This document shows, piece by piece, positions 1 through 40,559 of a stretch of DNA of 40,559 nt. The translations under genes and the position numbers were made by a program. Source of the stretch: a virus; the IMG/VR virus record IMGVR_UViG_3300044956_001016, positions 1-40,559 of that record. One strand, given 5' to 3'. A model generated the notes under the pieces. That model was not told the DNA's origin and did not search any database. It saw only the letters and a program-made list of their open reading frames with translations. How positions within the stretch are numbered: position 1 is the first letter of the stretch; every line of letters starts with the position of its first letter.

Positions 1-742
1 CGCCAGCGGTTGAGGCAATTGACGACAATTTACCAATAGACTGAGCGTATTCATCAACCGTGATTTTTCCTAAGTCCTGCGTCTTGACTAACTGATCAAC
101 AATCGCCGCACTATCCTGAGCCGTGAGGTTGTAAGAGTTAAGGATCGTCGTTAACGCGTCAACAGCGGTTTCTGTATCCGAAAAACCTGCAATCGAAGCC
201 TTAGACGCTTGCTCGGCAATCAATGCCGCATCTGCCGCGTCTGTAAAACCAGATGACAAAACATCGTAAGACGCGGCTAGCAACTCATTAGTTGAAACCT
301 GTCCCTTTAGTCTGCTTTGCGCTCCCTCAAGTTCAGAAACCAGTAAACCAACGTCATCTGTTAAGGTTGCTGCTGCTGCTCTCGCCTGATCAAATTCACC
401 GAAAACCTCAAACGCATCGCCAAAGGTTTGGCCTATTGCCGAAACAAGACTTTGCAAAGCTTCGACAGCGATGTCAACCAGCTTAGTTTTGATTGCAATG
501 CCTAAGGCTGTTAGTTTATCTCCTGCCGCTGCCGTTTCAATTGATTGATCTCCAAGCTTTTTAAGTTCAGCCGTTAACCGATCAACCTCTGATCCGTCTG
601 CTAGATTAGAAAAAACGCTTGATTGACTTTTTAGTCCGTCCGAAACCTTAACGGTCTTTTCTAAAGCGGCATTGAACCGCTCCAGATCAGCGATCGCCCT
701 AGAGCCGCCCTTGCTTCCGAAGTCGATCCGAATCGTGCCCAT
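1..742 (-). CDS. Phage tail tape measure protein, N-terminal part (runs off left edge)
   Basis: Only the first 247 codons lie in the window; the frame is open to the left edge. The product should set tail length and act in DNA ejection. After about 130 residues of charged helix with many Leu/Lys/Asp, a TP901-type tape-measure core begins; LLAASYDVLSSGF followed by Ala/Asp-rich helices is typical of that family. The ATG overlaps the stop of the upstream gene by one base (TAATG), so translation is probably coupled. The gene lies directly after the tail tube and presumed chaperone genes, the standard siphophage order. The family call rests on this core and on position. Confidence 0.88.
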   Translation of the reverse strand, partial: MGTIRIDFGSKGGSRAIADLERFNAALEKTVKVSDGLKSQSSVFSNLADGSEVDRLTAELKKLGDQSIETAAAGDKLTALGIAIKTKLVDIAVEALQSLVSAIGQTFGDAFEVFGEFDQARAAAATLTDDVGLLVSELEGAQSRLKGQVSTNELLAASYDVLSSGFTDAADAALIAEQASKASIAGFSDTETAVDALTTILNSYNLTAQDSAAIVDQLVKTQDLGKITVDEYAQSIGKLSSIASTAG

Positions 743-1455
743 TAGACGGATCCTCCACACATTCGGGCTTCAACATCAGGCGCTTTGAAAATCTGGGTTT
801 CAAACTCTTTGGCAAAAGCTTCAGCACAACGGGTTAGCCGTTCATTCCGATCACTCTTAGATTCACGTTTTGACAGTGGCTTATTGTCGCTTGCCTTATT
901 CTCTTCTACACTTTCTGCGGCTACCATTAACGCCTGTTGCAGTTCCCTTGAGGGCACATGGTCAAGACACCATTTAATATCTTCGGCACTGGCACCCGTC
1001 GCTAGCATCTTGCCCATGAAGTCGATCGCCGCGTCTTGGTTTGGGGCAAGTGGCTTGCCGTCGGGATCTCTCGGATAATTGACGAGCAACTGATCGAACA
1101 CCGACGGCTCACCACGATAATTCACTAACAATGCGTAGGCGGTATCCGCGTCAATCCGATCCAGCGGGATACCCCGCAGCGATAGCAGATGATCGATAAC
1201 CCAAGCTAGCCCCGAATTGTAGAGGGGATTAGGGGTTAGCTTGCCCTCATCATCAATATATTCAGCGTCATAAAAAGCCTGAAAAGTGCCCAGTGGATGC
1301 AGAGACTTAGAAGATGTCCACAGTACCTTAAACCGAGCAAACCACATCAAAAACCGCGATCGCTCCGACAATGGCAACCCCGCAAGGATCATTGTTGACC
1401 TATCGGTTAGTTCTATCTCATAGCGATCTTGATTTAGTGTGCCGATTGAAGCCAT
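742..1455 (-). CDS. Probable tail assembly chaperone (function from position)
   Basis: A 237-residue soluble protein between the tail tube and tape-measure genes, where siphophages encode their tail assembly chaperone (lambda G/GT position). The sequence is mixed alpha/beta and ends in a charged region (KRESKSDRNER) followed by a helix. I do not recognise a catalytic motif. Many chaperone genes use a -1 frameshift to make a longer product; I saw no obvious slippery site, and the single frame here is already long. The stop overlaps the tape-measure ATG. An inverted repeat lies immediately upstream of the start. Confidence 0.6.
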   Translation of the reverse strand: MASIGTLNQDRYEIELTDRSTMILAGLPLSERSRFLMWFARFKVLWTSSKSLHPLGTFQAFYDAEYIDDEGKLTPNPLYNSGLAWVIDHLLSLRGIPLDRIDADTAYALLVNYRGEPSVFDQLLVNYPRDPDGKPLAPNQDAAIDFMGKMLATGASAEDIKWCLDHVPSRELQQALMVAAESVEENKASDNKPLSKRESKSDRNERLTRCAEAFAKEFETQIFKAPDVEARMCGGSV

Positions 1456-1498
1456 GTTACAGGGTAGCCAAGACTACCCTATAGCTTACCCTGTAACA
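1455..1498. promoter_or_regulatory. 12-bp inverted repeat TGTTACAGGGTA / TACCCTGTAACA upstream of the chaperone gene
   Basis: Perfect 12-bp arms lie at 1455-1466 and 1487-1498, separated by 20 bases that contain a further partial copy (CTACCCTA). The left arm touches the start codon of the 742-1455 gene on its coding strand. The core GTTACAGG matches the dispersed GCGTTACAGGAT motif found at other gene boundaries here, so a DNA operator is more likely than a terminator; there is no T-tract. An RNA hairpin controlling translation remains possible. Confidence 0.55.
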
Positions 1499-1510
1499 CA
1501 AGAACAAAGA

Positions 1511-2269
1511 TTAGTTCTTATAGATCAAAAACGGCAGGTTCCAGTCAGAGGGAGTGTTTAGAGAGTAGCTAAACGTAGTGTTGTCGGTATCACTCCCGAA
1601 CTCAAAACCATCGTTTTTAACCACTTCTTTACACCAGATAGACCAGATATCGCTAGGCGCATCAGAAAAGGCCATCTTGCCGAAGAATTGGATGGTTCCA
1701 GCAGTGGCAACCGTTGCAGGGCCACCAATATAAGTCAGCCCTGTTTCCGCCTTATCGTAGGTGACCAAGACGCTTTTGCCAGCATCGCTGGAATGAAAGA
1801 CGACCTTGCCAGCCGTAACGTGAAATTGCCCCGTAGACGCTGCTCCGGGAGTATCCGCTACGCGAGTCATATAGGTATCGCCCGTGCTGTTATCAATCAA
1901 CGTACAGCGGACGTTGGTTTGATTTAGAGTCAGCCCAGCGATGCTAATTTCATAGGGAGAACCCGCCGGAATCGTGCTAACCTGCTGACGCATCACAGTG
2001 ATATTTCCGGTGCTGCTGCGCTGGTTGAAAATAAATGGCAACGATTCAGAAGCCAGCCAACCGCTATCAATCGTTAGCGTGTAAGTAGTCTCGGTCGTGG
2101 TCGTGGTTAACGGTTGCAAAACGTTAGGTGCGTTGTTTGGATAGTAAAGAATACTCTCAGTCGTAATTTCTTGAGTAATCGTAAAAGCGTTGGGGCGGAT
2201 CGCGTAAATCTCGTTATTGGTTGCGTCGCGCAACACAAAACCGCCGAAGCCTTCTAGAGTTCTTGCCAC
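1511..2269 (-). CDS. Major tail (tube) protein
   Basis: A 252-residue beta-rich protein with many Thr/Ser/Asn and few charges. It starts MARTLEGFGGFVLRD and ends in a conserved-looking FLIYKN. Its place between the tail-completion genes and the chaperone/tape-measure pair is that of the siphophage tail tube gene. The start is GTG at 2267-2269, directly behind TTAATCCT on the coding strand, part of a recurring boundary motif. No Ig-like C-terminal extension is evident. The call comes from composition plus gene order, not a recognised signature. Confidence 0.75.
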   Translation of the reverse strand: MARTLEGFGGFVLRDATNNEIYAIRPNAFTITQEITTESILYYPNNAPNVLQPLTTTTTETTYTLTIDSGWLASESLPFIFNQRSSTGNITVMRQQVSTIPAGSPYEISIAGLTLNQTNVRCTLIDNSTGDTYMTRVADTPGAASTGQFHVTAGKVVFHSSDAGKSVLVTYDKAETGLTYIGGPATVATAGTIQFFGKMAFSDAPSDIWSIWCKEVVKNDGFEFGSDTDNTTFSYSLNTPSDWNLPFLIYKN

Positions 2270-2309
2270 AGGATTAACCTAAATCACTGGTTCAATCCTG
2301 TATTGCAAG
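2266..2309. promoter_or_regulatory. Inverted pair of CAGGAT-type boxes between divergent genes
   Basis: CCACAGGATTAAC (2266-2278) faces CAATCCTGTATTGCAAG (2293-2309), giving head-to-head copies of the dispersed motif in the short region between the minus-strand tail tube start and the plus-strand RHH gene. Placement between divergent starts fits an operator. One half also overlaps the GTG start of the tail tube gene. Confidence 0.45.
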
Positions 2310-2348
2310 CCAAAGCTATCATTAAAATGCAAGCTTTTAGTGTACAAA

Positions 2349-2606
2349 ATGACAGCAAAAAGTAAGCAGACAATCGTGATCCGTCTATCCCCAGATCTGA
2401 AAGATCGGTTTGAAAACCTTTGCGAGGGGACAATGAATGCTCAGCTAATCTTGCTGATCCGTAATTGGACTGAAGCACGAGAAGCAGAGCTTAGAATCAG
2501 GCTGAAGCCAGAGATCAAACAACTGGTTTTGCAGCGAGCGATCGCCGCTAAGGTTTCCCCTGAAATCTGGATAGCACTACTGATCCAGTCTGCGCTTAGG
2601 GAGTGA
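2349..2606 (+). CDS. Small DNA-binding protein with two ribbon-helix-helix-like units
   Basis: The 85-residue product has two similar halves. Each starts with an Arc/MetJ-like strand and basic helix: TIVIRLSPDLKDRFENLC near residue 8 and ELRIRLKPEIKQLVLQRA near residue 45. That is the pattern of a single-chain pseudo-dimer RHH protein; ordinary RHH proteins have one unit and dimerise. ATG at 2349 is preferred to GTG at 2340; neither has a strong Shine-Dalgarno. The gene is read against the surrounding tail operon and ends two bases from the end of the neighbouring tail gene, so it looks like an inserted cargo gene, perhaps a repressor. Confidence 0.6.
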   Translation: MTAKSKQTIVIRLSPDLKDRFENLCEGTMNAQLILLIRNWTEAREAELRIRLKPEIKQLVLQRAIAAKVSPEIWIALLIQSALRE

Positions 2607-2608
2607 TC

Positions 2609-3061
2609 CTAAATCGTCATCAATGCTAGAGGCGACCGAGTTTTGAATTGCACCCGATATAAATGCACAGTTGAGATAAGAACCACATCTGCCGTCAACG
2701 TTTCATTATCGGAGCGGTTAGTGATCATGATTGCCGCGTGGCGATCTTGGTTTCTTGTTTCAAGCGCCACGCCAGAAAAAGCGGACTTCACAAACGCACC
2801 TAAATTAATTGAATAATCTATCGAAAGAGCCGCAATATCCGAGCTGGCTTCTGAAACCATTAACTCAGTCTGAATCACAAGATCCGTCTCGACCATCCAC
2901 CGTTCATATCCGCTAGGCTCACTGTGGTAGGGTGTGAAAATCCGCCCCTGCCGAATATCTTTTACTCTCACGTCAAACGGTTTTGCTACTGCCCAGGGAT
3001 GTTCTGTAGATGTAGTTAGCGCTGTGGCGGCAGTAGTTAAGACAGTGGAGGGATTAACCAT
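2609..3061 (-). CDS. Probable tail terminator / tail completion protein
   Basis: A 150-residue mixed alpha/beta protein placed between the gp10-like gene and the tail tube gene, the usual site of the tail terminator (lambda gpU/HK97 gp9 position). It begins with a short helical stretch rich in Thr/Ala, then strands around RWMVETDLVIQTELMV and a late strand VHLYRVQFKTRSP. I recognise no unique motif. Its ATG overlaps the stop of the upstream gene, so the two are coupled. Confidence 0.5.
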   Translation of the reverse strand: MVNPSTVLTTAATALTTSTEHPWAVAKPFDVRVKDIRQGRIFTPYHSEPSGYERWMVETDLVIQTELMVSEASSDIAALSIDYSINLGAFVKSAFSGVALETRNQDRHAAIMITNRSDNETLTADVVLISTVHLYRVQFKTRSPLALMTI

Positions 3062-3558
3062 TAGAAATTAAACTCATTGGCGTTGACAATTCCTTCATTT
3101 AGTTTACGCTGAACAATTGAATCAGCGTTCACTTTAATATCTGTAGGCGTTGATGAACGGTCAATGCCCAATGGGTTCTCATTTCTGATCCAGCGATCGG
3201 TACCCACACGATTTATTTTTCTGGCAACTAAATAAGCATTTAGACCGCGCCGATCTGCCCATCCTTTCAACGCTGCAATTGCAGGACGCGTACCGGGAGG
3301 GCTACCGCGTTCTCTGGATAGAGAGTTAGGCACCTCATTGACGAACGCACCTGATAGTTCACCGCTACCATCAAACTCAATGGCTTGCCACCTATAACCG
3401 CTGGCATGATCGCCTAAGTCCCTTGGAGCATTAGCCCGCATGTACGCTTGCAGCTCCTGACCAGCATCATTTAACCCGTCTTCTATGTGTCGCAAGACGA
3501 ATTTTTTTAGATCTTTGGGAAAATCAACTTCAACAATCACTGAATAACAAACTGCCAA
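3061..3558 (-). CDS. HK97 gp10-like tail completion / minor tail protein
   Basis: A 165-residue protein with features of the HK97 gp10/minor-tail family: an N-terminal amphipathic helix (HIEDGLNDAGQELQAYMRANAPRD), a central Gly/Ser-rich strand region, and the element GSPPGTRPAIAALKGWADRRG that precedes a WI/L-x-R segment. Such proteins join the head-tail connector to the tail terminator. The gene overlaps the one upstream by 22 bases and the one downstream by one base, a tight morphogenesis operon. Confidence 0.6.
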   Translation of the reverse strand: MAVCYSVIVEVDFPKDLKKFVLRHIEDGLNDAGQELQAYMRANAPRDLGDHASGYRWQAIEFDGSGELSGAFVNEVPNSLSRERGSPPGTRPAIAALKGWADRRGLNAYLVARKINRVGTDRWIRNENPLGIDRSSTPTDIKVNADSIVQRKLNEGIVNANEFNF

Positions 3559-3878
3559 AAGATCCCATTATTGGTAATCGTATCAATTATCTGGGCATCC
3601 CGATAAGTCGCTCCCTTATTGAAGCTGACTTCAACCGCGTTCAACCCGCTCAGCAATGCAGCGATCGCGGGTTGAGTGTCGGCATCACCGGGGATTGTGA
3701 TCCGGTATCGCGGTTCTTCCTCAATCAGGCCCACAGCAATCTGCTCAGAGCTGAGCGCAATACGACGACAAACTGCCGCCTCGATCAACGTGCCAGAGAT
3801 TTTCAACCGAAACGCCACAATACTTGGATCGTTTGTCCTCGTGCGAGTAAAAAAACTTTGTAACTGTATTGGCTTCAT
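3537..3878 (-). CDS. Hypothetical head-tail joining protein
   Basis: A 113-residue beta-rich product at the upstream end of the tail block. Position suggests a head-closure/connector role, but I see no family motif. It starts ATG at 3876-3878, immediately after about 50 bases separating it from the divergent 4001-4243 gene, and its 3' end overlaps the next gene by 22 bases. No head gene lies nearby; the rest of the head module is some 20 kb to the right. Confidence 0.5.
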   Translation of the reverse strand: MKPIQLQSFFTRTRTNDPSIVAFRLKISGTLIEAAVCRRIALSSEQIAVGLIEEEPRYRITIPGDADTQPAIAALLSGLNAVEVSFNKGATYRDAQIIDTITNNGIFWQFVIQ

Positions 3879-4000
3879 GTTAATAGATCCCGTTTCTTAA
3901 CTTTTTCTAAATGTGATCTTAATCACGCCGGATGCCGAGCAAGCGAGTAAGATTGCTTAGCAGGGTAACCCAAAGCTTAACCTTTCAGTACGCGAGTCCG

Positions 4001-4243
4001 ATGATTCCAAAAGTAAAAACAGTGTCAGCCCTAGAGAATTTTCGCCTTGCCCAAGCAGCAACCCTTCGGGCAATGCTTGAACAATACTCAACTCATATTA
4101 GTATCAATATTTACAACAAACAAATTATCATTCATTGTGAAAACGAGCATTTTGCAGAAGCGTTTCAATCGCTACCAGATCATCTAAGGTTTGTTATCCC
4201 AGATTCATTGATGGATTTCGAGATCTATTTCGAGCATGGTTAA
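4001..4243 (+). CDS. Hypothetical small protein
   Basis: An 80-residue protein if the ATG at 4001 is used; an earlier ATG at 3932 would add an unlikely Arg/Ser/Thr leader. The body has a Leu/Ala-rich helix followed by short strands (ISINIYNKQIIIHC) and an acidic C-terminus. No Shine-Dalgarno is obvious. The gene converges on, and overlaps by 50 bases, the 3' end of the repressor-like gene. I do not recognise it. Confidence 0.4.
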   Translation: MIPKVKTVSALENFRLAQAATLRAMLEQYSTHISINIYNKQIIIHCENEHFAEAFQSLPDHLRFVIPDSLMDFEIYFEHG

Positions 4244-4997
4244 GGGATCGGCAACATCCCAGGTCTTCAAGTTGGCTAACGGTTAGTCCTAGCAGCCTGG
4301 ACGCACCTAGTTTTTCTTCTGGCTCAAACAGAGATCCACCTATGATCTCGTCTAGGCGCTGTTCTGTAATGCCCATATCGGTTGCAATCTGCGTTTCAGT
4401 TACGCCCTTTGCGACCAACCCTCTCAACAAATAAACACAGGGGTGATACATGCTCGGATCTTTGCTAGCCAGATCTCCTAGCTGTTCAACTAGCCGATTA
4501 ATCAAATCGACCAATTGATGAACTTCCATCTTAGGAAATGGCATAGACAAATCTAATGGATGCTGAAAACCGCCGACCAAGTTCATGCTTTCGTCAAACT
4601 CAAGATCAACTTCGCCCCATAGCCAATCTTTTAGAATGCGTCCGGCGTAAGGGATGCTACAATTCTTGGCGACATGCAACCCAAGGTAAGCGGCTACCTT
4701 GTTCAAATTCTCGTCACTCAGCCCTGATTCGCCAATGCCGCCCGCACCTACCTTTGTGGCATTCAAGCACCGGGAAATCGTAGCGGTGCTCAGTCCCTTC
4801 TCAAACCCAGCAGGCTTACCCTGTGACGGAAGCTTGCTAAACAGTTGAACACTATAACGAGACAATTCGTTTAGACCTTCTCCGCGATCGCGAGGATCCA
4901 CAAATAGCCGAACTTGAGACTTAAAAAGCGCCCGTAACTTTTCACGATACTCACTGGGAACAATCTGGCTCTCATGAAGAACTGGCAAGGCTATCAC
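4194..4997 (-). CDS. Candidate phage repressor with two HTH-like segments
   Basis: A 267-residue protein divergent from the early operon, where a lysogeny or maintenance repressor is expected. An XRE-like helix-turn-helix is suggested by LSTATISRCLNA near residue 88, then LSDENLNKVAAYLGL near residue 113. A second HTH-like segment, ETQIATDMGITEQRLDEIIGG, lies near residue 200. There is no LexA-type Ser/Lys peptidase domain, so control is probably not by self-cleavage. The start is GTG at 4995-4997 behind a weak GGTGATAG. The Arg/Asn-rich last 19 residues overlap the convergent gene. It is the best candidate to bind the dispersed CAGGAT motif, which is untested. Confidence 0.6.
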   Translation of the reverse strand: MIALPVLHESQIVPSEYREKLRALFKSQVRLFVDPRDRGEGLNELSRYSVQLFSKLPSQGKPAGFEKGLSTATISRCLNATKVGAGGIGESGLSDENLNKVAAYLGLHVAKNCSIPYAGRILKDWLWGEVDLEFDESMNLVGGFQHPLDLSMPFPKMEVHQLVDLINRLVEQLGDLASKDPSMYHPCVYLLRGLVAKGVTETQIATDMGITEQRLDEIIGGSLFEPEEKLGASRLLGLTVSQLEDLGCCRSLNHARNRSRNPSMNLG

Positions 4998-5121
4998 CTA
5001 CGCGCAACGCAAACATTCTACAACGTCTTGTCAAGCTTTATCAGTGGTAATTTTTCTACACTTCATCATAACTTTACACAAGTTTTATACACGCATCTTG
5101 TAATACAGGATGCGGCGTGTA
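4998..5121. promoter_or_regulatory. Divergent control region between repressor-like gene and early operon
   Basis: This 124-bp AT-rich gap should hold both divergent promoters. It contains TTGTCAAGCTTTATCA, then TTTACACAAGTTTTATACAC, which offer -35/-10-like hexamers for either strand but no unambiguous pair. A dispersed-motif copy, TTGTAATACAGGATG (5098-5112), lies at the early-operon side. This would be the lysis/maintenance switch if the 4194-4997 product is the repressor. Confidence 0.5.
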
Positions 5122-5334
5122 ATGATGAAAAGGCAGTGTAACCACACGGTAACCATGCCGAGAACACCAAGAAAAACGGCTACCGTCAGGGTTCCTCTAG
5201 AGCTGAAAAGTCAGATAGAGCGCATCTGCCAAATATATCGGGCAACAAAAAACAGGGAAACAGCTCAAAGTGAGCTTGATAAATTGCTGAGCAAATATTG
5301 CCAAATGGCAGGAGAAACAGATGAGTCTATTTGA
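5122..5334 (+). CDS. Small RHH-type DNA-binding protein, first gene of the early operon
   Basis: A 70-residue basic protein. TATVRVPLELKSQIERIC followed by a helix resembles an Arc/MetJ ribbon-helix-helix fold. The start is uncertain. ATGATG at 5122 lies 11 bases after AGGA of the boundary motif; the ATG at 5155 would give a 59-residue protein that still holds the RHH core; ATG at 5110 sits inside the motif. The gene overlaps the next by 14 bases. A role as early regulator is inferred from fold and position. Confidence 0.55.
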   Translation: MMKRQCNHTVTMPRTPRKTATVRVPLELKSQIERICQIYRATKNRETAQSELDKLLSKYCQMAGETDESI

Positions 5335-5509
5335 AATTGAATTAGAAGCTTCGGATGGCAGCAAATTCAAGAAGAAAATAGTTTGTGAAACATTTGAACA
5401 AGCCGAAGACTGGGGAGTCAGGTATGCCCAGAAACAAGGGCTAGCGGTGCTTTCGACTTGCTTCTTATACGCTGTTGATGAGGCAATTCTGAGGGTTAGC
5501 CATGCCTAA
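5321..5509 (+). CDS. Hypothetical early protein, 62 residues
   Basis: A small acidic alpha/beta protein starting MSLFEIELEASDGSKFKKK, with a strong Shine-Dalgarno (GGAG) eight bases before the ATG. It overlaps both neighbours (14 and 8 bases), which supports it being translated within the operon. The strand-turn-strand followed by helix (TFEQAEDWGVRYAQKQG) is visible, but I do not recognise a family. Confidence 0.6.
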   Translation: MSLFEIELEASDGSKFKKKIVCETFEQAEDWGVRYAQKQGLAVLSTCFLYAVDEAILRVSHA

Positions 5510-5789
5510 GCTTGCCCCCATCACAAGCAAACCCAACTACAGCACCATAGTCTCTCAAGTTTTCAACCAACGAAGGGGGATGATCCTAGCGCAGTTGCGT
5601 CTACAACCTAAAACGGCTGAGCAATTAGCCCGTATCTGTGGGCTGAAGGTATTGGAACGGGACACGGTTAACAGAAATCTGTTAGCCGCCGTTGATCGAT
5701 GGATGGCAACCGCGATCGCGTCTGGAAGCCTACCAGGGGTGCAATTTAACGGCACTAAGTATTTTTTGGAGAGAAGCAATGACAACTAA
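5502..5789 (+). CDS. Hypothetical winged-helix-like early protein
   Basis: A 95-residue protein. MILAQLRLQPKTAEQLARICGL followed by an Arg/Asn-rich helix and a short strand pair (GVQFNGTKYFLE) looks like a winged helix-turn-helix with the wing at the C-terminus. It overlaps the preceding gene by 8 bases and the following one by 11. A regulatory or replication-accessory role is inferred only from fold. Confidence 0.55.
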   Translation: MPKLAPITSKPNYSTIVSQVFNQRRGMILAQLRLQPKTAEQLARICGLKVLERDTVNRNLLAAVDRWMATAIASGSLPGVQFNGTKYFLERSNDN

Positions 5790-5946
5790 AACCAGAGTAC
5801 CCAAAGAAGCATTACGGCAAGACCGTCGCAAGTACATGCTGAAATGCACAAGAAACTCATTGTGGGTGCCGCCTTTTCCCGTGTCTTATGGCACGGCGGT
5901 GCGATGGGTGAGGCAATCTAAAGAAATCACAATGATCAGGGTGTGA
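5779..5946 (+). CDS. Hypothetical small basic protein
   Basis: A 55-residue, Arg/Lys-rich product beginning MTTKTRVPKEALRQDRRKYM. The ATG at 5779 follows GAGAAGCA and overlaps the upstream stop by 11 bases, preferred over an in-frame ATG at 5692 deep inside the upstream gene. A WVPPFPVSYGTAVRWV segment is visible. Unrecognised; probably nucleic-acid-binding on charge alone. Confidence 0.45.
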   Translation: MTTKTRVPKEALRQDRRKYMLKCTRNSLWVPPFPVSYGTAVRWVRQSKEITMIRV

Positions 5947-5947
5947 A

Positions 5948-6193
5948 ATGAAAAACGAAAAAATGAGAAACCTTGAAGCATGGAAATGCTTCGAACAAGG
6001 GCAAGATCCGTTTATTGAATTGCTCCCCTGCGGATTGAGCGGAACAGAGGCAAATTTGTTACTGACTAAGCGTTGGGGTGAATTTCACTGCGGGGGGATT
6101 AAATGCGATTACACGATGATTGAGCCCTACTTGGAAGAGATACCGCCAGAGACACTTGATCGCCTACAGATTGACTTTCCCAATACGGATTAA
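5948..6193 (+). CDS. Hypothetical early protein, 81 residues
   Basis: An acidic soluble protein starting one base after the previous stop. It has two Cys residues (CGLSG and FHCGGIKC region) but no complete zinc motif. Its C-terminus is Pro/Glu/Asp-rich. It is the last gene before a strong hairpin terminator at 6248-6272, so it closes the first early transcription unit. Function unknown. Confidence 0.55.
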   Translation: MKNEKMRNLEAWKCFEQGQDPFIELLPCGLSGTEANLLLTKRWGEFHCGGIKCDYTMIEPYLEEIPPETLDRLQIDFPNTD

Positions 6194-6216
6194 AACGCCT
6201 TGCAAGTGATCTAATC

Positions 6217-6232
6217 TTGTAATGCAGGATTG
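6217..6232 (+). promoter_or_regulatory. Dispersed motif copy TTGTAATGCAGGATTG
   Basis: This is the best match to the plus-strand consensus TGTAATGCAGGATT. It lies after the stop of the 5948-6193 gene and before a terminator hairpin, with no gene starting next to it. A Shine-Dalgarno role is therefore unlikely here, which favours a protein-binding site. Confidence 0.5.
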
Positions 6233-6247
6233 AAGCCTGAAAAACAA

Positions 6248-6272
6248 AACCCCCTGCTGTAAACAGGGGGTT
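6248..6272 (+). terminator. Hairpin terminator AACCCCCTG / CAGGGGGTT
   Basis: A perfect 9-bp stem (6248-6256 with 6264-6272), seven-base loop, A-rich on the left and TTAAAG on the right. It ends the first early transcription unit and separates it from the replication-initiator leader. Confidence 0.75.
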
Positions 6273-6354
6273 AAAGTCTAAACGTTAAACGGAGGTAGAG
6301 AGCAAACAGACAACGGTTAGCAGAACAAATCTACTTCATTCAAGGATTGCAAAC

Positions 6355-6414
6355 ATGATACATACAACAACGCAGTTTTGTCTACCCCAAGCATTTAAGG
6401 GGGCAGGCAAATGA
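6355..6414 (+). CDS. 19-codon leader peptide overlapping the replication gene start
   Basis: ATG at 6355 opens a 19-residue reading frame (MIHTTTQFCLPQAFKGAGK) whose TGA overlaps the ATG of the next gene as ATGA at 6411-6414. The junction GGGGGCAGG supplies a ribosome-binding site for the downstream gene. This looks like a translational-coupling leader; it is too short to claim a protein function. Confidence 0.4.
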   Translation: MIHTTTQFCLPQAFKGAGK

Positions 6415-7193
6415 TAGGCAATCGACCAGATAGGGGCGCGTTCATTCCAGCGTGTCTCGACGATTATCCTCTAAACCCAAATGAGTTCAGGGTTTACGCT
6501 CACATCATGCGACGAGCCGGAACCCGTACGGGCACTCACTACGAATCAGTCCCTAACACAGCGAAGTGCTGCCGCATGAACGCCAAAACAGCGCGTAACG
6601 CTATCAAGATCCTAAAGGCGCTGCGCTTGATCGTGGTCCACGAACGAGCAGGTCAGTCCAGTGAAATCGAACCAACTCACGAGGATGATTGGGCACCTGC
6701 AGATCATGTTGAAGAGATCAGGAATCACACATTAAAAACCCCTACCAAATCAGGTAGGGGTACCAAATCAGGTACTACCAAATCAGGTAGGGGTACCCCT
6801 ACCAAATCAGGTACCCCCCCCCTACCAAATCAGGTAGGCCTACCCCTACCAAATTTGGTAGACAAAGGTACTCCCTTAAAGGTACTCCCAGAAGGTACCC
6901 CCCTTAAGGTTCCGAGAGATGGCACGGAAGCAATGTTTTTTAGCTTCCCTTGGAAGGAATCAGGAAAGGTTGATCCTGGCTTTATTGAATGGCTATCTGA
7001 GCAGATGAGCACAGATGGCAGGATGCACCCAAAAACAATGGCAAGGAATCACCTACTGAATTGTGAAAGAGCTTGCGAATTTGAAAAGCTCACGGGCTAT
7101 TGGGACGATTACCTATCAAGTCAAAGCCCTGGACAGGATAAAGCCCCTGAGAAAACCGCCTACGAAATCATTCAAGCGAGGAAACGGAGATGA
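6411..7193 (+). CDS. Replication initiator, phage O-like, with winged-helix N-terminus and internal iterons
   Basis: A 260-residue protein. Residues about 20-85 form a winged helix-turn-helix typical of lambda O/DnaD-like initiators: NPNEFRVYAHIMRR, then TAKCCRMNAKTARNAIKIL and a wing. Residues about 110-150 are a low-complexity Thr/Lys/Ser/Gly then Pro/Leu/Asn linker encoded by DNA iterons, the lambda O arrangement in which the origin sits inside the gene. The C-terminal about 70 residues (FFSFPWKESGKVDPGFIEWL onward) form a helical domain, perhaps for a helicase or loader. Start overlaps the leader stop (ATGA); the next gene overlaps its end likewise. Confidence 0.7.
   Translation: MIGNRPDRGAFIPACLDDYPLNPNEFRVYAHIMRRAGTRTGTHYESVPNTAKCCRMNAKTARNAIKILKALRLIVVHERAGQSSEIEPTHEDDWAPADHVEEIRNHTLKTPTKSGRGTKSGTTKSGRGTPTKSGTPPLPNQVGLPLPNLVDKGTPLKVLPEGTPLKVPRDGTEAMFFSFPWKESGKVDPGFIEWLSEQMSTDGRMHPKTMARNHLLNCERACEFEKLTGYWDDYLSSQSPGQDKAPEKTAYEIIQARKRR
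6743..6860 (+). repeat. Six iterons TACCAAATCAGGTA inside the initiator gene (putative origin)
   Basis: Copies start at 6743, 6761, 6776, 6800, 6823 and 6847, each 14 bp and ending GGTA; the last is the perfect palindrome TACCAAATTTGGTA. Spacings are 18, 15, 24, 23 and 24 bp. The 23-bp step, across a nine-C run at 6814-6822, moves the last two repeats into a different reading frame (TKSG becomes PNQVG), so the DNA rather than the peptide is conserved. This matches origins embedded in phage initiator genes. Confidence 0.75.
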
Positions 7194-7768
7194 TTCAGGA
7201 TGAAGTTGTTTTGATTGAACTGCCTGAGTTTATTCGGGCAATAAAAGACCTTATTGGCTTGAAACAGTGGAGACCAGTGGAAGACAGCGCGATCGCGAAA
7301 CTTTTTGAAAGCTTTCCTGTAAACGCCGCCACTAAGCAACCGCTGGTTGATGCCGAAGATTTCTACGAGGCGCTTGATCGTATTACGGAATGCAGAGATC
7401 GCACGGTGCCCGGAGATGTCAAATGGTTTTACCAAGAGGTGCGACGGGAGAAAACGAAAAAGCTGTTAGAACAGCAAGCCAAGCCTTTCTTACCTGAACC
7501 GATTGATACTCGAAACCTGCGGAACCAGATGGGAGGAGAAGCTTACGTTAGGTTTAAGCGGTTTCGTCGTGACTTGGCAGAGCTTCACAGGAAAGGGAGG
7601 AAGTCGTTTACCAAGGCTGAATACCAAGAAAAGTGGAATGCCCCCTTGTCTAGAGAAGACTGGCAATTAGCATCTAACACCATTCCGTCAGAAGAGATCG
7701 CTGTTGCCCTGTCTGGTTCTGTTCCACGTCCTGATCCGAAAGAAGGAGATTTGGTATGGATGTCCTGA
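7190..7768 (+). CDS. Hypothetical protein after the initiator (possible helicase loader position)
   Basis: A 192-residue, mainly helical, basic protein that starts within the stop of the initiator (ATGA). Gene order (O-like, then this) recalls lambda O-P, where P loads the helicase, but no Walker A motif is present, so a DnaC-type ATPase loader is excluded. Segments such as FYQEVRREKTKKLLEQQAKPF suggest a long helix. Family unknown. Confidence 0.55.
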   Translation: MIQDEVVLIELPEFIRAIKDLIGLKQWRPVEDSAIAKLFESFPVNAATKQPLVDAEDFYEALDRITECRDRTVPGDVKWFYQEVRREKTKKLLEQQAKPFLPEPIDTRNLRNQMGGEAYVRFKRFRRDLAELHRKGRKSFTKAEYQEKWNAPLSREDWQLASNTIPSEEIAVALSGSVPRPDPKEGDLVWMS

Positions 7769-8085
7769 TAGAGAACTTGTCTGACGCGCTGCAGGACATT
7801 CGAGAGATTGCCTATAAGCTGCACCTTGTCAAATTCCAACGTGGCTATCGTCAAGAGTCCGGTGGGGTGATTCCTGCTTCGTCATTCCGTTGGCTAGTCA
7901 CGGATGCTGAGGCTATAAAGCGCCTCATGGTTGAGGCACTGGGACGAAACAGGGCGATCGCTGTTGGCTCAATTGTTGCCGCCACTGAAGAAGGGCTGAA
8001 GTTTTACCGACTAATTGAGCTACTCAGCTATGAGGAAGTCCTAAGTTTCAGGGAGGCGTTGATCCGTGAGCAGCTTCGAAATTGA
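7756..8085 (+). CDS. Hypothetical early protein, 109 residues
   Basis: A helical protein that overlaps the upstream gene by 13 bases and has GGAG ahead of its ATG. LSDALQDIREIAYKLHLVKF and AEAIKRLMVEALGRNRAIAVG are clear helices. Function not recognised; membership of the replication operon is the only clue. Confidence 0.5.
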   Translation: MDVLIENLSDALQDIREIAYKLHLVKFQRGYRQESGGVIPASSFRWLVTDAEAIKRLMVEALGRNRAIAVGSIVAATEEGLKFYRLIELLSYEEVLSFREALIREQLRN

Positions 8086-8305
8086 CTCTTCTAAGTTTCC
8101 CAAGGGCACTGGCAAGCTGGTCACAAATCTAAACGGCTGGCATGGGCGAATTGCGCCCCGCCCTGAGCGATGGCACTGGGAAGCTAGCGGATCTATCTCC
8201 CTGGTCTATGTCCACTGGAAGGAGCGGGAACAGCATGAAAACCCGTTGGTGCGTAAAGAACCCGTTATATCTGCTCTTCCAGAAAATCTGATCTATCTAG
8301 ACTGA
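8066..8305 (+). CDS. Hypothetical early protein, 79 residues
   Basis: The start is GTG at 8066 behind GGGAGG, overlapping the upstream gene by 20 bases. The product is beta-rich with conserved-looking aromatic positions (LNGWHGRIAPRPERWHWE, then SLVYVHW). The strand pattern resembles a small SH3/OB-like barrel, but this is only an impression. Unknown function. Confidence 0.45.
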   Translation: MSSFEIDSSKFPKGTGKLVTNLNGWHGRIAPRPERWHWEASGSISLVYVHWKEREQHENPLVRKEPVISALPENLIYLD

Positions 8306-8317
8306 AACGCAGGATTA
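8304..8317 (+). promoter_or_regulatory. Dispersed motif copy GAAACGCAGGATTA
   Basis: This copy overlaps the stop of the 8066-8305 gene and lies six bases before ATG 8323. Its AGGA could also act as the Shine-Dalgarno of the next gene. It is one of the sites where motif and ribosome-binding site cannot be told apart. Confidence 0.35.
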
Positions 8318-8322
8318 AGCCC

Positions 8323-8532
8323 ATGCACAGCAACTACAGCGCCAAACATATTTATCAATCCGCCCTTGATAAATATCATCATCCCCGCATTCGCGGTTGT
8401 GTGCCCCCAGAGCAAGCGAAAGCATGGCTAAGGGAGATAGAGGAGTGCAGGTATGCCATCGCCCAGGAGAGGGCCACAGAGAAGCGAATCCTGGCACGTT
8501 ACGAATCAGCATTATCTGAGACACACGGTTGA
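8323..8532 (+). CDS. Hypothetical small helical protein
   Basis: A 69-residue protein, mostly one charged helix (PEQAKAWLREIEECRYAIAQ then ERATEKRILARYE), perhaps a coiled coil. Start chosen for AGGA 9 bases upstream. No catalytic motif. Unrecognised. Confidence 0.45.
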   Translation: MHSNYSAKHIYQSALDKYHHPRIRGCVPPEQAKAWLREIEECRYAIAQERATEKRILARYESALSETHG

Positions 8533-8543
8533 CAATTACCCTT

Positions 8544-8582
8544 GTGTGTTTCAGGATATAGGAGGATATAGGAGGATATGCA
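8544..8582 (+). promoter_or_regulatory. Motif copy followed by a triplicated ribosome-binding site
   Basis: GTGTGTTTCAGGAT (8544-8557) runs into a 10-bp tandem repeat, AGGATATAGG, present as two full units and a third AGGATATG, placing three AGGA cores 30, 20 and 10 bases before ATG 8583. TTGACA at 8529-8534 lies 17 bases before CAGGAT, so this copy could also be a -35/-10 promoter pair. Confidence 0.45.
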
Positions 8583-8756
8583 ATGCCATCAGTTGGGTCG
8601 GGGGTTTACGCGGTCATTGACTCAGATCTGAAAACCGCTGTCCAGCGAAAGTTGAACAAGGAACGCCGAACGTGGCGATGGCTTGTGACGCAAGCTGCAA
8701 AGCTGTACTTAAGTGACGATTCATTGTTTCTTCAGGAGGATGAAAGCGATGGCTGA
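8583..8756 (+). CDS. 57-residue RHH-like small protein
   Basis: The frame starts MPSVGSGVYAVIDSDLKTAV and continues with basic helix QRKLNKERRTWRWLVTQAAKLYL. Strand-helix-helix order and the long basic helix suggest a ribbon-helix-helix DNA-binding protein. It has a very strong, repeated Shine-Dalgarno and overlaps the methyltransferase gene by 8 bases, so it may regulate that gene. Confidence 0.5.
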   Translation: MPSVGSGVYAVIDSDLKTAVQRKLNKERRTWRWLVTQAAKLYLSDDSLFLQEDESDG

Positions 8757-9711
8757 ACGTACTCAGCTAATCAGTCCTTACCCTGGAGGTAAAGGAAGAT
8801 CTCGGTATCTTCCAACGGTAATGGGAGTACTCAAATCTCTGATCTGCGATCGCCCTTATGTTTACGACGTGATTGTAGAGCCTCTTGCCGGATCAGGTGC
8901 AACGATTTTTGAACATCCCCATGGCGCGACAAACGCGATTGCCGCAGATGTTGACGTAGGGGTTAGGTCTGTCTGGAGGTGCTGGAGTGATCCTCAGCTT
9001 CAAGCAGCAGTAAATGAGGAAATTGAGTTTTGGAGGGTGCGAATTGAATCTGATCCTTGCGGCACATTTGCCAGGCTTAAAGGAATCTACGATTTTCCTA
9101 ACCCGCACTCACTCATAGATTATGCCGCCGCTTACCTCACGCTAAAAAGGCTTACTTTTGGCGGCGTTCTGCGTCGCAATCGTCAGAAAGAACTTAACGT
9201 AGCGTTATCTCAAGACAAGCTAGAGAAATACCTTGCCGGGTGGAGCTATGAATGGCCTGATAACGGCATACAAAAGCTGAGCTTTCGCGATGGCTGGCAA
9301 GGAGCCGTAGAAGCGTTAGCAACTTCGGATCATGAGAAAGCGTTGGTGGTGATCGACGCGCCGTATTACACCCCTGGCAAAAAGATGACTGAGGCGTATA
9401 GTCATCACGGGGATCCTGGTTCTGATGCCGTATTGCGGTTAACCACGGATTGTCTGGATGCAGTTCTAGCAACAGGTAAAGCAGAACGGATCGTCGTTTT
9501 TAACTATGCTTCAGATGTCTTAATCGAAGCTGTTGAGAAAGTGCTAGCTAAGCACAATCGGACTGGTTTTTTCTCTGATCTAGGGCCACTTGACACAATG
9601 AACCGAGGGAACGGAGAACGCCACGAATATTACTCGGAATGCGTCTGGGAGATTGGCGGCAAACGGATGTTTCGGGATCACGACGCTGTTCAGCAATTGG
9701 AGATAGCTTAA
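8749..9711 (+). CDS. Dam-like (D12 class) adenine-N6 DNA methyltransferase
   Basis: A 320-residue enzyme. Residues 9-17 (SPYPGGKGR) match the N-terminal P-x-GGK motif of D12 methyltransferases, EPLAGSGA (44-51) is the AdoMet-binding motif, and VVIDAPYYTPG (201-210 region) is the catalytic motif IV, here DAPY instead of the usual DPPY. LTLKRLTFGGVLRRN corresponds to the family's conserved segment before the target-recognition part. The ATG at 8749 follows CAGGAGG; an upstream ATG at 8713 lies inside the previous gene. GATC is the likely but unproven target; it lies inside the abundant HIP1 sites and would protect the phage DNA. Confidence 0.85.
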   Translation: MAERTQLISPYPGGKGRSRYLPTVMGVLKSLICDRPYVYDVIVEPLAGSGATIFEHPHGATNAIAADVDVGVRSVWRCWSDPQLQAAVNEEIEFWRVRIESDPCGTFARLKGIYDFPNPHSLIDYAAAYLTLKRLTFGGVLRRNRQKELNVALSQDKLEKYLAGWSYEWPDNGIQKLSFRDGWQGAVEALATSDHEKALVVIDAPYYTPGKKMTEAYSHHGDPGSDAVLRLTTDCLDAVLATGKAERIVVFNYASDVLIEAVEKVLAKHNRTGFFSDLGPLDTMNRGNGERHEYYSECVWEIGGKRMFRDHDAVQQLEIA

Positions 9712-9828
9712 ATGCCTTGGTTGAACTGGCTGATTCTATTTCCGCTAATCCTCTTGCTGGTACTGGCGATTGTAGCGATCGCGTGTGCTTGGGAATTGTT
9801 CTGCTGGATTTTGGGAGATGAGAAATAA
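9712..9828 (+). CDS. 38-residue single-pass membrane peptide
   Basis: ATG at 9712 follows directly on the methyltransferase stop and the TAA overlaps the RusA ATG (TAATG). Residues about 7-28 (LILFPLILLLVLAIVAIACA) form one strongly hydrophobic segment, with a short acidic tail. It could be a small holin-like or membrane-regulatory peptide, but its place in the replication operon gives no support for lysis. Confidence 0.5.
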   Translation: MPWLNWLILFPLILLLVLAIVAIACAWELFCWILGDEK

Positions 9829-10316
9829 TGGAAGTAACTTTAATTTTCCAGGGTCACATACCCTCTAAGAAAAACAGCAAGAGGATAGCCAACGGTCGCA
9901 TACTGCCTAGCAAAGCTTACGAATCGTGGCATAAAGCAGAACTTGCCACATTGCAGGATGCTTTTGCTATCCCTTCCCCTGTAGAGATTGAATACAGTTT
10001 TCGTATCGGCGGGAAAGACCGCCCCCGTGAGTTTGACCTGTCGAACGCAGAAGAGTCGATTAATGACCTACTGGTGGATGCAGGAATTATCGAAGATGAT
10101 TCATGGTTACATCTGATATCAAAAAAGAGCACCATTGAAGGCTTTTATAGGGGTAGTGGTCGCTGTGAAGTGACGATCCGTCATGTGCCTGGTGTGGCGT
10201 GGCGTAATTCGATACTGGCGCTGAAAAACGAGTCTGCTATCAATCGAATTAAGGAATTGACAGGAAGATCTAAGACGGCCATCAGGGATGGATTGTGGAC
10301 TGAAATCACTTTGTAA
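9828..10316 (+). CDS. rusA: RusA-family Holliday junction resolvase
   Basis: The 162-residue protein carries the RusA signatures: PSKKN (12-16) near the N-terminus, an acidic cluster with D70, N73 and D80 (DLSNAEESINDLL), and AGIIEDDSW (85-93). RusA enzymes are Mg-dependent dimeric endonucleases that cut four-way junctions during phage recombination or replication. A C-terminal extension of about 40 residues (NRIKELTGRSKTAIRDG) is not part of the usual fold and looks helix-turn-helix-like. It is coupled to the membrane peptide gene by TAATG. Confidence 0.85.
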   Translation: MEVTLIFQGHIPSKKNSKRIANGRILPSKAYESWHKAELATLQDAFAIPSPVEIEYSFRIGGKDRPREFDLSNAEESINDLLVDAGIIEDDSWLHLISKKSTIEGFYRGSGRCEVTIRHVPGVAWRNSILALKNESAINRIKELTGRSKTAIRDGLWTEITL

Positions 10317-10332
10317 TGCAGGACTACAGGAT
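10311..10332 (+). promoter_or_regulatory. Dispersed motif copy TTGTAATGCAGGAC plus a second CAGGAT
   Basis: The motif overlaps the last codon and stop of rusA. A second core, CAGGAT at 10327-10332, lies immediately before ATG 10333. Doubling of the core at one boundary is unusual. The spacing of the second AGGA to the ATG is too short for a good Shine-Dalgarno, whereas the first fits. Confidence 0.45.
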
Positions 10333-10620
10333 ATGACGATTGAAACCCAAAACAAAATAAACCAATCTCACTGTTACGGGATTGAGTGTTATCCCAAAAC
10401 AGACGCGGAAGCTCGTCAAGTAGAGAACTTGATTGAGCAAGTAGCTAAAAATTGGCGTAGCCGTTCACTTGAATGCGTAGTCGCAGAAAATCAAATTCAT
10501 GTCGTTAATCCCCCAATGGAGATGCGTAATGTGATCCGGGCTGAATTGCTCGGCACAATGCATATCCTGTCTGACCTGAAAATCGATTCCCGTCTGATCA
10601 ATCAGGAGATAAAGCAGTGA
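10333..10620 (+). CDS. Hypothetical early protein, 95 residues
   Basis: An alpha/beta protein starting MTIETQNKINQSHCYGIECY. The pattern of strand, charged helix, two strands (SLECVVAENQIHVVNPP), then helix looks like a small compact domain. ATG 10333 is preferred over an in-frame ATG at 10288 inside rusA. Unrecognised function. Confidence 0.5.
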   Translation: MTIETQNKINQSHCYGIECYPKTDAEARQVENLIEQVAKNWRSRSLECVVAENQIHVVNPPMEMRNVIRAELLGTMHILSDLKIDSRLINQEIKQ

Positions 10621-10766
10621 AGATACCAAATAAAATCATCGTCATCATTGAAGGAGATCTAGCAACCCTGCGAGATCTGCAAAAGGATGTTGGGGAGTTG
10701 GCGAAAATAGCCAGTATCAAAGGGGCAAAGCTTAGCTTTGTTCAACGGCCTGCAGGTGAAGATTAG
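10617..10766 (+). CDS. Hypothetical 49-residue early protein
   Basis: GTG at 10617 overlaps the preceding stop as GTGA. The product begins MKIPNKIIVIIEGDLATLRD, a strand followed by a helix, and ends acidic. It has GGAG about 10 bases before the start. It is the last plus-strand gene of this block; unknown function. Confidence 0.45.
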   Translation: MKIPNKIIVIIEGDLATLRDLQKDVGELAKIASIKGAKLSFVQRPAGED

Positions 10767-10773
10767 ATGAGCC

Positions 10774-10866
10774 TTAAGGTTTTTCGATTTTGATGGACAT
10801 AGCGATCGCTATTGGGCCGATTGAAACCGCGACAAATACTAACAGTACGATCAGCGCGTCGATCAT
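10774..10866 (-). CDS. 30-residue single-pass membrane peptide, once coupled to nblA
   Basis: ATG at 10864-10866 opens MIDALIVLLVFVAVSIGPIA plus a basic tail, one membrane helix. AGAAGG lies just upstream. Its ATG overlaps the TGA of an orphan fragment reading SLTINPEGL, a near copy of the end of nblA, as ATGA. I infer that this peptide was originally encoded immediately downstream of nblA and was separated by insertion of the 10941-11249 gene. Confidence 0.45.
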   Translation of the reverse strand: MIDALIVLLVFVAVSIGPIAIAMSIKIEKP

Positions 10867-10883
10867 AAGCCTTCTGGGTTGAT
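10862..10883. repeat. Direct repeat, copy 1: duplicated nblA 3' end
   Basis: ATCATAAGCC-T-TCTGGGTTGAT at 10862-10883 matches ATCATAAGCC-C-TCTGGGTTGAT at 11243-11264 with one mismatch in 22. Read on the minus strand, both encode INPEGL and a TGA stop. The upstream codons here hit a TAA after SPFESLT, so this copy is an orphan fragment. Confidence 0.7.
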
Positions 10884-10940
10884 GGTCAGCGATTCAAAAG
10901 GACTGTATTACGCTATTAAAGAAAAGGCAAGGGAAAAAAG

Positions 10941-11249
10941 ATGAAGAGAAAACTATTTAGCCCTATTAACGAAGAATCCATCATCCGTCGAATGGTGAAG
11001 GGAACTTATCGAAACAATTCTCATGCCTTTATTCGAGGATCGGGACAGGAAACCATGAGGTACTGGAATGTGTTGCACGAACCAGGTAAAAGCATTTTAC
11101 AAGAAGAAAATCTTCCCTGGCCCTCACCTAGAAGAATTCGGGCAACCCTTAACCGCATGGTCGATGAGGGTTTGATGGAAAAAGGACAAAGCAGCACAGG
11201 CTATACAACATTTTTGTTTCCTGAAGAAAGACAGAATCAAAAATCATAA
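10941..11249 (+). CDS. Winged-helix-like DNA-binding protein inserted beside nblA
   Basis: A 102-residue basic protein. PSPRRIRATLNRMVDEGLMEKG is a typical recognition-helix-plus-wing stretch, followed by a strand (TTFLFPEE). It runs opposite to nblA and overlaps it by six bases; its TAA stop is supplied by the 22-bp repeat that flanks it on both sides. Preceded by AAAAGATG with GGGAAAAAAG. It may control its neighbours; target unknown. Confidence 0.55.
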   Translation: MKRKLFSPINEESIIRRMVKGTYRNNSHAFIRGSGQETMRYWNVLHEPGKSILQEENLPWPSPRRIRATLNRMVDEGLMEKGQSSTGYTTFLFPEERQNQKS

Positions 11250-11264
11250 GCCCTCTGGGTTGAT
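11243..11264. repeat. Direct repeat, copy 2: nblA 3' end
   Basis: This is the intact copy at the end of nblA. Together with copy 1 (10862-10883) it brackets a 360-bp segment holding one plus-strand gene. The pair looks like the scar of an insertion that duplicated its target. Confidence 0.65.
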
Positions 11265-11477
11265 AGGGAGAGACATCTCCCCATTTGGGGCGAGGCCCCA
11301 TTCATGCAACAAAAGACGCTTATATCTGTTTTCTCTTAGCATCATCTGCTCATAAAAACTCACTAAGAACTCTTGAGCTTGCTCCAGGCTCATCTTGTTT
11401 ACCTGAGCTTCAAACGACCTGAGACTGAATTGCTGCTCTAGCGTTAGTTCTGTGGGTTGCACGATAACCGCCCTCAA
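11244..11477 (-). CDS. nblA: NblA-like phycobilisome degradation protein
   Basis: The 77-residue product matches NblA closely: LTLEQQFSLRSFEAQVNKMS (11-30), EQAQEFLVSFYEQMMLREN (32-50), and the ending LLLHEWGL (55-62). NblA dimers bind phycobiliproteins and direct Clp proteolysis of phycobilisomes. Cellular NblA usually ends just after the WG; this one has about 15 extra residues ending INPEGL. NblA genes are known from some cyanophages, where they may reduce light capture or feed amino acids to the phage. The gene sits alone on the minus strand between par and early genes. Confidence 0.9.
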   Translation of the reverse strand: MRAVIVQPTELTLEQQFSLRSFEAQVNKMSLEQAQEFLVSFYEQMMLRENRYKRLLLHEWGLAPNGEMSLPINPEGL

Positions 11478-11710
11478 GTTTGCGCCATTATATCGAGTGT
11501 TTCAGGGGTAAAGGAATCATGCGTTACAAATCAGTGTTTCAGCATGGACTACCAAAACGCTGCAAGCCTTGATAAATATAGGTTTCCCTTTGAATGGTTG
11601 CCTGTTCCGCAAATACTCAGATCCTATAACCCTTGATGAATAAAGCTTCTTAGTGTCGCATTTACAGCTTCGGACTAAATGTGGACTAACACTCTGTTTT
11701 GCAGCGAATT
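11478..11710. other. Intergenic region upstream of nblA
   Basis: No convincing gene lies here; a 67-codon minus-strand frame has no ribosome-binding site or family features. The region holds weak matches to the dispersed motif, GTGTTTCAGGGGTA (11497-11510) and GCGTTACAAATCAG (11521-11534). It must contain the nblA promoter, read on the minus strand, but I cannot place a clear -35/-10 pair. Confidence 0.4.
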
Positions 11711-11754
11711 GAGTAAACACTCACTCAATTACTCAATCATTTGAGTGCCCACTC
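11711..11754. promoter_or_regulatory. ACTC/GAGT tetramer boxes downstream of parA-parG (candidate centromere)
   Basis: Tetramers start at 11711 (GAGT), 11719, 11723 and 11731 (ACTC), 11743 (GAGT) and 11751 (ACTC). The steps, 8, 4, 8, 12 and 8, are all multiples of four. ParG of plasmid TP228 is known to bind ACTC tetramers separated by AT-rich four-base spacers, so this is a likely ParG-type binding array. It covers the last codons of the RHH gene. Confidence 0.65.
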
Positions 11755-11970
11755 AAGTAATTTTCTCACCAATTCACTCTTAGATGTGCGAAGTTCCCTC
11801 GCCTTGTCTGCCAGGGCATCGTTAAGGGCGATCGGAATATCCACGTTCAGTCTGATGGTTGCTTCTTTTTCTTCGGGTGCCAGCTCTGCCCACGGACCAG
11901 GCTTAGCCGATGGGGGCTGCTGGGTTGACTTGCCTGCGGCATTAAAGATGTCATCAAAGTCAGTTGCCAT
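11737..11970 (-). CDS. ParG-like ribbon-helix-helix centromere-binding protein
   Basis: A 77-residue partner of the ParA gene. It has a flexible Gln/Pro/Ser-rich N-terminal arm (about residues 12-30), then an RHH domain: strand ATIRLNVDIPIALNDAL and helix SELVRKLLEWAL. This is the ParG/type Ib partition pattern, in which the arm stimulates the ParA ATPase and the RHH domain binds the centromere and represses the operon. The ATG at 11968-11970 overlaps the parA stop by 11 bases. ACTC boxes on both sides match the known ParG site type. Confidence 0.78.
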   Translation of the reverse strand: MATDFDDIFNAAGKSTQQPPSAKPGPWAELAPEEKEATIRLNVDIPIALNDALADKARELRTSKSELVRKLLEWALK

Positions 11971-12535
11971 TGAGTTCCTTCCATATCGCCTGCCAATCGT
12001 GCCAAGCCACTCCCCTAACCGTTCTGCCTTCATCAGCCGCCTTGATGTATTCCTTGAATCGTCTGATCGGTCTGGAAAGCACGGGCAAACCATGTCGCTG
12101 TAACGCGGCGATCGCCTCCATGCCGTCACGTTGTGGAGGGGGAGGTGAAAGGGTAATCAAGCAAAAATAGTTGGTTCCTTCTGGTAGCGCTGTGGCAATC
12201 TGAATCAGCGCTGCCAGGGCTAACGGGTCAGGGCTGCTGGGGAGGATGAGCAAATCTGCTCCACGGGCGATCGCCTCAATCTCGTCAGGCTTAGGTCTGG
12301 CTTGGGTATCGATCACCGTATGCTGAAACTGTCCAGACATCAGTAGCCGGGGGGCTTCATTGTCAGAACAAACCTTGAAGGGGAGTAGCCCTTTACGCGC
12401 CCATAGGGTAAGTGATTTGTTTGGGTCGCTGTCGATAGCTAGGGTGTTGCCCTGCTGCTGCAGGAGAGTTGCAAGGCAAACAGCGCTAGTGGTTTTGCCT
12501 ACCCCTCCTTTGTATTGAATCAGGCTGATTATCAT
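11960..12535 (-). CDS. parA: ParA/ParF-type partition ATPase
   Basis: A 191-residue deviant Walker ATPase starting at MIISLIQYKGGVGKTT (Walker A' with the signature Lys at residues 9-16), DSDPN (35-39), and VIDTQARP (74-81) as Walker B, usually DTPP. The short length without an N-terminal HTH is the type Ib form (ParF), which needs a ParG partner; that is present. The ATG at 12533-12535 follows GAGGTGGGCA; an earlier ATG at 12557-12559 would add eight residues. It should segregate the replicon, implying an extrachromosomal plasmid state. Confidence 0.9.
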   Translation of the reverse strand: MIISLIQYKGGVGKTTSAVCLATLLQQQGNTLAIDSDPNKSLTLWARKGLLPFKVCSDNEAPRLLMSGQFQHTVIDTQARPKPDEIEAIARGADLLILPSSPDPLALAALIQIATALPEGTNYFCLITLSPPPPQRDGMEAIAALQRHGLPVLSRPIRRFKEYIKAADEGRTVRGVAWHDWQAIWKELNGN

Positions 12536-12596
12536 TGCCCACCTCACCTCATGGGGCAATCATAGGGTGAGCGCGATCGCAAGGCAATGAATGATT

Positions 12597-12644
12597 AAGT
12601 GAGTGAGTAATTGAGTAATTACTCAAGCTATCAATAAAGAGAGT
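12597..12644. promoter_or_regulatory. GAGT/ACTC boxes upstream of parA (candidate operator/centromere)
   Basis: GAGT starts at 12601, 12605, 12613 and 12641, ACTC at 12621, and a degenerate AAGT at 12597; all are in one 4-bp register. AATT fills the spacers at 12609-12612 and 12617-12620. This lies about 60 bp before the parA start, where ParG-type proteins autoregulate. Confidence 0.65.
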
Positions 12645-12692
12645 GATGCGTTACAAATAAGCCCCACATCCGAAGACATGGGGCCGATGGTT

Positions 12693-12760
12693 GTGATGTG
12701 GTGTAGCGTGTGGTGCCGTGAAGTGTGGTGATGTGCCGTGTCGTGTCGTGTCGTGACGTG
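12693..12760. repeat. Pentamer array A: GTG at every fifth base
   Basis: GTG occurs at 12693, 12698, and each five bases on to 12758, 14 positions with one GTA (12703). The two other bases vary (TCGTG, CCGTG, ATGTG and so on). On the minus strand the unit is CACNN. Strict period without a fixed full pentamer means the triplet is selected rather than a simple slippage repeat. The segment just left of it (12661-12684, GCCCCA/TGGGGC) can pair as a weak hairpin. Confidence 0.8.
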
Positions 12761-12764
12761 AGGT

Positions 12765-12800
12765 TTAACTGCTATCCATAAAACCTCTAATAAAGATGTG
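12765..12800 (-). repeat. Leader module 1: RBS, ATG and 4-codon frame
   Basis: Read on the minus strand: CACATCTTTATTAGAGGTTTT, then ATGGATAGCAGTTAA (12765-12779), coding MDSS and a stop. AGAGG gives a Shine-Dalgarno at normal distance. The same leader occurs at 12891-12926, and in shortened form at 12992-13006. It closely resembles the start of the 13012-13530 gene (GAGAGGTTTTATG). Probably a partial duplication of that gene's start; whether it is translated is unknown. Confidence 0.55.
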
Positions 12801-12890
12801 TTGTGTTGTCGAGTCGCGTGTTGTGTAGTCTTATCGCGTGCTGTGATGTGTCGTGCTGTGCAGTGCTGTGATGTGATGCGGCGTGATGTT
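12798..12890. repeat. Pentamer array B
   Basis: Nineteen consecutive five-base steps from 12798 to 12888. Most are GTG; GTC, ATC and GCG replace it in the more degenerate middle and end. It is in register with array A across the intervening leader (40 bases, eight steps). A plus-strand 65-codon Cys/Val frame here is an artefact of the repeat. Confidence 0.75.
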
Positions 12891-12926
12891 TTAACCGCTA
12901 TTCATAAAACCTCCAATAAAGATGTG
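12891..12926 (-). repeat. Leader module 2: RBS, ATG and 4-codon frame
   Basis: Minus strand: CACATCTTTATTGGAGGTTTT then ATGAATAGCGGTTAA (12891-12905), coding MNSG and a stop. GGAGG is an excellent Shine-Dalgarno. It differs from module 1 at only a few bases, including the compensated-looking AGAGG/GGAGG change that keeps the ribosome site. Confidence 0.55.
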
Positions 12927-12991
12927 TTGTGTTGTGATGTGTCGTGTAGTGCTGTGTCGTGGTGTGACGTGAAGTCTTGTGATGTGAAGTT
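12924..12991. repeat. Pentamer array C
   Basis: GTG (or GTC/GTT at the end) begins every fifth base from 12924 to 12989, 14 steps. It is one base out of register with array B. On the minus strand it lies just after the 13012-13530 gene, whose stop is followed by GTTTC and a third mini-frame, ATGAATAGCAATTAA (12992-13006), coding MNSN. Confidence 0.75.
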
Positions 12992-13011
12992 TTAATTGCT
13001 ATTCATGAAAC

Positions 13012-13530
13012 CTAACCAAACCCTTTTAAGCTATCCAAAATCTTCTCTTTATCCAGTTGCTTTGTTGCGTCCGACGATGACACAATTTGCTTTCTTAATG
13101 CCCGTTGTGAGCGAGGATCGGTAAGACTTTCCATGACGTGTAGGTTGGTAATCCCTAGCGTATAGGTGATCTGTTCCGAGGGGCTAAGCTCGGTAGGGTT
13201 TACCGCTTCTAGCTTGTTTCTAAACCTTTTGGCGTTACTTTTTAGTTTTGCCACATGCTTTCGGTTGGCGGTTGAAGGAATTTCGCCATGATGAAGCCTG
13301 CGGTACCCGGCATTGATTTCGTTCTCGAAAACCATGCCATACTCGTTTTCCAGAATCTTTTTGGCCGATTGTATATAGCCATAACTTTTGGTTTTGGTTA
13401 GCTGTGTGATTTCCAATATTTGGTCGTAACTGAATAGCTGTCCTTCCTCAACTTGCCGCATTGCCTCTACCAGCTCGGTAGTGATTACATGGCGACGACC
13501 TAAAGCAGATGGGTTGATTTCTGGTTGCAT
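13012..13530 (-). CDS. Helix-turn-helix-like protein flanked by pentamer arrays (unknown function)
   Basis: A 172-residue basic protein starting MQPEINPSALGRRHVITTEL. LFSYDQILEITQLTKTKSYG followed by IQSAKKILENEYGMVF resembles a winged helix with a wing at GYRRLHHGEIP; a second basic helical half follows. ATG 13528-13530 has GAGAGG before it; a longer frame to 13632 would only translate the pentamer array (His/Asp/Thr repeats) and is rejected. The fold and location suggest it binds the arrays or acts in plasmid replication, but this is inference. It follows the 13637-14257 gene on the same strand. Confidence 0.6.
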   Translation of the reverse strand: MQPEINPSALGRRHVITTELVEAMRQVEEGQLFSYDQILEITQLTKTKSYGYIQSAKKILENEYGMVFENEINAGYRRLHHGEIPSTANRKHVAKLKSNAKRFRNKLEAVNPTELSPSEQITYTLGITNLHVMESLTDPRSQRALRKQIVSSSDATKQLDKEKILDSLKGFG

Positions 13531-13556
13531 AAAACCTCTCGCCAAAGCGAATGGAT

Positions 13557-13623
13557 GTGTTGTGCTGTGTTGTGACGTGCCGTGTCGTGTCGTGTCGTAC
13601 TGTGTCGTGTCGTGAGTGTCGTG
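13557..13623. repeat. Pentamer array D, in front of the 13012-13530 gene
   Basis: GTG every five bases from 13557 to 13612 (12 steps, one GTA at 13597), then one irregular step. On the minus strand CACNN units run from just after the stop of the upstream gene to about 25 bases before the start codon of the 13012-13530 gene. This array therefore occupies the intercistronic leader. Confidence 0.8.
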
Positions 13624-13636
13624 CAAAAACACTTAG

Positions 13637-14257
13637 TTACGCGGCTAGCGAAACCTCATCCTGCCAGTCAAGCACTCTATGTTGGTAACGGCCCCAAATA
13701 CCCCGATTACGAACACGGAAGGCACCAATACCGATAAAGTTGCCTGCGGCTCTTAAGTGTTCCTCGAAAACATCTCTAACAATCGTGTCATCAATAATTG
13801 TGTAGTGCACCTCTGCAAACCAAGGCTCTTCAATCAGCGGAAACATTCGATGTACCCGTTTACCGCTTCCGGGTGTGCCATCCGCTGAACAAAAAATCGT
13901 CCTTCCTTTATAAGGAGATCCCTCTTCATCAAGCATTGACTTATTGATAATCGTGCCGTCTGCGGTTTTGATGACAGGTGAATCCAGTACCAAGACACCC
14001 GACTCGAAATGTTTGCGGTAGGTGCTTTTCCCTTTACCGGGGATTTGCTTGGATAGATATTTAGCGGCTTCAGCCAAGCTGCTCTTTAGCGCCAACGCCG
14101 GAATCTCAATATTTCCGCTGCGATCCCAGTGTGCCTTGTTAGGCCATGTACGGGTTTCGTAGGCTTCTGGGCCTTCCTTATTCAGTCTTTCAATGCCGTG
14201 GAATCGTGACTGGCAGTAAGGTGCTAGTCCCTCTATCTGAATTAATGCAGTTCTCAT
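13637..14257 (-). CDS. Conserved phage protein of unknown function with Gly/Arg-rich C-terminal motif
   Basis: A 206-residue protein from ATG 14255-14257 (MRTALIQIEGLAPYCQSRFH). It resembles a widespread phage family of unknown role: YETRTW near residue 35, IPALALKSSLAEAAKYLS, and QIPGKGKSTYRKHFESGV. The ending FIGIGAFRVRNRGIWGRY has the look of the glycine-rich loop of RAMP/Cas7-like folds, but this is only a resemblance. An upstream TTG at 14332 would add a doubtful hydrophobic leader. It is transcribed toward the pentamer locus. Confidence 0.6.
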   Translation of the reverse strand: MRTALIQIEGLAPYCQSRFHGIERLNKEGPEAYETRTWPNKAHWDRSGNIEIPALALKSSLAEAAKYLSKQIPGKGKSTYRKHFESGVLVLDSPVIKTADGTIINKSMLDEEGSPYKGRTIFCSADGTPGSGKRVHRMFPLIEEPWFAEVHYTIIDDTIVRDVFEEHLRAAGNFIGIGAFRVRNRGIWGRYQHRVLDWQDEVSLAA

Positions 14258-14549
14258 GTTGTCGTGTTTGAGTGAATCAGGAGGCCTTTTACTTAGCAAT
14301 CCCGCAATCAACCCATACAATAGAGTTGACAAATAAAATAGTCACTAAGCGATCGCCAAGCCTCCTACAGCATTGCGATCGCTTTTAGTATATCCCATTT
14401 CCGTCATTCTGCAATACATAAACGAAGTTCCTCGTCAATTCGAGGGCGTTTTTGTTTTCTTCACGGGTATCGTGAAACACAAGATTCGCTAACCTATAGA
14501 TGGGCATCGCCACCAGGCAGAGTTACGAAAAACCGAGCAGGGGGAAACG
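14258..14549. other. Divergent intergenic region with two hairpins
   Basis: This 292-bp gap separates divergent genes. AAGCGATCGC (14347-14356) pairs with GCGATCGCTT (14375-14384), followed by TTTAG. CCTCG (14430-14434) pairs with CGAGG (14441-14445), followed by GCGTTTTTG, a terminator-like element on the plus strand. TTCACG/CGTGAA (about 14460-14476) is a third small hairpin. A reversed partial copy of the dispersed motif is at 14408-14420. Both promoters must lie here but are not obvious. Confidence 0.45.
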
Positions 14550-15167
14550 ATGGCACGATTAGAACTAAATTTCTTCGACGGAAATCAGCACGGAAATCAC
14601 TCGCGTATTTTAGATACTGACTGTTACCCGATTGGGCATGAATGGCTTGTGGGGCGGGTTACAGATATAAGCAAACCCGACATTTCACTTAAACACGATA
14701 CTGTATCAAGATCTCAGGCTTTTATCAGGTGTATCACGCAATATCAACGTGAACAATGGCAAATCAAACATGTGGGACGCAATCCCACGTATCGACAAAT
14801 GGGCAAGACAGGTAAAACCCAATTGGCGCTTGAATATTGGACAAATATTCATGACGACGATGTGTTCACTTTCGGATTCGGTAATGAAGGTTTTAGGGCG
14901 ACCACCGCAATTGACGAAACCCTTCAGGAAGATTGCATGATCGACGAAACCCCCACTGTTAACGAAACTATCAACGCGGCGATCGCTCAGCACACAGCCG
15001 CCCTGCAGGAGGCTGAGGCAGCAGCAAAAAAGTCCAGTGATCGCCCCTGGTATGCAGAGCTTGTTTTACTGGTGTTAAACGGGCCTGAAGGTTTTCCTAA
15101 TTGGCTCTGGTGGTTGTTTCTGCTTGCGTCAGTGCTGCTGTATGTGATTCTCAAGTATGGCGGTTAG
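14550..15167 (+). CDS. FHA-domain protein with C-terminal membrane anchor
   Basis: A 205-residue protein. Residues about 30-90 match a forkhead-associated domain: WLVGR (33-36 region), VSRSQAFIR (52-60; the usual His after SR is Gln here), and GRNPTYRQMG (76-85). FHA domains bind phosphothreonine. A charged Ala/Glu linker (about 145-165) leads to a hydrophobic C-terminal helix (LWWLFLLASVLLYVILKY), so the domain should face the cytoplasm from the membrane. GGGGGA lies before the ATG. The EAL gene follows three bases after its stop, so the two form an operon. Confidence 0.75.
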   Translation: MARLELNFFDGNQHGNHSRILDTDCYPIGHEWLVGRVTDISKPDISLKHDTVSRSQAFIRCITQYQREQWQIKHVGRNPTYRQMGKTGKTQLALEYWTNIHDDDVFTFGFGNEGFRATTAIDETLQEDCMIDETPTVNETINAAIAQHTAALQEAEAAAKKSSDRPWYAELVLLVLNGPEGFPNWLWWLFLLASVLLYVILKYGG

Positions 15168-15169
15168 CG

Positions 15170-15940
15170 ATGACTCACGACGCTTGCCCCTACCCGCAAT
15201 GTCCACACGAAACTGCAGCCCGTTTAGACCAGTTGTACTGGCAGGAACAGGTTAAGTCAGCGATCGCAGAGGATCGGATTGTGCTGAAATATCAACGCAT
15301 CCTGAAACGGCACCGCAGGGAGAACTGGGAAGTTTTAGCCCGGATCAAACAGCCAGACGGGAGCTTGTTGCCCGCTAAATTTTGGATTGACGCGGTTAAT
15401 GCCGATCCAGGATTAAGCGCTCGTTTGGATTGGTTTGTGGCGGAAAAGGCGCTGAAAGCGGGTATTGAACCCTGGGCAAAAAACTGGATCAACTTCACGA
15501 CCACCACACTGAGAAGCCCCGATTTTCAAGATAAGATCTTGGCTTTGACTACTACTTACAAGGTCACACCCAGTCAGATCTGCATTGAAGTCACAGAACA
15601 GGGAGCGCATAACGGGATAGCCGAAGCCTTGGGCGGGTTGCGTGAGATGGGATTCTTGATTGCTATTGACGATGTTGGGGCAGGCCATAGTAACCTAAAC
15701 GCGATCGCTCAGTTCCCTGCGACGCATATCAAAATTGATGGGGCGCTGTGCATTGAATGGCAGAACCACAAGACCGCAATCGTCTTGCAATCTGTGATTA
15801 AGCTAGGGCGTGAACTGAAATGCGGCGTGATTGCAGAGTGGATTGAATCAGCAGAACAATTTGAAAAATTCTGGGAATGGGGTGTGACAGGTATGCAGGG
15901 ATTCTTTATTGATAACTATAAAAAAACCCCTACTCAGTAG
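15170..15940 (+). CDS. EAL-domain c-di-GMP phosphodiesterase (stand-alone)
   Basis: A 256-residue protein that is almost entirely one EAL domain. The usual metal and substrate residues are in place: E54 (EVL for EAL), N108 (WINFT), E140 and E143 (IEVTE), D167-D168 (IDDVGAG), K188 (IKID), E223 (AEWIE) and Q243 (GMQGF). EAL enzymes cut cyclic-di-GMP to pGpG, so it could lower host c-di-GMP and shift motility or biofilm state. There is no GGDEF, PAS or other sensor. A Cys-containing N-terminus (CPYPQCPHE) precedes it. A bidirectional terminator overlaps its last codons. Confidence 0.85.
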   Translation: MTHDACPYPQCPHETAARLDQLYWQEQVKSAIAEDRIVLKYQRILKRHRRENWEVLARIKQPDGSLLPAKFWIDAVNADPGLSARLDWFVAEKALKAGIEPWAKNWINFTTTTLRSPDFQDKILALTTTYKVTPSQICIEVTEQGAHNGIAEALGGLREMGFLIAIDDVGAGHSNLNAIAQFPATHIKIDGALCIEWQNHKTAIVLQSVIKLGRELKCGVIAEWIESAEQFEKFWEWGVTGMQGFFIDNYKKTPTQ

Positions 15941-15946
15941 GGGTTT
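15924..15946. terminator. Bidirectional terminator AAACCCCTAC / GTAGGGGTTT
   Basis: A perfect 10-bp stem with loop TCA, A-run on the left and T-run on the right, so it can stop transcription from either strand. It overlaps the last five codons and stop of the EAL gene and separates it from the convergent SSB gene. Confidence 0.85.
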
Positions 15947-15970
15947 GTCATGACAATCAGCAGATGCTGA

Positions 15971-16699
15971 TTAAAAAGGAATGTCTTCGTATGCGATCTC
16001 GGTTTCTAGGTGAGGCTGCAAGGCATCTTCCAGGCGAAGCATCATTGCTTCGTCGTATTCGCTAGCTTTGGTCGGCAAGCCACTTTGTTTGCACACTGTT
16101 TTAACGTCTACTCCTCGCGCCTTAGCGTCAGCCACCATAGCCGTCACAGCATCGGCTACAGACATATTTATGCTGTGACTATGCTTTTCCGCATCAAACG
16201 GATTAGCACCGTCATATAGGGCGTATAGATTAACAGGTGTTGCCAGATAAGCCTGAGAGATCTCAGAGGACACAGGCTTGATTGGACTAGGAACGACCGT
16301 GTACTCAGTGTCTAGCCCCTCGCCTGTGCGAGTGATTTTCAAATCGTACTGTCGCGGGTGACCCCAATCAGCATCAGTCGCCAGGGCAGCGATCGCGCTT
16401 TGAATGGTGCCCTGCGTGATCTCCCAAATAGCAATTTGGGCAGAGGCGTAATCATAAATGACCATCGCCCAAAAATGCCGAACTCGATCTTGTTTCCCGT
16501 CTTTAACGCGAATATCATCAGGTGTTTCTGTTGGTCGATCACGCAACCGCATGGGTTTGTCATCGCTATTCCAGTAGAGCCAGCCCGTGATGCAGTCCGT
16601 TAGGATACGGACTCTGTTCTCTCCTTTCTGGGGTTTGAAATATTTGCCCCCACTACCGGACGCTTGAGGTACTTCGTAATCAACTGGTAAAAAAGTCAT
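15971..16699 (-). CDS. Phage single-stranded-DNA-binding protein
   Basis: A 242-residue protein whose acidic C-terminus ends YEDIPF, the classic SSB tip that recruits replication proteins. The N-terminus (PVDYEVPQASGSGGKYFKPQ then GENRVRILTDCITGWLYW) resembles phage SSB-like proteins with an OB fold. DDIRVKDGKQDRVRHFWAMVIYDY continues the predicted barrel. ATG 16697-16699 is preceded by GGAGG, so it is preferred over ATG 16724-16726. Together with the initiator and RusA it completes a replication set. Confidence 0.75.
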   Translation of the reverse strand: MTFLPVDYEVPQASGSGGKYFKPQKGENRVRILTDCITGWLYWNSDDKPMRLRDRPTETPDDIRVKDGKQDRVRHFWAMVIYDYASAQIAIWEITQGTIQSAIAALATDADWGHPRQYDLKITRTGEGLDTEYTVVPSPIKPVSSEISQAYLATPVNLYALYDGANPFDAEKHSHSINMSVADAVTAMVADAKARGVDVKTVCKQSGLPTKASEYDEAMMLRLEDALQPHLETEIAYEDIPF

Positions 16700-16759
16700 G
16701 TTGCCTCCATTTGGCGTGTTTGACATTGCCTAGTTTTGAGCCATACGACAGGGCTGAAA

Positions 16760-16795
16760 AATGCAGGATGTCATGAGAGGCATCCTGCATTACAC
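16760..16795. promoter_or_regulatory. Inverted pair of dispersed motifs AATGCAGGATG / CATCCTGCATT
   Basis: Perfect 11-bp arms at 16760-16770 and 16781-16791, loop TCATGAGAGG; the right arm extends as CATCCTGCATTACAC, the full motif. It fills the gap between the stop of the 16798-17064 gene and the SSB start. No T-tract follows, so operator is more likely than terminator. Confidence 0.6.
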
Positions 16796-16797
16796 GA

Positions 16798-17064
16798 TCA
16801 GAAAAAGTTGGGATCTTCTAAAGCGTCAACGCACTGATTATCGACAATCCCCCACAGGGCGGAACCGCGTAGCCGCTTAACTTCATCCATTGTCCAGATA
16901 AAGTTATCGGTATCAGATCCAAACTCAAGTAGCCACTCTTCATGGGTAACTAAGTGGCACAGGGTGATCTTGTGCCAATAACGGTACTGCTCAGGCGGCT
17001 CTGGGCAATAGCGTCTTTCAACAGCAGGCACCCCGAAAGCTTCTATCACTTGTTCATCAAACAT
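16798..17064 (-). CDS. Hypothetical protein upstream of the SSB gene
   Basis: An 88-residue acidic protein, MFDEQVIEAFGVPAVERRYC, with several Trp (RYWHKITLC, EEWLLEF, FIWTMDEV). ATG 17062-17064 follows AGAGGG; a longer frame to 17124 has no ribosome site and would cross a motif copy. It probably shares a transcript with the SSB gene. No family recognised. Confidence 0.5.
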   Translation of the reverse strand: MFDEQVIEAFGVPAVERRYCPEPPEQYRYWHKITLCHLVTHEEWLLEFGSDTDNFIWTMDEVKRLRGSALWGIVDNQCVDALEDPNFF

Positions 17065-17096
17065 GATGCCCTCTTTGCGTTTCAGACTGTACTTAG

Positions 17097-17110
17097 TGTA
17101 ATGCAGGATA
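17097..17110 (+). promoter_or_regulatory. Dispersed motif copy TGTAATGCAGGATA
   Basis: The copy lies 33 bases before the start of the minus-strand 16798-17064 gene and 67 bases before the plus-strand XRE gene, in the divergent control region. On the coding strand of the minus gene it reads TATCCTGCATTACA, which is no Shine-Dalgarno; this supports a DNA-site role. Confidence 0.5.
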
Positions 17111-17176
17111 GGGCTATGTGTCAATCAATTGACGGTATTTGATTGATGCTTTATCTTAAAGAAAAAAGGAGGTTGT

Positions 17177-17410
17177 ATGAATTTGAAGCAGTTAAGGATG
17201 AATGCTGGGCGCAGCCAGGAGGATATGGCACGAGAGCTAAAGGTTAGTCTGGGTGCTTTCCGAAATTGGGAGCGGGGCAGGGTTATTCCCTGCCCTTCCC
17301 TAGTGGATGTGCCCATGTATTTGAGGGCTTATCAATGCGATTTGAACACGTTGATAAAAGCGATTTACGTGACTAAATATGAGAGAGATCTCGCTACAGA
17401 GGCTACATAA
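17177..17410 (+). CDS. XRE-family helix-turn-helix regulator (Cro-like)
   Basis: A 77-residue protein, nearly all one HTH_XRE domain: LKQLRMNAGRSQEDMARELKV then SLGAFRNWERGRVIP is a textbook match (helices 1-4 of the lambda-repressor fold). AAGGAGG precedes ATG by five bases. It is transcribed away from the SSB operon across a motif-containing region and probably regulates it. Its length and lack of an effector domain suit a Cro-type or plasmid copy-control regulator. Confidence 0.8.
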   Translation: MNLKQLRMNAGRSQEDMARELKVSLGAFRNWERGRVIPCPSLVDVPMYLRAYQCDLNTLIKAIYVTKYERDLATEAT

Positions 17411-17771
17411 GCGGCTTCATGTGCAAAAACAGGATCAGCACCCCTAGTAAACACTTCACCAATACTGGCAAGCGGCCCCACATGTGTAGAGCGCGTTGCA
17501 AAGGGTTAGGGTAGCCCAGCAGCCATCTCAGTTTAAGGCGCTTTGCCATGCGGTTCTGTCGCGTGACTGCCTTACCCATCCACAGAGAGCCACCAGCAAC
17601 GCCATGCAGTAGCCAATGAGCCAACAGGCAAACGGGTAGCAGGTCTACCCATAGTTGCTCTCCGTTGTTGTAGCGGCTATAGGTAGTGTGGTGCAGTTGC
17701 TGTGCTTGAAAAACAGGCAAGATGCAACATCTATAGTTCTTGGCTTTATAACGCAAGTAGTAGGGCTTCAT
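17403..17771 (-). CDS. Membrane-associated protein with degenerate HNH-like segment
   Basis: A 122-residue basic protein. LHHTTYSRYNNGEQLWVDLL then PVCLLAHWLLHG has the spacing of an HNH endonuclease core (HH...DL..LC...H...H) but lacks the paired CxxC zinc ligands. A hydrophobic helix (LVKCLLGVLILFLHM) ends the protein. The ATG overlaps the stop of the M23 peptidase gene (ATGA), so it is the last gene of that operon. A nuclease ancestor is possible; activity is doubtful. Confidence 0.5.
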   Translation of the reverse strand: MKPYYLRYKAKNYRCCILPVFQAQQLHHTTYSRYNNGEQLWVDLLPVCLLAHWLLHGVAGGSLWMGKAVTRQNRMAKRLKLRWLLGYPNPLQRALHMWGRLPVLVKCLLGVLILFLHMKPLM

Positions 17772-19207
17772 TGTATGGCCTCCAGCAACTCTTGCACTCG
17801 CCTCTCTTGATCGGCGGATACCCTAGCAGGATCATTCCCCAGACCAGGGGCTTCAAGGGCACCGCTGGCAGGATTAACAAAAGATTTAGCTCTGGCATTA
17901 ATAATCTGCTCAGGCGTTGGGTCATGGGTTTCAAGATGTTGCACAAAATCGTTTCCTGCTGCTGGCGCTTGATTGTACAAATCGATCGCGGCTAGCAGGG
18001 CAGCTTTTGACAGGGGTTGACCAAACTTAGCGATCGCTTGCCCTTGAATATCTGCCTCAGCGCTTCGCAATACAGGCAGCCATTTCTTATCAGCCTCTTC
18101 AGGACTAGATGCTCCATGCTGGTAACTGAACGTGCCCATGTTGTGAGCGCCATTACCCGGATCTGCGTGCCCAAAGTAGGCAGGGTTTGGGCTGCAATCA
18201 TCGCCCCTGGTTCCCTCGCTATTGCCAATCGCACAGATGATCTCCTCATCAGCAAGTGCCGTTTCACCCATCGTTTTTTTGGGCTTTACAGCAATAAAAA
18301 ACCGCTCTGCCCATTCATAGGTAACGGGCACTAAGTCGGGAAAGTACATTTCCAAGTGTAGGTGCGGCCCTGTGCTGTTGCCAGTGTTTCCAGTTGTGGC
18401 AAATGATTGCCCCGCTTCGTAGTCCCCACTGCTGCAAGTGTCTAAGTGCATAGCAACAAACTTAGGGCGATCGCCGCGCTTCGCTTCAACCGTTGCCATT
18501 AATCCCGCACCTCCAGCAGTCTCACAAGTCACTGTAGAAGATTGGGGTGTGAATAGTTGTGTTCCTGTTGGTGTGGCAAAATCAATCCCTTTGTGCTGAG
18601 ATGAGCAACCGGGACACGGCGGCACACGGCTACCCATTATGCTCGTCACATCGTAGCCAGCGACAATCGAACCAAGCTGTAATGGGGTTTCACTATCAGG
18701 CACAGTATCAGAAGATGTCTCGGTTCTCTGCCCTCCTAGCCCTGGTAATGATGGCCGCCATGAAAGAATATTTTTGACCGCCACATGAACATCAATTAAC
18801 GTGACAATCGACAAACATCCAGCAGCTAAGATCGCGGCAAAGTAAAGTTTATTAATACTGCCTTGACTAGATATTTCTTCTAATTCACTTTTAATTGCTC
18901 GATACTCAGCTACTCCTGGCAGACTTTCTAACTGCTGTTTGTGATGCTCCAGGGCAAGCCTCAATTCTCTTAAGGGCTGTGCGATGCCATCGTTCTTTAG
19001 CTTTTCAGCGCGAACATCATTCGCTATACGATCAATTTTATTTTGCAGAGATTGAAGGGCGATCGCTGCATTCTCACCGCCCTTTCGTTCATGTCGTAAC
19101 TCTGCCTGCAAATCAGACAGCACTTTACGCAGTTCTCTTATTTCGCTGCTGTCTTGGATCGAGGTGCGATCTGTTGTTTTGGTTCCTCCTTCACTTGCTC
19201 TAACCAT
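17768..19207 (-). CDS. Membrane-anchored M23 peptidase with coiled coil and second murein-like domain
   Basis: A 479-residue protein in four parts: coiled coil (about 20-115), transmembrane helix (121-141), an M23 LytM-type endopeptidase domain (about 175-290) with H205, D209 (QHKGIDFA) and HLH at 282-284 (GPHLHLEM), and a C-terminal domain with SEGTR (330-334) and FGHADPGNGAHNMGTFSYQ, which I associate with cyanobacterial plasmid M23 proteins and may be a second muralytic domain. It would cut cross-links in the peptidoglycan from the periplasmic side. It overlaps the upstream small membrane gene by 70 bases. Role: envelope opening for DNA transfer or lysis. Confidence 0.75.
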   Translation of the reverse strand: MVRASEGGTKTTDRTSIQDSSEIRELRKVLSDLQAELRHERKGGENAAIALQSLQNKIDRIANDVRAEKLKNDGIAQPLRELRLALEHHKQQLESLPGVAEYRAIKSELEEISSQGSINKLYFAAILAAGCLSIVTLIDVHVAVKNILSWRPSLPGLGGQRTETSSDTVPDSETPLQLGSIVAGYDVTSIMGSRVPPCPGCSSQHKGIDFATPTGTQLFTPQSSTVTCETAGGAGLMATVEAKRGDRPKFVAMHLDTCSSGDYEAGQSFATTGNTGNSTGPHLHLEMYFPDLVPVTYEWAERFFIAVKPKKTMGETALADEEIICAIGNSEGTRGDDCSPNPAYFGHADPGNGAHNMGTFSYQHGASSPEEADKKWLPVLRSAEADIQGQAIAKFGQPLSKAALLAAIDLYNQAPAAGNDFVQHLETHDPTPEQIINARAKSFVNPASGALEAPGLGNDPARVSADQERRVQELLEAIQ

Positions 19208-19320
19208 TGCTTTGATTCCTGTATCTTGGCGTTATATGTTTCGGGGCTGAGCTTTGCCCAGATATAGAGAAGCGTTACCCCAATGAGCAAAATTACAAGC
19301 GTATCAATGAGTCCTTTCAC
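19138..19320 (-). CDS. Small single-pass membrane protein
   Basis: A 60-residue protein with an N-terminal helix (LIDTLVILLIGVTLLYIWA) and a basic Lys/Gln-rich tail. GTG at 19318-19320 overlaps the stop of the previous gene as GTGA. Position between an ATPase and a peptidase in a membrane operon suggests a structural subunit. A holin role cannot be excluded. Confidence 0.5.
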   Translation of the reverse strand: MKGLIDTLVILLIGVTLLYIWAKLSPETYNAKIQESKQWLEQVKEEPKQQIAPRSKTAAK

Positions 19321-19484
19321 TGGTCATCCTCCACAGGTTCAACCCCAACAATTGCAATCACAAACCGAGCGATGTAATCAGCGCCAATCTCGGTCGCCTT
19401 GGCAACATTGATCGCACCCCCTGCCAGCATGTTATATAGCAGTCCGAACACAAGTATCCCTACCAACGCATTACCTACTCTCAT
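19317..19484 (-). CDS. Small membrane protein
   Basis: A 55-residue hydrophobic protein: MRVGNALVGILVFGLLYNML, a Gly/Ala-rich stretch, then a second hydrophobic segment (YIARFVIAIVGVE) and acidic end. Two membrane segments are likely. ATG 19482-19484 follows CGGAG. It resembles small pilin- or VirB2-like subunits only in size and hydrophobicity. Confidence 0.5.
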   Translation of the reverse strand: MRVGNALVGILVFGLLYNMLAGGAINVAKATEIGADYIARFVIAIVGVEPVEDDQ

Positions 19485-19585
19485 CAGTTGTGCTCCGTAC
19501 AAAAACAACTATTCCGTGCAGTACAACCCGTTCTAACAACCGTTCTGTGCGTACAGCCTAAAATCAGGCTGAACAGCCAAAACCC

Positions 19586-20920
19586 TTACCCTTCATAATG
19601 CACAGCTTCCGGTGAGGGCGCTGTGCAATCCTCTTGTGCAGCCAAACCCCAAAAATTACCCTCTAAGATTTCCGCCCAATTGTCCTTTAATGCAACGTTC
19701 CGAAAATCAGAATCATCTCGTCTGATCGCCTTTTGCCCTGCTCTTTTGAGAATCGGATTTAGATGGTCGATAAGGGCAGAACGAGAAGTAATCCCGCCCG
19801 TTTCAATCAGCGTCGCTACGTCTGGATACGTGGCAAAAATGCTCTTTAGCCATGCCTTTCCCTCGTCATCAGGGGAAAGCAACTCTATCCGCTTGGGAAG
19901 TCCAGACAGGTCGGGAACGCCGTTAAGCTCTATCTCTTTATCCAGGTAGGTGATAACCGGACGATGCCCATTGATTTCTAGCGGCATTCCCTCAAGCTCA
20001 TCAGATAAGCGCTTAAAGGCATCCTGCGCTTTATCCCGTAGACCAAGGTTGCGAATGATGCCCCCTGTTAACAGAGATTGCCGGAAGATGCACCAATCCA
20101 GCGATCTCATAAACGCCTGATTGATGCCCGCTTCTCCCACACTGCCTGCCTGAGTAGACAGCACAAACTGAATTCGATGCTTACCCCCCTGGTCTTTGAT
20201 TGCCCTCAACCCTTCTAAAACGCTATCTCTTTGGGACTCTTTGACTAAGGGAAGTGTGTTGTTGAATTCGTCAATTACTAACAGAGTGGGTATTGGCGAT
20301 GCCTCAAGAACTCGCCTGCGAACCTTGTCCACAAGGGACACCAATTCAGCAGGAGTGATAAACAAATGTTTGCCCTGCTCCAGTCCTAGCCAGAAGTCAG
20401 GGTTTTCTTTGAGGTGATACTGTAGCTGTGAATCATGCACGTACACTTCGCCATCTGGGTTTTGTCGCAAGAATAGGTAGATCAGATAGCGCTGTAACAT
20501 CGTCTTTCCATCACCTGGTTCCCCCATCAAGCCCAGCGATCGCACCCGCTTAGTGTGATTGTTCAGCGTAAATGCACGGACAATCCAATCTGCATTGATT
20601 TGGTGCCGTTCGGCTAGATCGAACTCAAGATACTTTGACAAAGGCGTTTGCTGCACAGCCTTCGACACAAGGCGCACAGCATCAAAGTTGATTTCAGCAC
20701 TAGGGGCTGCTTCGTCAATCTCTTGAGCAATCAGCGACCATGCTGCACTTGCTGAATCAATCGGATTAAAGCCCTTCCGTTGCATCACAGCAAACACAGC
20801 CGTTGCAGCCAATCCGCCCACCAAAGGCGATTGCAGGGCAGCCCAGCCACACGACAGCCCAAACAACGCCCCATAGAACGCCTTGGTTTCCTTGCTGGCT
20901 TGGTTAGCCTCAGTTGCCAT
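19586..20920 (-). CDS. Membrane-anchored FtsK/HerA-like ATPase (putative DNA pump)
   Basis: A 444-residue protein. An N-terminal Gly/Ala-rich hydrophobic stretch (about 16-48) can span the membrane. Then come Walker A GEPGDGKT (133-140), Walker B LLVIDEF (213-219) and a sensor-like LSTQ (254-257); the TQ is typical of the FtsK/HerA/VirD4 group. It is shorter than TraD/VirD4 coupling proteins and lacks a FtsK gamma domain. The ATG at 20918-20920 overlaps the upstream stop by one base and has GGAGGG before it. Neighbours (M23 peptidase, small membrane proteins, HTH protein) suggest a DNA-export apparatus. P-loop certain, family moderate. Confidence 0.7.
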   Translation of the reverse strand: MATEANQASKETKAFYGALFGLSCGWAALQSPLVGGLAATAVFAVMQRKGFNPIDSASAAWSLIAQEIDEAAPSAEINFDAVRLVSKAVQQTPLSKYLEFDLAERHQINADWIVRAFTLNNHTKRVRSLGLMGEPGDGKTMLQRYLIYLFLRQNPDGEVYVHDSQLQYHLKENPDFWLGLEQGKHLFITPAELVSLVDKVRRRVLEASPIPTLLVIDEFNNTLPLVKESQRDSVLEGLRAIKDQGGKHRIQFVLSTQAGSVGEAGINQAFMRSLDWCIFRQSLLTGGIIRNLGLRDKAQDAFKRLSDELEGMPLEINGHRPVITYLDKEIELNGVPDLSGLPKRIELLSPDDEGKAWLKSIFATYPDVATLIETGGITSRSALIDHLNPILKRAGQKAIRRDDSDFRNVALKDNWAEILEGNFWGLAAQEDCTAPSPEAVHYEG

Positions 20921-21492
20921 CACTCTAACCCTCCAACTTCAACCACGGGCTGCACAGTCTGTGCAGGGGCACTCCAAGCGGTTTGTGCAGAGATCGCCGC
21001 GTTCTGTTCAGGCTGTATATACTCAACCTGTACATCTTGCGGCAAAAGGCTTACGGCGTTTACCGCGTTGTTCTGCTCAGGATGGGCAATCCAAAAGATA
21101 GCCAGTTGGATCGCCTGATATTCGCTGTAGTCGTTGAGCGAATCAGCAAAGCCGTATGCTTCCCCGGAGTAAGCTGCTTGGGCAATGGCGCGATCTCGAA
21201 TACGCTGGTTCGTGCGTTCCATGTGAGCATTCAAGAACGCGAGGACATTTCCTTCAGATTGCCCCCGTTCAATTAGATAACTTGCCCGTGCTTGAATCAG
21301 TGATTGCACTTGTGCTAGCCCCAGCTTATCGGGTTCAGGTAGCACCTCTTGTGTTTGCTGTGCTTCAATCGCCGCAAGATGTTCAGCTTTTTTTTCGGCT
21401 ACTTGTGCAGCAATCCGGCGATAGCAATAAGGTGCCCCCGCTACGACTACGAATACAAGCCCAGCCGCAATGTGTCCACGCTTAATTTTCAT
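20920..21492 (-). CDS. Membrane-anchored hypothetical protein of the ATPase operon
   Basis: A 190-residue protein with one N-terminal transmembrane helix (HIAAGLVFVVVAGAPYCY), an Ala/Glu/Gln-rich helical region (coiled coil likely, about 22-60) and a Gln/Pro/Ala-rich C-terminus. ATG 21490-21492 overlaps the upstream stop by 11 bases. The layout recalls VirB8/VirB10-like bitopic scaffold proteins, but there is no sequence evidence for that. Confidence 0.5.
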   Translation of the reverse strand: MKIKRGHIAAGLVFVVVAGAPYCYRRIAAQVAEKKAEHLAAIEAQQTQEVLPEPDKLGLAQVQSLIQARASYLIERGQSEGNVLAFLNAHMERTNQRIRDRAIAQAAYSGEAYGFADSLNDYSEYQAIQLAIFWIAHPEQNNAVNAVSLLPQDVQVEYIQPEQNAAISAQTAWSAPAQTVQPVVEVGGLE

Positions 21493-21841
21493 GGTTTTCA
21501 ATCCCCTCTAGATGCTCTGAAATGATTTGAAATTCCTTTGATCCCTCACCTTGTTTCACAAGTGCATCGACATGCAGCCGATTGAAATACCGTCGCAGTG
21601 CTTCTAGCTCCGTCAACTCAGGCGGCAGAAAACAGTAGAACAGAACAAAGCCCATTGACTGCTGAAATACCGCTAACCCAGGGCTGACCCCCGACGAAAC
21701 CTGTTCAGTGATGGCCGTTGCGCTAACCAGCACAAACAGCCACAGTAGCCAGAATCGGGGCGATCTCATTCTGCGATTCAGCGTTTTGTAGGCTGTCAGT
21801 AGCATTGCAGCGAGCAAAGTTCCCATGTTACGCACCGCCAT
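21482..21841 (-). CDS. Polytopic membrane protein of the ATPase operon
   Basis: A 119-residue protein with hydrophobic segments at about 5-18, 28-45 (FWLLWLFVLVSATAI) and 56-72 (VFQQSMGFVLFYCFL), then a charged cytoplasmic-type helix. It starts at ATG 21839-21841, overlapping the HTH gene stop. Unknown family; a membrane platform for the ATPase is a reasonable guess. Confidence 0.5.
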   Translation of the reverse strand: MAVRNMGTLLAAMLLTAYKTLNRRMRSPRFWLLWLFVLVSATAITEQVSSGVSPGLAVFQQSMGFVLFYCFLPPELTELEALRRYFNRLHVDALVKQGEGSKEFQIISEHLEGIENHEN

Positions 21842-22388
21842 TGACACCGGAAATCCGCATAGCGCGATCGGTGTCTCGTTTCAAAAACTCGGATTTGACA
21901 GCAGACTGAATCTCAAATTCCCGTTGATGCTTTGCCGCTTTTCTAGCTGCGTCTTCCATCAACTGAACGGCTAACCGGGTATCCTCCGCTCGCTTATCTA
22001 GAGCCTTCATGTACTCTGCGTTTTGATGAATCATGGCATCAACACCACCGCAGAACTGATGAGCTAAAGCCAACGGATCTCCCATGGTTTCACCCAAAAC
22101 AGAGGGAGCATGCAGCTTAGTGACAGGCATTTGAGGCACTTCCAAACCATCTGGCACTGGGCCTGATACTACAATCTGAGAACCAGTTTCTTCAGGCTGT
22201 TGCACCGTTTCAGCTTGTGTTGGGCGCAGTATGCTGTAGTGCGCTTCCAGCTTGGCGATCGCTTCGCTCGTTAATCCATCAGACGTATCTATACCAAGGG
22301 ATTGAGCGCACCGATACACCGTGCCTTTATTAACATTCCGAGACTTTGCGTAAGCCCCCAACGAAGTAAATAACTCAGTCGTTGCCAT
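21828..22388 (-). CDS. HTH protein with coiled-coil C-terminus, first gene of the membrane operon
   Basis: A 186-residue protein. Residues 7-45 (SLGAYAKSRNVNKGTVYRCA then LTSEAIAKLEAHY) look like a MerR/excisionase-type DNA-binding helix-turn-helix. A Pro/Gln-rich linker follows, then a helical region with heptad-like spacing (about 125-180). AAGGAG precedes the ATG. Repeats just upstream are likely binding sites. In a transfer system it would be a relaxosome-type DNA recruiter; it could equally be only the operon regulator. Confidence 0.6.
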   Translation of the reverse strand: MATTELFTSLGAYAKSRNVNKGTVYRCAQSLGIDTSDGLTSEAIAKLEAHYSILRPTQAETVQQPEETGSQIVVSGPVPDGLEVPQMPVTKLHAPSVLGETMGDPLALAHQFCGGVDAMIHQNAEYMKALDKRAEDTRLAVQLMEDAARKAAKHQREFEIQSAVKSEFLKRDTDRAMRISGVNGGA

Positions 22389-22618
22389 TGCAACTCCTTG
22401 ATATAACTAGGTTTTGGTAATTGCAACGCTTGTAGTATGCGTTGCATGGCGTTGCAATCCGTTGCATTTAGTTTCCATGCAGTGTTGCACCGTTGCACCT
22501 ATTTGTAGCACAAGCATAATCCTTATGCAATCTCCATGCAATCTCCTTAGAATGCTATTGTCTATTATTGCTAAACGTGCATACCTCGCCTAAAATCCAA
22601 TAAATCCTTGAGAGGCTT
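22389..22618. promoter_or_regulatory. Repeat-rich divergent region: GTTGCA repeats and tandem ATGCAATCTCC
   Basis: CGTTGCA starts at 22440, 22450 and 22460, exactly one DNA turn apart, and again at 22491; TGTTGCA is at 22483 and the inverse TGCAACG at 22422. ATGCAATCTCC is repeated in tandem at 22525-22535 and 22536-22546. The region serves divergent genes and begins 1 base from the HTH gene start. It may be an operator array, or a transfer/replication origin if the operon moves DNA. Confidence 0.55.
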
Positions 22619-22828
22619 ATGAGTTCTGAAGATCGCACGAAAAAAAGCCTTACTTACTCCGAAACCGATCTAAGGGAATACCAAGCGCTGATGGAAATCT
22701 TTGGGATGAAAAATCTGACAGAAGCAATCGAATTTTGTCAGTTACTTGGAAGGATGCAAGCTTGGAGCATGGCAGCGCAATTGAACAGCGATCGCGCTGC
22801 CGCTCAGCACAAAGACCTGACCGAATAG
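22619..22828 (+). CDS. Small hypothetical helical protein
   Basis: A 69-residue protein starting MSSEDRTKKSLTYSETDLRE; LTEAIEFCQLLGRMQAWSMA is a strong helix. GAGAGG precedes the ATG. The strand-helix-helix order is loosely RHH-like. It is the first plus-strand gene after the repeat region, divergent from the membrane operon. Confidence 0.5.
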   Translation: MSSEDRTKKSLTYSETDLREYQALMEIFGMKNLTEAIEFCQLLGRMQAWSMAAQLNSDRAAAQHKDLTE

Positions 22829-22907
22829 CAGTGTACCAATCGACTGTGCAACCCTTTTCCATAAACCTGTTGGCAACGGATATAGTCCTTGTGTAGTATG
22901 TACTCAG

Positions 22908-22948
22908 GGTTGAGAAACAACCGAGTTCACACACTAAAAGGGTACAGC
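22908..22948 (+). promoter_or_regulatory. Shared leader element, copy 1 (hairpin plus GAGTTCACACAC)
   Basis: GGTTG AGAAA CAACC (22908-22922) is a 5-bp hairpin followed directly by GAGTTCACACAC (22923-22934), TAAAAGGGTACAGC and ATG 22949. The first 27 bases are identical to an element before the 35929-36129 gene on the other strand; a shorter version precedes the 35658-35858 gene. AGGGTA gives a ribosome-binding site. Confidence 0.7.
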
Positions 22949-23194
22949 ATGAAAGGTATTAGAGGGCCAAACCCAAACGAAAACAGCCTCAGACGCACTG
23001 GATGGCGGCCTACTGTCATCCGCCCTCACTTCAAGCAACTGGTGGAAAAACTTGCAGAAAAGAATGGATGGAGCAAATCAGAAGTGATTGAGCGTGCTCT
23101 AATCTGGTTTGCTATTTCCGAAGATGTTGGAAAAGGCGATATCGGGCATACTGAAAGTAACGAGTTACAGCCCAGCGATGGATCTGAACCCTGA
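22949..23194 (+). CDS. RHH-like DNA-binding protein
   Basis: An 81-residue basic protein. RPTVIRPHFKQLVEKLAEKNG followed by SKSEVIERALIWFA is the strand/helix/helix pattern of Arc/MetJ-type ribbon-helix-helix proteins. The start at 22949 is set by the shared leader. It overlaps the HNH gene by 17 bases, so it may control that nuclease or be its specificity partner. Confidence 0.6.
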   Translation: MKGIRGPNPNENSLRRTGWRPTVIRPHFKQLVEKLAEKNGWSKSEVIERALIWFAISEDVGKGDIGHTESNELQPSDGSEP

Positions 23195-23495
23195 TATTGA
23201 CTTACTGCCAGAGACAAATCAATCACGCCGCCGCCGCCTCTTGGATAGATTCCAAGGGCGGTGTGTTTTTTGTGGGGTCAACAATGCCCAAACACTAGAC
23301 CATCTGATCCCGAAAGCCAAAGGAGGTCATAACAACGACGGGAATTTAGTCCCTGCCTGTGCGCGTTGCAACAACCTCAAAGGGCAGGAAGATTTCTGGA
23401 CATGGCTTCCTCAGCAGCCCTTTTATGACAGGAATAGGGCGATCGCCCTGACAGAATGGGGTAGTCCACTGCCGGGTAAAATCACTCTACCCTGA
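23178..23495 (+). CDS. HNH endonuclease
   Basis: A 105-residue protein with a complete HNH zinc-finger nuclease core: CVFCG, then DHLIPKAKGG (first His of the motif), NDGNLVPACARCNNLKG (Asn, paired Cys). The product is small and stand-alone, like phage HNH proteins used in packaging or homing, but it is not next to the terminase genes. ATG 23178 overlaps the RHH gene; its 3' end overlaps the convergent head-block gene by 14 bases. Probably an inserted cargo pair with the RHH gene. Confidence 0.8.
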   Translation: MDLNPDIDLLPETNQSRRRRLLDRFQGRCVFCGVNNAQTLDHLIPKAKGGHNNDGNLVPACARCNNLKGQEDFWTWLPQQPFYDRNRAIALTEWGSPLPGKITLP

Positions 23496-23787
23496 GATGT
23501 TGGCAAGCGAATCTTACGTGAAAAGACTGTACTTGCCCGTCGGATAGCGTGACACTGCAAACCGCTTCATGATACGTACCCAGCGCCAGATCATCTGTTT
23601 CTACCGTGACCGTTACAGTGTTGGTTGTCACGCTAGACGATATCTCAGTTAATCCATGGGGCATGTCCCAATCTGCGCTTTCAACTGTGGGCGTTCCCAC
23701 TTGCAACGCAAGATGATCAGCCAAGCTGAATCGGTAAGTGTGCCTGCCTGTTGGGGAGATTTGTTTGCCGTCAATTAATGGGAGCAT
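23482..23787 (-). CDS. Hypothetical beta-sandwich virion protein
   Basis: A 101-residue Thr/Val/Ser-rich protein whose alternating strands (TVTVTVETDDLALGTYHEAV, SFHVRFACQHL) suggest an Ig-like fold common in virion decoration proteins. It overlaps the upstream gene by 13 bases and ends the head/fibre operon. Function inferred from position only. Confidence 0.5.
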   Translation of the reverse strand: MLPLIDGKQISPTGRHTYRFSLADHLALQVGTPTVESADWDMPHGLTEISSSVTTNTVTVTVETDDLALGTYHEAVCSVTLSDGQVQSFHVRFACQHLRVE

Positions 23788-24077
23788 AAGTCCTCCGGGA
23801 TAATTTCAAATATAGCTAAGCCTGGAGCGATCGCCGCATCTGCATCTGCTCCCAGCAACCTCAGTAACGCTGGTTGCCCATCCACCAGGAGCAGGGCAGG
23901 TGAGGGAATGACGCGATACGCCGCAGGTTCAGGGATAACAATCAATAACCCTGATGAAGGGATAACCCGAAACGAGAAGACAATGATTGGCGCGATCGCG
24001 GGAAGGATAAACCCTTGCGTCGTGACCGCTAACGCGCCATCACCAATCCCTTCCCGCAGGATGCTCAGCGCTGGCAT
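23775..24077 (-). CDS. Hypothetical small fibre-operon protein
   Basis: A 100-residue Ala/Ile/Pro/Leu-rich protein with internally similar segments (FRVIPSSGLLIVIPEP and YRVIPSPALLLVDGQP), that is, two or three copies of a short strand-turn-strand unit. It shares one base with the upstream fibre gene. Unrecognised family. Confidence 0.45.
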   Translation of the reverse strand: MPALSILREGIGDGALAVTTQGFILPAIAPIIVFSFRVIPSSGLLIVIPEPAAYRVIPSPALLLVDGQPALLRLLGADADAAIAPGLAIFEIIPEDLCSH

Positions 24078-26512
24078 CAGCTTTCCTCCACCGTGTAGCT
24101 GCCATCCCCGTTATCGGTAATCGTCTGAGTAAGGACCTCGTTCGCTGTGGTGATCTCCGTGTCGCTAATTTTTGAGGCGGTGCCAATACCTACCCGTGCT
24201 GCTAGTTTTTCAATATAAAGAGCCATGGCATCAAGCAGGTCCAGGTTAAGGGCGCGATCATCCGATAGGCGCGTATGTAACTGGTTTAGCCTCAGTCTGT
24301 CAGCAGAAGTAAAGCCGTCGCCATCAGTCAGCCCCTCAAATTCCAGTACAACCGTTACGCTGCTTACGCTAATCGGATCAAGGCTGTGTGACACACTCAA
24401 CCCAAGACCCATCTCTACATTGCCTTGAGACAGCAATACAGAAATGACTCTCTCAACGCCGACATTTAGATCTGTGGTTAGGTTGCCTTGAGAGAATGGT
24501 TGAATTGATCTTGCCGCCGTGAGTCCACTACCCACCGCCACAAAAGAACCAACGGATTGAGGTGCCAGCAATCTAGCTACTGACAAAACACCATCTGCTG
24601 TGAAAGATCCGGCTGACTGGGGGGCGAGGTTCCGCTGTGCCGATACCAATCCAACTATCGCAATGCTTCCCTGTGAACTGGGGGAAACTGAATGACTAAC
24701 TCTCAGCACCGCAGCCATGCCAAAATTGCCCTGACTGACCATTTCCAAAACTTTGGATCCAGCATCAAAAGCGGCTTGAACGAGAATATTACCCACGGAT
24801 TGGATCAGCAGAGATCTCGCTATCGAAACCGCCAAGACTACAGCCACAGATCCTACTGATGCTGTAGTCAGGGATCGAGTAATACGCAGCCCGGAAACAA
24901 CAGCCACATTTCCATCCGCAGACATGGTTAAGCTTCTGGCTACCACTAAGGCAAGCTGGATAGATATATTACTTACAGAGGATAGCGACAATGTTCTGGC
25001 GGCTCTTAGCTCGGTAGCGATCGCGAAGTTACCAACTGAGGTCGTCGTCAGCGTTCTAGCCACGCTTAACCCAGCAACTACCGTAAAATTGCCAACCGAG
25101 GACATCGTTAGCGTGCGGTTTTGCCCTGCTGCAACTGGCTGAAATTCGACTATTGCCCGTGTGTTACGGGTGTAGCTTGCAGTATCGAAAACTATGTTTT
25201 GGGATGCTTGTGTTCTGGTGGCGCTGGCTAGTGATCCGTATGTTGGACGTGGGTTGCCCGTCCCATCTGGGGCTTGAATCCAGCCAAAAAACTGACTGGT
25301 TAGCCCTGACGTAATCGGATCTGTCTCTGTCAGACTGAAAGAACTATTGCCGCTAATTGCAGCATAGCCTAGGATCAAATCTCCTACTGTGCCTGTTCTA
25401 GTTTCAGTTTGTGCCGTGGTCGAAGTCCAGTGGGCGGCGCTAAAACTACCTGCTCGAAAATTCTTGAATCCAGCCAAGGGGCGAATTATGAGACAAGGCA
25501 TACTAGTAGGGTTGAAAGATGTATTCACATTGATCTCAACAAGACCCTCTCGGTTAGCCGGAAAGTTATCGCTGATTAGATGAAATACAAATGTATCAAC
25601 TCCTGCGCCAGTGTCAGTAACAGTTGCATCAGTAGATCTGCCCAATTCTGTCAGACTAACGCCACCCCAGGTCACCGAGGATATGTCTCTTGATGCTGCG
25701 GTGTCCCAGGCATTAAAAGACAGGAAAAACACAACCGCATCAGCGTTAGCTGGTGCTTTGTACCATCCGTGCGTGTAACTACTGGCATGAGTACCAACAC
25801 CAGTAGCAATCGGGAAAGTTGAGGCCTTGTAAGTACCCTCACTGATTCTTAGCCCGTTCGATAAGCGAGGGCCGAAATAGACACATGCCAACATCCGACG
25901 CACAGAGTTTGCTGAGCTGAATGTTGTTGTGAGTGTCGTTCCGCCTGATCCATAGCGATAACCTGCTGCTGCTGTGTAGCTGTCAGCGACGGCTCTTGAC
26001 TGAACAACTGTTTCGCCCGTTGCAAATGCGGCATCAATGGTATCGTTTGAAATAATCGTAGAGAAAACAAACCCTGATATAAAGTGCATGTCTTGGGTTA
26101 AAGAAAGTGCCGTAGAGGTAGTACCTTGTCTAGCGTTCCGAATTGGGACAAAGTCATCATCGAAAGCAGTGACCTGGCACACACCAGGTCTGCTAAGACT
26201 TGAACTACTCGCTCCAGAAGTAATCGTAAGCGTGCCTGTGTAACTCCCATCAATTTGTTCTGAGGTTAGGCACCAGATAGCACCGCACATACTAATGTTG
26301 CTGGCGTAATGGGCCGCAACGCATTCTGTAAATTGTTTTGTGTCTAACCTTACGTTTACGATGCAGTTGTTGGTGACAGCGCCACTACGAGATCCAAACA
26401 GTGAAAAAACCAACAACTTTGTATTGGCAGGAGACGTGTAGCTAAAAGTTGTCGTCCCACCAGAGGCAGGAAGGCTAGAGAATGAATAGGTTGAAGTGCC
26501 CAAAACTGCCAT
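24077..26512 (-). CDS. Large repetitive fibre/decoration protein
   Basis: An 811-residue protein. Residues 1-460 are two jelly-roll-like halves closely similar to the first 460 residues of the 27821-29449 product. Residues about 465-725 hold about 12 repeats of 20-22 residues with the frame R-x-L-x-x-x-S-x-G-x-(F/I/V), for example RTLTTTSVGNFAIATEL. The last 80 residues carry NLDLLDAMALYIEKLAARVG and a DNGDGSYTVEES ending, typical of phage virion surface proteins. Likely a fibre or head decoration for host contact. It lies two genes beyond the related gene, so it arose by duplication. Confidence 0.65.
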   Translation of the reverse strand: MAVLGTSTYSFSSLPASGGTTTFSYTSPANTKLLVFSLFGSRSGAVTNNCIVNVRLDTKQFTECVAAHYASNISMCGAIWCLTSEQIDGSYTGTLTITSGASSSSLSRPGVCQVTAFDDDFVPIRNARQGTTSTALSLTQDMHFISGFVFSTIISNDTIDAAFATGETVVQSRAVADSYTAAAGYRYGSGGTTLTTTFSSANSVRRMLACVYFGPRLSNGLRISEGTYKASTFPIATGVGTHASSYTHGWYKAPANADAVVFFLSFNAWDTAASRDISSVTWGGVSLTELGRSTDATVTDTGAGVDTFVFHLISDNFPANREGLVEINVNTSFNPTSMPCLIIRPLAGFKNFRAGSFSAAHWTSTTAQTETRTGTVGDLILGYAAISGNSSFSLTETDPITSGLTSQFFGWIQAPDGTGNPRPTYGSLASATRTQASQNIVFDTASYTRNTRAIVEFQPVAAGQNRTLTMSSVGNFTVVAGLSVARTLTTTSVGNFAIATELRAARTLSLSSVSNISIQLALVVARSLTMSADGNVAVVSGLRITRSLTTASVGSVAVVLAVSIARSLLIQSVGNILVQAAFDAGSKVLEMVSQGNFGMAAVLRVSHSVSPSSQGSIAIVGLVSAQRNLAPQSAGSFTADGVLSVARLLAPQSVGSFVAVGSGLTAARSIQPFSQGNLTTDLNVGVERVISVLLSQGNVEMGLGLSVSHSLDPISVSSVTVVLEFEGLTDGDGFTSADRLRLNQLHTRLSDDRALNLDLLDAMALYIEKLAARVGIGTASKISDTEITTANEVLTQTITDNGDGSYTVEES

Positions 26513-27024
26513 TACAGCCCCCCCTCAACTCGCACAGCAAAAGGTGAATCTTGCATTCTGATTTGCAAAAAATCCTGCCCTGTTCCGGTCTTTGTTTCGT
26601 AGAAAAGCGCGTCGTCAACCAAAAGCTTTGTTTCAAATTCCAGTGAACTAAAAAACGCGATCACGCAGGCTAACCCTAAATGATCCTCTGAGTAAGCAAG
26701 ATCAAACGCCACTGAATCCGTGCCGAAGTCTAGGGTATATGGTGTATAGGTATCTTCCTCGCCTTCTACCGAAGTGGTTGTAACTCCAGTTTTTTTCAAG
26801 CGAAAAACATTCGCGTTATAGCTTTTGCTGTTGAAGTATCGCGTGTCGCTACCAACCAACTGAAACGGATAGCTGTTCCAGGTGAACGACATTATTCCGC
26901 CATAAGCACGGGCACCAGCGATCGCCATGATGCACTGAGTATTTAGTGGCGCTGCAATCTGCCCCGTCAGTGGTTGAGTCTGACCTGGGGCGAATTGGAA
27001 AATTCGACAGCCCAGGAACGCCAT
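26512..27024 (-). CDS. Single-domain fibre-operon protein
   Basis: A 170-residue beta-rich protein. Its opening (FLGCRIFQFAPGQTQPL) and middle (GIMSFTWNSYPFQLVGSDTR) resemble a single copy of the jelly-roll unit doubled in the two large neighbours (compare SVTWGGVSLTELGRST). ATG overlaps the upstream stop by one base and its stop adjoins the large fibre start. Confidence 0.45.
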   Translation of the reverse strand: MAFLGCRIFQFAPGQTQPLTGQIAAPLNTQCIMAIAGARAYGGIMSFTWNSYPFQLVGSDTRYFNSKSYNANVFRLKKTGVTTTSVEGEEDTYTPYTLDFGTDSVAFDLAYSEDHLGLACVIAFFSSLEFETKLLVDDALFYETKTGTGQDFLQIRMQDSPFAVRVEGGL

Positions 27025-27791
27025 TACGGTTCTCCCATTGATGTGAAAACGTTGCCAACTGGAATAGACAGTGTGTCTCCCGTTTCCATCACGGTTGAGG
27101 CAACGTTGAAAGTCAGAACAAGATTAGTCCTGCCTGCCTCTCCCCAAACCTTGCCGTTCGTGATTGGAGCACTGCCATTGCTAGTGGCAGTGGGGAAGTT
27201 TATTGCGGTGGTAGTCAGGATTCGCGCCAAATTGTTCCCATCGTTAACCGGATCAGCCAGCCCAGTAGCAACAGAGAAAGACTGCTGAGCATAACCCCCA
27301 TAATTGGTTAGCGCATCCGCTGCCGTATACAAATCAACAAACAGATTAGGGCGAACCGTGTAGGGCTGTCCTCGAAAAATCCGGTCAAGCCATCTCACAA
27401 GCTCTGCATCGCTAGGCCCAGTCGCGCTAGTTTGGTCAGCTTCAAAATAAAGGCTGCTCAAGCTGATTGGCTGATTCAGCGTTACCGTTTTGGCTTGAGC
27501 GACAGTCCCTAGCAAGTTACCGGAATTGTCGAATATCCGTACCTCGACAACGTTGGCAGTAATATTCCCGGTAGGCGTACCGAAAGCCAACGGGCTAGAG
27601 ATTGCGACTCTAGCCTTGTTACCGACAATGCTTGCCGCCGCGAAATCTGTACGAGCGATCGCAGCCCGTGCATATCCGGTGTAGGCCAACTCCCCCGATG
27701 GCCCCCATAGCGCAGCCGTAAAACTGGTTGGAGAATAATCAGTTTTCAATAGGCCGATCAGTTTCTCTTTTCCAAAAAGTGATACAGGCAT
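27024..27791 (-). CDS. Virion protein with internal duplication
   Basis: A 255-residue protein. The half starting GELAYTGYARAAIARTDF and the half starting ALTNYGGYAQQSFSV both continue through FGTPTGNI or FPTATSNG to a strand on assembly or function words, so they look like two copies of one fold. SELVRWLDRIFRG-type linking helix separates them. I know similar repeats from phage structural genes but not their role. Sits between the two fibre paralogues. Confidence 0.5.
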   Translation of the reverse strand: MPVSLFGKEKLIGLLKTDYSPTSFTAALWGPSGELAYTGYARAAIARTDFAAASIVGNKARVAISSPLAFGTPTGNITANVVEVRIFDNSGNLLGTVAQAKTVTLNQPISLSSLYFEADQTSATGPSDAELVRWLDRIFRGQPYTVRPNLFVDLYTAADALTNYGGYAQQSFSVATGLADPVNDGNNLARILTTTAINFPTATSNGSAPITNGKVWGEAGRTNLVLTFNVASTVMETGDTLSIPVGNVFTSMGEP

Positions 27792-27820
27792 CAGTTCTCC
27801 TTCTTTTTAATCTAACCGGA

Positions 27821-29449
27821 TCATCGTTGATATGCTATTCCTTCCCCACTCGTTAGGGTAATAGATGTAACCGTTTTGTATCCCGATAAAAAACTATTTC
27901 CACTAGCGATCGTGAAATTGTCCCACTCAGATGCTACTACGTTATCAATTGACAGAGAGGCGATTACTAAAGGTGCGCTGCCAACGTTGTCAATCCGCCA
28001 AAATCGCCCAGTGATAGCGGAAGTGCCCGTCAATTTTACTAGTGTACTGTTTGGGCTTACCGCGACTATTTGCTCTGTCTCAAATGGCTGAAATTCAACT
28101 ATCGCCCGTGTGTTTCGATCATAAGTTGCAGTATCGAAAACGATATCTTGAGATGCCTGAGTTCTAACAGAACTGGCTAAAGATCCATAGGTCGGGCGCG
28201 GGTTTGCTGTTCCGTCTGGACCTTGGAACCAGCTAAAAATTTCACTGGTTAACCCTGAGGTGATCGGATCTGTCTCTGACAAACTAAAAGCCGTGCCGTG
28301 ACTAATTGCGGCATAGCCCAAGATCAGATCCCCTGGTGTCCCTGTTTTAGTTTCAGTTTGTGCGTTGGCATTAACCCAGTGTGAAGCACTAAAACTATTT
28401 GCTCGATAGTTCTTGAATCCAACCAAAGGTCTAATAATGAGGCAGGGTAGATTACCAGCAGGAGCAAAGGATGCGCTCACATTGATATCAATAATCCCCT
28501 CCCTGTTAGGAGGAAAGTTATCACTGGTCAAATGAAATACGAAAGTGTCAACACCACCAGTATTGTCAGTAGCCGTTACATCAGTAGACCTGCCTAGCTC
28601 TGTCAGATTTACACCGCCCCAGGTCACTGAAGAGATATCTCGTGAGGTTCCGGTATCCCAAGCATTAAAAGACAAGAAAAACACTACGGCATCAGCATTA
28701 GCCGGAGCTTTGTACCATCCGTGTGTGTAGCTGCTGGCAGTAACCGCAGCAGTGAAAGTTGATGCTTTAAATGTCCCTTCACTGATTTTTAGACCGTTAG
28801 ATAAACGAGGGGCAAAAACAACATTACCCATTAGCCGACGCACAGAGTTTGCTCCGCTGAATGTCGTTGTGAGTGTCTCGTTTGATCCGTACCGATAGCC
28901 TGCGGCCCCCGTGTAGCCATCCGCAACAGCTTTTGCTTGAACAACTGTTTCACCTGTTGCAAAGACAGCATTGGCAATAGTGTCCTCTGCGACAATCGTA
29001 GAGAAAACAAACCCTGATATGAAGTGCATATTTTGGGTTAGAGATGTTGCACCGTTAGTAACTTGTCTGGCGTTTTGAATTGGTACAAAATCATCATCAA
29101 AAGCTGTTACTTGACACACTCCAGGCCGACTCAGGTTTGAACTACTCGGCCCTCCAGTAATGGTGAGAGTACCCGTATAACTGCCGTCAATTTGCTCTGA
29201 GGACAGACACCAGATAGGAGCGGATAGAGTAACAATGTTGGCGTAATGGGCAGACAGACATTCTGTAAATTGCTTTGTGTCTAACTGTACGTTCGCGACG
29301 CAGTTGTTTGTGACAGCGCTATTACGCCCTCCAATCAATGAAAAAACCAACAATTTTGTATTGACAGGAGACGTATAGCTAAACGTCATCGTACCGCCAG
29401 AGGCAGGAACGGCGGAAAAGGAATAAGTTGAGGTACTTAGAGCGACCAT
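27821..29449 (-). CDS. Fibre/decoration protein, paralogue of the 24077-26512 product
   Basis: A 542-residue protein. Residues 1-455 align throughout with the large fibre (shared segments include TKLLVFSL, TKQFTECL, VCQVTAFDDDFVPI and VTWGGV-LTELGRST). The last 70 residues instead match the separate 29481-29747 protein: GRFWRIDN, LVIASLSIDNV and SITLTSGEGIAYQR. So a common base carries exchangeable C-terminal modules. Probably a trimeric surface protein; receptor binding by the C-terminus is inference. Confidence 0.65.
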   Translation of the reverse strand: MVALSTSTYSFSAVPASGGTMTFSYTSPVNTKLLVFSLIGGRNSAVTNNCVANVQLDTKQFTECLSAHYANIVTLSAPIWCLSSEQIDGSYTGTLTITGGPSSSNLSRPGVCQVTAFDDDFVPIQNARQVTNGATSLTQNMHFISGFVFSTIVAEDTIANAVFATGETVVQAKAVADGYTGAAGYRYGSNETLTTTFSGANSVRRLMGNVVFAPRLSNGLKISEGTFKASTFTAAVTASSYTHGWYKAPANADAVVFFLSFNAWDTGTSRDISSVTWGGVNLTELGRSTDVTATDNTGGVDTFVFHLTSDNFPPNREGIIDINVSASFAPAGNLPCLIIRPLVGFKNYRANSFSASHWVNANAQTETKTGTPGDLILGYAAISHGTAFSLSETDPITSGLTSEIFSWFQGPDGTANPRPTYGSLASSVRTQASQDIVFDTATYDRNTRAIVEFQPFETEQIVAVSPNSTLVKLTGTSAITGRFWRIDNVGSAPLVIASLSIDNVVASEWDNFTIASGNSFLSGYKTVTSITLTSGEGIAYQR

Positions 29450-29480
29450 CTACAGTCTTCCTCTTGTCAATCCAGTTGGA

Positions 29481-29747
29481 TTATCGTTGGTAGGCTATCC
29501 CTTCCCCGCTGGTCAGGGTGATTGATGTGATTGTTTTGTATCCCATCAAAAGATAATTTCCGCTAGCGATCGTGAAATTGTTCCACTCAGCCGCCGCGAC
29601 ATTGTCAATTGATAAAGAGGCGATTACTAAATTAGATCCGCTAATGTTATCGATCCGCCAAAACCTTCCAGGGATAGCGGTGGTACCCGTCAATCGCTTC
29701 GGCCCAGCACCGCCAAATCCTTGTTCTATTGCATTAGTTGAGGTCAT
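29481..29747 (-). CDS. Small protein equal to the C-terminal module of the neighbouring fibre
   Basis: An 88-residue product that is about 80% identical to the last 70 residues of the 27821-29449 protein; both end SGEGIAYQR. The flanking DNA is also similar (gene ends followed by CCGG/CTGG ATTATCGTTG). It may be an independent decoration protein, or a silent cassette that can recombine with the fibre gene. Confidence 0.55.
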   Translation of the reverse strand: MTSTNAIEQGFGGAGPKRLTGTTAIPGRFWRIDNISGSNLVIASLSIDNVAAAEWNNFTIASGNYLLMGYKTITSITLTSGEGIAYQR

Positions 29748-29764
29748 ATTTAAAACCCATCACA

Positions 29765-30112
29765 TCAAGTGCTACCAAATTCAATTTCAAGAATTAGCGG
29801 AATAGCCGCGTCCCATCCATCATGGGGTTTGCTGATGCCGTAGCTATCTGCGATCGCTTTGATGGCACGCCAGTTTTTTTCTTCCCCTGATTCCCCGTAA
29901 TAAATTAGATTCAGTTCGACATTACGCCGATCCAAATCCGTTAACGTGGCCTCGGTTTCGGCTTCGGCATTGATTTCGGTTTTGACTTTGGCGGTTTGGT
30001 TTTCATCGCGATCGCTCCAAAGGGTATGCTTTGATGGGTCATATTCATGCGCCCAGATTATTAGTAAATAATCTGAGTTCAGAGGATTAACAATCGTGAC
30101 TGTGTTATCCAT
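29765..30112 (-). CDS. Hypothetical virion-operon protein
   Basis: A 115-residue acidic protein starting MDNTVTIVNPLNSDYLLIIW. Ala/Glu/Thr-rich centre, and a compact end (AIADSYGISKPHDGWDAAIP). ATG 30110-30112 is taken; a TTG further upstream would overlap the previous gene. Its location two genes after the coat suggests head completion or decoration. Confidence 0.5.
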   Translation of the reverse strand: MDNTVTIVNPLNSDYLLIIWAHEYDPSKHTLWSDRDENQTAKVKTEINAEAETEATLTDLDRRNVELNLIYYGESGEEKNWRAIKAIADSYGISKPHDGWDAAIPLILEIEFGST

Positions 30113-30116
30113 GGCA

Positions 30117-30554
30117 TTAATCCGCCGCAATCACAACAGCCGGACTTGTGACAATTTGACCTGTAGGCATCACCAGGTTCACATAAACGGTATCCGCGCC
30201 TGTGTCACCCGTGACGACGATATCGATATCCCCGTCAGCCTCAGACACGACAAAACAACCGCGTGGTTCTACCGCCGTACCACCAGAGACAGCGCCAATA
30301 TAGATTCGATTAACCGCACTCCAGACAGCGCCATCGGTACCCGCCGTGATTGATGTCGGAATCGCAACAGGGTTCAGTCCATCTGCATCGCTCGATAGGT
30401 AGCAAGGTAGACAAGCCACAAAGTCAAGATCATTGCCCTGACGATCCAATAGTTGAACAGACACAGTAACCGTATCGCTTACCGTTTCAGCACCTAAGGA
30501 GAACCGCGCACCATAAACAGATTTTTCTAAGTCAGCCCAGTTAGCAGCAGCCAT
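30117..30554 (-). CDS. Hypothetical head decoration protein
   Basis: A 145-residue beta-rich protein with a low-charge Val/Thr/Gly/Asp composition (DTVTVSVQLLDRQGNDLDFV, ADTVYVNLVMPTGQIVTSP), as seen in phage decoration or head-fibre proteins. Directly downstream of the coat gene, from which it is separated by a palindromic terminator. The start ATG follows TTGAGGAAAATCAA. Confidence 0.5.
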   Translation of the reverse strand: MAAANWADLEKSVYGARFSLGAETVSDTVTVSVQLLDRQGNDLDFVACLPCYLSSDADGLNPVAIPTSITAGTDGAVWSAVNRIYIGAVSGGTAVEPRGCFVVSEADGDIDIVVTGDTGADTVYVNLVMPTGQIVTSPAVVIAAD

Positions 30555-30581
30555 TTGATTTTCCTCAAGAAATGAACACAG

Positions 30582-30601
30582 AAGGGGGCGATCGCCCCCT
30601 T
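30582..30601 (-). terminator. 20-bp perfect palindrome after the coat gene
   Basis: AAGGGGGCGATCGCCCCCTT, a GC-rich palindrome with a HIP1 octamer at its centre. It lies 14 bases after the coat stop on the minus strand. Only a short T-run follows, so it may be a weak terminator that lets coat mRNA exceed downstream messages, or an mRNA-stabilising 3' hairpin. Confidence 0.55.
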
Positions 30602-30614
30602 TAACTAACCAGGC

Positions 30615-31790
30615 TTAGCCTAGAATCCGTACTGCAAGCTCAGGACGAACCGCTTTAACCCCATACAGGCAATCCAGAGAGAAAACGGTTTGCTTCCATT
30701 GCCGGAAAATTTCATAACGCATGGATAATCCACTGATCGAATCGCTAAGCGATTGGATCAGTGAGCCGGGCGTTTCCAAGTCAAGCATCGGGCGAGATGC
30801 AAAAGCGAAGGCTTCCATGTGGAACGCCAAGTTAGTGACTTGTGCTTGTGCCGCCGTGGTTATAAAAGTGATCGCCGCACCATCCGCCGCACTTGCTACC
30901 AAAGCGGGGCTAACACCTAACGTGGTTTCGTTGGTAGTCGGGGTATCGGCTGTAACCGAGGTAACTACGTAGTTCTGAGCTTTACCATCCTTAGGTGAAA
31001 GGTGTCCAGCAATCTGGAAAATATCACCCACAGCAGGTACCGTGACATCAGCACCTGAACCGTTATCTACAGCGATAGAAACCGCTCCAGCCGCAGCCGC
31101 AGCGTCGATCGCGTAGGTACCTGTAGCAGTTGAGGTATGGGTGGGGATTTGCTGATCCTCATACCAATCAAAACCAACAGCACGGGTAATAGTTGCTTCC
31201 CGCAGGGCTTCAGCAGAACCCGATTCGTTCACCTTTTGAAAAACGTTAAGCCCTAACGCATTGGCGTAGGCGAATTCATCAATTACCAATCGGCGATCGG
31301 CTTTATCTGACAAGTTGGAAGTCAAAACACGGGCTGAATCCTGAGCTTCCTTGGTTGATGTCCCAAATGGTGTAGTACCAGCAACGCCGACATAGTTATA
31401 GACCTCTTTATAGAGGCCCATAATATCGCTGTTGACTTGATTAGCGAGGGCTTTAACCGCTTTCTCGATGGCTCTTGGCCTGGTTCCCTCTTGAATTTCC
31501 TTAATTTCTTTGTCCGTCAGGGTAAATGTGACGGCCTTGAATTTGTTCAGCTGAATTTTACGCTGGGTTGCCGCAACGTCTGACATTATGTTGGTGTTGG
31601 GATTCGCGCCAGGAGTGACATCATAGGCGGTCATGTCGGCAAGATCGTTAATAGTGATCTCGGAACCCATGGATGCCGCTTCGCTGGAATACATATTGTT
31701 TACCAGCCGTGGCATGGTGCAATATTCTCTCAACACTGAAAGGATTTGCCCCAAAATCTGAGGGGTTAAATTAGCTAATTCATTTGCCAT
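30615..31790 (-). CDS. Major capsid protein, P22 coat family
   Basis: A 391-residue HK97-fold coat protein of the P22 gp5 type. The N-terminal MANELANLTPQILGQILSVL helix, the early EITINDLADMTAYDV strand, and the C-terminal ISGLSMRYEIFRQW then FSLDCLYGVKAVRPELAVRI match that family. Residues about 225-300 form a beta-rich inserted domain (VGDIFQIAGHLSPKDGKAQN), as in other P22-like coats. It follows the scaffold gene as expected. A strikingly structured 178-base leader precedes it. Confidence 0.88.
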   Translation of the reverse strand: MANELANLTPQILGQILSVLREYCTMPRLVNNMYSSEAASMGSEITINDLADMTAYDVTPGANPNTNIMSDVAATQRKIQLNKFKAVTFTLTDKEIKEIQEGTRPRAIEKAVKALANQVNSDIMGLYKEVYNYVGVAGTTPFGTSTKEAQDSARVLTSNLSDKADRRLVIDEFAYANALGLNVFQKVNESGSAEALREATITRAVGFDWYEDQQIPTHTSTATGTYAIDAAAAAGAVSIAVDNGSGADVTVPAVGDIFQIAGHLSPKDGKAQNYVVTSVTADTPTTNETTLGVSPALVASAADGAAITFITTAAQAQVTNLAFHMEAFAFASRPMLDLETPGSLIQSLSDSISGLSMRYEIFRQWKQTVFSLDCLYGVKAVRPELAVRILG

Positions 31791-31809
31791 TTTGGATCAC
31801 CAAAGGATG

Positions 31810-31927
31810 AGGTTAGAAGCGCATAACCTGCATCGCAGTAGCAAGCCATCGGCTCACCCTTGAAGCGCAAAAATAGAGGCGGTGAAACATCGTTTCACAA
31901 TCAGGGCATCGCCCTAACGCCTCTATT
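31810..31927 (-). ncRNA. Structured coat-gene leader: hairpins with a common ATC (minus: GAU) triloop
   Basis: Seen in sequence, plus-strand notation: CTGC-ATC-GCAG (31828-31838), AGCC-ATC-GGCT (31844-31854), GTGAAAC-ATC-GTTTCAC (31882-31898) and AGGGC-ATC-GCCCT (31903-31915). The last two are enclosed by a 10-bp stem AATAGAGGCG / CGCCTCTATT (31872-31881 with 31918-31927), forming a three-way junction. A further hairpin AGGTTA/TAACCT is at 31810-31829. All four triloops are the same. It is transcribed on the minus strand between scaffold and coat genes, so a cis-acting RNA that controls coat expression is likely. Confidence 0.6.
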
Positions 31928-31955
31928 ATATGCAATCCAGAAAATTGTCAATAAC

Positions 31956-31971
31956 TTGTGTTTCAGGATTA
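31956..31971 (+). promoter_or_regulatory. Dispersed motif copy TTGTGTTTCAGGATTA
   Basis: It overlaps the stop codon of the scaffold gene (31969-31971) and lies upstream of the structured coat leader. On the minus strand it reads TAATCCTGAAACACAA, with no ribosome-binding role. Confidence 0.45.
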
Positions 31972-32835
31972 GCCTTCTGTAATGATGATCCGTTTGTCAG
32001 CGATCGCTTTCAGGAATTTCTCATTCTCGGCAGTTGACAATTTGCCCATCTGTTCAGCCATTTGGGATCGTGTCATCTGAGTAAATGACCCAACGCCACC
32101 AGCAGACGGTATCCCGCTGCCTGTTGACTGGTTGAACGCTGGCAGAAGGCTTTGAATTGCCTTGCCATACTTCCCTTGCTTTACGCCGATCAGAAAATCC
32201 TTCAGATCTCCAGGCCTCATCTTGCCAATCTGCTTATCGTCATCCACGTAAAGGGGGTTGCCGTCAGCATCTTTGAATCCCTTGACTTTTGCCTGTAACC
32301 CAACGACTTGCCCGTCAAGATCTCTAATCGACTGATCCTCGAACTCGATATACTCTTCAGCAAGTCTCCGAAAGTCGTTTAGATCGGACGGGCTTTGAGC
32401 GCTGCCCCCTCCTGAGAGATACAACTGGTCTAAGGAGGCTTTCCGTGATTGTTCCCCCAGGTATTTATTCAATGCAGCAACCTTGTTGTTATGCTCCTGT
32501 TGCAGCTCTCTCAGCCTATCCGCTGCCTGTCCTTCTATCTCTGACCGCATATCCGCGATACGCTTATCTGTCGCCTCAGCTTCCCGCAACGCCGCCAACT
32601 TAGCAGGCAATTGCTCAGGAGGAATCCCCCCCGCCTCAATCTGATCCAATATGGCAGCACGCGCAGACTTTTCCTCAACTATCGCTTTTAACTGCTTTAC
32701 CTCCCCTTTGGTTCTTTCGTAGGCATTTTTAAGTGCAGTGATGTCCTCCCCAGTCTGGGGAGCGATCGCCTGTGGTTGCACACTAGCATCGCTAGCCGGA
32801 ACATCGTTCACTTGTGCAGAAGTTTCGTCAGCCAT
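31969..32835 (-). CDS. Capsid scaffolding protein
   Basis: A 288-residue, highly charged, helical protein between the MuF-like and coat genes, the scaffold position. An Ala/Pro/Gln-rich start is followed by a long coiled coil (about 30-130: RTKGEVKQLKAIVEEKSARA, RELQQEHNNKVAALNKYL), a hinge, then an ending KAIADKRIIITEG. Scaffolds guide coat assembly and leave before packaging. No protease domain is visible, so release rather than cleavage is likely, as in P22. Confidence 0.75.
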   Translation of the reverse strand: MADETSAQVNDVPASDASVQPQAIAPQTGEDITALKNAYERTKGEVKQLKAIVEEKSARAAILDQIEAGGIPPEQLPAKLAALREAEATDKRIADMRSEIEGQAADRLRELQQEHNNKVAALNKYLGEQSRKASLDQLYLSGGGSAQSPSDLNDFRRLAEEYIEFEDQSIRDLDGQVVGLQAKVKGFKDADGNPLYVDDDKQIGKMRPGDLKDFLIGVKQGKYGKAIQSLLPAFNQSTGSGIPSAGGVGSFTQMTRSQMAEQMGKLSTAENEKFLKAIADKRIIITEG

Positions 32836-32872
32836 GTCTTTTGTAATGGATTACTACAACTGAATTATATCC

Positions 32873-32890
32873 TTGCGTTACAGGATTAAT
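32873..32890 (+). promoter_or_regulatory. Dispersed motif copy TTGCGTTACAGGATTAAT
   Basis: Located in the 57-base gap between the MuF-like stop and the scaffold start. GTAATGGATTAC at 32842-32853 is a second, palindromic element in the same gap. The copy shares 14 bases (GCGTTACAGGATTA) with the one before the 38364-39623 methyltransferase gene. Confidence 0.5.
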
Positions 32891-32892
32891 CG

Positions 32893-33711
32893 TCAAGGCA
32901 AGCGATCGCTCAACGTAACAGGCCGATACTCAACTCTACATCGACAATTAGCACGACAATCACAAGCCGTGCCAACAGGAACAATTTGACCAGCAGGCAC
33001 CCAGTTCGATTGAGCATAGCCAGGGCATTGAGGGCAATGCTCAGCGCTTGGGTCAAGTAACCGCCGTGCTAACCACCGCCCATCTGAATGGGTCACATGC
33101 TGAGCCTCTTCGTAGCTGGATCGTGTTGAGTGTCCGTAGCGCTGGGCACGATGCAAAATCATGTCTACAGACAGTTCACCATTGATGATCTGTCCTGCCA
33201 GGTCTCGAAACCGCCGCGCCTCTTCTCTCAGCGATCGCCAAAGAGTATCAATGTGCTGGCGGTTTAAATTGCCTGCTGTTCCCGCGCCAGCTTGTGCCAT
33301 CCGAAAGTGGGAGCGCTTTAAATCCGTAATTGATTGACGTTGCCATTCTTCAAACGATATCTGCTCGTCAATCATTGTCTCAGCACGCCGCCTCATCCTC
33401 ATTCCATTGCGCTGTTGCTCAGCATTTATCCGCCGTCTAATGTCTTGGGGAAGTATCGGAGATCGCCCTTGGTAATATCGTTGTTCTCTGATGTTGTAAG
33501 TAAGACGATTCCGAGGGATAGCGTCAATAAGGGCAAGAACAACCAGCGCGGCTAATAGCTCAAGTAATGAATTCGATGCTTCTCGGTTCGACTCATCCAA
33601 CAGAGCCTGTAATTCTTCTGTGGTCAAAGGCTCCTCAAACTCTGCCAGCAATGCGTCTATCTCAGCATCGCTTAAAACCCGCCCATCGACCGTGATTGTT
33701 TCAACTGCCAT
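32893..33711 (-). CDS. MuF-like phage head morphogenesis protein
   Basis: A 272-residue protein. The C-terminal half has the head-morphogenesis (Mu gpF) pattern: RSSYEEAQHVTHSDGRWLAR, then a Cys cluster (HCPQCPGYA, then CDCRANCRCRVEY) that probably binds zinc. A hydrophobic helix (LLELLAALVVLALIDAIP) lies near residue 50. Such proteins are minor capsid components acting with the portal early in head assembly. The ATG overlaps the upstream stop by one base (TGATG). Confidence 0.8.
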   Translation of the reverse strand: MAVETITVDGRVLSDAEIDALLAEFEEPLTTEELQALLDESNREASNSLLELLAALVVLALIDAIPRNRLTYNIREQRYYQGRSPILPQDIRRRINAEQQRNGMRMRRRAETMIDEQISFEEWQRQSITDLKRSHFRMAQAGAGTAGNLNRQHIDTLWRSLREEARRFRDLAGQIINGELSVDMILHRAQRYGHSTRSSYEEAQHVTHSDGRWLARRLLDPSAEHCPQCPGYAQSNWVPAGQIVPVGTACDCRANCRCRVEYRPVTLSDRLP

Positions 33712-34106
33712 CAGAACAGAATCAACCCACCTTCTTGCTGTCTTCCCAATTGACGATTGGGATCTAACAACGAACGGAGTCGTGCGATCGCCGCGTCTTT
33801 CAGAGCAATCGTACCAGCTTCTGCGCTAGCACCTTCCCGATACTCAACCCGGTAAAAGCCGTCGATATCTTGAACCTTTACGTTGTCGGCATTGTCAGAC
33901 AGTGAACAGGAGATAGCGACTAGATGTGCTTCAATCTGCGTCATCAGCGATCGCGCTTCAGTTACTAAATCAGTCCCCGCTGTACTGTCGAATGTTTCCA
34001 GGTTGTCCATCAATGCGGCAAGCATCGATCCGCTAGCGCTAGCTTCCCTCGACAGGTTCAAAATCGATGCCAGCTTCGCCTGATCCCCCGCTTGAAAGGT
34101 TGCCAT
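33711..34106 (-). CDS. Hypothetical head-operon protein between portal and MuF genes
   Basis: A 131-residue protein from ATG 34104-34106 (MATFQAGDQAKLASILNLSR) with GGAG nine bases ahead. Helical first half, beta second half (DGFYRVEYREGASAEAGTIA), then a helix. It overlaps the 3' end of the portal gene by 68 bases, a large overlap that fits compact phage genomes. It may be a portal-associated or virion protein; no family recognised. Confidence 0.5.
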   Translation of the reverse strand: MATFQAGDQAKLASILNLSREASASGSMLAALMDNLETFDSTAGTDLVTEARSLMTQIEAHLVAISCSLSDNADNVKVQDIDGFYRVEYREGASAEAGTIALKDAAIARLRSLLDPNRQLGRQQEGGLILF

Positions 34107-35601
34107 TAGTTTGTGCTCCACTAAAGTTCAGGTTTAGTCCCGTACTGGGCTGCTCTGCCGCCGCTTCCATTTCTTCCGTATACTCGCCCAACTCCCGCAT
34201 TTTGGCTTTCCACTCAGTAGCAGTAAGTGCCCCATTCAGCCATGCGTCCATCCAGAATCGCAACTGCTCAGGTGAGGCAGGCATATTCAGCACGGATTCA
34301 GAAACCTCAATACCGCCTACGGTGTCCGTGAATGGGTTAAACGAAGGGTTAGCAAACCGCTCCCACCAGTAGCACATTTGCTGAACTGCCGATTCTTTTC
34401 TACGGGCAATATTTCTTAAACCTAACCGAGATTGAGATGATTCGATGATCGCCTCAGTAGCGGTGCGTTCCGCTTCGCCTCCTGTCAGAAACGCATTACT
34501 GATCGCATCCATCTGCTTTAACCGCCTGTCTTGTCCTTCCCTGGTAGACGCGATCGCGGTGCCTTCAGATTCCAACAAGAACAACTCAGCGCCATTCTCT
34601 AGAATGACCACGCGCCCATTACTGAGCATGTCTGACTCTTGTTCCGGGCGTGTCCCCTGATACCGCTTGACCAACATTGCGTAGTTACAGCGCGATTCAG
34701 CGGTGTTCAATTCACTATGTTTATTTAAATACTCAATATTTAAATCAACCAAGGGCATATATTCAGGAGTACCGCCCCGATCCATCGGATTATCAACGCC
34801 GTGAAATAGCAGGGGATCTCCAAATGGCGAATACCACACAATCGGCAATGTATCAAGTGAACGCCCGCCCGCATCACGCATCTGGAGGGCTTCACTCACA
34901 GGGGCATATTCGCTCCCATCTTGCCCCTTTCTTCCATCCTCCAGCTTTTCCCAAACTTGGAAATATGCCGCGTAGTTTTGCAGAATGCCGTTCTGATTAA
35001 TGGGTGTATCCAATGGTTGCAACCAGTAAACCCAGTACTGATCTTTGTCCTTTCTTCCAAAGATCCCTTCATCTACAGTGACGCACCTTTTGATGCTCAC
35101 CATCTGGATTTTCAGCACGCCGTCATCTAACACACATCGCGGTGCATAAACATCCTTGATAGGCACATGGACAAACCGAGGGCGGCGATCGCGGCGTTGT
35201 TGACTCTCATCCTGAGCGACCGGAGTATCAACCAGGCAAAGGGTTGCGTTGTAAAGCAAACCTGAGATGTCCCAATCCAGCAGAAAGGCTTGCAGACTGT
35301 TTTGCTGTCCGTCCACATTGTCGATATTTTGCCGTAGGGTTTCCGGTGCATCATCCGCTAATTCAAATTCGCTCAGCAATCCTGCATGAGATTTGACAGC
35401 CGGGGATAACCGATTCTCAAACGCTGTCCCCAGCCGAATCTCGTAAACAAGCTTGTGTTCTCCCAGCTGCGGGCGAAGGTACTGCTTTTTGACATCATCA
35501 GTATGCAAGCCATTGTAAATATCGGCTACACGTTGCCATAGCGGAACTAGGTACGCTTGCCAATAATCGGGTCTCCAAGCTGGGGAATTTGCGTTTTCCA
35601 T
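34039..35601 (-). CDS. Portal protein
   Basis: A 520-residue protein directly after the terminase block. It has the order and composition of the portal family that includes DUF4055 proteins: WQRVADIYNGLHTDDVKKQY at the N-terminus, then ENRLSPAVKSHAGLL, a beta-rich wing with PIKDVYAPRCV, the stem-like LNIEYLNKHSELNTAESRCN, and a crown-proximal helix ERTATEAIIESSQSRLGLRN. Portals form the dodecameric DNA gate and bind terminase. ATG 35599-35601 is preceded by TTGTAACGCACG. The acidic C-terminus overlaps the next gene. Confidence 0.85.
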   Translation of the reverse strand: MENANSPAWRPDYWQAYLVPLWQRVADIYNGLHTDDVKKQYLRPQLGEHKLVYEIRLGTAFENRLSPAVKSHAGLLSEFELADDAPETLRQNIDNVDGQQNSLQAFLLDWDISGLLYNATLCLVDTPVAQDESQQRRDRRPRFVHVPIKDVYAPRCVLDDGVLKIQMVSIKRCVTVDEGIFGRKDKDQYWVYWLQPLDTPINQNGILQNYAAYFQVWEKLEDGRKGQDGSEYAPVSEALQMRDAGGRSLDTLPIVWYSPFGDPLLFHGVDNPMDRGGTPEYMPLVDLNIEYLNKHSELNTAESRCNYAMLVKRYQGTRPEQESDMLSNGRVVILENGAELFLLESEGTAIASTREGQDRRLKQMDAISNAFLTGGEAERTATEAIIESSQSRLGLRNIARRKESAVQQMCYWWERFANPSFNPFTDTVGGIEVSESVLNMPASPEQLRFWMDAWLNGALTATEWKAKMRELGEYTEEMEAAAEQPSTGLNLNFSGAQTNGNLSSGGSGEAGIDFEPVEGS

Positions 35602-35638
35602 CGTGCGTTACAAGGAACTGCCACAAGTTTAACCCAGT

Positions 35639-35658
35639 TACCAGATGGCAGATTCACC
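35639..35658. repeat. Direct repeat, copy 1: duplicated terL 3' end
   Basis: TACCA-G-ATGGCAGATTCACC; on the minus strand this reads GGTGAATCTGCCATCTGGTA and continues to TAA. It matches the last codons of terL (36315-36334) with one mismatch in 20. It marks the distal edge of the two-gene insert between terminase and portal. Confidence 0.7.
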
Positions 35659-35858
35659 TACAGCAACCCATCGCGCTGCAACCCTTCCAAAACGTAACGG
35701 CGGATCAGGTCTTGGCGATCGCCCCTATTCCGTAGCACCGCTTCAACTGAAATATAATGTTTCGTATTGATGGGTTTTTCCGCCAAGGGCTCGATGAGTG
35801 CTCCTTGTGGCTTGAACTGTGTGTTCACGCCATTAATGGCTGCGTTGTAATTAGGCAT
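35658..35858 (-). CDS. Small cargo protein between terminase and portal
   Basis: A 66-residue protein starting MPNYNAAINGVNTQFKPQGA; the C-terminal half (ISVEAVLRNRGDRQDLIRRY) is basic and helical. AGGAGGG gives a strong ribosome site seven bases before ATG. A shortened copy of the shared leader (TAGTTCACACAC) and a terminator lie upstream, so it has its own transcription signals. Function unknown. Confidence 0.55.
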   Translation of the reverse strand: MPNYNAAINGVNTQFKPQGALIEPLAEKPINTKHYISVEAVLRNRGDRQDLIRRYVLEGLQRDGLL

Positions 35859-35882
35859 GATACCCTCCTAGTGTGTGAACTA
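35859..35882 (-). promoter_or_regulatory. Shared leader element, copy 3 (TAGTTCACACAC)
   Basis: On the minus strand: TAGTTCACACAC, TAGGAGGGTATC, ATG. It shares AGTTCACACAC and GGGTA with the other two copies but lacks the GGTTG/CAACC hairpin; its place is taken by the terminator stem at 35884-35909. Confidence 0.6.
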
Positions 35883-35883
35883 A

Positions 35884-35909
35884 AAACCCCTAGCGGATGC
35901 TAGGGGTTT
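35884..35909. terminator. Terminator hairpin AAACCCCTAGC / GCTAGGGGTTT
   Basis: A perfect 11-bp stem with a 4-base loop, A-rich on one side and T-rich on the other, so active on both strands. On the minus strand it ends the 35929-36129 gene just before the leader of the next cargo gene. Confidence 0.85.
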
Positions 35910-35928
35910 GCTTGAGCTATAGAGTGTC

Positions 35929-36129
35929 TTATGCGTTGCTAGAAACGTATTCGATTAGCGCTGAACGAATTTCATCGGTAGGCTGCTCGTCATCCCAGGG
36001 CCAGTTATTATCACAGTAGTCGTTAACAGCCTCTTTGGGACTCATGCCATTCAAGAACTCTTCAACTGAACAGGTGTCTCCAACAAAAATGGCGTAGCAG
36101 TCAGAATCAGAGGAAAATCGAGTAGTCAT
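35929..36129 (-). CDS. Small acidic cargo protein
   Basis: A 66-residue acidic protein (MTTRFSSDSDCYAIFVGDTC) with SVEEFLNGMSPKEAVNDYCD and DDEQPTDEIRSALIEYV helices. It looks like a small protein-interaction or DNA-mimic type protein on charge, but I recognise no family. ATG 36127-36129 follows the 27-base shared leader; its own terminator follows. It belongs to the insert flanked by terL-end repeats. Confidence 0.55.
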   Translation of the reverse strand: MTTRFSSDSDCYAIFVGDTCSVEEFLNGMSPKEAVNDYCDNNWPWDDEQPTDEIRSALIEYVSSNA

Positions 36130-36169
36130 TGTCGTTACCCTTGTGTGTGAACTCGGTTGTTTCTCAACC
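36130..36169 (-). promoter_or_regulatory. Shared leader element, copy 2 (hairpin plus GAGTTCACACAC)
   Basis: The 27 bases at 36143-36169, read on the minus strand, are identical to 22908-22934: GGTTGAGAAACAACC then GAGTTCACACAC. It continues AAGGGTAACGACA to the ATG. Identity over a non-coding stretch at two distant loci on opposite strands shows selection or recent copying. Confidence 0.7.
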
Positions 36170-36292
36170 TTGAATCTAATATAGCGCTTTACCCGTAACA
36201 TGGCAATAGGTGAACTATTAGAATAATCGCATGTTTAAGGGCAACCCCATAAGAATCTTAAAACTGTTGTCTGTTGCCGTGTTACCACTACT

Positions 36293-36327
36293 CTGCCATG
36301 TGGTTTTTATCGGCTACCACATGGCAG
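36293..36327. terminator. 11-bp hairpin spanning the terL stop codon
   Basis: CTGCCATGTGG (36293-36303) pairs with CCACATGGCAG (36317-36327), 13-base loop. The right arm encodes the final SAMW of terL. No T-run follows on the minus strand, so it is an atypical terminator; it may instead protect the mRNA or limit read-through into the cargo genes. Confidence 0.45.
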
Positions 36328-37813
36328 ATTCACCCTCGCTAATTCGCCCTTGACCCTGCATCAATTCCGTGATCGCAAATACCAGTGCGTCTAATCGGTT
36401 AGGGCTGTCCATACCGGGCTGCCATGTGCATTGTTCTTTTTCTAAATCAAGGAAAGTGCCGACATGGTGAACCCGCCCTTCTTCATAGAGTTGATGCACT
36501 GGCTCAGCCCGAATCAACTTACCCCGACTACTCACAGTCTCTTTAACAGCAACAGAGGGATCCATATTCTGGATCGCCGCTCTGACCATATCGCCGCCAT
36601 AGTTGCGCTCCACAATTAGATAGTCAGCCCTGGTTTGTCGATAGCGGGCGATCGCTGCCTGAAACCATTGGTTAGGAGTGCCGCGCAAGCTGTCATCATG
36701 GAGCACATAGTAATGTCCATCATGCGCTTTTCCAACTGCCACAAGTCCGGCCTCGGTGCCAGTGCTACCCGATGGGTCAACCCCAATTACCAACCTGACT
36801 AGAGATGAATAGGTCGTGACACGATAGGGGTCAATATCTCTTTCTTTATCCCATAGGCCACCATCGGGTTCGTCCTCATGTTGGGATTCGGTGAGGAAGG
36901 TACGATAGCCCCATTTATTGATTTGCCGTTCGACCACCTCAAGGTCTTGCCCTTCCTCCCAAGTGGGCACCCCTGAAAGCACGCGGTATTTATTGCACTG
37001 GGAAACCTCATCGTAGTAGCGCTCAACCTCTAGATCTCTAACCGCAGGCTCTTGAGTGACAGTTGCCCCTAACAAAATATCAGCCCTACCATCGGCTACT
37101 TGAGCGATCGCGCTGTCTTTATGAATCTTGTTTTGAACAAACAACACTGTGGCATCGGTCGCATCAGCGGCTAAGATGTCGCGTGAAATTGTTCTTAACT
37201 TTTTTGCGGTTGCCTCAGGCGTGTCATGAGTTCCGTCTACATCATCCAGGATGATTAGATCCGGTCTTTGATCTTGAATCCGAGCACCACGGATACGGCT
37301 ATTTAGCCCTACTCCGATAACGCCAAACCCGTTAACTGTCTGCAATCGCTGAGCCGTCCAGTTAAGTGAGGCTGAATATTTATTGAGAGCGCGTGGCACG
37401 CCTATTTGCTCCAGTAATGCCGCGATCGCTTGCACATGTAAATCGGCCTGGTCTTGGGTGCCACAAACATAGAGAGCAAGTCGTCGTTTCAGGGAACAGG
37501 CAAAGTAAGCACAGAGTTGTTCAGCAATACACGATTTCGCTCCACCGCGCCCCCATATCTCAATCCGTGGGGTTGCTGGTTGCCCTGCTTCGATACTATG
37601 TCCCCAATTCCAAACAGCCTTGTGGCGATCGCCGTTGGGAATCAGTGTTCCTGGCAGTGTGCGGGATAAAAAGGCTTGGGGAGTTTCGTTAGTGTCAGGG
37701 ATGAGATGTGAGGGTAGTGTTTTTTTTGCACCAAAACTATTTTCAAGTTTTGATAATCGCTCTTGCTGATACCGCCTTAATAACTTTTCCCGACCATTAA
37801 TCTTGCTTGCCAT
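36314..37813 (-). CDS. terL: Terminase large subunit
   Basis: A 499-residue packaging motor. Walker A is GRGGAKS (88-94), Walker B LIILDD (186-191), and a coupling region follows (ATVLFVQNKIH near 222). The RNase-H-like nuclease shows D346 (VIGVDPSG), E402 (LIVERNYGG) and D475 (PNRLDALVFA). Length and motif order are normal. It overlaps the small subunit gene by 17 bases. A hairpin spans the stop codon, and a 20-base copy of its 3' end lies 676 bases further downstream beyond two inserted genes. Confidence 0.92.
   Translation of the reverse strand: MASKINGREKLLRRYQQERLSKLENSFGAKKTLPSHLIPDTNETPQAFLSRTLPGTLIPNGDRHKAVWNWGHSIEAGQPATPRIEIWGRGGAKSCIAEQLCAYFACSLKRRLALYVCGTQDQADLHVQAIAALLEQIGVPRALNKYSASLNWTAQRLQTVNGFGVIGVGLNSRIRGARIQDQRPDLIILDDVDGTHDTPEATAKKLRTISRDILAADATDATVLFVQNKIHKDSAIAQVADGRADILLGATVTQEPAVRDLEVERYYDEVSQCNKYRVLSGVPTWEEGQDLEVVERQINKWGYRTFLTESQHEDEPDGGLWDKERDIDPYRVTTYSSLVRLVIGVDPSGSTGTEAGLVAVGKAHDGHYYVLHDDSLRGTPNQWFQAAIARYRQTRADYLIVERNYGGDMVRAAIQNMDPSVAVKETVSSRGKLIRAEPVHQLYEEGRVHHVGTFLDLEKEQCTWQPGMDSPNRLDALVFAITELMQGQGRISEGESAMW
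36315..36334. repeat. Direct repeat, copy 2: terL 3' end
   Basis: TACCA-C-ATGGCAGATTCACC within the last terL codons and stop. With copy 1 at 35639-35658 it brackets the two cargo genes. The arrangement parallels the repeats around the 10941-11249 gene at the end of nblA. Confidence 0.7.
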
Positions 37814-38288
37814 CGAACCGCTCTAACACATCCTGAATAGCCAAGGCATCGCCCCAATTATCCAAGCCACCAGAGATCAGTTCATTGGCAACCCTGATGA
37901 AAGAGGGAATATCCTTAATGGCGATCGCTTCTTCTGGCACATCAATAAAGCGGCCCATCGTCTTGTCGAAAAGCTGCTTGCCTCTGCTCAATCTCATCTT
38001 TTGGGCATTAACCACCATGCGGTGGTATTCTTCTAACTCTTGACGGAATGATGCAACGTCAGCATCTATTAGTTCGTTGGCAGCCTGTTTTAGCCCATCG
38101 TCCAACCGTTTCTGCCGTCGCTGAATTTCTGCATTTAGTTCAGCGGCAAAGGATTTATCAGCCACCCATCTAGCGACGGTACGTAGTGACACACCAATCG
38201 CCTTGGCTGTGTCACCTTGTGACATTCCCTCGGCCAGGTTGGATATCGCTTTAAGCCGCTTCTCTTGTTTTTCAATAGCTGTAACCAT
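37797..38288 (-). CDS. Terminase small subunit
   Basis: A 163-residue protein with an N-terminal HTH (MSQGDTAKAIGVSLRTVARW, about 22-41) as in phage small terminases, then a long helical region (KRLDDGLKQAANELIDADVA) for ring formation. It would recognise the packaging site and hand DNA to the large subunit, whose gene follows with a 17-base overlap. ATG 38286-38288 has weak upstream purines. Confidence 0.8.
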   Translation of the reverse strand: MVTAIEKQEKRLKAISNLAEGMSQGDTAKAIGVSLRTVARWVADKSFAAELNAEIQRRQKRLDDGLKQAANELIDADVASFRQELEEYHRMVVNAQKMRLSRGKQLFDKTMGRFIDVPEEAIAIKDIPSFIRVANELISGGLDNWGDALAIQDVLERFDGKQD

Positions 38289-38363
38289 ATGACAGGTTAT
38301 GACAAATATGTGACATGGCTACGCCAATCATAACCCGTGGATGAGCTTGGGGTGCTGTTGGGA

Positions 38364-39623
38364 TTACAGATGTCCTGCCAATTCAGCAACACCCCCCGTG
38401 AAAGATTCCCATCGACGGCATATCACCTCAATATACTCTGGTGAAAGTTCAAAGCCGTAAACCGTGCGATCGCCCTCTATCTTTTCGGCGGCGATAATGG
38501 TTGTTCCGCTGCCAAGAAAAGGATCAAATATATTTCCATTGCTGCAATTTGCAACAATCATTTTTATCCAATCCACAGGCTTAGACTGAGAATGCTGAGA
38601 TTCAGAATGCAGTTTTGTAATAGGAGAGGAGAAAACGTCTGCTAAATGCTTGCCTCTTGGATCTGGGTTAAATTCATAGCTGCCGCGGGTGTTCCATACT
38701 GTGCGGGTTTCCGATGGATCCCCGTAATGAGCACCGTTGAAATTGTATTGAATATCTCCAACCCCCATCCACACACAATATTTAGCGCGTTTTAAGGGTC
38801 TGTTTGGCGTATACCAGCAGCTAACACAATCCCATGTAAACAGCCACATTGCCGTTCCTGTAGCAAAATCCACATCGGAGAAACGATTGCCATCACAAAA
38901 AACAAAATAACAATCACAATATTTTGAAAATTGAGCCAACTTAATACCTGCATCCCAAGGCGGATCAAACATTAAGCATCCAATGCTAAAGTTGCCCAGC
39001 AGCTTACGCACATTGGATTCATCAGTACTGTCCCCGCAGGCAATGCGATGTCGTCCCAAGGCGATAATGTCGCCCAAATTAAACCGAGGTTCTATCTTGC
39101 CGTCTTCCGCTTGTTCAATCAGATCGGAAGCGGTTTCTTCGTCTTCCTCTGCGGAAGGTTGCTCATAACCGCTGTCGCATTCCATGTCCCATGCAGCCAT
39201 CTCCTCAGGAAACCACATAGTATCCACGTCAATGCTGCCCTCTTCGTTCCACTGCTCCAAAACTTCAGTGTCCCAATTAAGGCTTACCTCGGCAACACGA
39301 TTGGCATAGACAGAGGCAAGCCTAGCTTTAGGATCATTCGCCGTAGCAATGTCGGTACGTCTGAGAATAACCGGGCGGGTGCCATCAGTATCGACCACGA
39401 TAGGATTAACGCCATCAAAAACCGTGGCAATTTTTTCTAGACGTAGGGAACCATCAAACATTTCACCATCGGCGGCACACGTCGCGGCACCAATCCAGCC
39501 CACCTTTTGCAACGACTCCTCAAGCATTCCCTCACCACGGGGGCTATGCCGATTTGCGTTGACTTCCTGTGGCCTGAAATTGTGGATTGCCTGTTCAGAA
39601 ATAGAGTCGTAAATGTCAGTCAT
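38364..39623 (-). CDS. ParB/Srx-like N-terminus fused to an adenine/cytosine-N4-type DNA methyltransferase
   Basis: A 419-residue protein. Residues about 10-110 (NFRPQEVNANRHSPRGEGML, then VGWIGAATCAADGEMFDGSL) resemble the ParB/sulfiredoxin-like domain often placed before phage methyltransferases. An acidic linker (155-175) follows, then a beta-class methyltransferase: catalytic DPPW (220-223) first and the AdoMet loop DPFLGSGTT near 365 last. CGDST near 196-200 is typical of this family. DPPW with this order suits N4-cytosine or N6-adenine methylation; target unknown. It precedes the terminase genes. Confidence 0.85.
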   Translation of the reverse strand: MTDIYDSISEQAIHNFRPQEVNANRHSPRGEGMLEESLQKVGWIGAATCAADGEMFDGSLRLEKIATVFDGVNPIVVDTDGTRPVILRRTDIATANDPKARLASVYANRVAEVSLNWDTEVLEQWNEEGSIDVDTMWFPEEMAAWDMECDSGYEQPSAEEDEETASDLIEQAEDGKIEPRFNLGDIIALGRHRIACGDSTDESNVRKLLGNFSIGCLMFDPPWDAGIKLAQFSKYCDCYFVFCDGNRFSDVDFATGTAMWLFTWDCVSCWYTPNRPLKRAKYCVWMGVGDIQYNFNGAHYGDPSETRTVWNTRGSYEFNPDPRGKHLADVFSSPITKLHSESQHSQSKPVDWIKMIVANCSNGNIFDPFLGSGTTIIAAEKIEGDRTVYGFELSPEYIEVICRRWESFTGGVAELAGHL

Positions 39624-39638
39624 GCGTTACAGGATTAA
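39624..39638 (+). promoter_or_regulatory. Dispersed motif copy GCGTTACAGGATTAA
   Basis: The copy directly abuts the start codon of the methyltransferase gene; the coding strand reads TTAATCCTGTAACGC-ATG. Because this orientation gives no AGGA ribosome site, the motif cannot be only a Shine-Dalgarno. Confidence 0.5.
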
Positions 39639-39669
39639 CGGCACTTTCATTGTACCGACAAAAATAAAA

Positions 39670-39689
39670 CCCCCCGCAAAGCGAGGGGG
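39670..39689 (-). terminator. Terminator hairpin CCCCC-CGC-AAA-GCG-A-GGGGG
   Basis: An eight-pair stem with one bulged A, followed on the minus strand by GTTTTATTTTTG. It ends the small 39733-39879 gene and isolates the methyltransferase-terminase operon. Confidence 0.8.
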
Positions 39690-39732
39690 AGTTGCCTTAT
39701 GAACAACACCTCAATTTTGCCATGTATTACAG

Positions 39733-39879
39733 CTACCACGGCGGCAAAATATCTCGTGCCCAAATCAACGTCTCATCTTCCAGCGTCACACCGAAGGGCA
39801 GAGATAGGGTAACAGGGGCAGTAGTGAAGCCTGCGATCGCTCGGTAGCCGATGATGTCACCAGGTCTAATATCGGGCAT
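39733..39879 (-). CDS. 48-residue hypothetical protein between two terminators
   Basis: ATG 39877-39879 opens MPDIRPGDIIGYRAIAGFTT, followed by APVTLSLPFGVTLEDETLIW and a Trp end. The alternating strands suggest a small beta barrel. It stands alone between two minus-strand terminators, so it needs its own promoter in the gap before it. No family recognised. Confidence 0.45.
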   Translation of the reverse strand: MPDIRPGDIIGYRAIAGFTTAPVTLSLPFGVTLEDETLIWARDILPPW

Positions 39880-39892
39880 GTTACTTAATCTC

Positions 39893-39928
39893 AAAAAAAC
39901 TCCCACCACTAAGCGACAAGCGATGGGA
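39893..39928 (-). terminator. Terminator-like hairpin TCCCA / TGGGA with T-run
   Basis: On the minus strand TCCCA, an 18-base loop, and TGGGA lead into G and seven T. The stem is short but the T-run is good. It would end the 39981-40559 gene. A partial motif copy, TGCGTTACTAC, is at 39932-39942. Confidence 0.5.
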
Positions 39929-39980
39929 ATTTTGCGTTACTACTCTTTAGCTAATTTTAGCTTGGTGCAAAGAAATAGGT

Positions 39981-40559
39981 CTAATCGAAGCTAGGGACGT
40001 AATCAGTGGTCACCGATACGACTACCGATGTGGGCTTAGAAAGAATGGTCGCCCCGCCAAGGGCTGTCACTACATAACCTTGTCTGCCGCCTTCGGGACA
40101 GGAAGCAAATTCAGGAACACTATTCCCAAGGCTGGCGGAATACGGGGGAAGGGTGCCCATTCCAACAGTCATAGTTTGAACAATCGTCGTTAGTGACGAG
40201 CACGCTTGTGTGGTGTAGCCTCTTTCAGTAATTATCACTTTCCATCCTGTTTGCCCTGGTTCTGGCTCAACCGGGGGTGTTGTCGGGGGATTAATCCAGT
40301 CTCCTCCCGGCCCATCGTCCGGCGTAGGTGGAGGAGTAGGCGGTAAAGGTGGGGGCGGTGTGTTGGGATCCCCATCATCTTCAAAACATTCTTCGCAAAT
40401 ATATTGACGCACCCAGCCGGACTGATGCAGAACCCAGATAGTTCCATCGTCATCTTGGCGGGCATCACCTGTGTAATATTTACGGGTAGCGTGATCCGTG
40501 GCTGATGTGTGGGTATACGCTCCAGCAGGCCTCCACCCGGTTTCAGTGCCAATCAAAAG
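39981..40559 (-). CDS. Proline-rich probable virion protein (runs off right edge)
   Basis: At least 192 residues; the frame is open to the right edge, so the start is outside. The known part has a Thr/Tyr/Trp-rich region (GTIWVLHQSGWVRQYICEEC), an acidic Pro-rich hinge (PPPPLPPTPPPTPDDGPGG), then a beta-rich C-terminus (GWKVIITERGYTTQACSSLT). Such Pro hinges are common in phage tail tips, fibres and lysis proteins. Its position just before the methyltransferase-terminase block suggests the end of the tail/fibre operon if the genome is circular. Confidence 0.55.
   Translation of the reverse strand, partial: LLIGTETGWRPAGAYTHTSATDHATRKYYTGDARQDDDGTIWVLHQSGWVRQYICEECFEDDGDPNTPPPPLPPTPPPTPDDGPGGDWINPPTTPPVEPEPGQTGWKVIITERGYTTQACSSLTTIVQTMTVGMGTLPPYSASLGNSVPEFASCPEGGRQGYVVTALGGATILSKPTSVVVSVTTDYVPSFD

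Follow-up and report, generated by a model that had tools for sequence, protein, structure and literature searches.

The closest described systems are the VIPR systems, a virus-encoded relative of CRISPR that consists of phage-encoded RAMP proteins (Vipr), vap genes and vrRNAs (PMC13142463, a 2026 preprint). According to the text of this preprint, vrRNAs contain 9–16 GGY/NN repeats and their targets are read by the NN pairs with a 1-nt skip; each array is followed by a 3′ tail of conserved structure; seven types are published, every one with GGY/NN ‘or a related consensus’, a DNA-binding vap is found in types II, VI and VII, and overlapping vrRNAs are mentioned (PMC13142463). We located the likely VIPR locus of SUSP1 at 28031–29061, where GGY arrays lie on both sides; GGY arrays also adjoin the homologues in LESphi2 and Gordonia phage Pipp.

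The window analysed here is a whole stretch of 40,559 nucleotides of viral DNA from IMG/VR (record IMGVR_UViG_3300044956_001016). Portal, terminase and major head protein genes identify it as a tailed phage, and a cyanobacterial host is likely because the cyanobacterial HIP1 octamer GCGATCGC occurs in 51 copies where 0.6 are expected. Over 13.8 kb that take in the arrays described below, another contig (IMGVR_UViG_3300044997_001007) has 99.9% identity to the window. Iteron-like repeats (CTACCAAATCAGGTAG) at 6738–6861 lie inside a replication-initiator-like gene (6411–7193), which suggests plasmid-like replication of the virus. At 14550–15940 this phage carries an FHA-domain gene followed by an EAL-domain gene of the c-di-GMP phosphodiesterase type.

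We interpret the minus-strand region 12660–14257 as a VIPR-type system, carried by a tailed phage of cyanobacteria, in which CAC arrays are the guide RNAs, with a probability of about 0.88. The assignment is made because of the predicted RAMP fold of one protein, its profile homology to the Vipr of SUSP1 and the match of its neighbour to vap. The locus thus has a ∼20 kDa RAMP homologue in a phage, an adjoining vap homologue and intergenic pentanucleotide arrays with NN pairs in the sense orientation; we hold its membership of VIPR with high confidence and the 1-nt-skip reading rule with moderate-to-high confidence. As in the VIPR of SUSP1 and of a Pseudomonas fulva prophage (type II), a small RAMP gene and a DNA-binding-like vap occur together in a phage. 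Further features shared with the SUSP1-type systems are the homologous proteins, the intergenic pentanucleotide arrays (∼9–16 units with a constant triplet and a variable NN) and a layout with one array set apart and three in a row 3′ of the genes. The differences are CAC in place of GGY and the sequences of the spacers and tails, and the window system is known from sequence alone. An earlier, sequence-only reading of this DNA had named no described CACNN system; the VIPR preprint fits, although its text gives GGY/NN and not CAC (PMC13142463). The CAC dialect therefore differs from the stated GGY, and the list of related consensus sequences in fig. S17 of the preprint may already include it. 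No CRISPR repeats were seen at the locus, where the arrays are solely pentanucleotide, no cas families were found among the subset of window ORFs scanned, and Rfam had no match in the window.

The AlphaFold model of the candidate Vipr has a pLDDT of 93.4 and a pTM of 0.87, and its best 50 PDB entries are all Cas7/Csm3-type RAMPs of type III or VII (Z = 11.3–13.5). Comparison of its family alignment (28 rows) with an alignment of the SUSP1, LESphi2 and Pipp proteins using hhalign gave a probability of 99.1 and an E value of 4e-19; the identity to SUSP1 Vipr is low, at 17% in the profile alignment. The predicted fold and the glycine-rich loop are those of the Cas7/Csm3 backbone proteins of type III and VII CRISPR systems, but the identity to these is ∼6–16% and a triplet/NN array takes the place of the contiguous spacer as guide. 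The model of the candidate Vap has a pLDDT of 92, with many winged-helix domains among its PDB matches, and its family matches the vap of SUSP1 and LESphi2 (hhalign probability 96.7, E value 3e-10); no homologue of this protein and no similar DNA were found in the named phages and plasmids searched. The models suggest that the candidate Vipr, as a Csm3/Cas7-like RAMP, is likely to be the reader of the arrays and that the candidate Vap is a winged-helix-like accessory protein and a putative DNA binder. The multi-subunit nucleic acid-binding reader proposed earlier is plausible, and the RAMP, not the product now taken as Vap, is the likely holder of that role.

The arrays have CACNN on the minus strand (GTGNN on the plus strand) and a strict period of 5; all four are present at the coordinates given in the sequence-only reading. 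Of ∼58 units in our parse of the window 49 are exact, array B being the most degenerate of the four, and the longest exact runs in the arrays are 11, 10, 8 and 8 units. When the window was shuffled 100 times under a first-order Markov model, the longest run was 3, and the four arrays are accordingly real, as had been claimed. Periods of 4, 6–9, 11 and 12 gave no run of ≥6 anywhere in the window, and matches at period 10 are these same arrays. Reading along the minus strand, the order is vipr, array D, vap, arrays C, B and A and the terminator. The vap gene and the CAC triplets are both on the minus strand, so that the arrays lie on the coding strand of this gene, again as had been claimed. Array D is intergenic and abuts the ribosome-binding site of the candidate vap gene, while arrays A–C form a single block 3′ of it with related spacers between them. 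The two spacers belong to one repeat family (77%); the B–A spacer folds well, the C–B spacer folds weakly (z = 0.3) and array A ends in the terminator, a strong hairpin (−18.8 kcal/mol, z = −4.74). Between a mini-ORF (MNSG-stop) and a hairpin as readings of the inter-array spacer, we prefer the hairpin.

Table 1. Features of the candidate VIPR locus, in minus-strand order.
Feature	Position	Strand	Description	NN pairs
Candidate vipr gene	13637–14257	−	206 aa, ATG at 14257; RAMP with glycine-rich loop GIGAFR	
Array D, candidate vrRNA	13557–13616	−	12 units, 11 exact CAC	GA GA AG GA GA GA GG GT AA AG AA AT
Candidate vap gene	13012–13530	−	172 aa; predicted winged-helix-like N-terminus and helical C-terminus	
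Array C, candidate vrRNA	12924–12991	−	14 units, 12 exact	AT AA TT GT AC GA AG TA GA AT AA AA AT
Spacer between arrays C and B	12891–12923	−	CTTTATTGGAGGTTTTATGAATAGCGGTTAAAAC	
Array B, candidate vrRNA	12798–12890	−	18 units, 13 exact; degenerate	GC AT AT AG TG AG GA AT AG GC AA TA AA GC TC AA AA AT
Spacer between arrays B and A	12763–12797	−	Hairpin GAGGTTT..AAACCTC; −9.3 kcal/mol, z = −2.95	
Array A, candidate vrRNA	12693–12762	−	14 units, 13 exact	GT GA GA GA GG AT CA TT GG CA GC AC AT AA
Intrinsic terminator ending the vipr–vap–array block	12660–12685	−	11 pairs followed by a T-rich tail	

Runs of eight exact units were searched for in IMG/VR, which gave 114 stretches. In the loci read, the arrays cluster around one or two genes of ∼190 and ∼165 codons, on either side and in the gap between them, with CAC in the sense of the gene; 45 ORFs of the ∼190-codon family and up to 38 of the ∼165-codon family are homologues of the window genes, counts that include the window's own ORFs and some duplicates. 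The gene pair with CACNN arrays recurs in dozens of IMG/VR viral contigs. The test named by the sequence-only reading, whether the period-5 triplet is kept near homologues of the vap gene in other genomes, thus came out positive. A set of RAMP homologues was also collected independently of arrays (14 from GTDB genomes and the best 80 of 233 in IMG/VR). Period-5 arrays lie close to the vipr homologue in 80 of the 95 loci (window included) and in none of 102 control segments (p = 3e-40), and they read in the same sense as vipr. Many loci hold several arrays separated by constant 16–17-nt linkers, the core of which is TTTTCC or TTTCC, and this gives them the appearance of multi-guide arrays; loci of this kind are L028, L032, L055, L084, L088, L103 and L105, where as many as twelve guides follow one another (L088). 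Some guides in these loci differ so little that they could be directed at variants of a single target. Five loci (L029, L035, L053, L054 and L087) have very long CAC arrays of ∼24–53 units, and NN words recur within or between some of these, perhaps like the overlapping vrRNAs that the preprint mentions (PMC13142463). The cyanobacterium Iningainema tapete (L128) has a vipr that is 48% identical to that of the window, with no clear period-5 array nearby; a viral record (L143) is near-identical to this locus, and the array there may have been lost or belong to a more degenerate dialect.

Conservation of the triplet alone, in one orientation and beside one gene family (80/95 loci versus 0/102 controls), argues against a drifted simple repeat without function, as do the constant linkers in many loci and the fit of the NNs to codon positions 1 and 2 that is described below. 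Such drift would explain the low complexity of the sequence, the degenerate array B and the variation in array number between loci, and we regard it as the most improbable of the explanations weighed here. That the arrays are no slippage repeat had been argued in the sequence-only reading, on the same ground that the triplet alone is kept.

The triplets found beside homologous vipr genes are GGC, CGC, CAC, CTC, GAC and GTT, all with C or G as the first base and a pyrimidine as the last; CAC is found in few of the array-independent set. Mapped on a tree of 117 proteins, the triplets require 21 changes, compared with at least 49 in 100 label shuffles, and their first base requires 8, compared with at least 21. 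Residue 179 (window numbering), which adjoins the invariant glycines of the G-loop, covaries with the triplet. It is nearly always Arg in the GGC, CGC, CTC, GAC and GTT systems; the CAC systems have Gln (19), Arg (13) or Ala (3), with Ala in the window. Residues 123–124, 137, 41 and 185 covary with the first base of the triplet. When specificity residues were analysed by independent contrasts, the best was residue 179 against CAC/CGC, with 3.4 of 4 pairs concordant (p = 0.125–0.25); the association between residues and triplets is a lead only, because phylogenetic correction leaves too few independent pairs. CAC units are present as variants inside CGC arrays, and no NN string is shared across dialects. 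In three loci (L160, L181 and L201) a single vipr gene is accompanied by CGC as well as CAC arrays, and these loci are possible intermediates of a dialect switch. We propose, tentatively, that the dialects (S-N-Y plus NN: GGC/GGT, CGC, CAC, CTC, GAC and GTT) and candidate RNA-contacting residues such as residue 179 change in step along the Vipr tree and that the guide pools of rivals would be mutually unreadable; the Vipr of one phage would therefore be unable to load the guides of its rival.

The reading code was analysed in the sister CGC dialect with three guides from Paracoccus litorisediminis (L134), which were decoded at skip 1 and searched in 125 Paracoccus genomes. Exact matches to guide 1 (22 fixed bases) number several dozen in these genomes, whereas its reversed control has scattered matches within three mismatches only. 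The one match checked is in a serine integrase gene at VDVVVVYKIDR, to which the guide is antisense. Guide 2 (20 bases) has exact matches in two genomes, compared with ∼0.001 expected by arithmetic, and the one match checked is in a large terminase gene at DPLIERVTLV, with the guide in the sense orientation. Guide 3 matches this integrase gene as well, with 2–3 mismatches and at a distance of 210 bp from the sites of guide 1. In the checked target genes the skipped base is the wobble base, and controls at skip 2 (guide 1) and skip 0 (guide 2) gave nothing better than three mismatches. A serine integrase of the L134 genome itself (G002:C45:183394) matches guide 1 with two mismatches and is a possible near-self target.

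The NNs of 126 CAC guides were compared with codon positions 1 and 2 of the coding DNA of their own loci, giving an LLR of +35.1. Letter-shuffled guides gave −21.8 (sd 7.0), with none of 200 reaching the observed value, and the fit to codon positions 3 and 1 is poor (−120.7). CGC and GGC guides show the same behaviour. A signature of codon positions 1 and 2 is what the reading of one pair per codon, with a 1-nt skip, would leave; the test is a composition signal that supports the skip rule and is proof of no single target. Codon-phase orientation within the CAC guides has no coherence beyond that of a within-locus shuffle. The selection of the triplet inferred in the sequence-only reading stands; its view that the other two bases vary freely does not, as the homology and the CGC-dialect targets indicate that the NNs are the guide.

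No convincing target was found for any CAC guide in the genomes and IMG/VR scans covered here. A search with 140 CAC guides against 1.1 Mb of collected loci gave no signal at any skip, and a rescan with 287 guides and a larger set returned mainly sites that had been collected earlier by pattern, the skip-3 counts being self-matches at the edges of masked arrays. Guides A and C have only three-mismatch, chance-level matches in 291 cyanobacterial genomes. Exact nine-unit matches to guide A were found in ten contigs, mostly in one tail-fibre-like family (DGDEGIQLGHATF), where they are in frame with the wobble base skipped; the best match, in a tail-fibre-like gene at L235:4584, agrees in 25 of 28 letters and is within chance for a collection of that size. 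We treat the tail-fibre match as a hint, since one family gives nearly all of the matches and the other guides give about one chance event per scan. Three other CAC guides have 0, 2 and 1 exact nine-unit matches in IMG/VR, which is background; the guides of L114, L015, L084/L017 and L011 are at background level there. A candidate site for guide 1 of the CAC locus L129 (Methylococcaceae), just upstream of a metallophosphatase gene, has a single mismatch in 22 letters (∼0.006 expected by arithmetic). It was set aside; the sequence is of low complexity and three-mismatch matches are not in excess of the reversed control. Guide 2 of L129 has no target match.

The lack of a direct CAC-guide target in these scans would be accounted for if the locus were a relative of VIPR whose CAC guides follow another reading rule, or whose target is RNA rather than DNA. 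We consider this unlikely: the codon-position signature has the period-3 register expected from a 1-nt skip, CAC units lie within CGC arrays, loci with mixed CGC and CAC arrays exist, and the CGC guides obey skip 1.

In the centromeres of type Ib plasmid partition systems, repeats precede a ParA gene that has an RHH-like neighbour. On this model the arrays would be direct-repeat DNA sites bound by an RHH protein beside ParA, and the segregation array suggested in the sequence-only reading does suit the neighbourhood: the arrays are directly upstream of a ParA gene (11960–12559) and of a small RHH protein (11737–12000), the RHH matches of which are weak, and arrays A–C sit where a type Ib centromere would. 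The virus, with its replication-initiator-like gene, may also be a plasmid prophage. In other genomes, however, the repeats follow vipr and not parA; they adjoin vipr/vap homologues in unrelated contigs, and the triplet follows the phylogeny of Vipr in the comparison with shuffled labels given above. Clusters of TGAGT/ACTCA at 11710–11755 and 12600–12625, which flank parA and the RHH gene, are a better candidate and are likely to be a centromere or operator. A centromeric role of the CAC arrays is thus very unlikely.

In the leader sites of TRAP (Bacillus trp RNA-binding attenuation protein), triplets recur at regular intervals, with about two variable bases separating them. This geometry resembles that of the arrays and had been offered as their precedent, in which case a protein ring on CACNN runs in the leader of the vap mRNA would control expression. 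We reject the precedent and judge such regulation to be less probable still than a centromere. The conserved adjacent protein has a predicted RAMP fold, three of the arrays are 3′ of the last gene and ahead of the terminator, and the NN bases carry coding-like information that a leader site does not need; no TRAP family was found among the ORFs scanned near the arrays. Autoregulation by Vipr of its own transcript is possible, because array D ends at the ribosome-binding site of vap.

In the VIPR-type system that we prefer, vipr, array D, vap, arrays C, B and A and the terminator would probably form one transcript. Vipr subunits would line up on the vrRNA, probably one per five bases, gripping CAC and leaving the NN pairs free. 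The chain of NN pairs would recognize double-stranded DNA and pass over a single base between successive pairs, in most cases the wobble position of the target gene. Transcription of that gene would be blocked, with Vap probably helping at the DNA, and the targets would most likely be genes of competing phages or prophages. For expression, one subunit per unit, DNA binding and repression we draw on the VIPR preprint (PMC13142463) and on homology; the architecture, the predicted RAMP fold, the Vipr and Vap homology, the dialects, the CGC targets and the codon-like NNs of the CAC guides were computed here.

These results add a CAC/NN dialect to a recently described family of RNA-guided, CRISPR-related systems and tie one protein family to at least six triplets. 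They also lend the 1-nt-skip code independent computational support beyond the laboratory-tested GGY systems, in that two guides of a CGC system have exact targets in phage genes and the controls at other skips fail. The switches of triplet along the protein tree are natural comparisons for studying guide recognition by RAMPs, and orthogonal dialects would be of use as tools. With this locus, a VIPR-type system is extended to a phage that is likely to be cyanobacterial.
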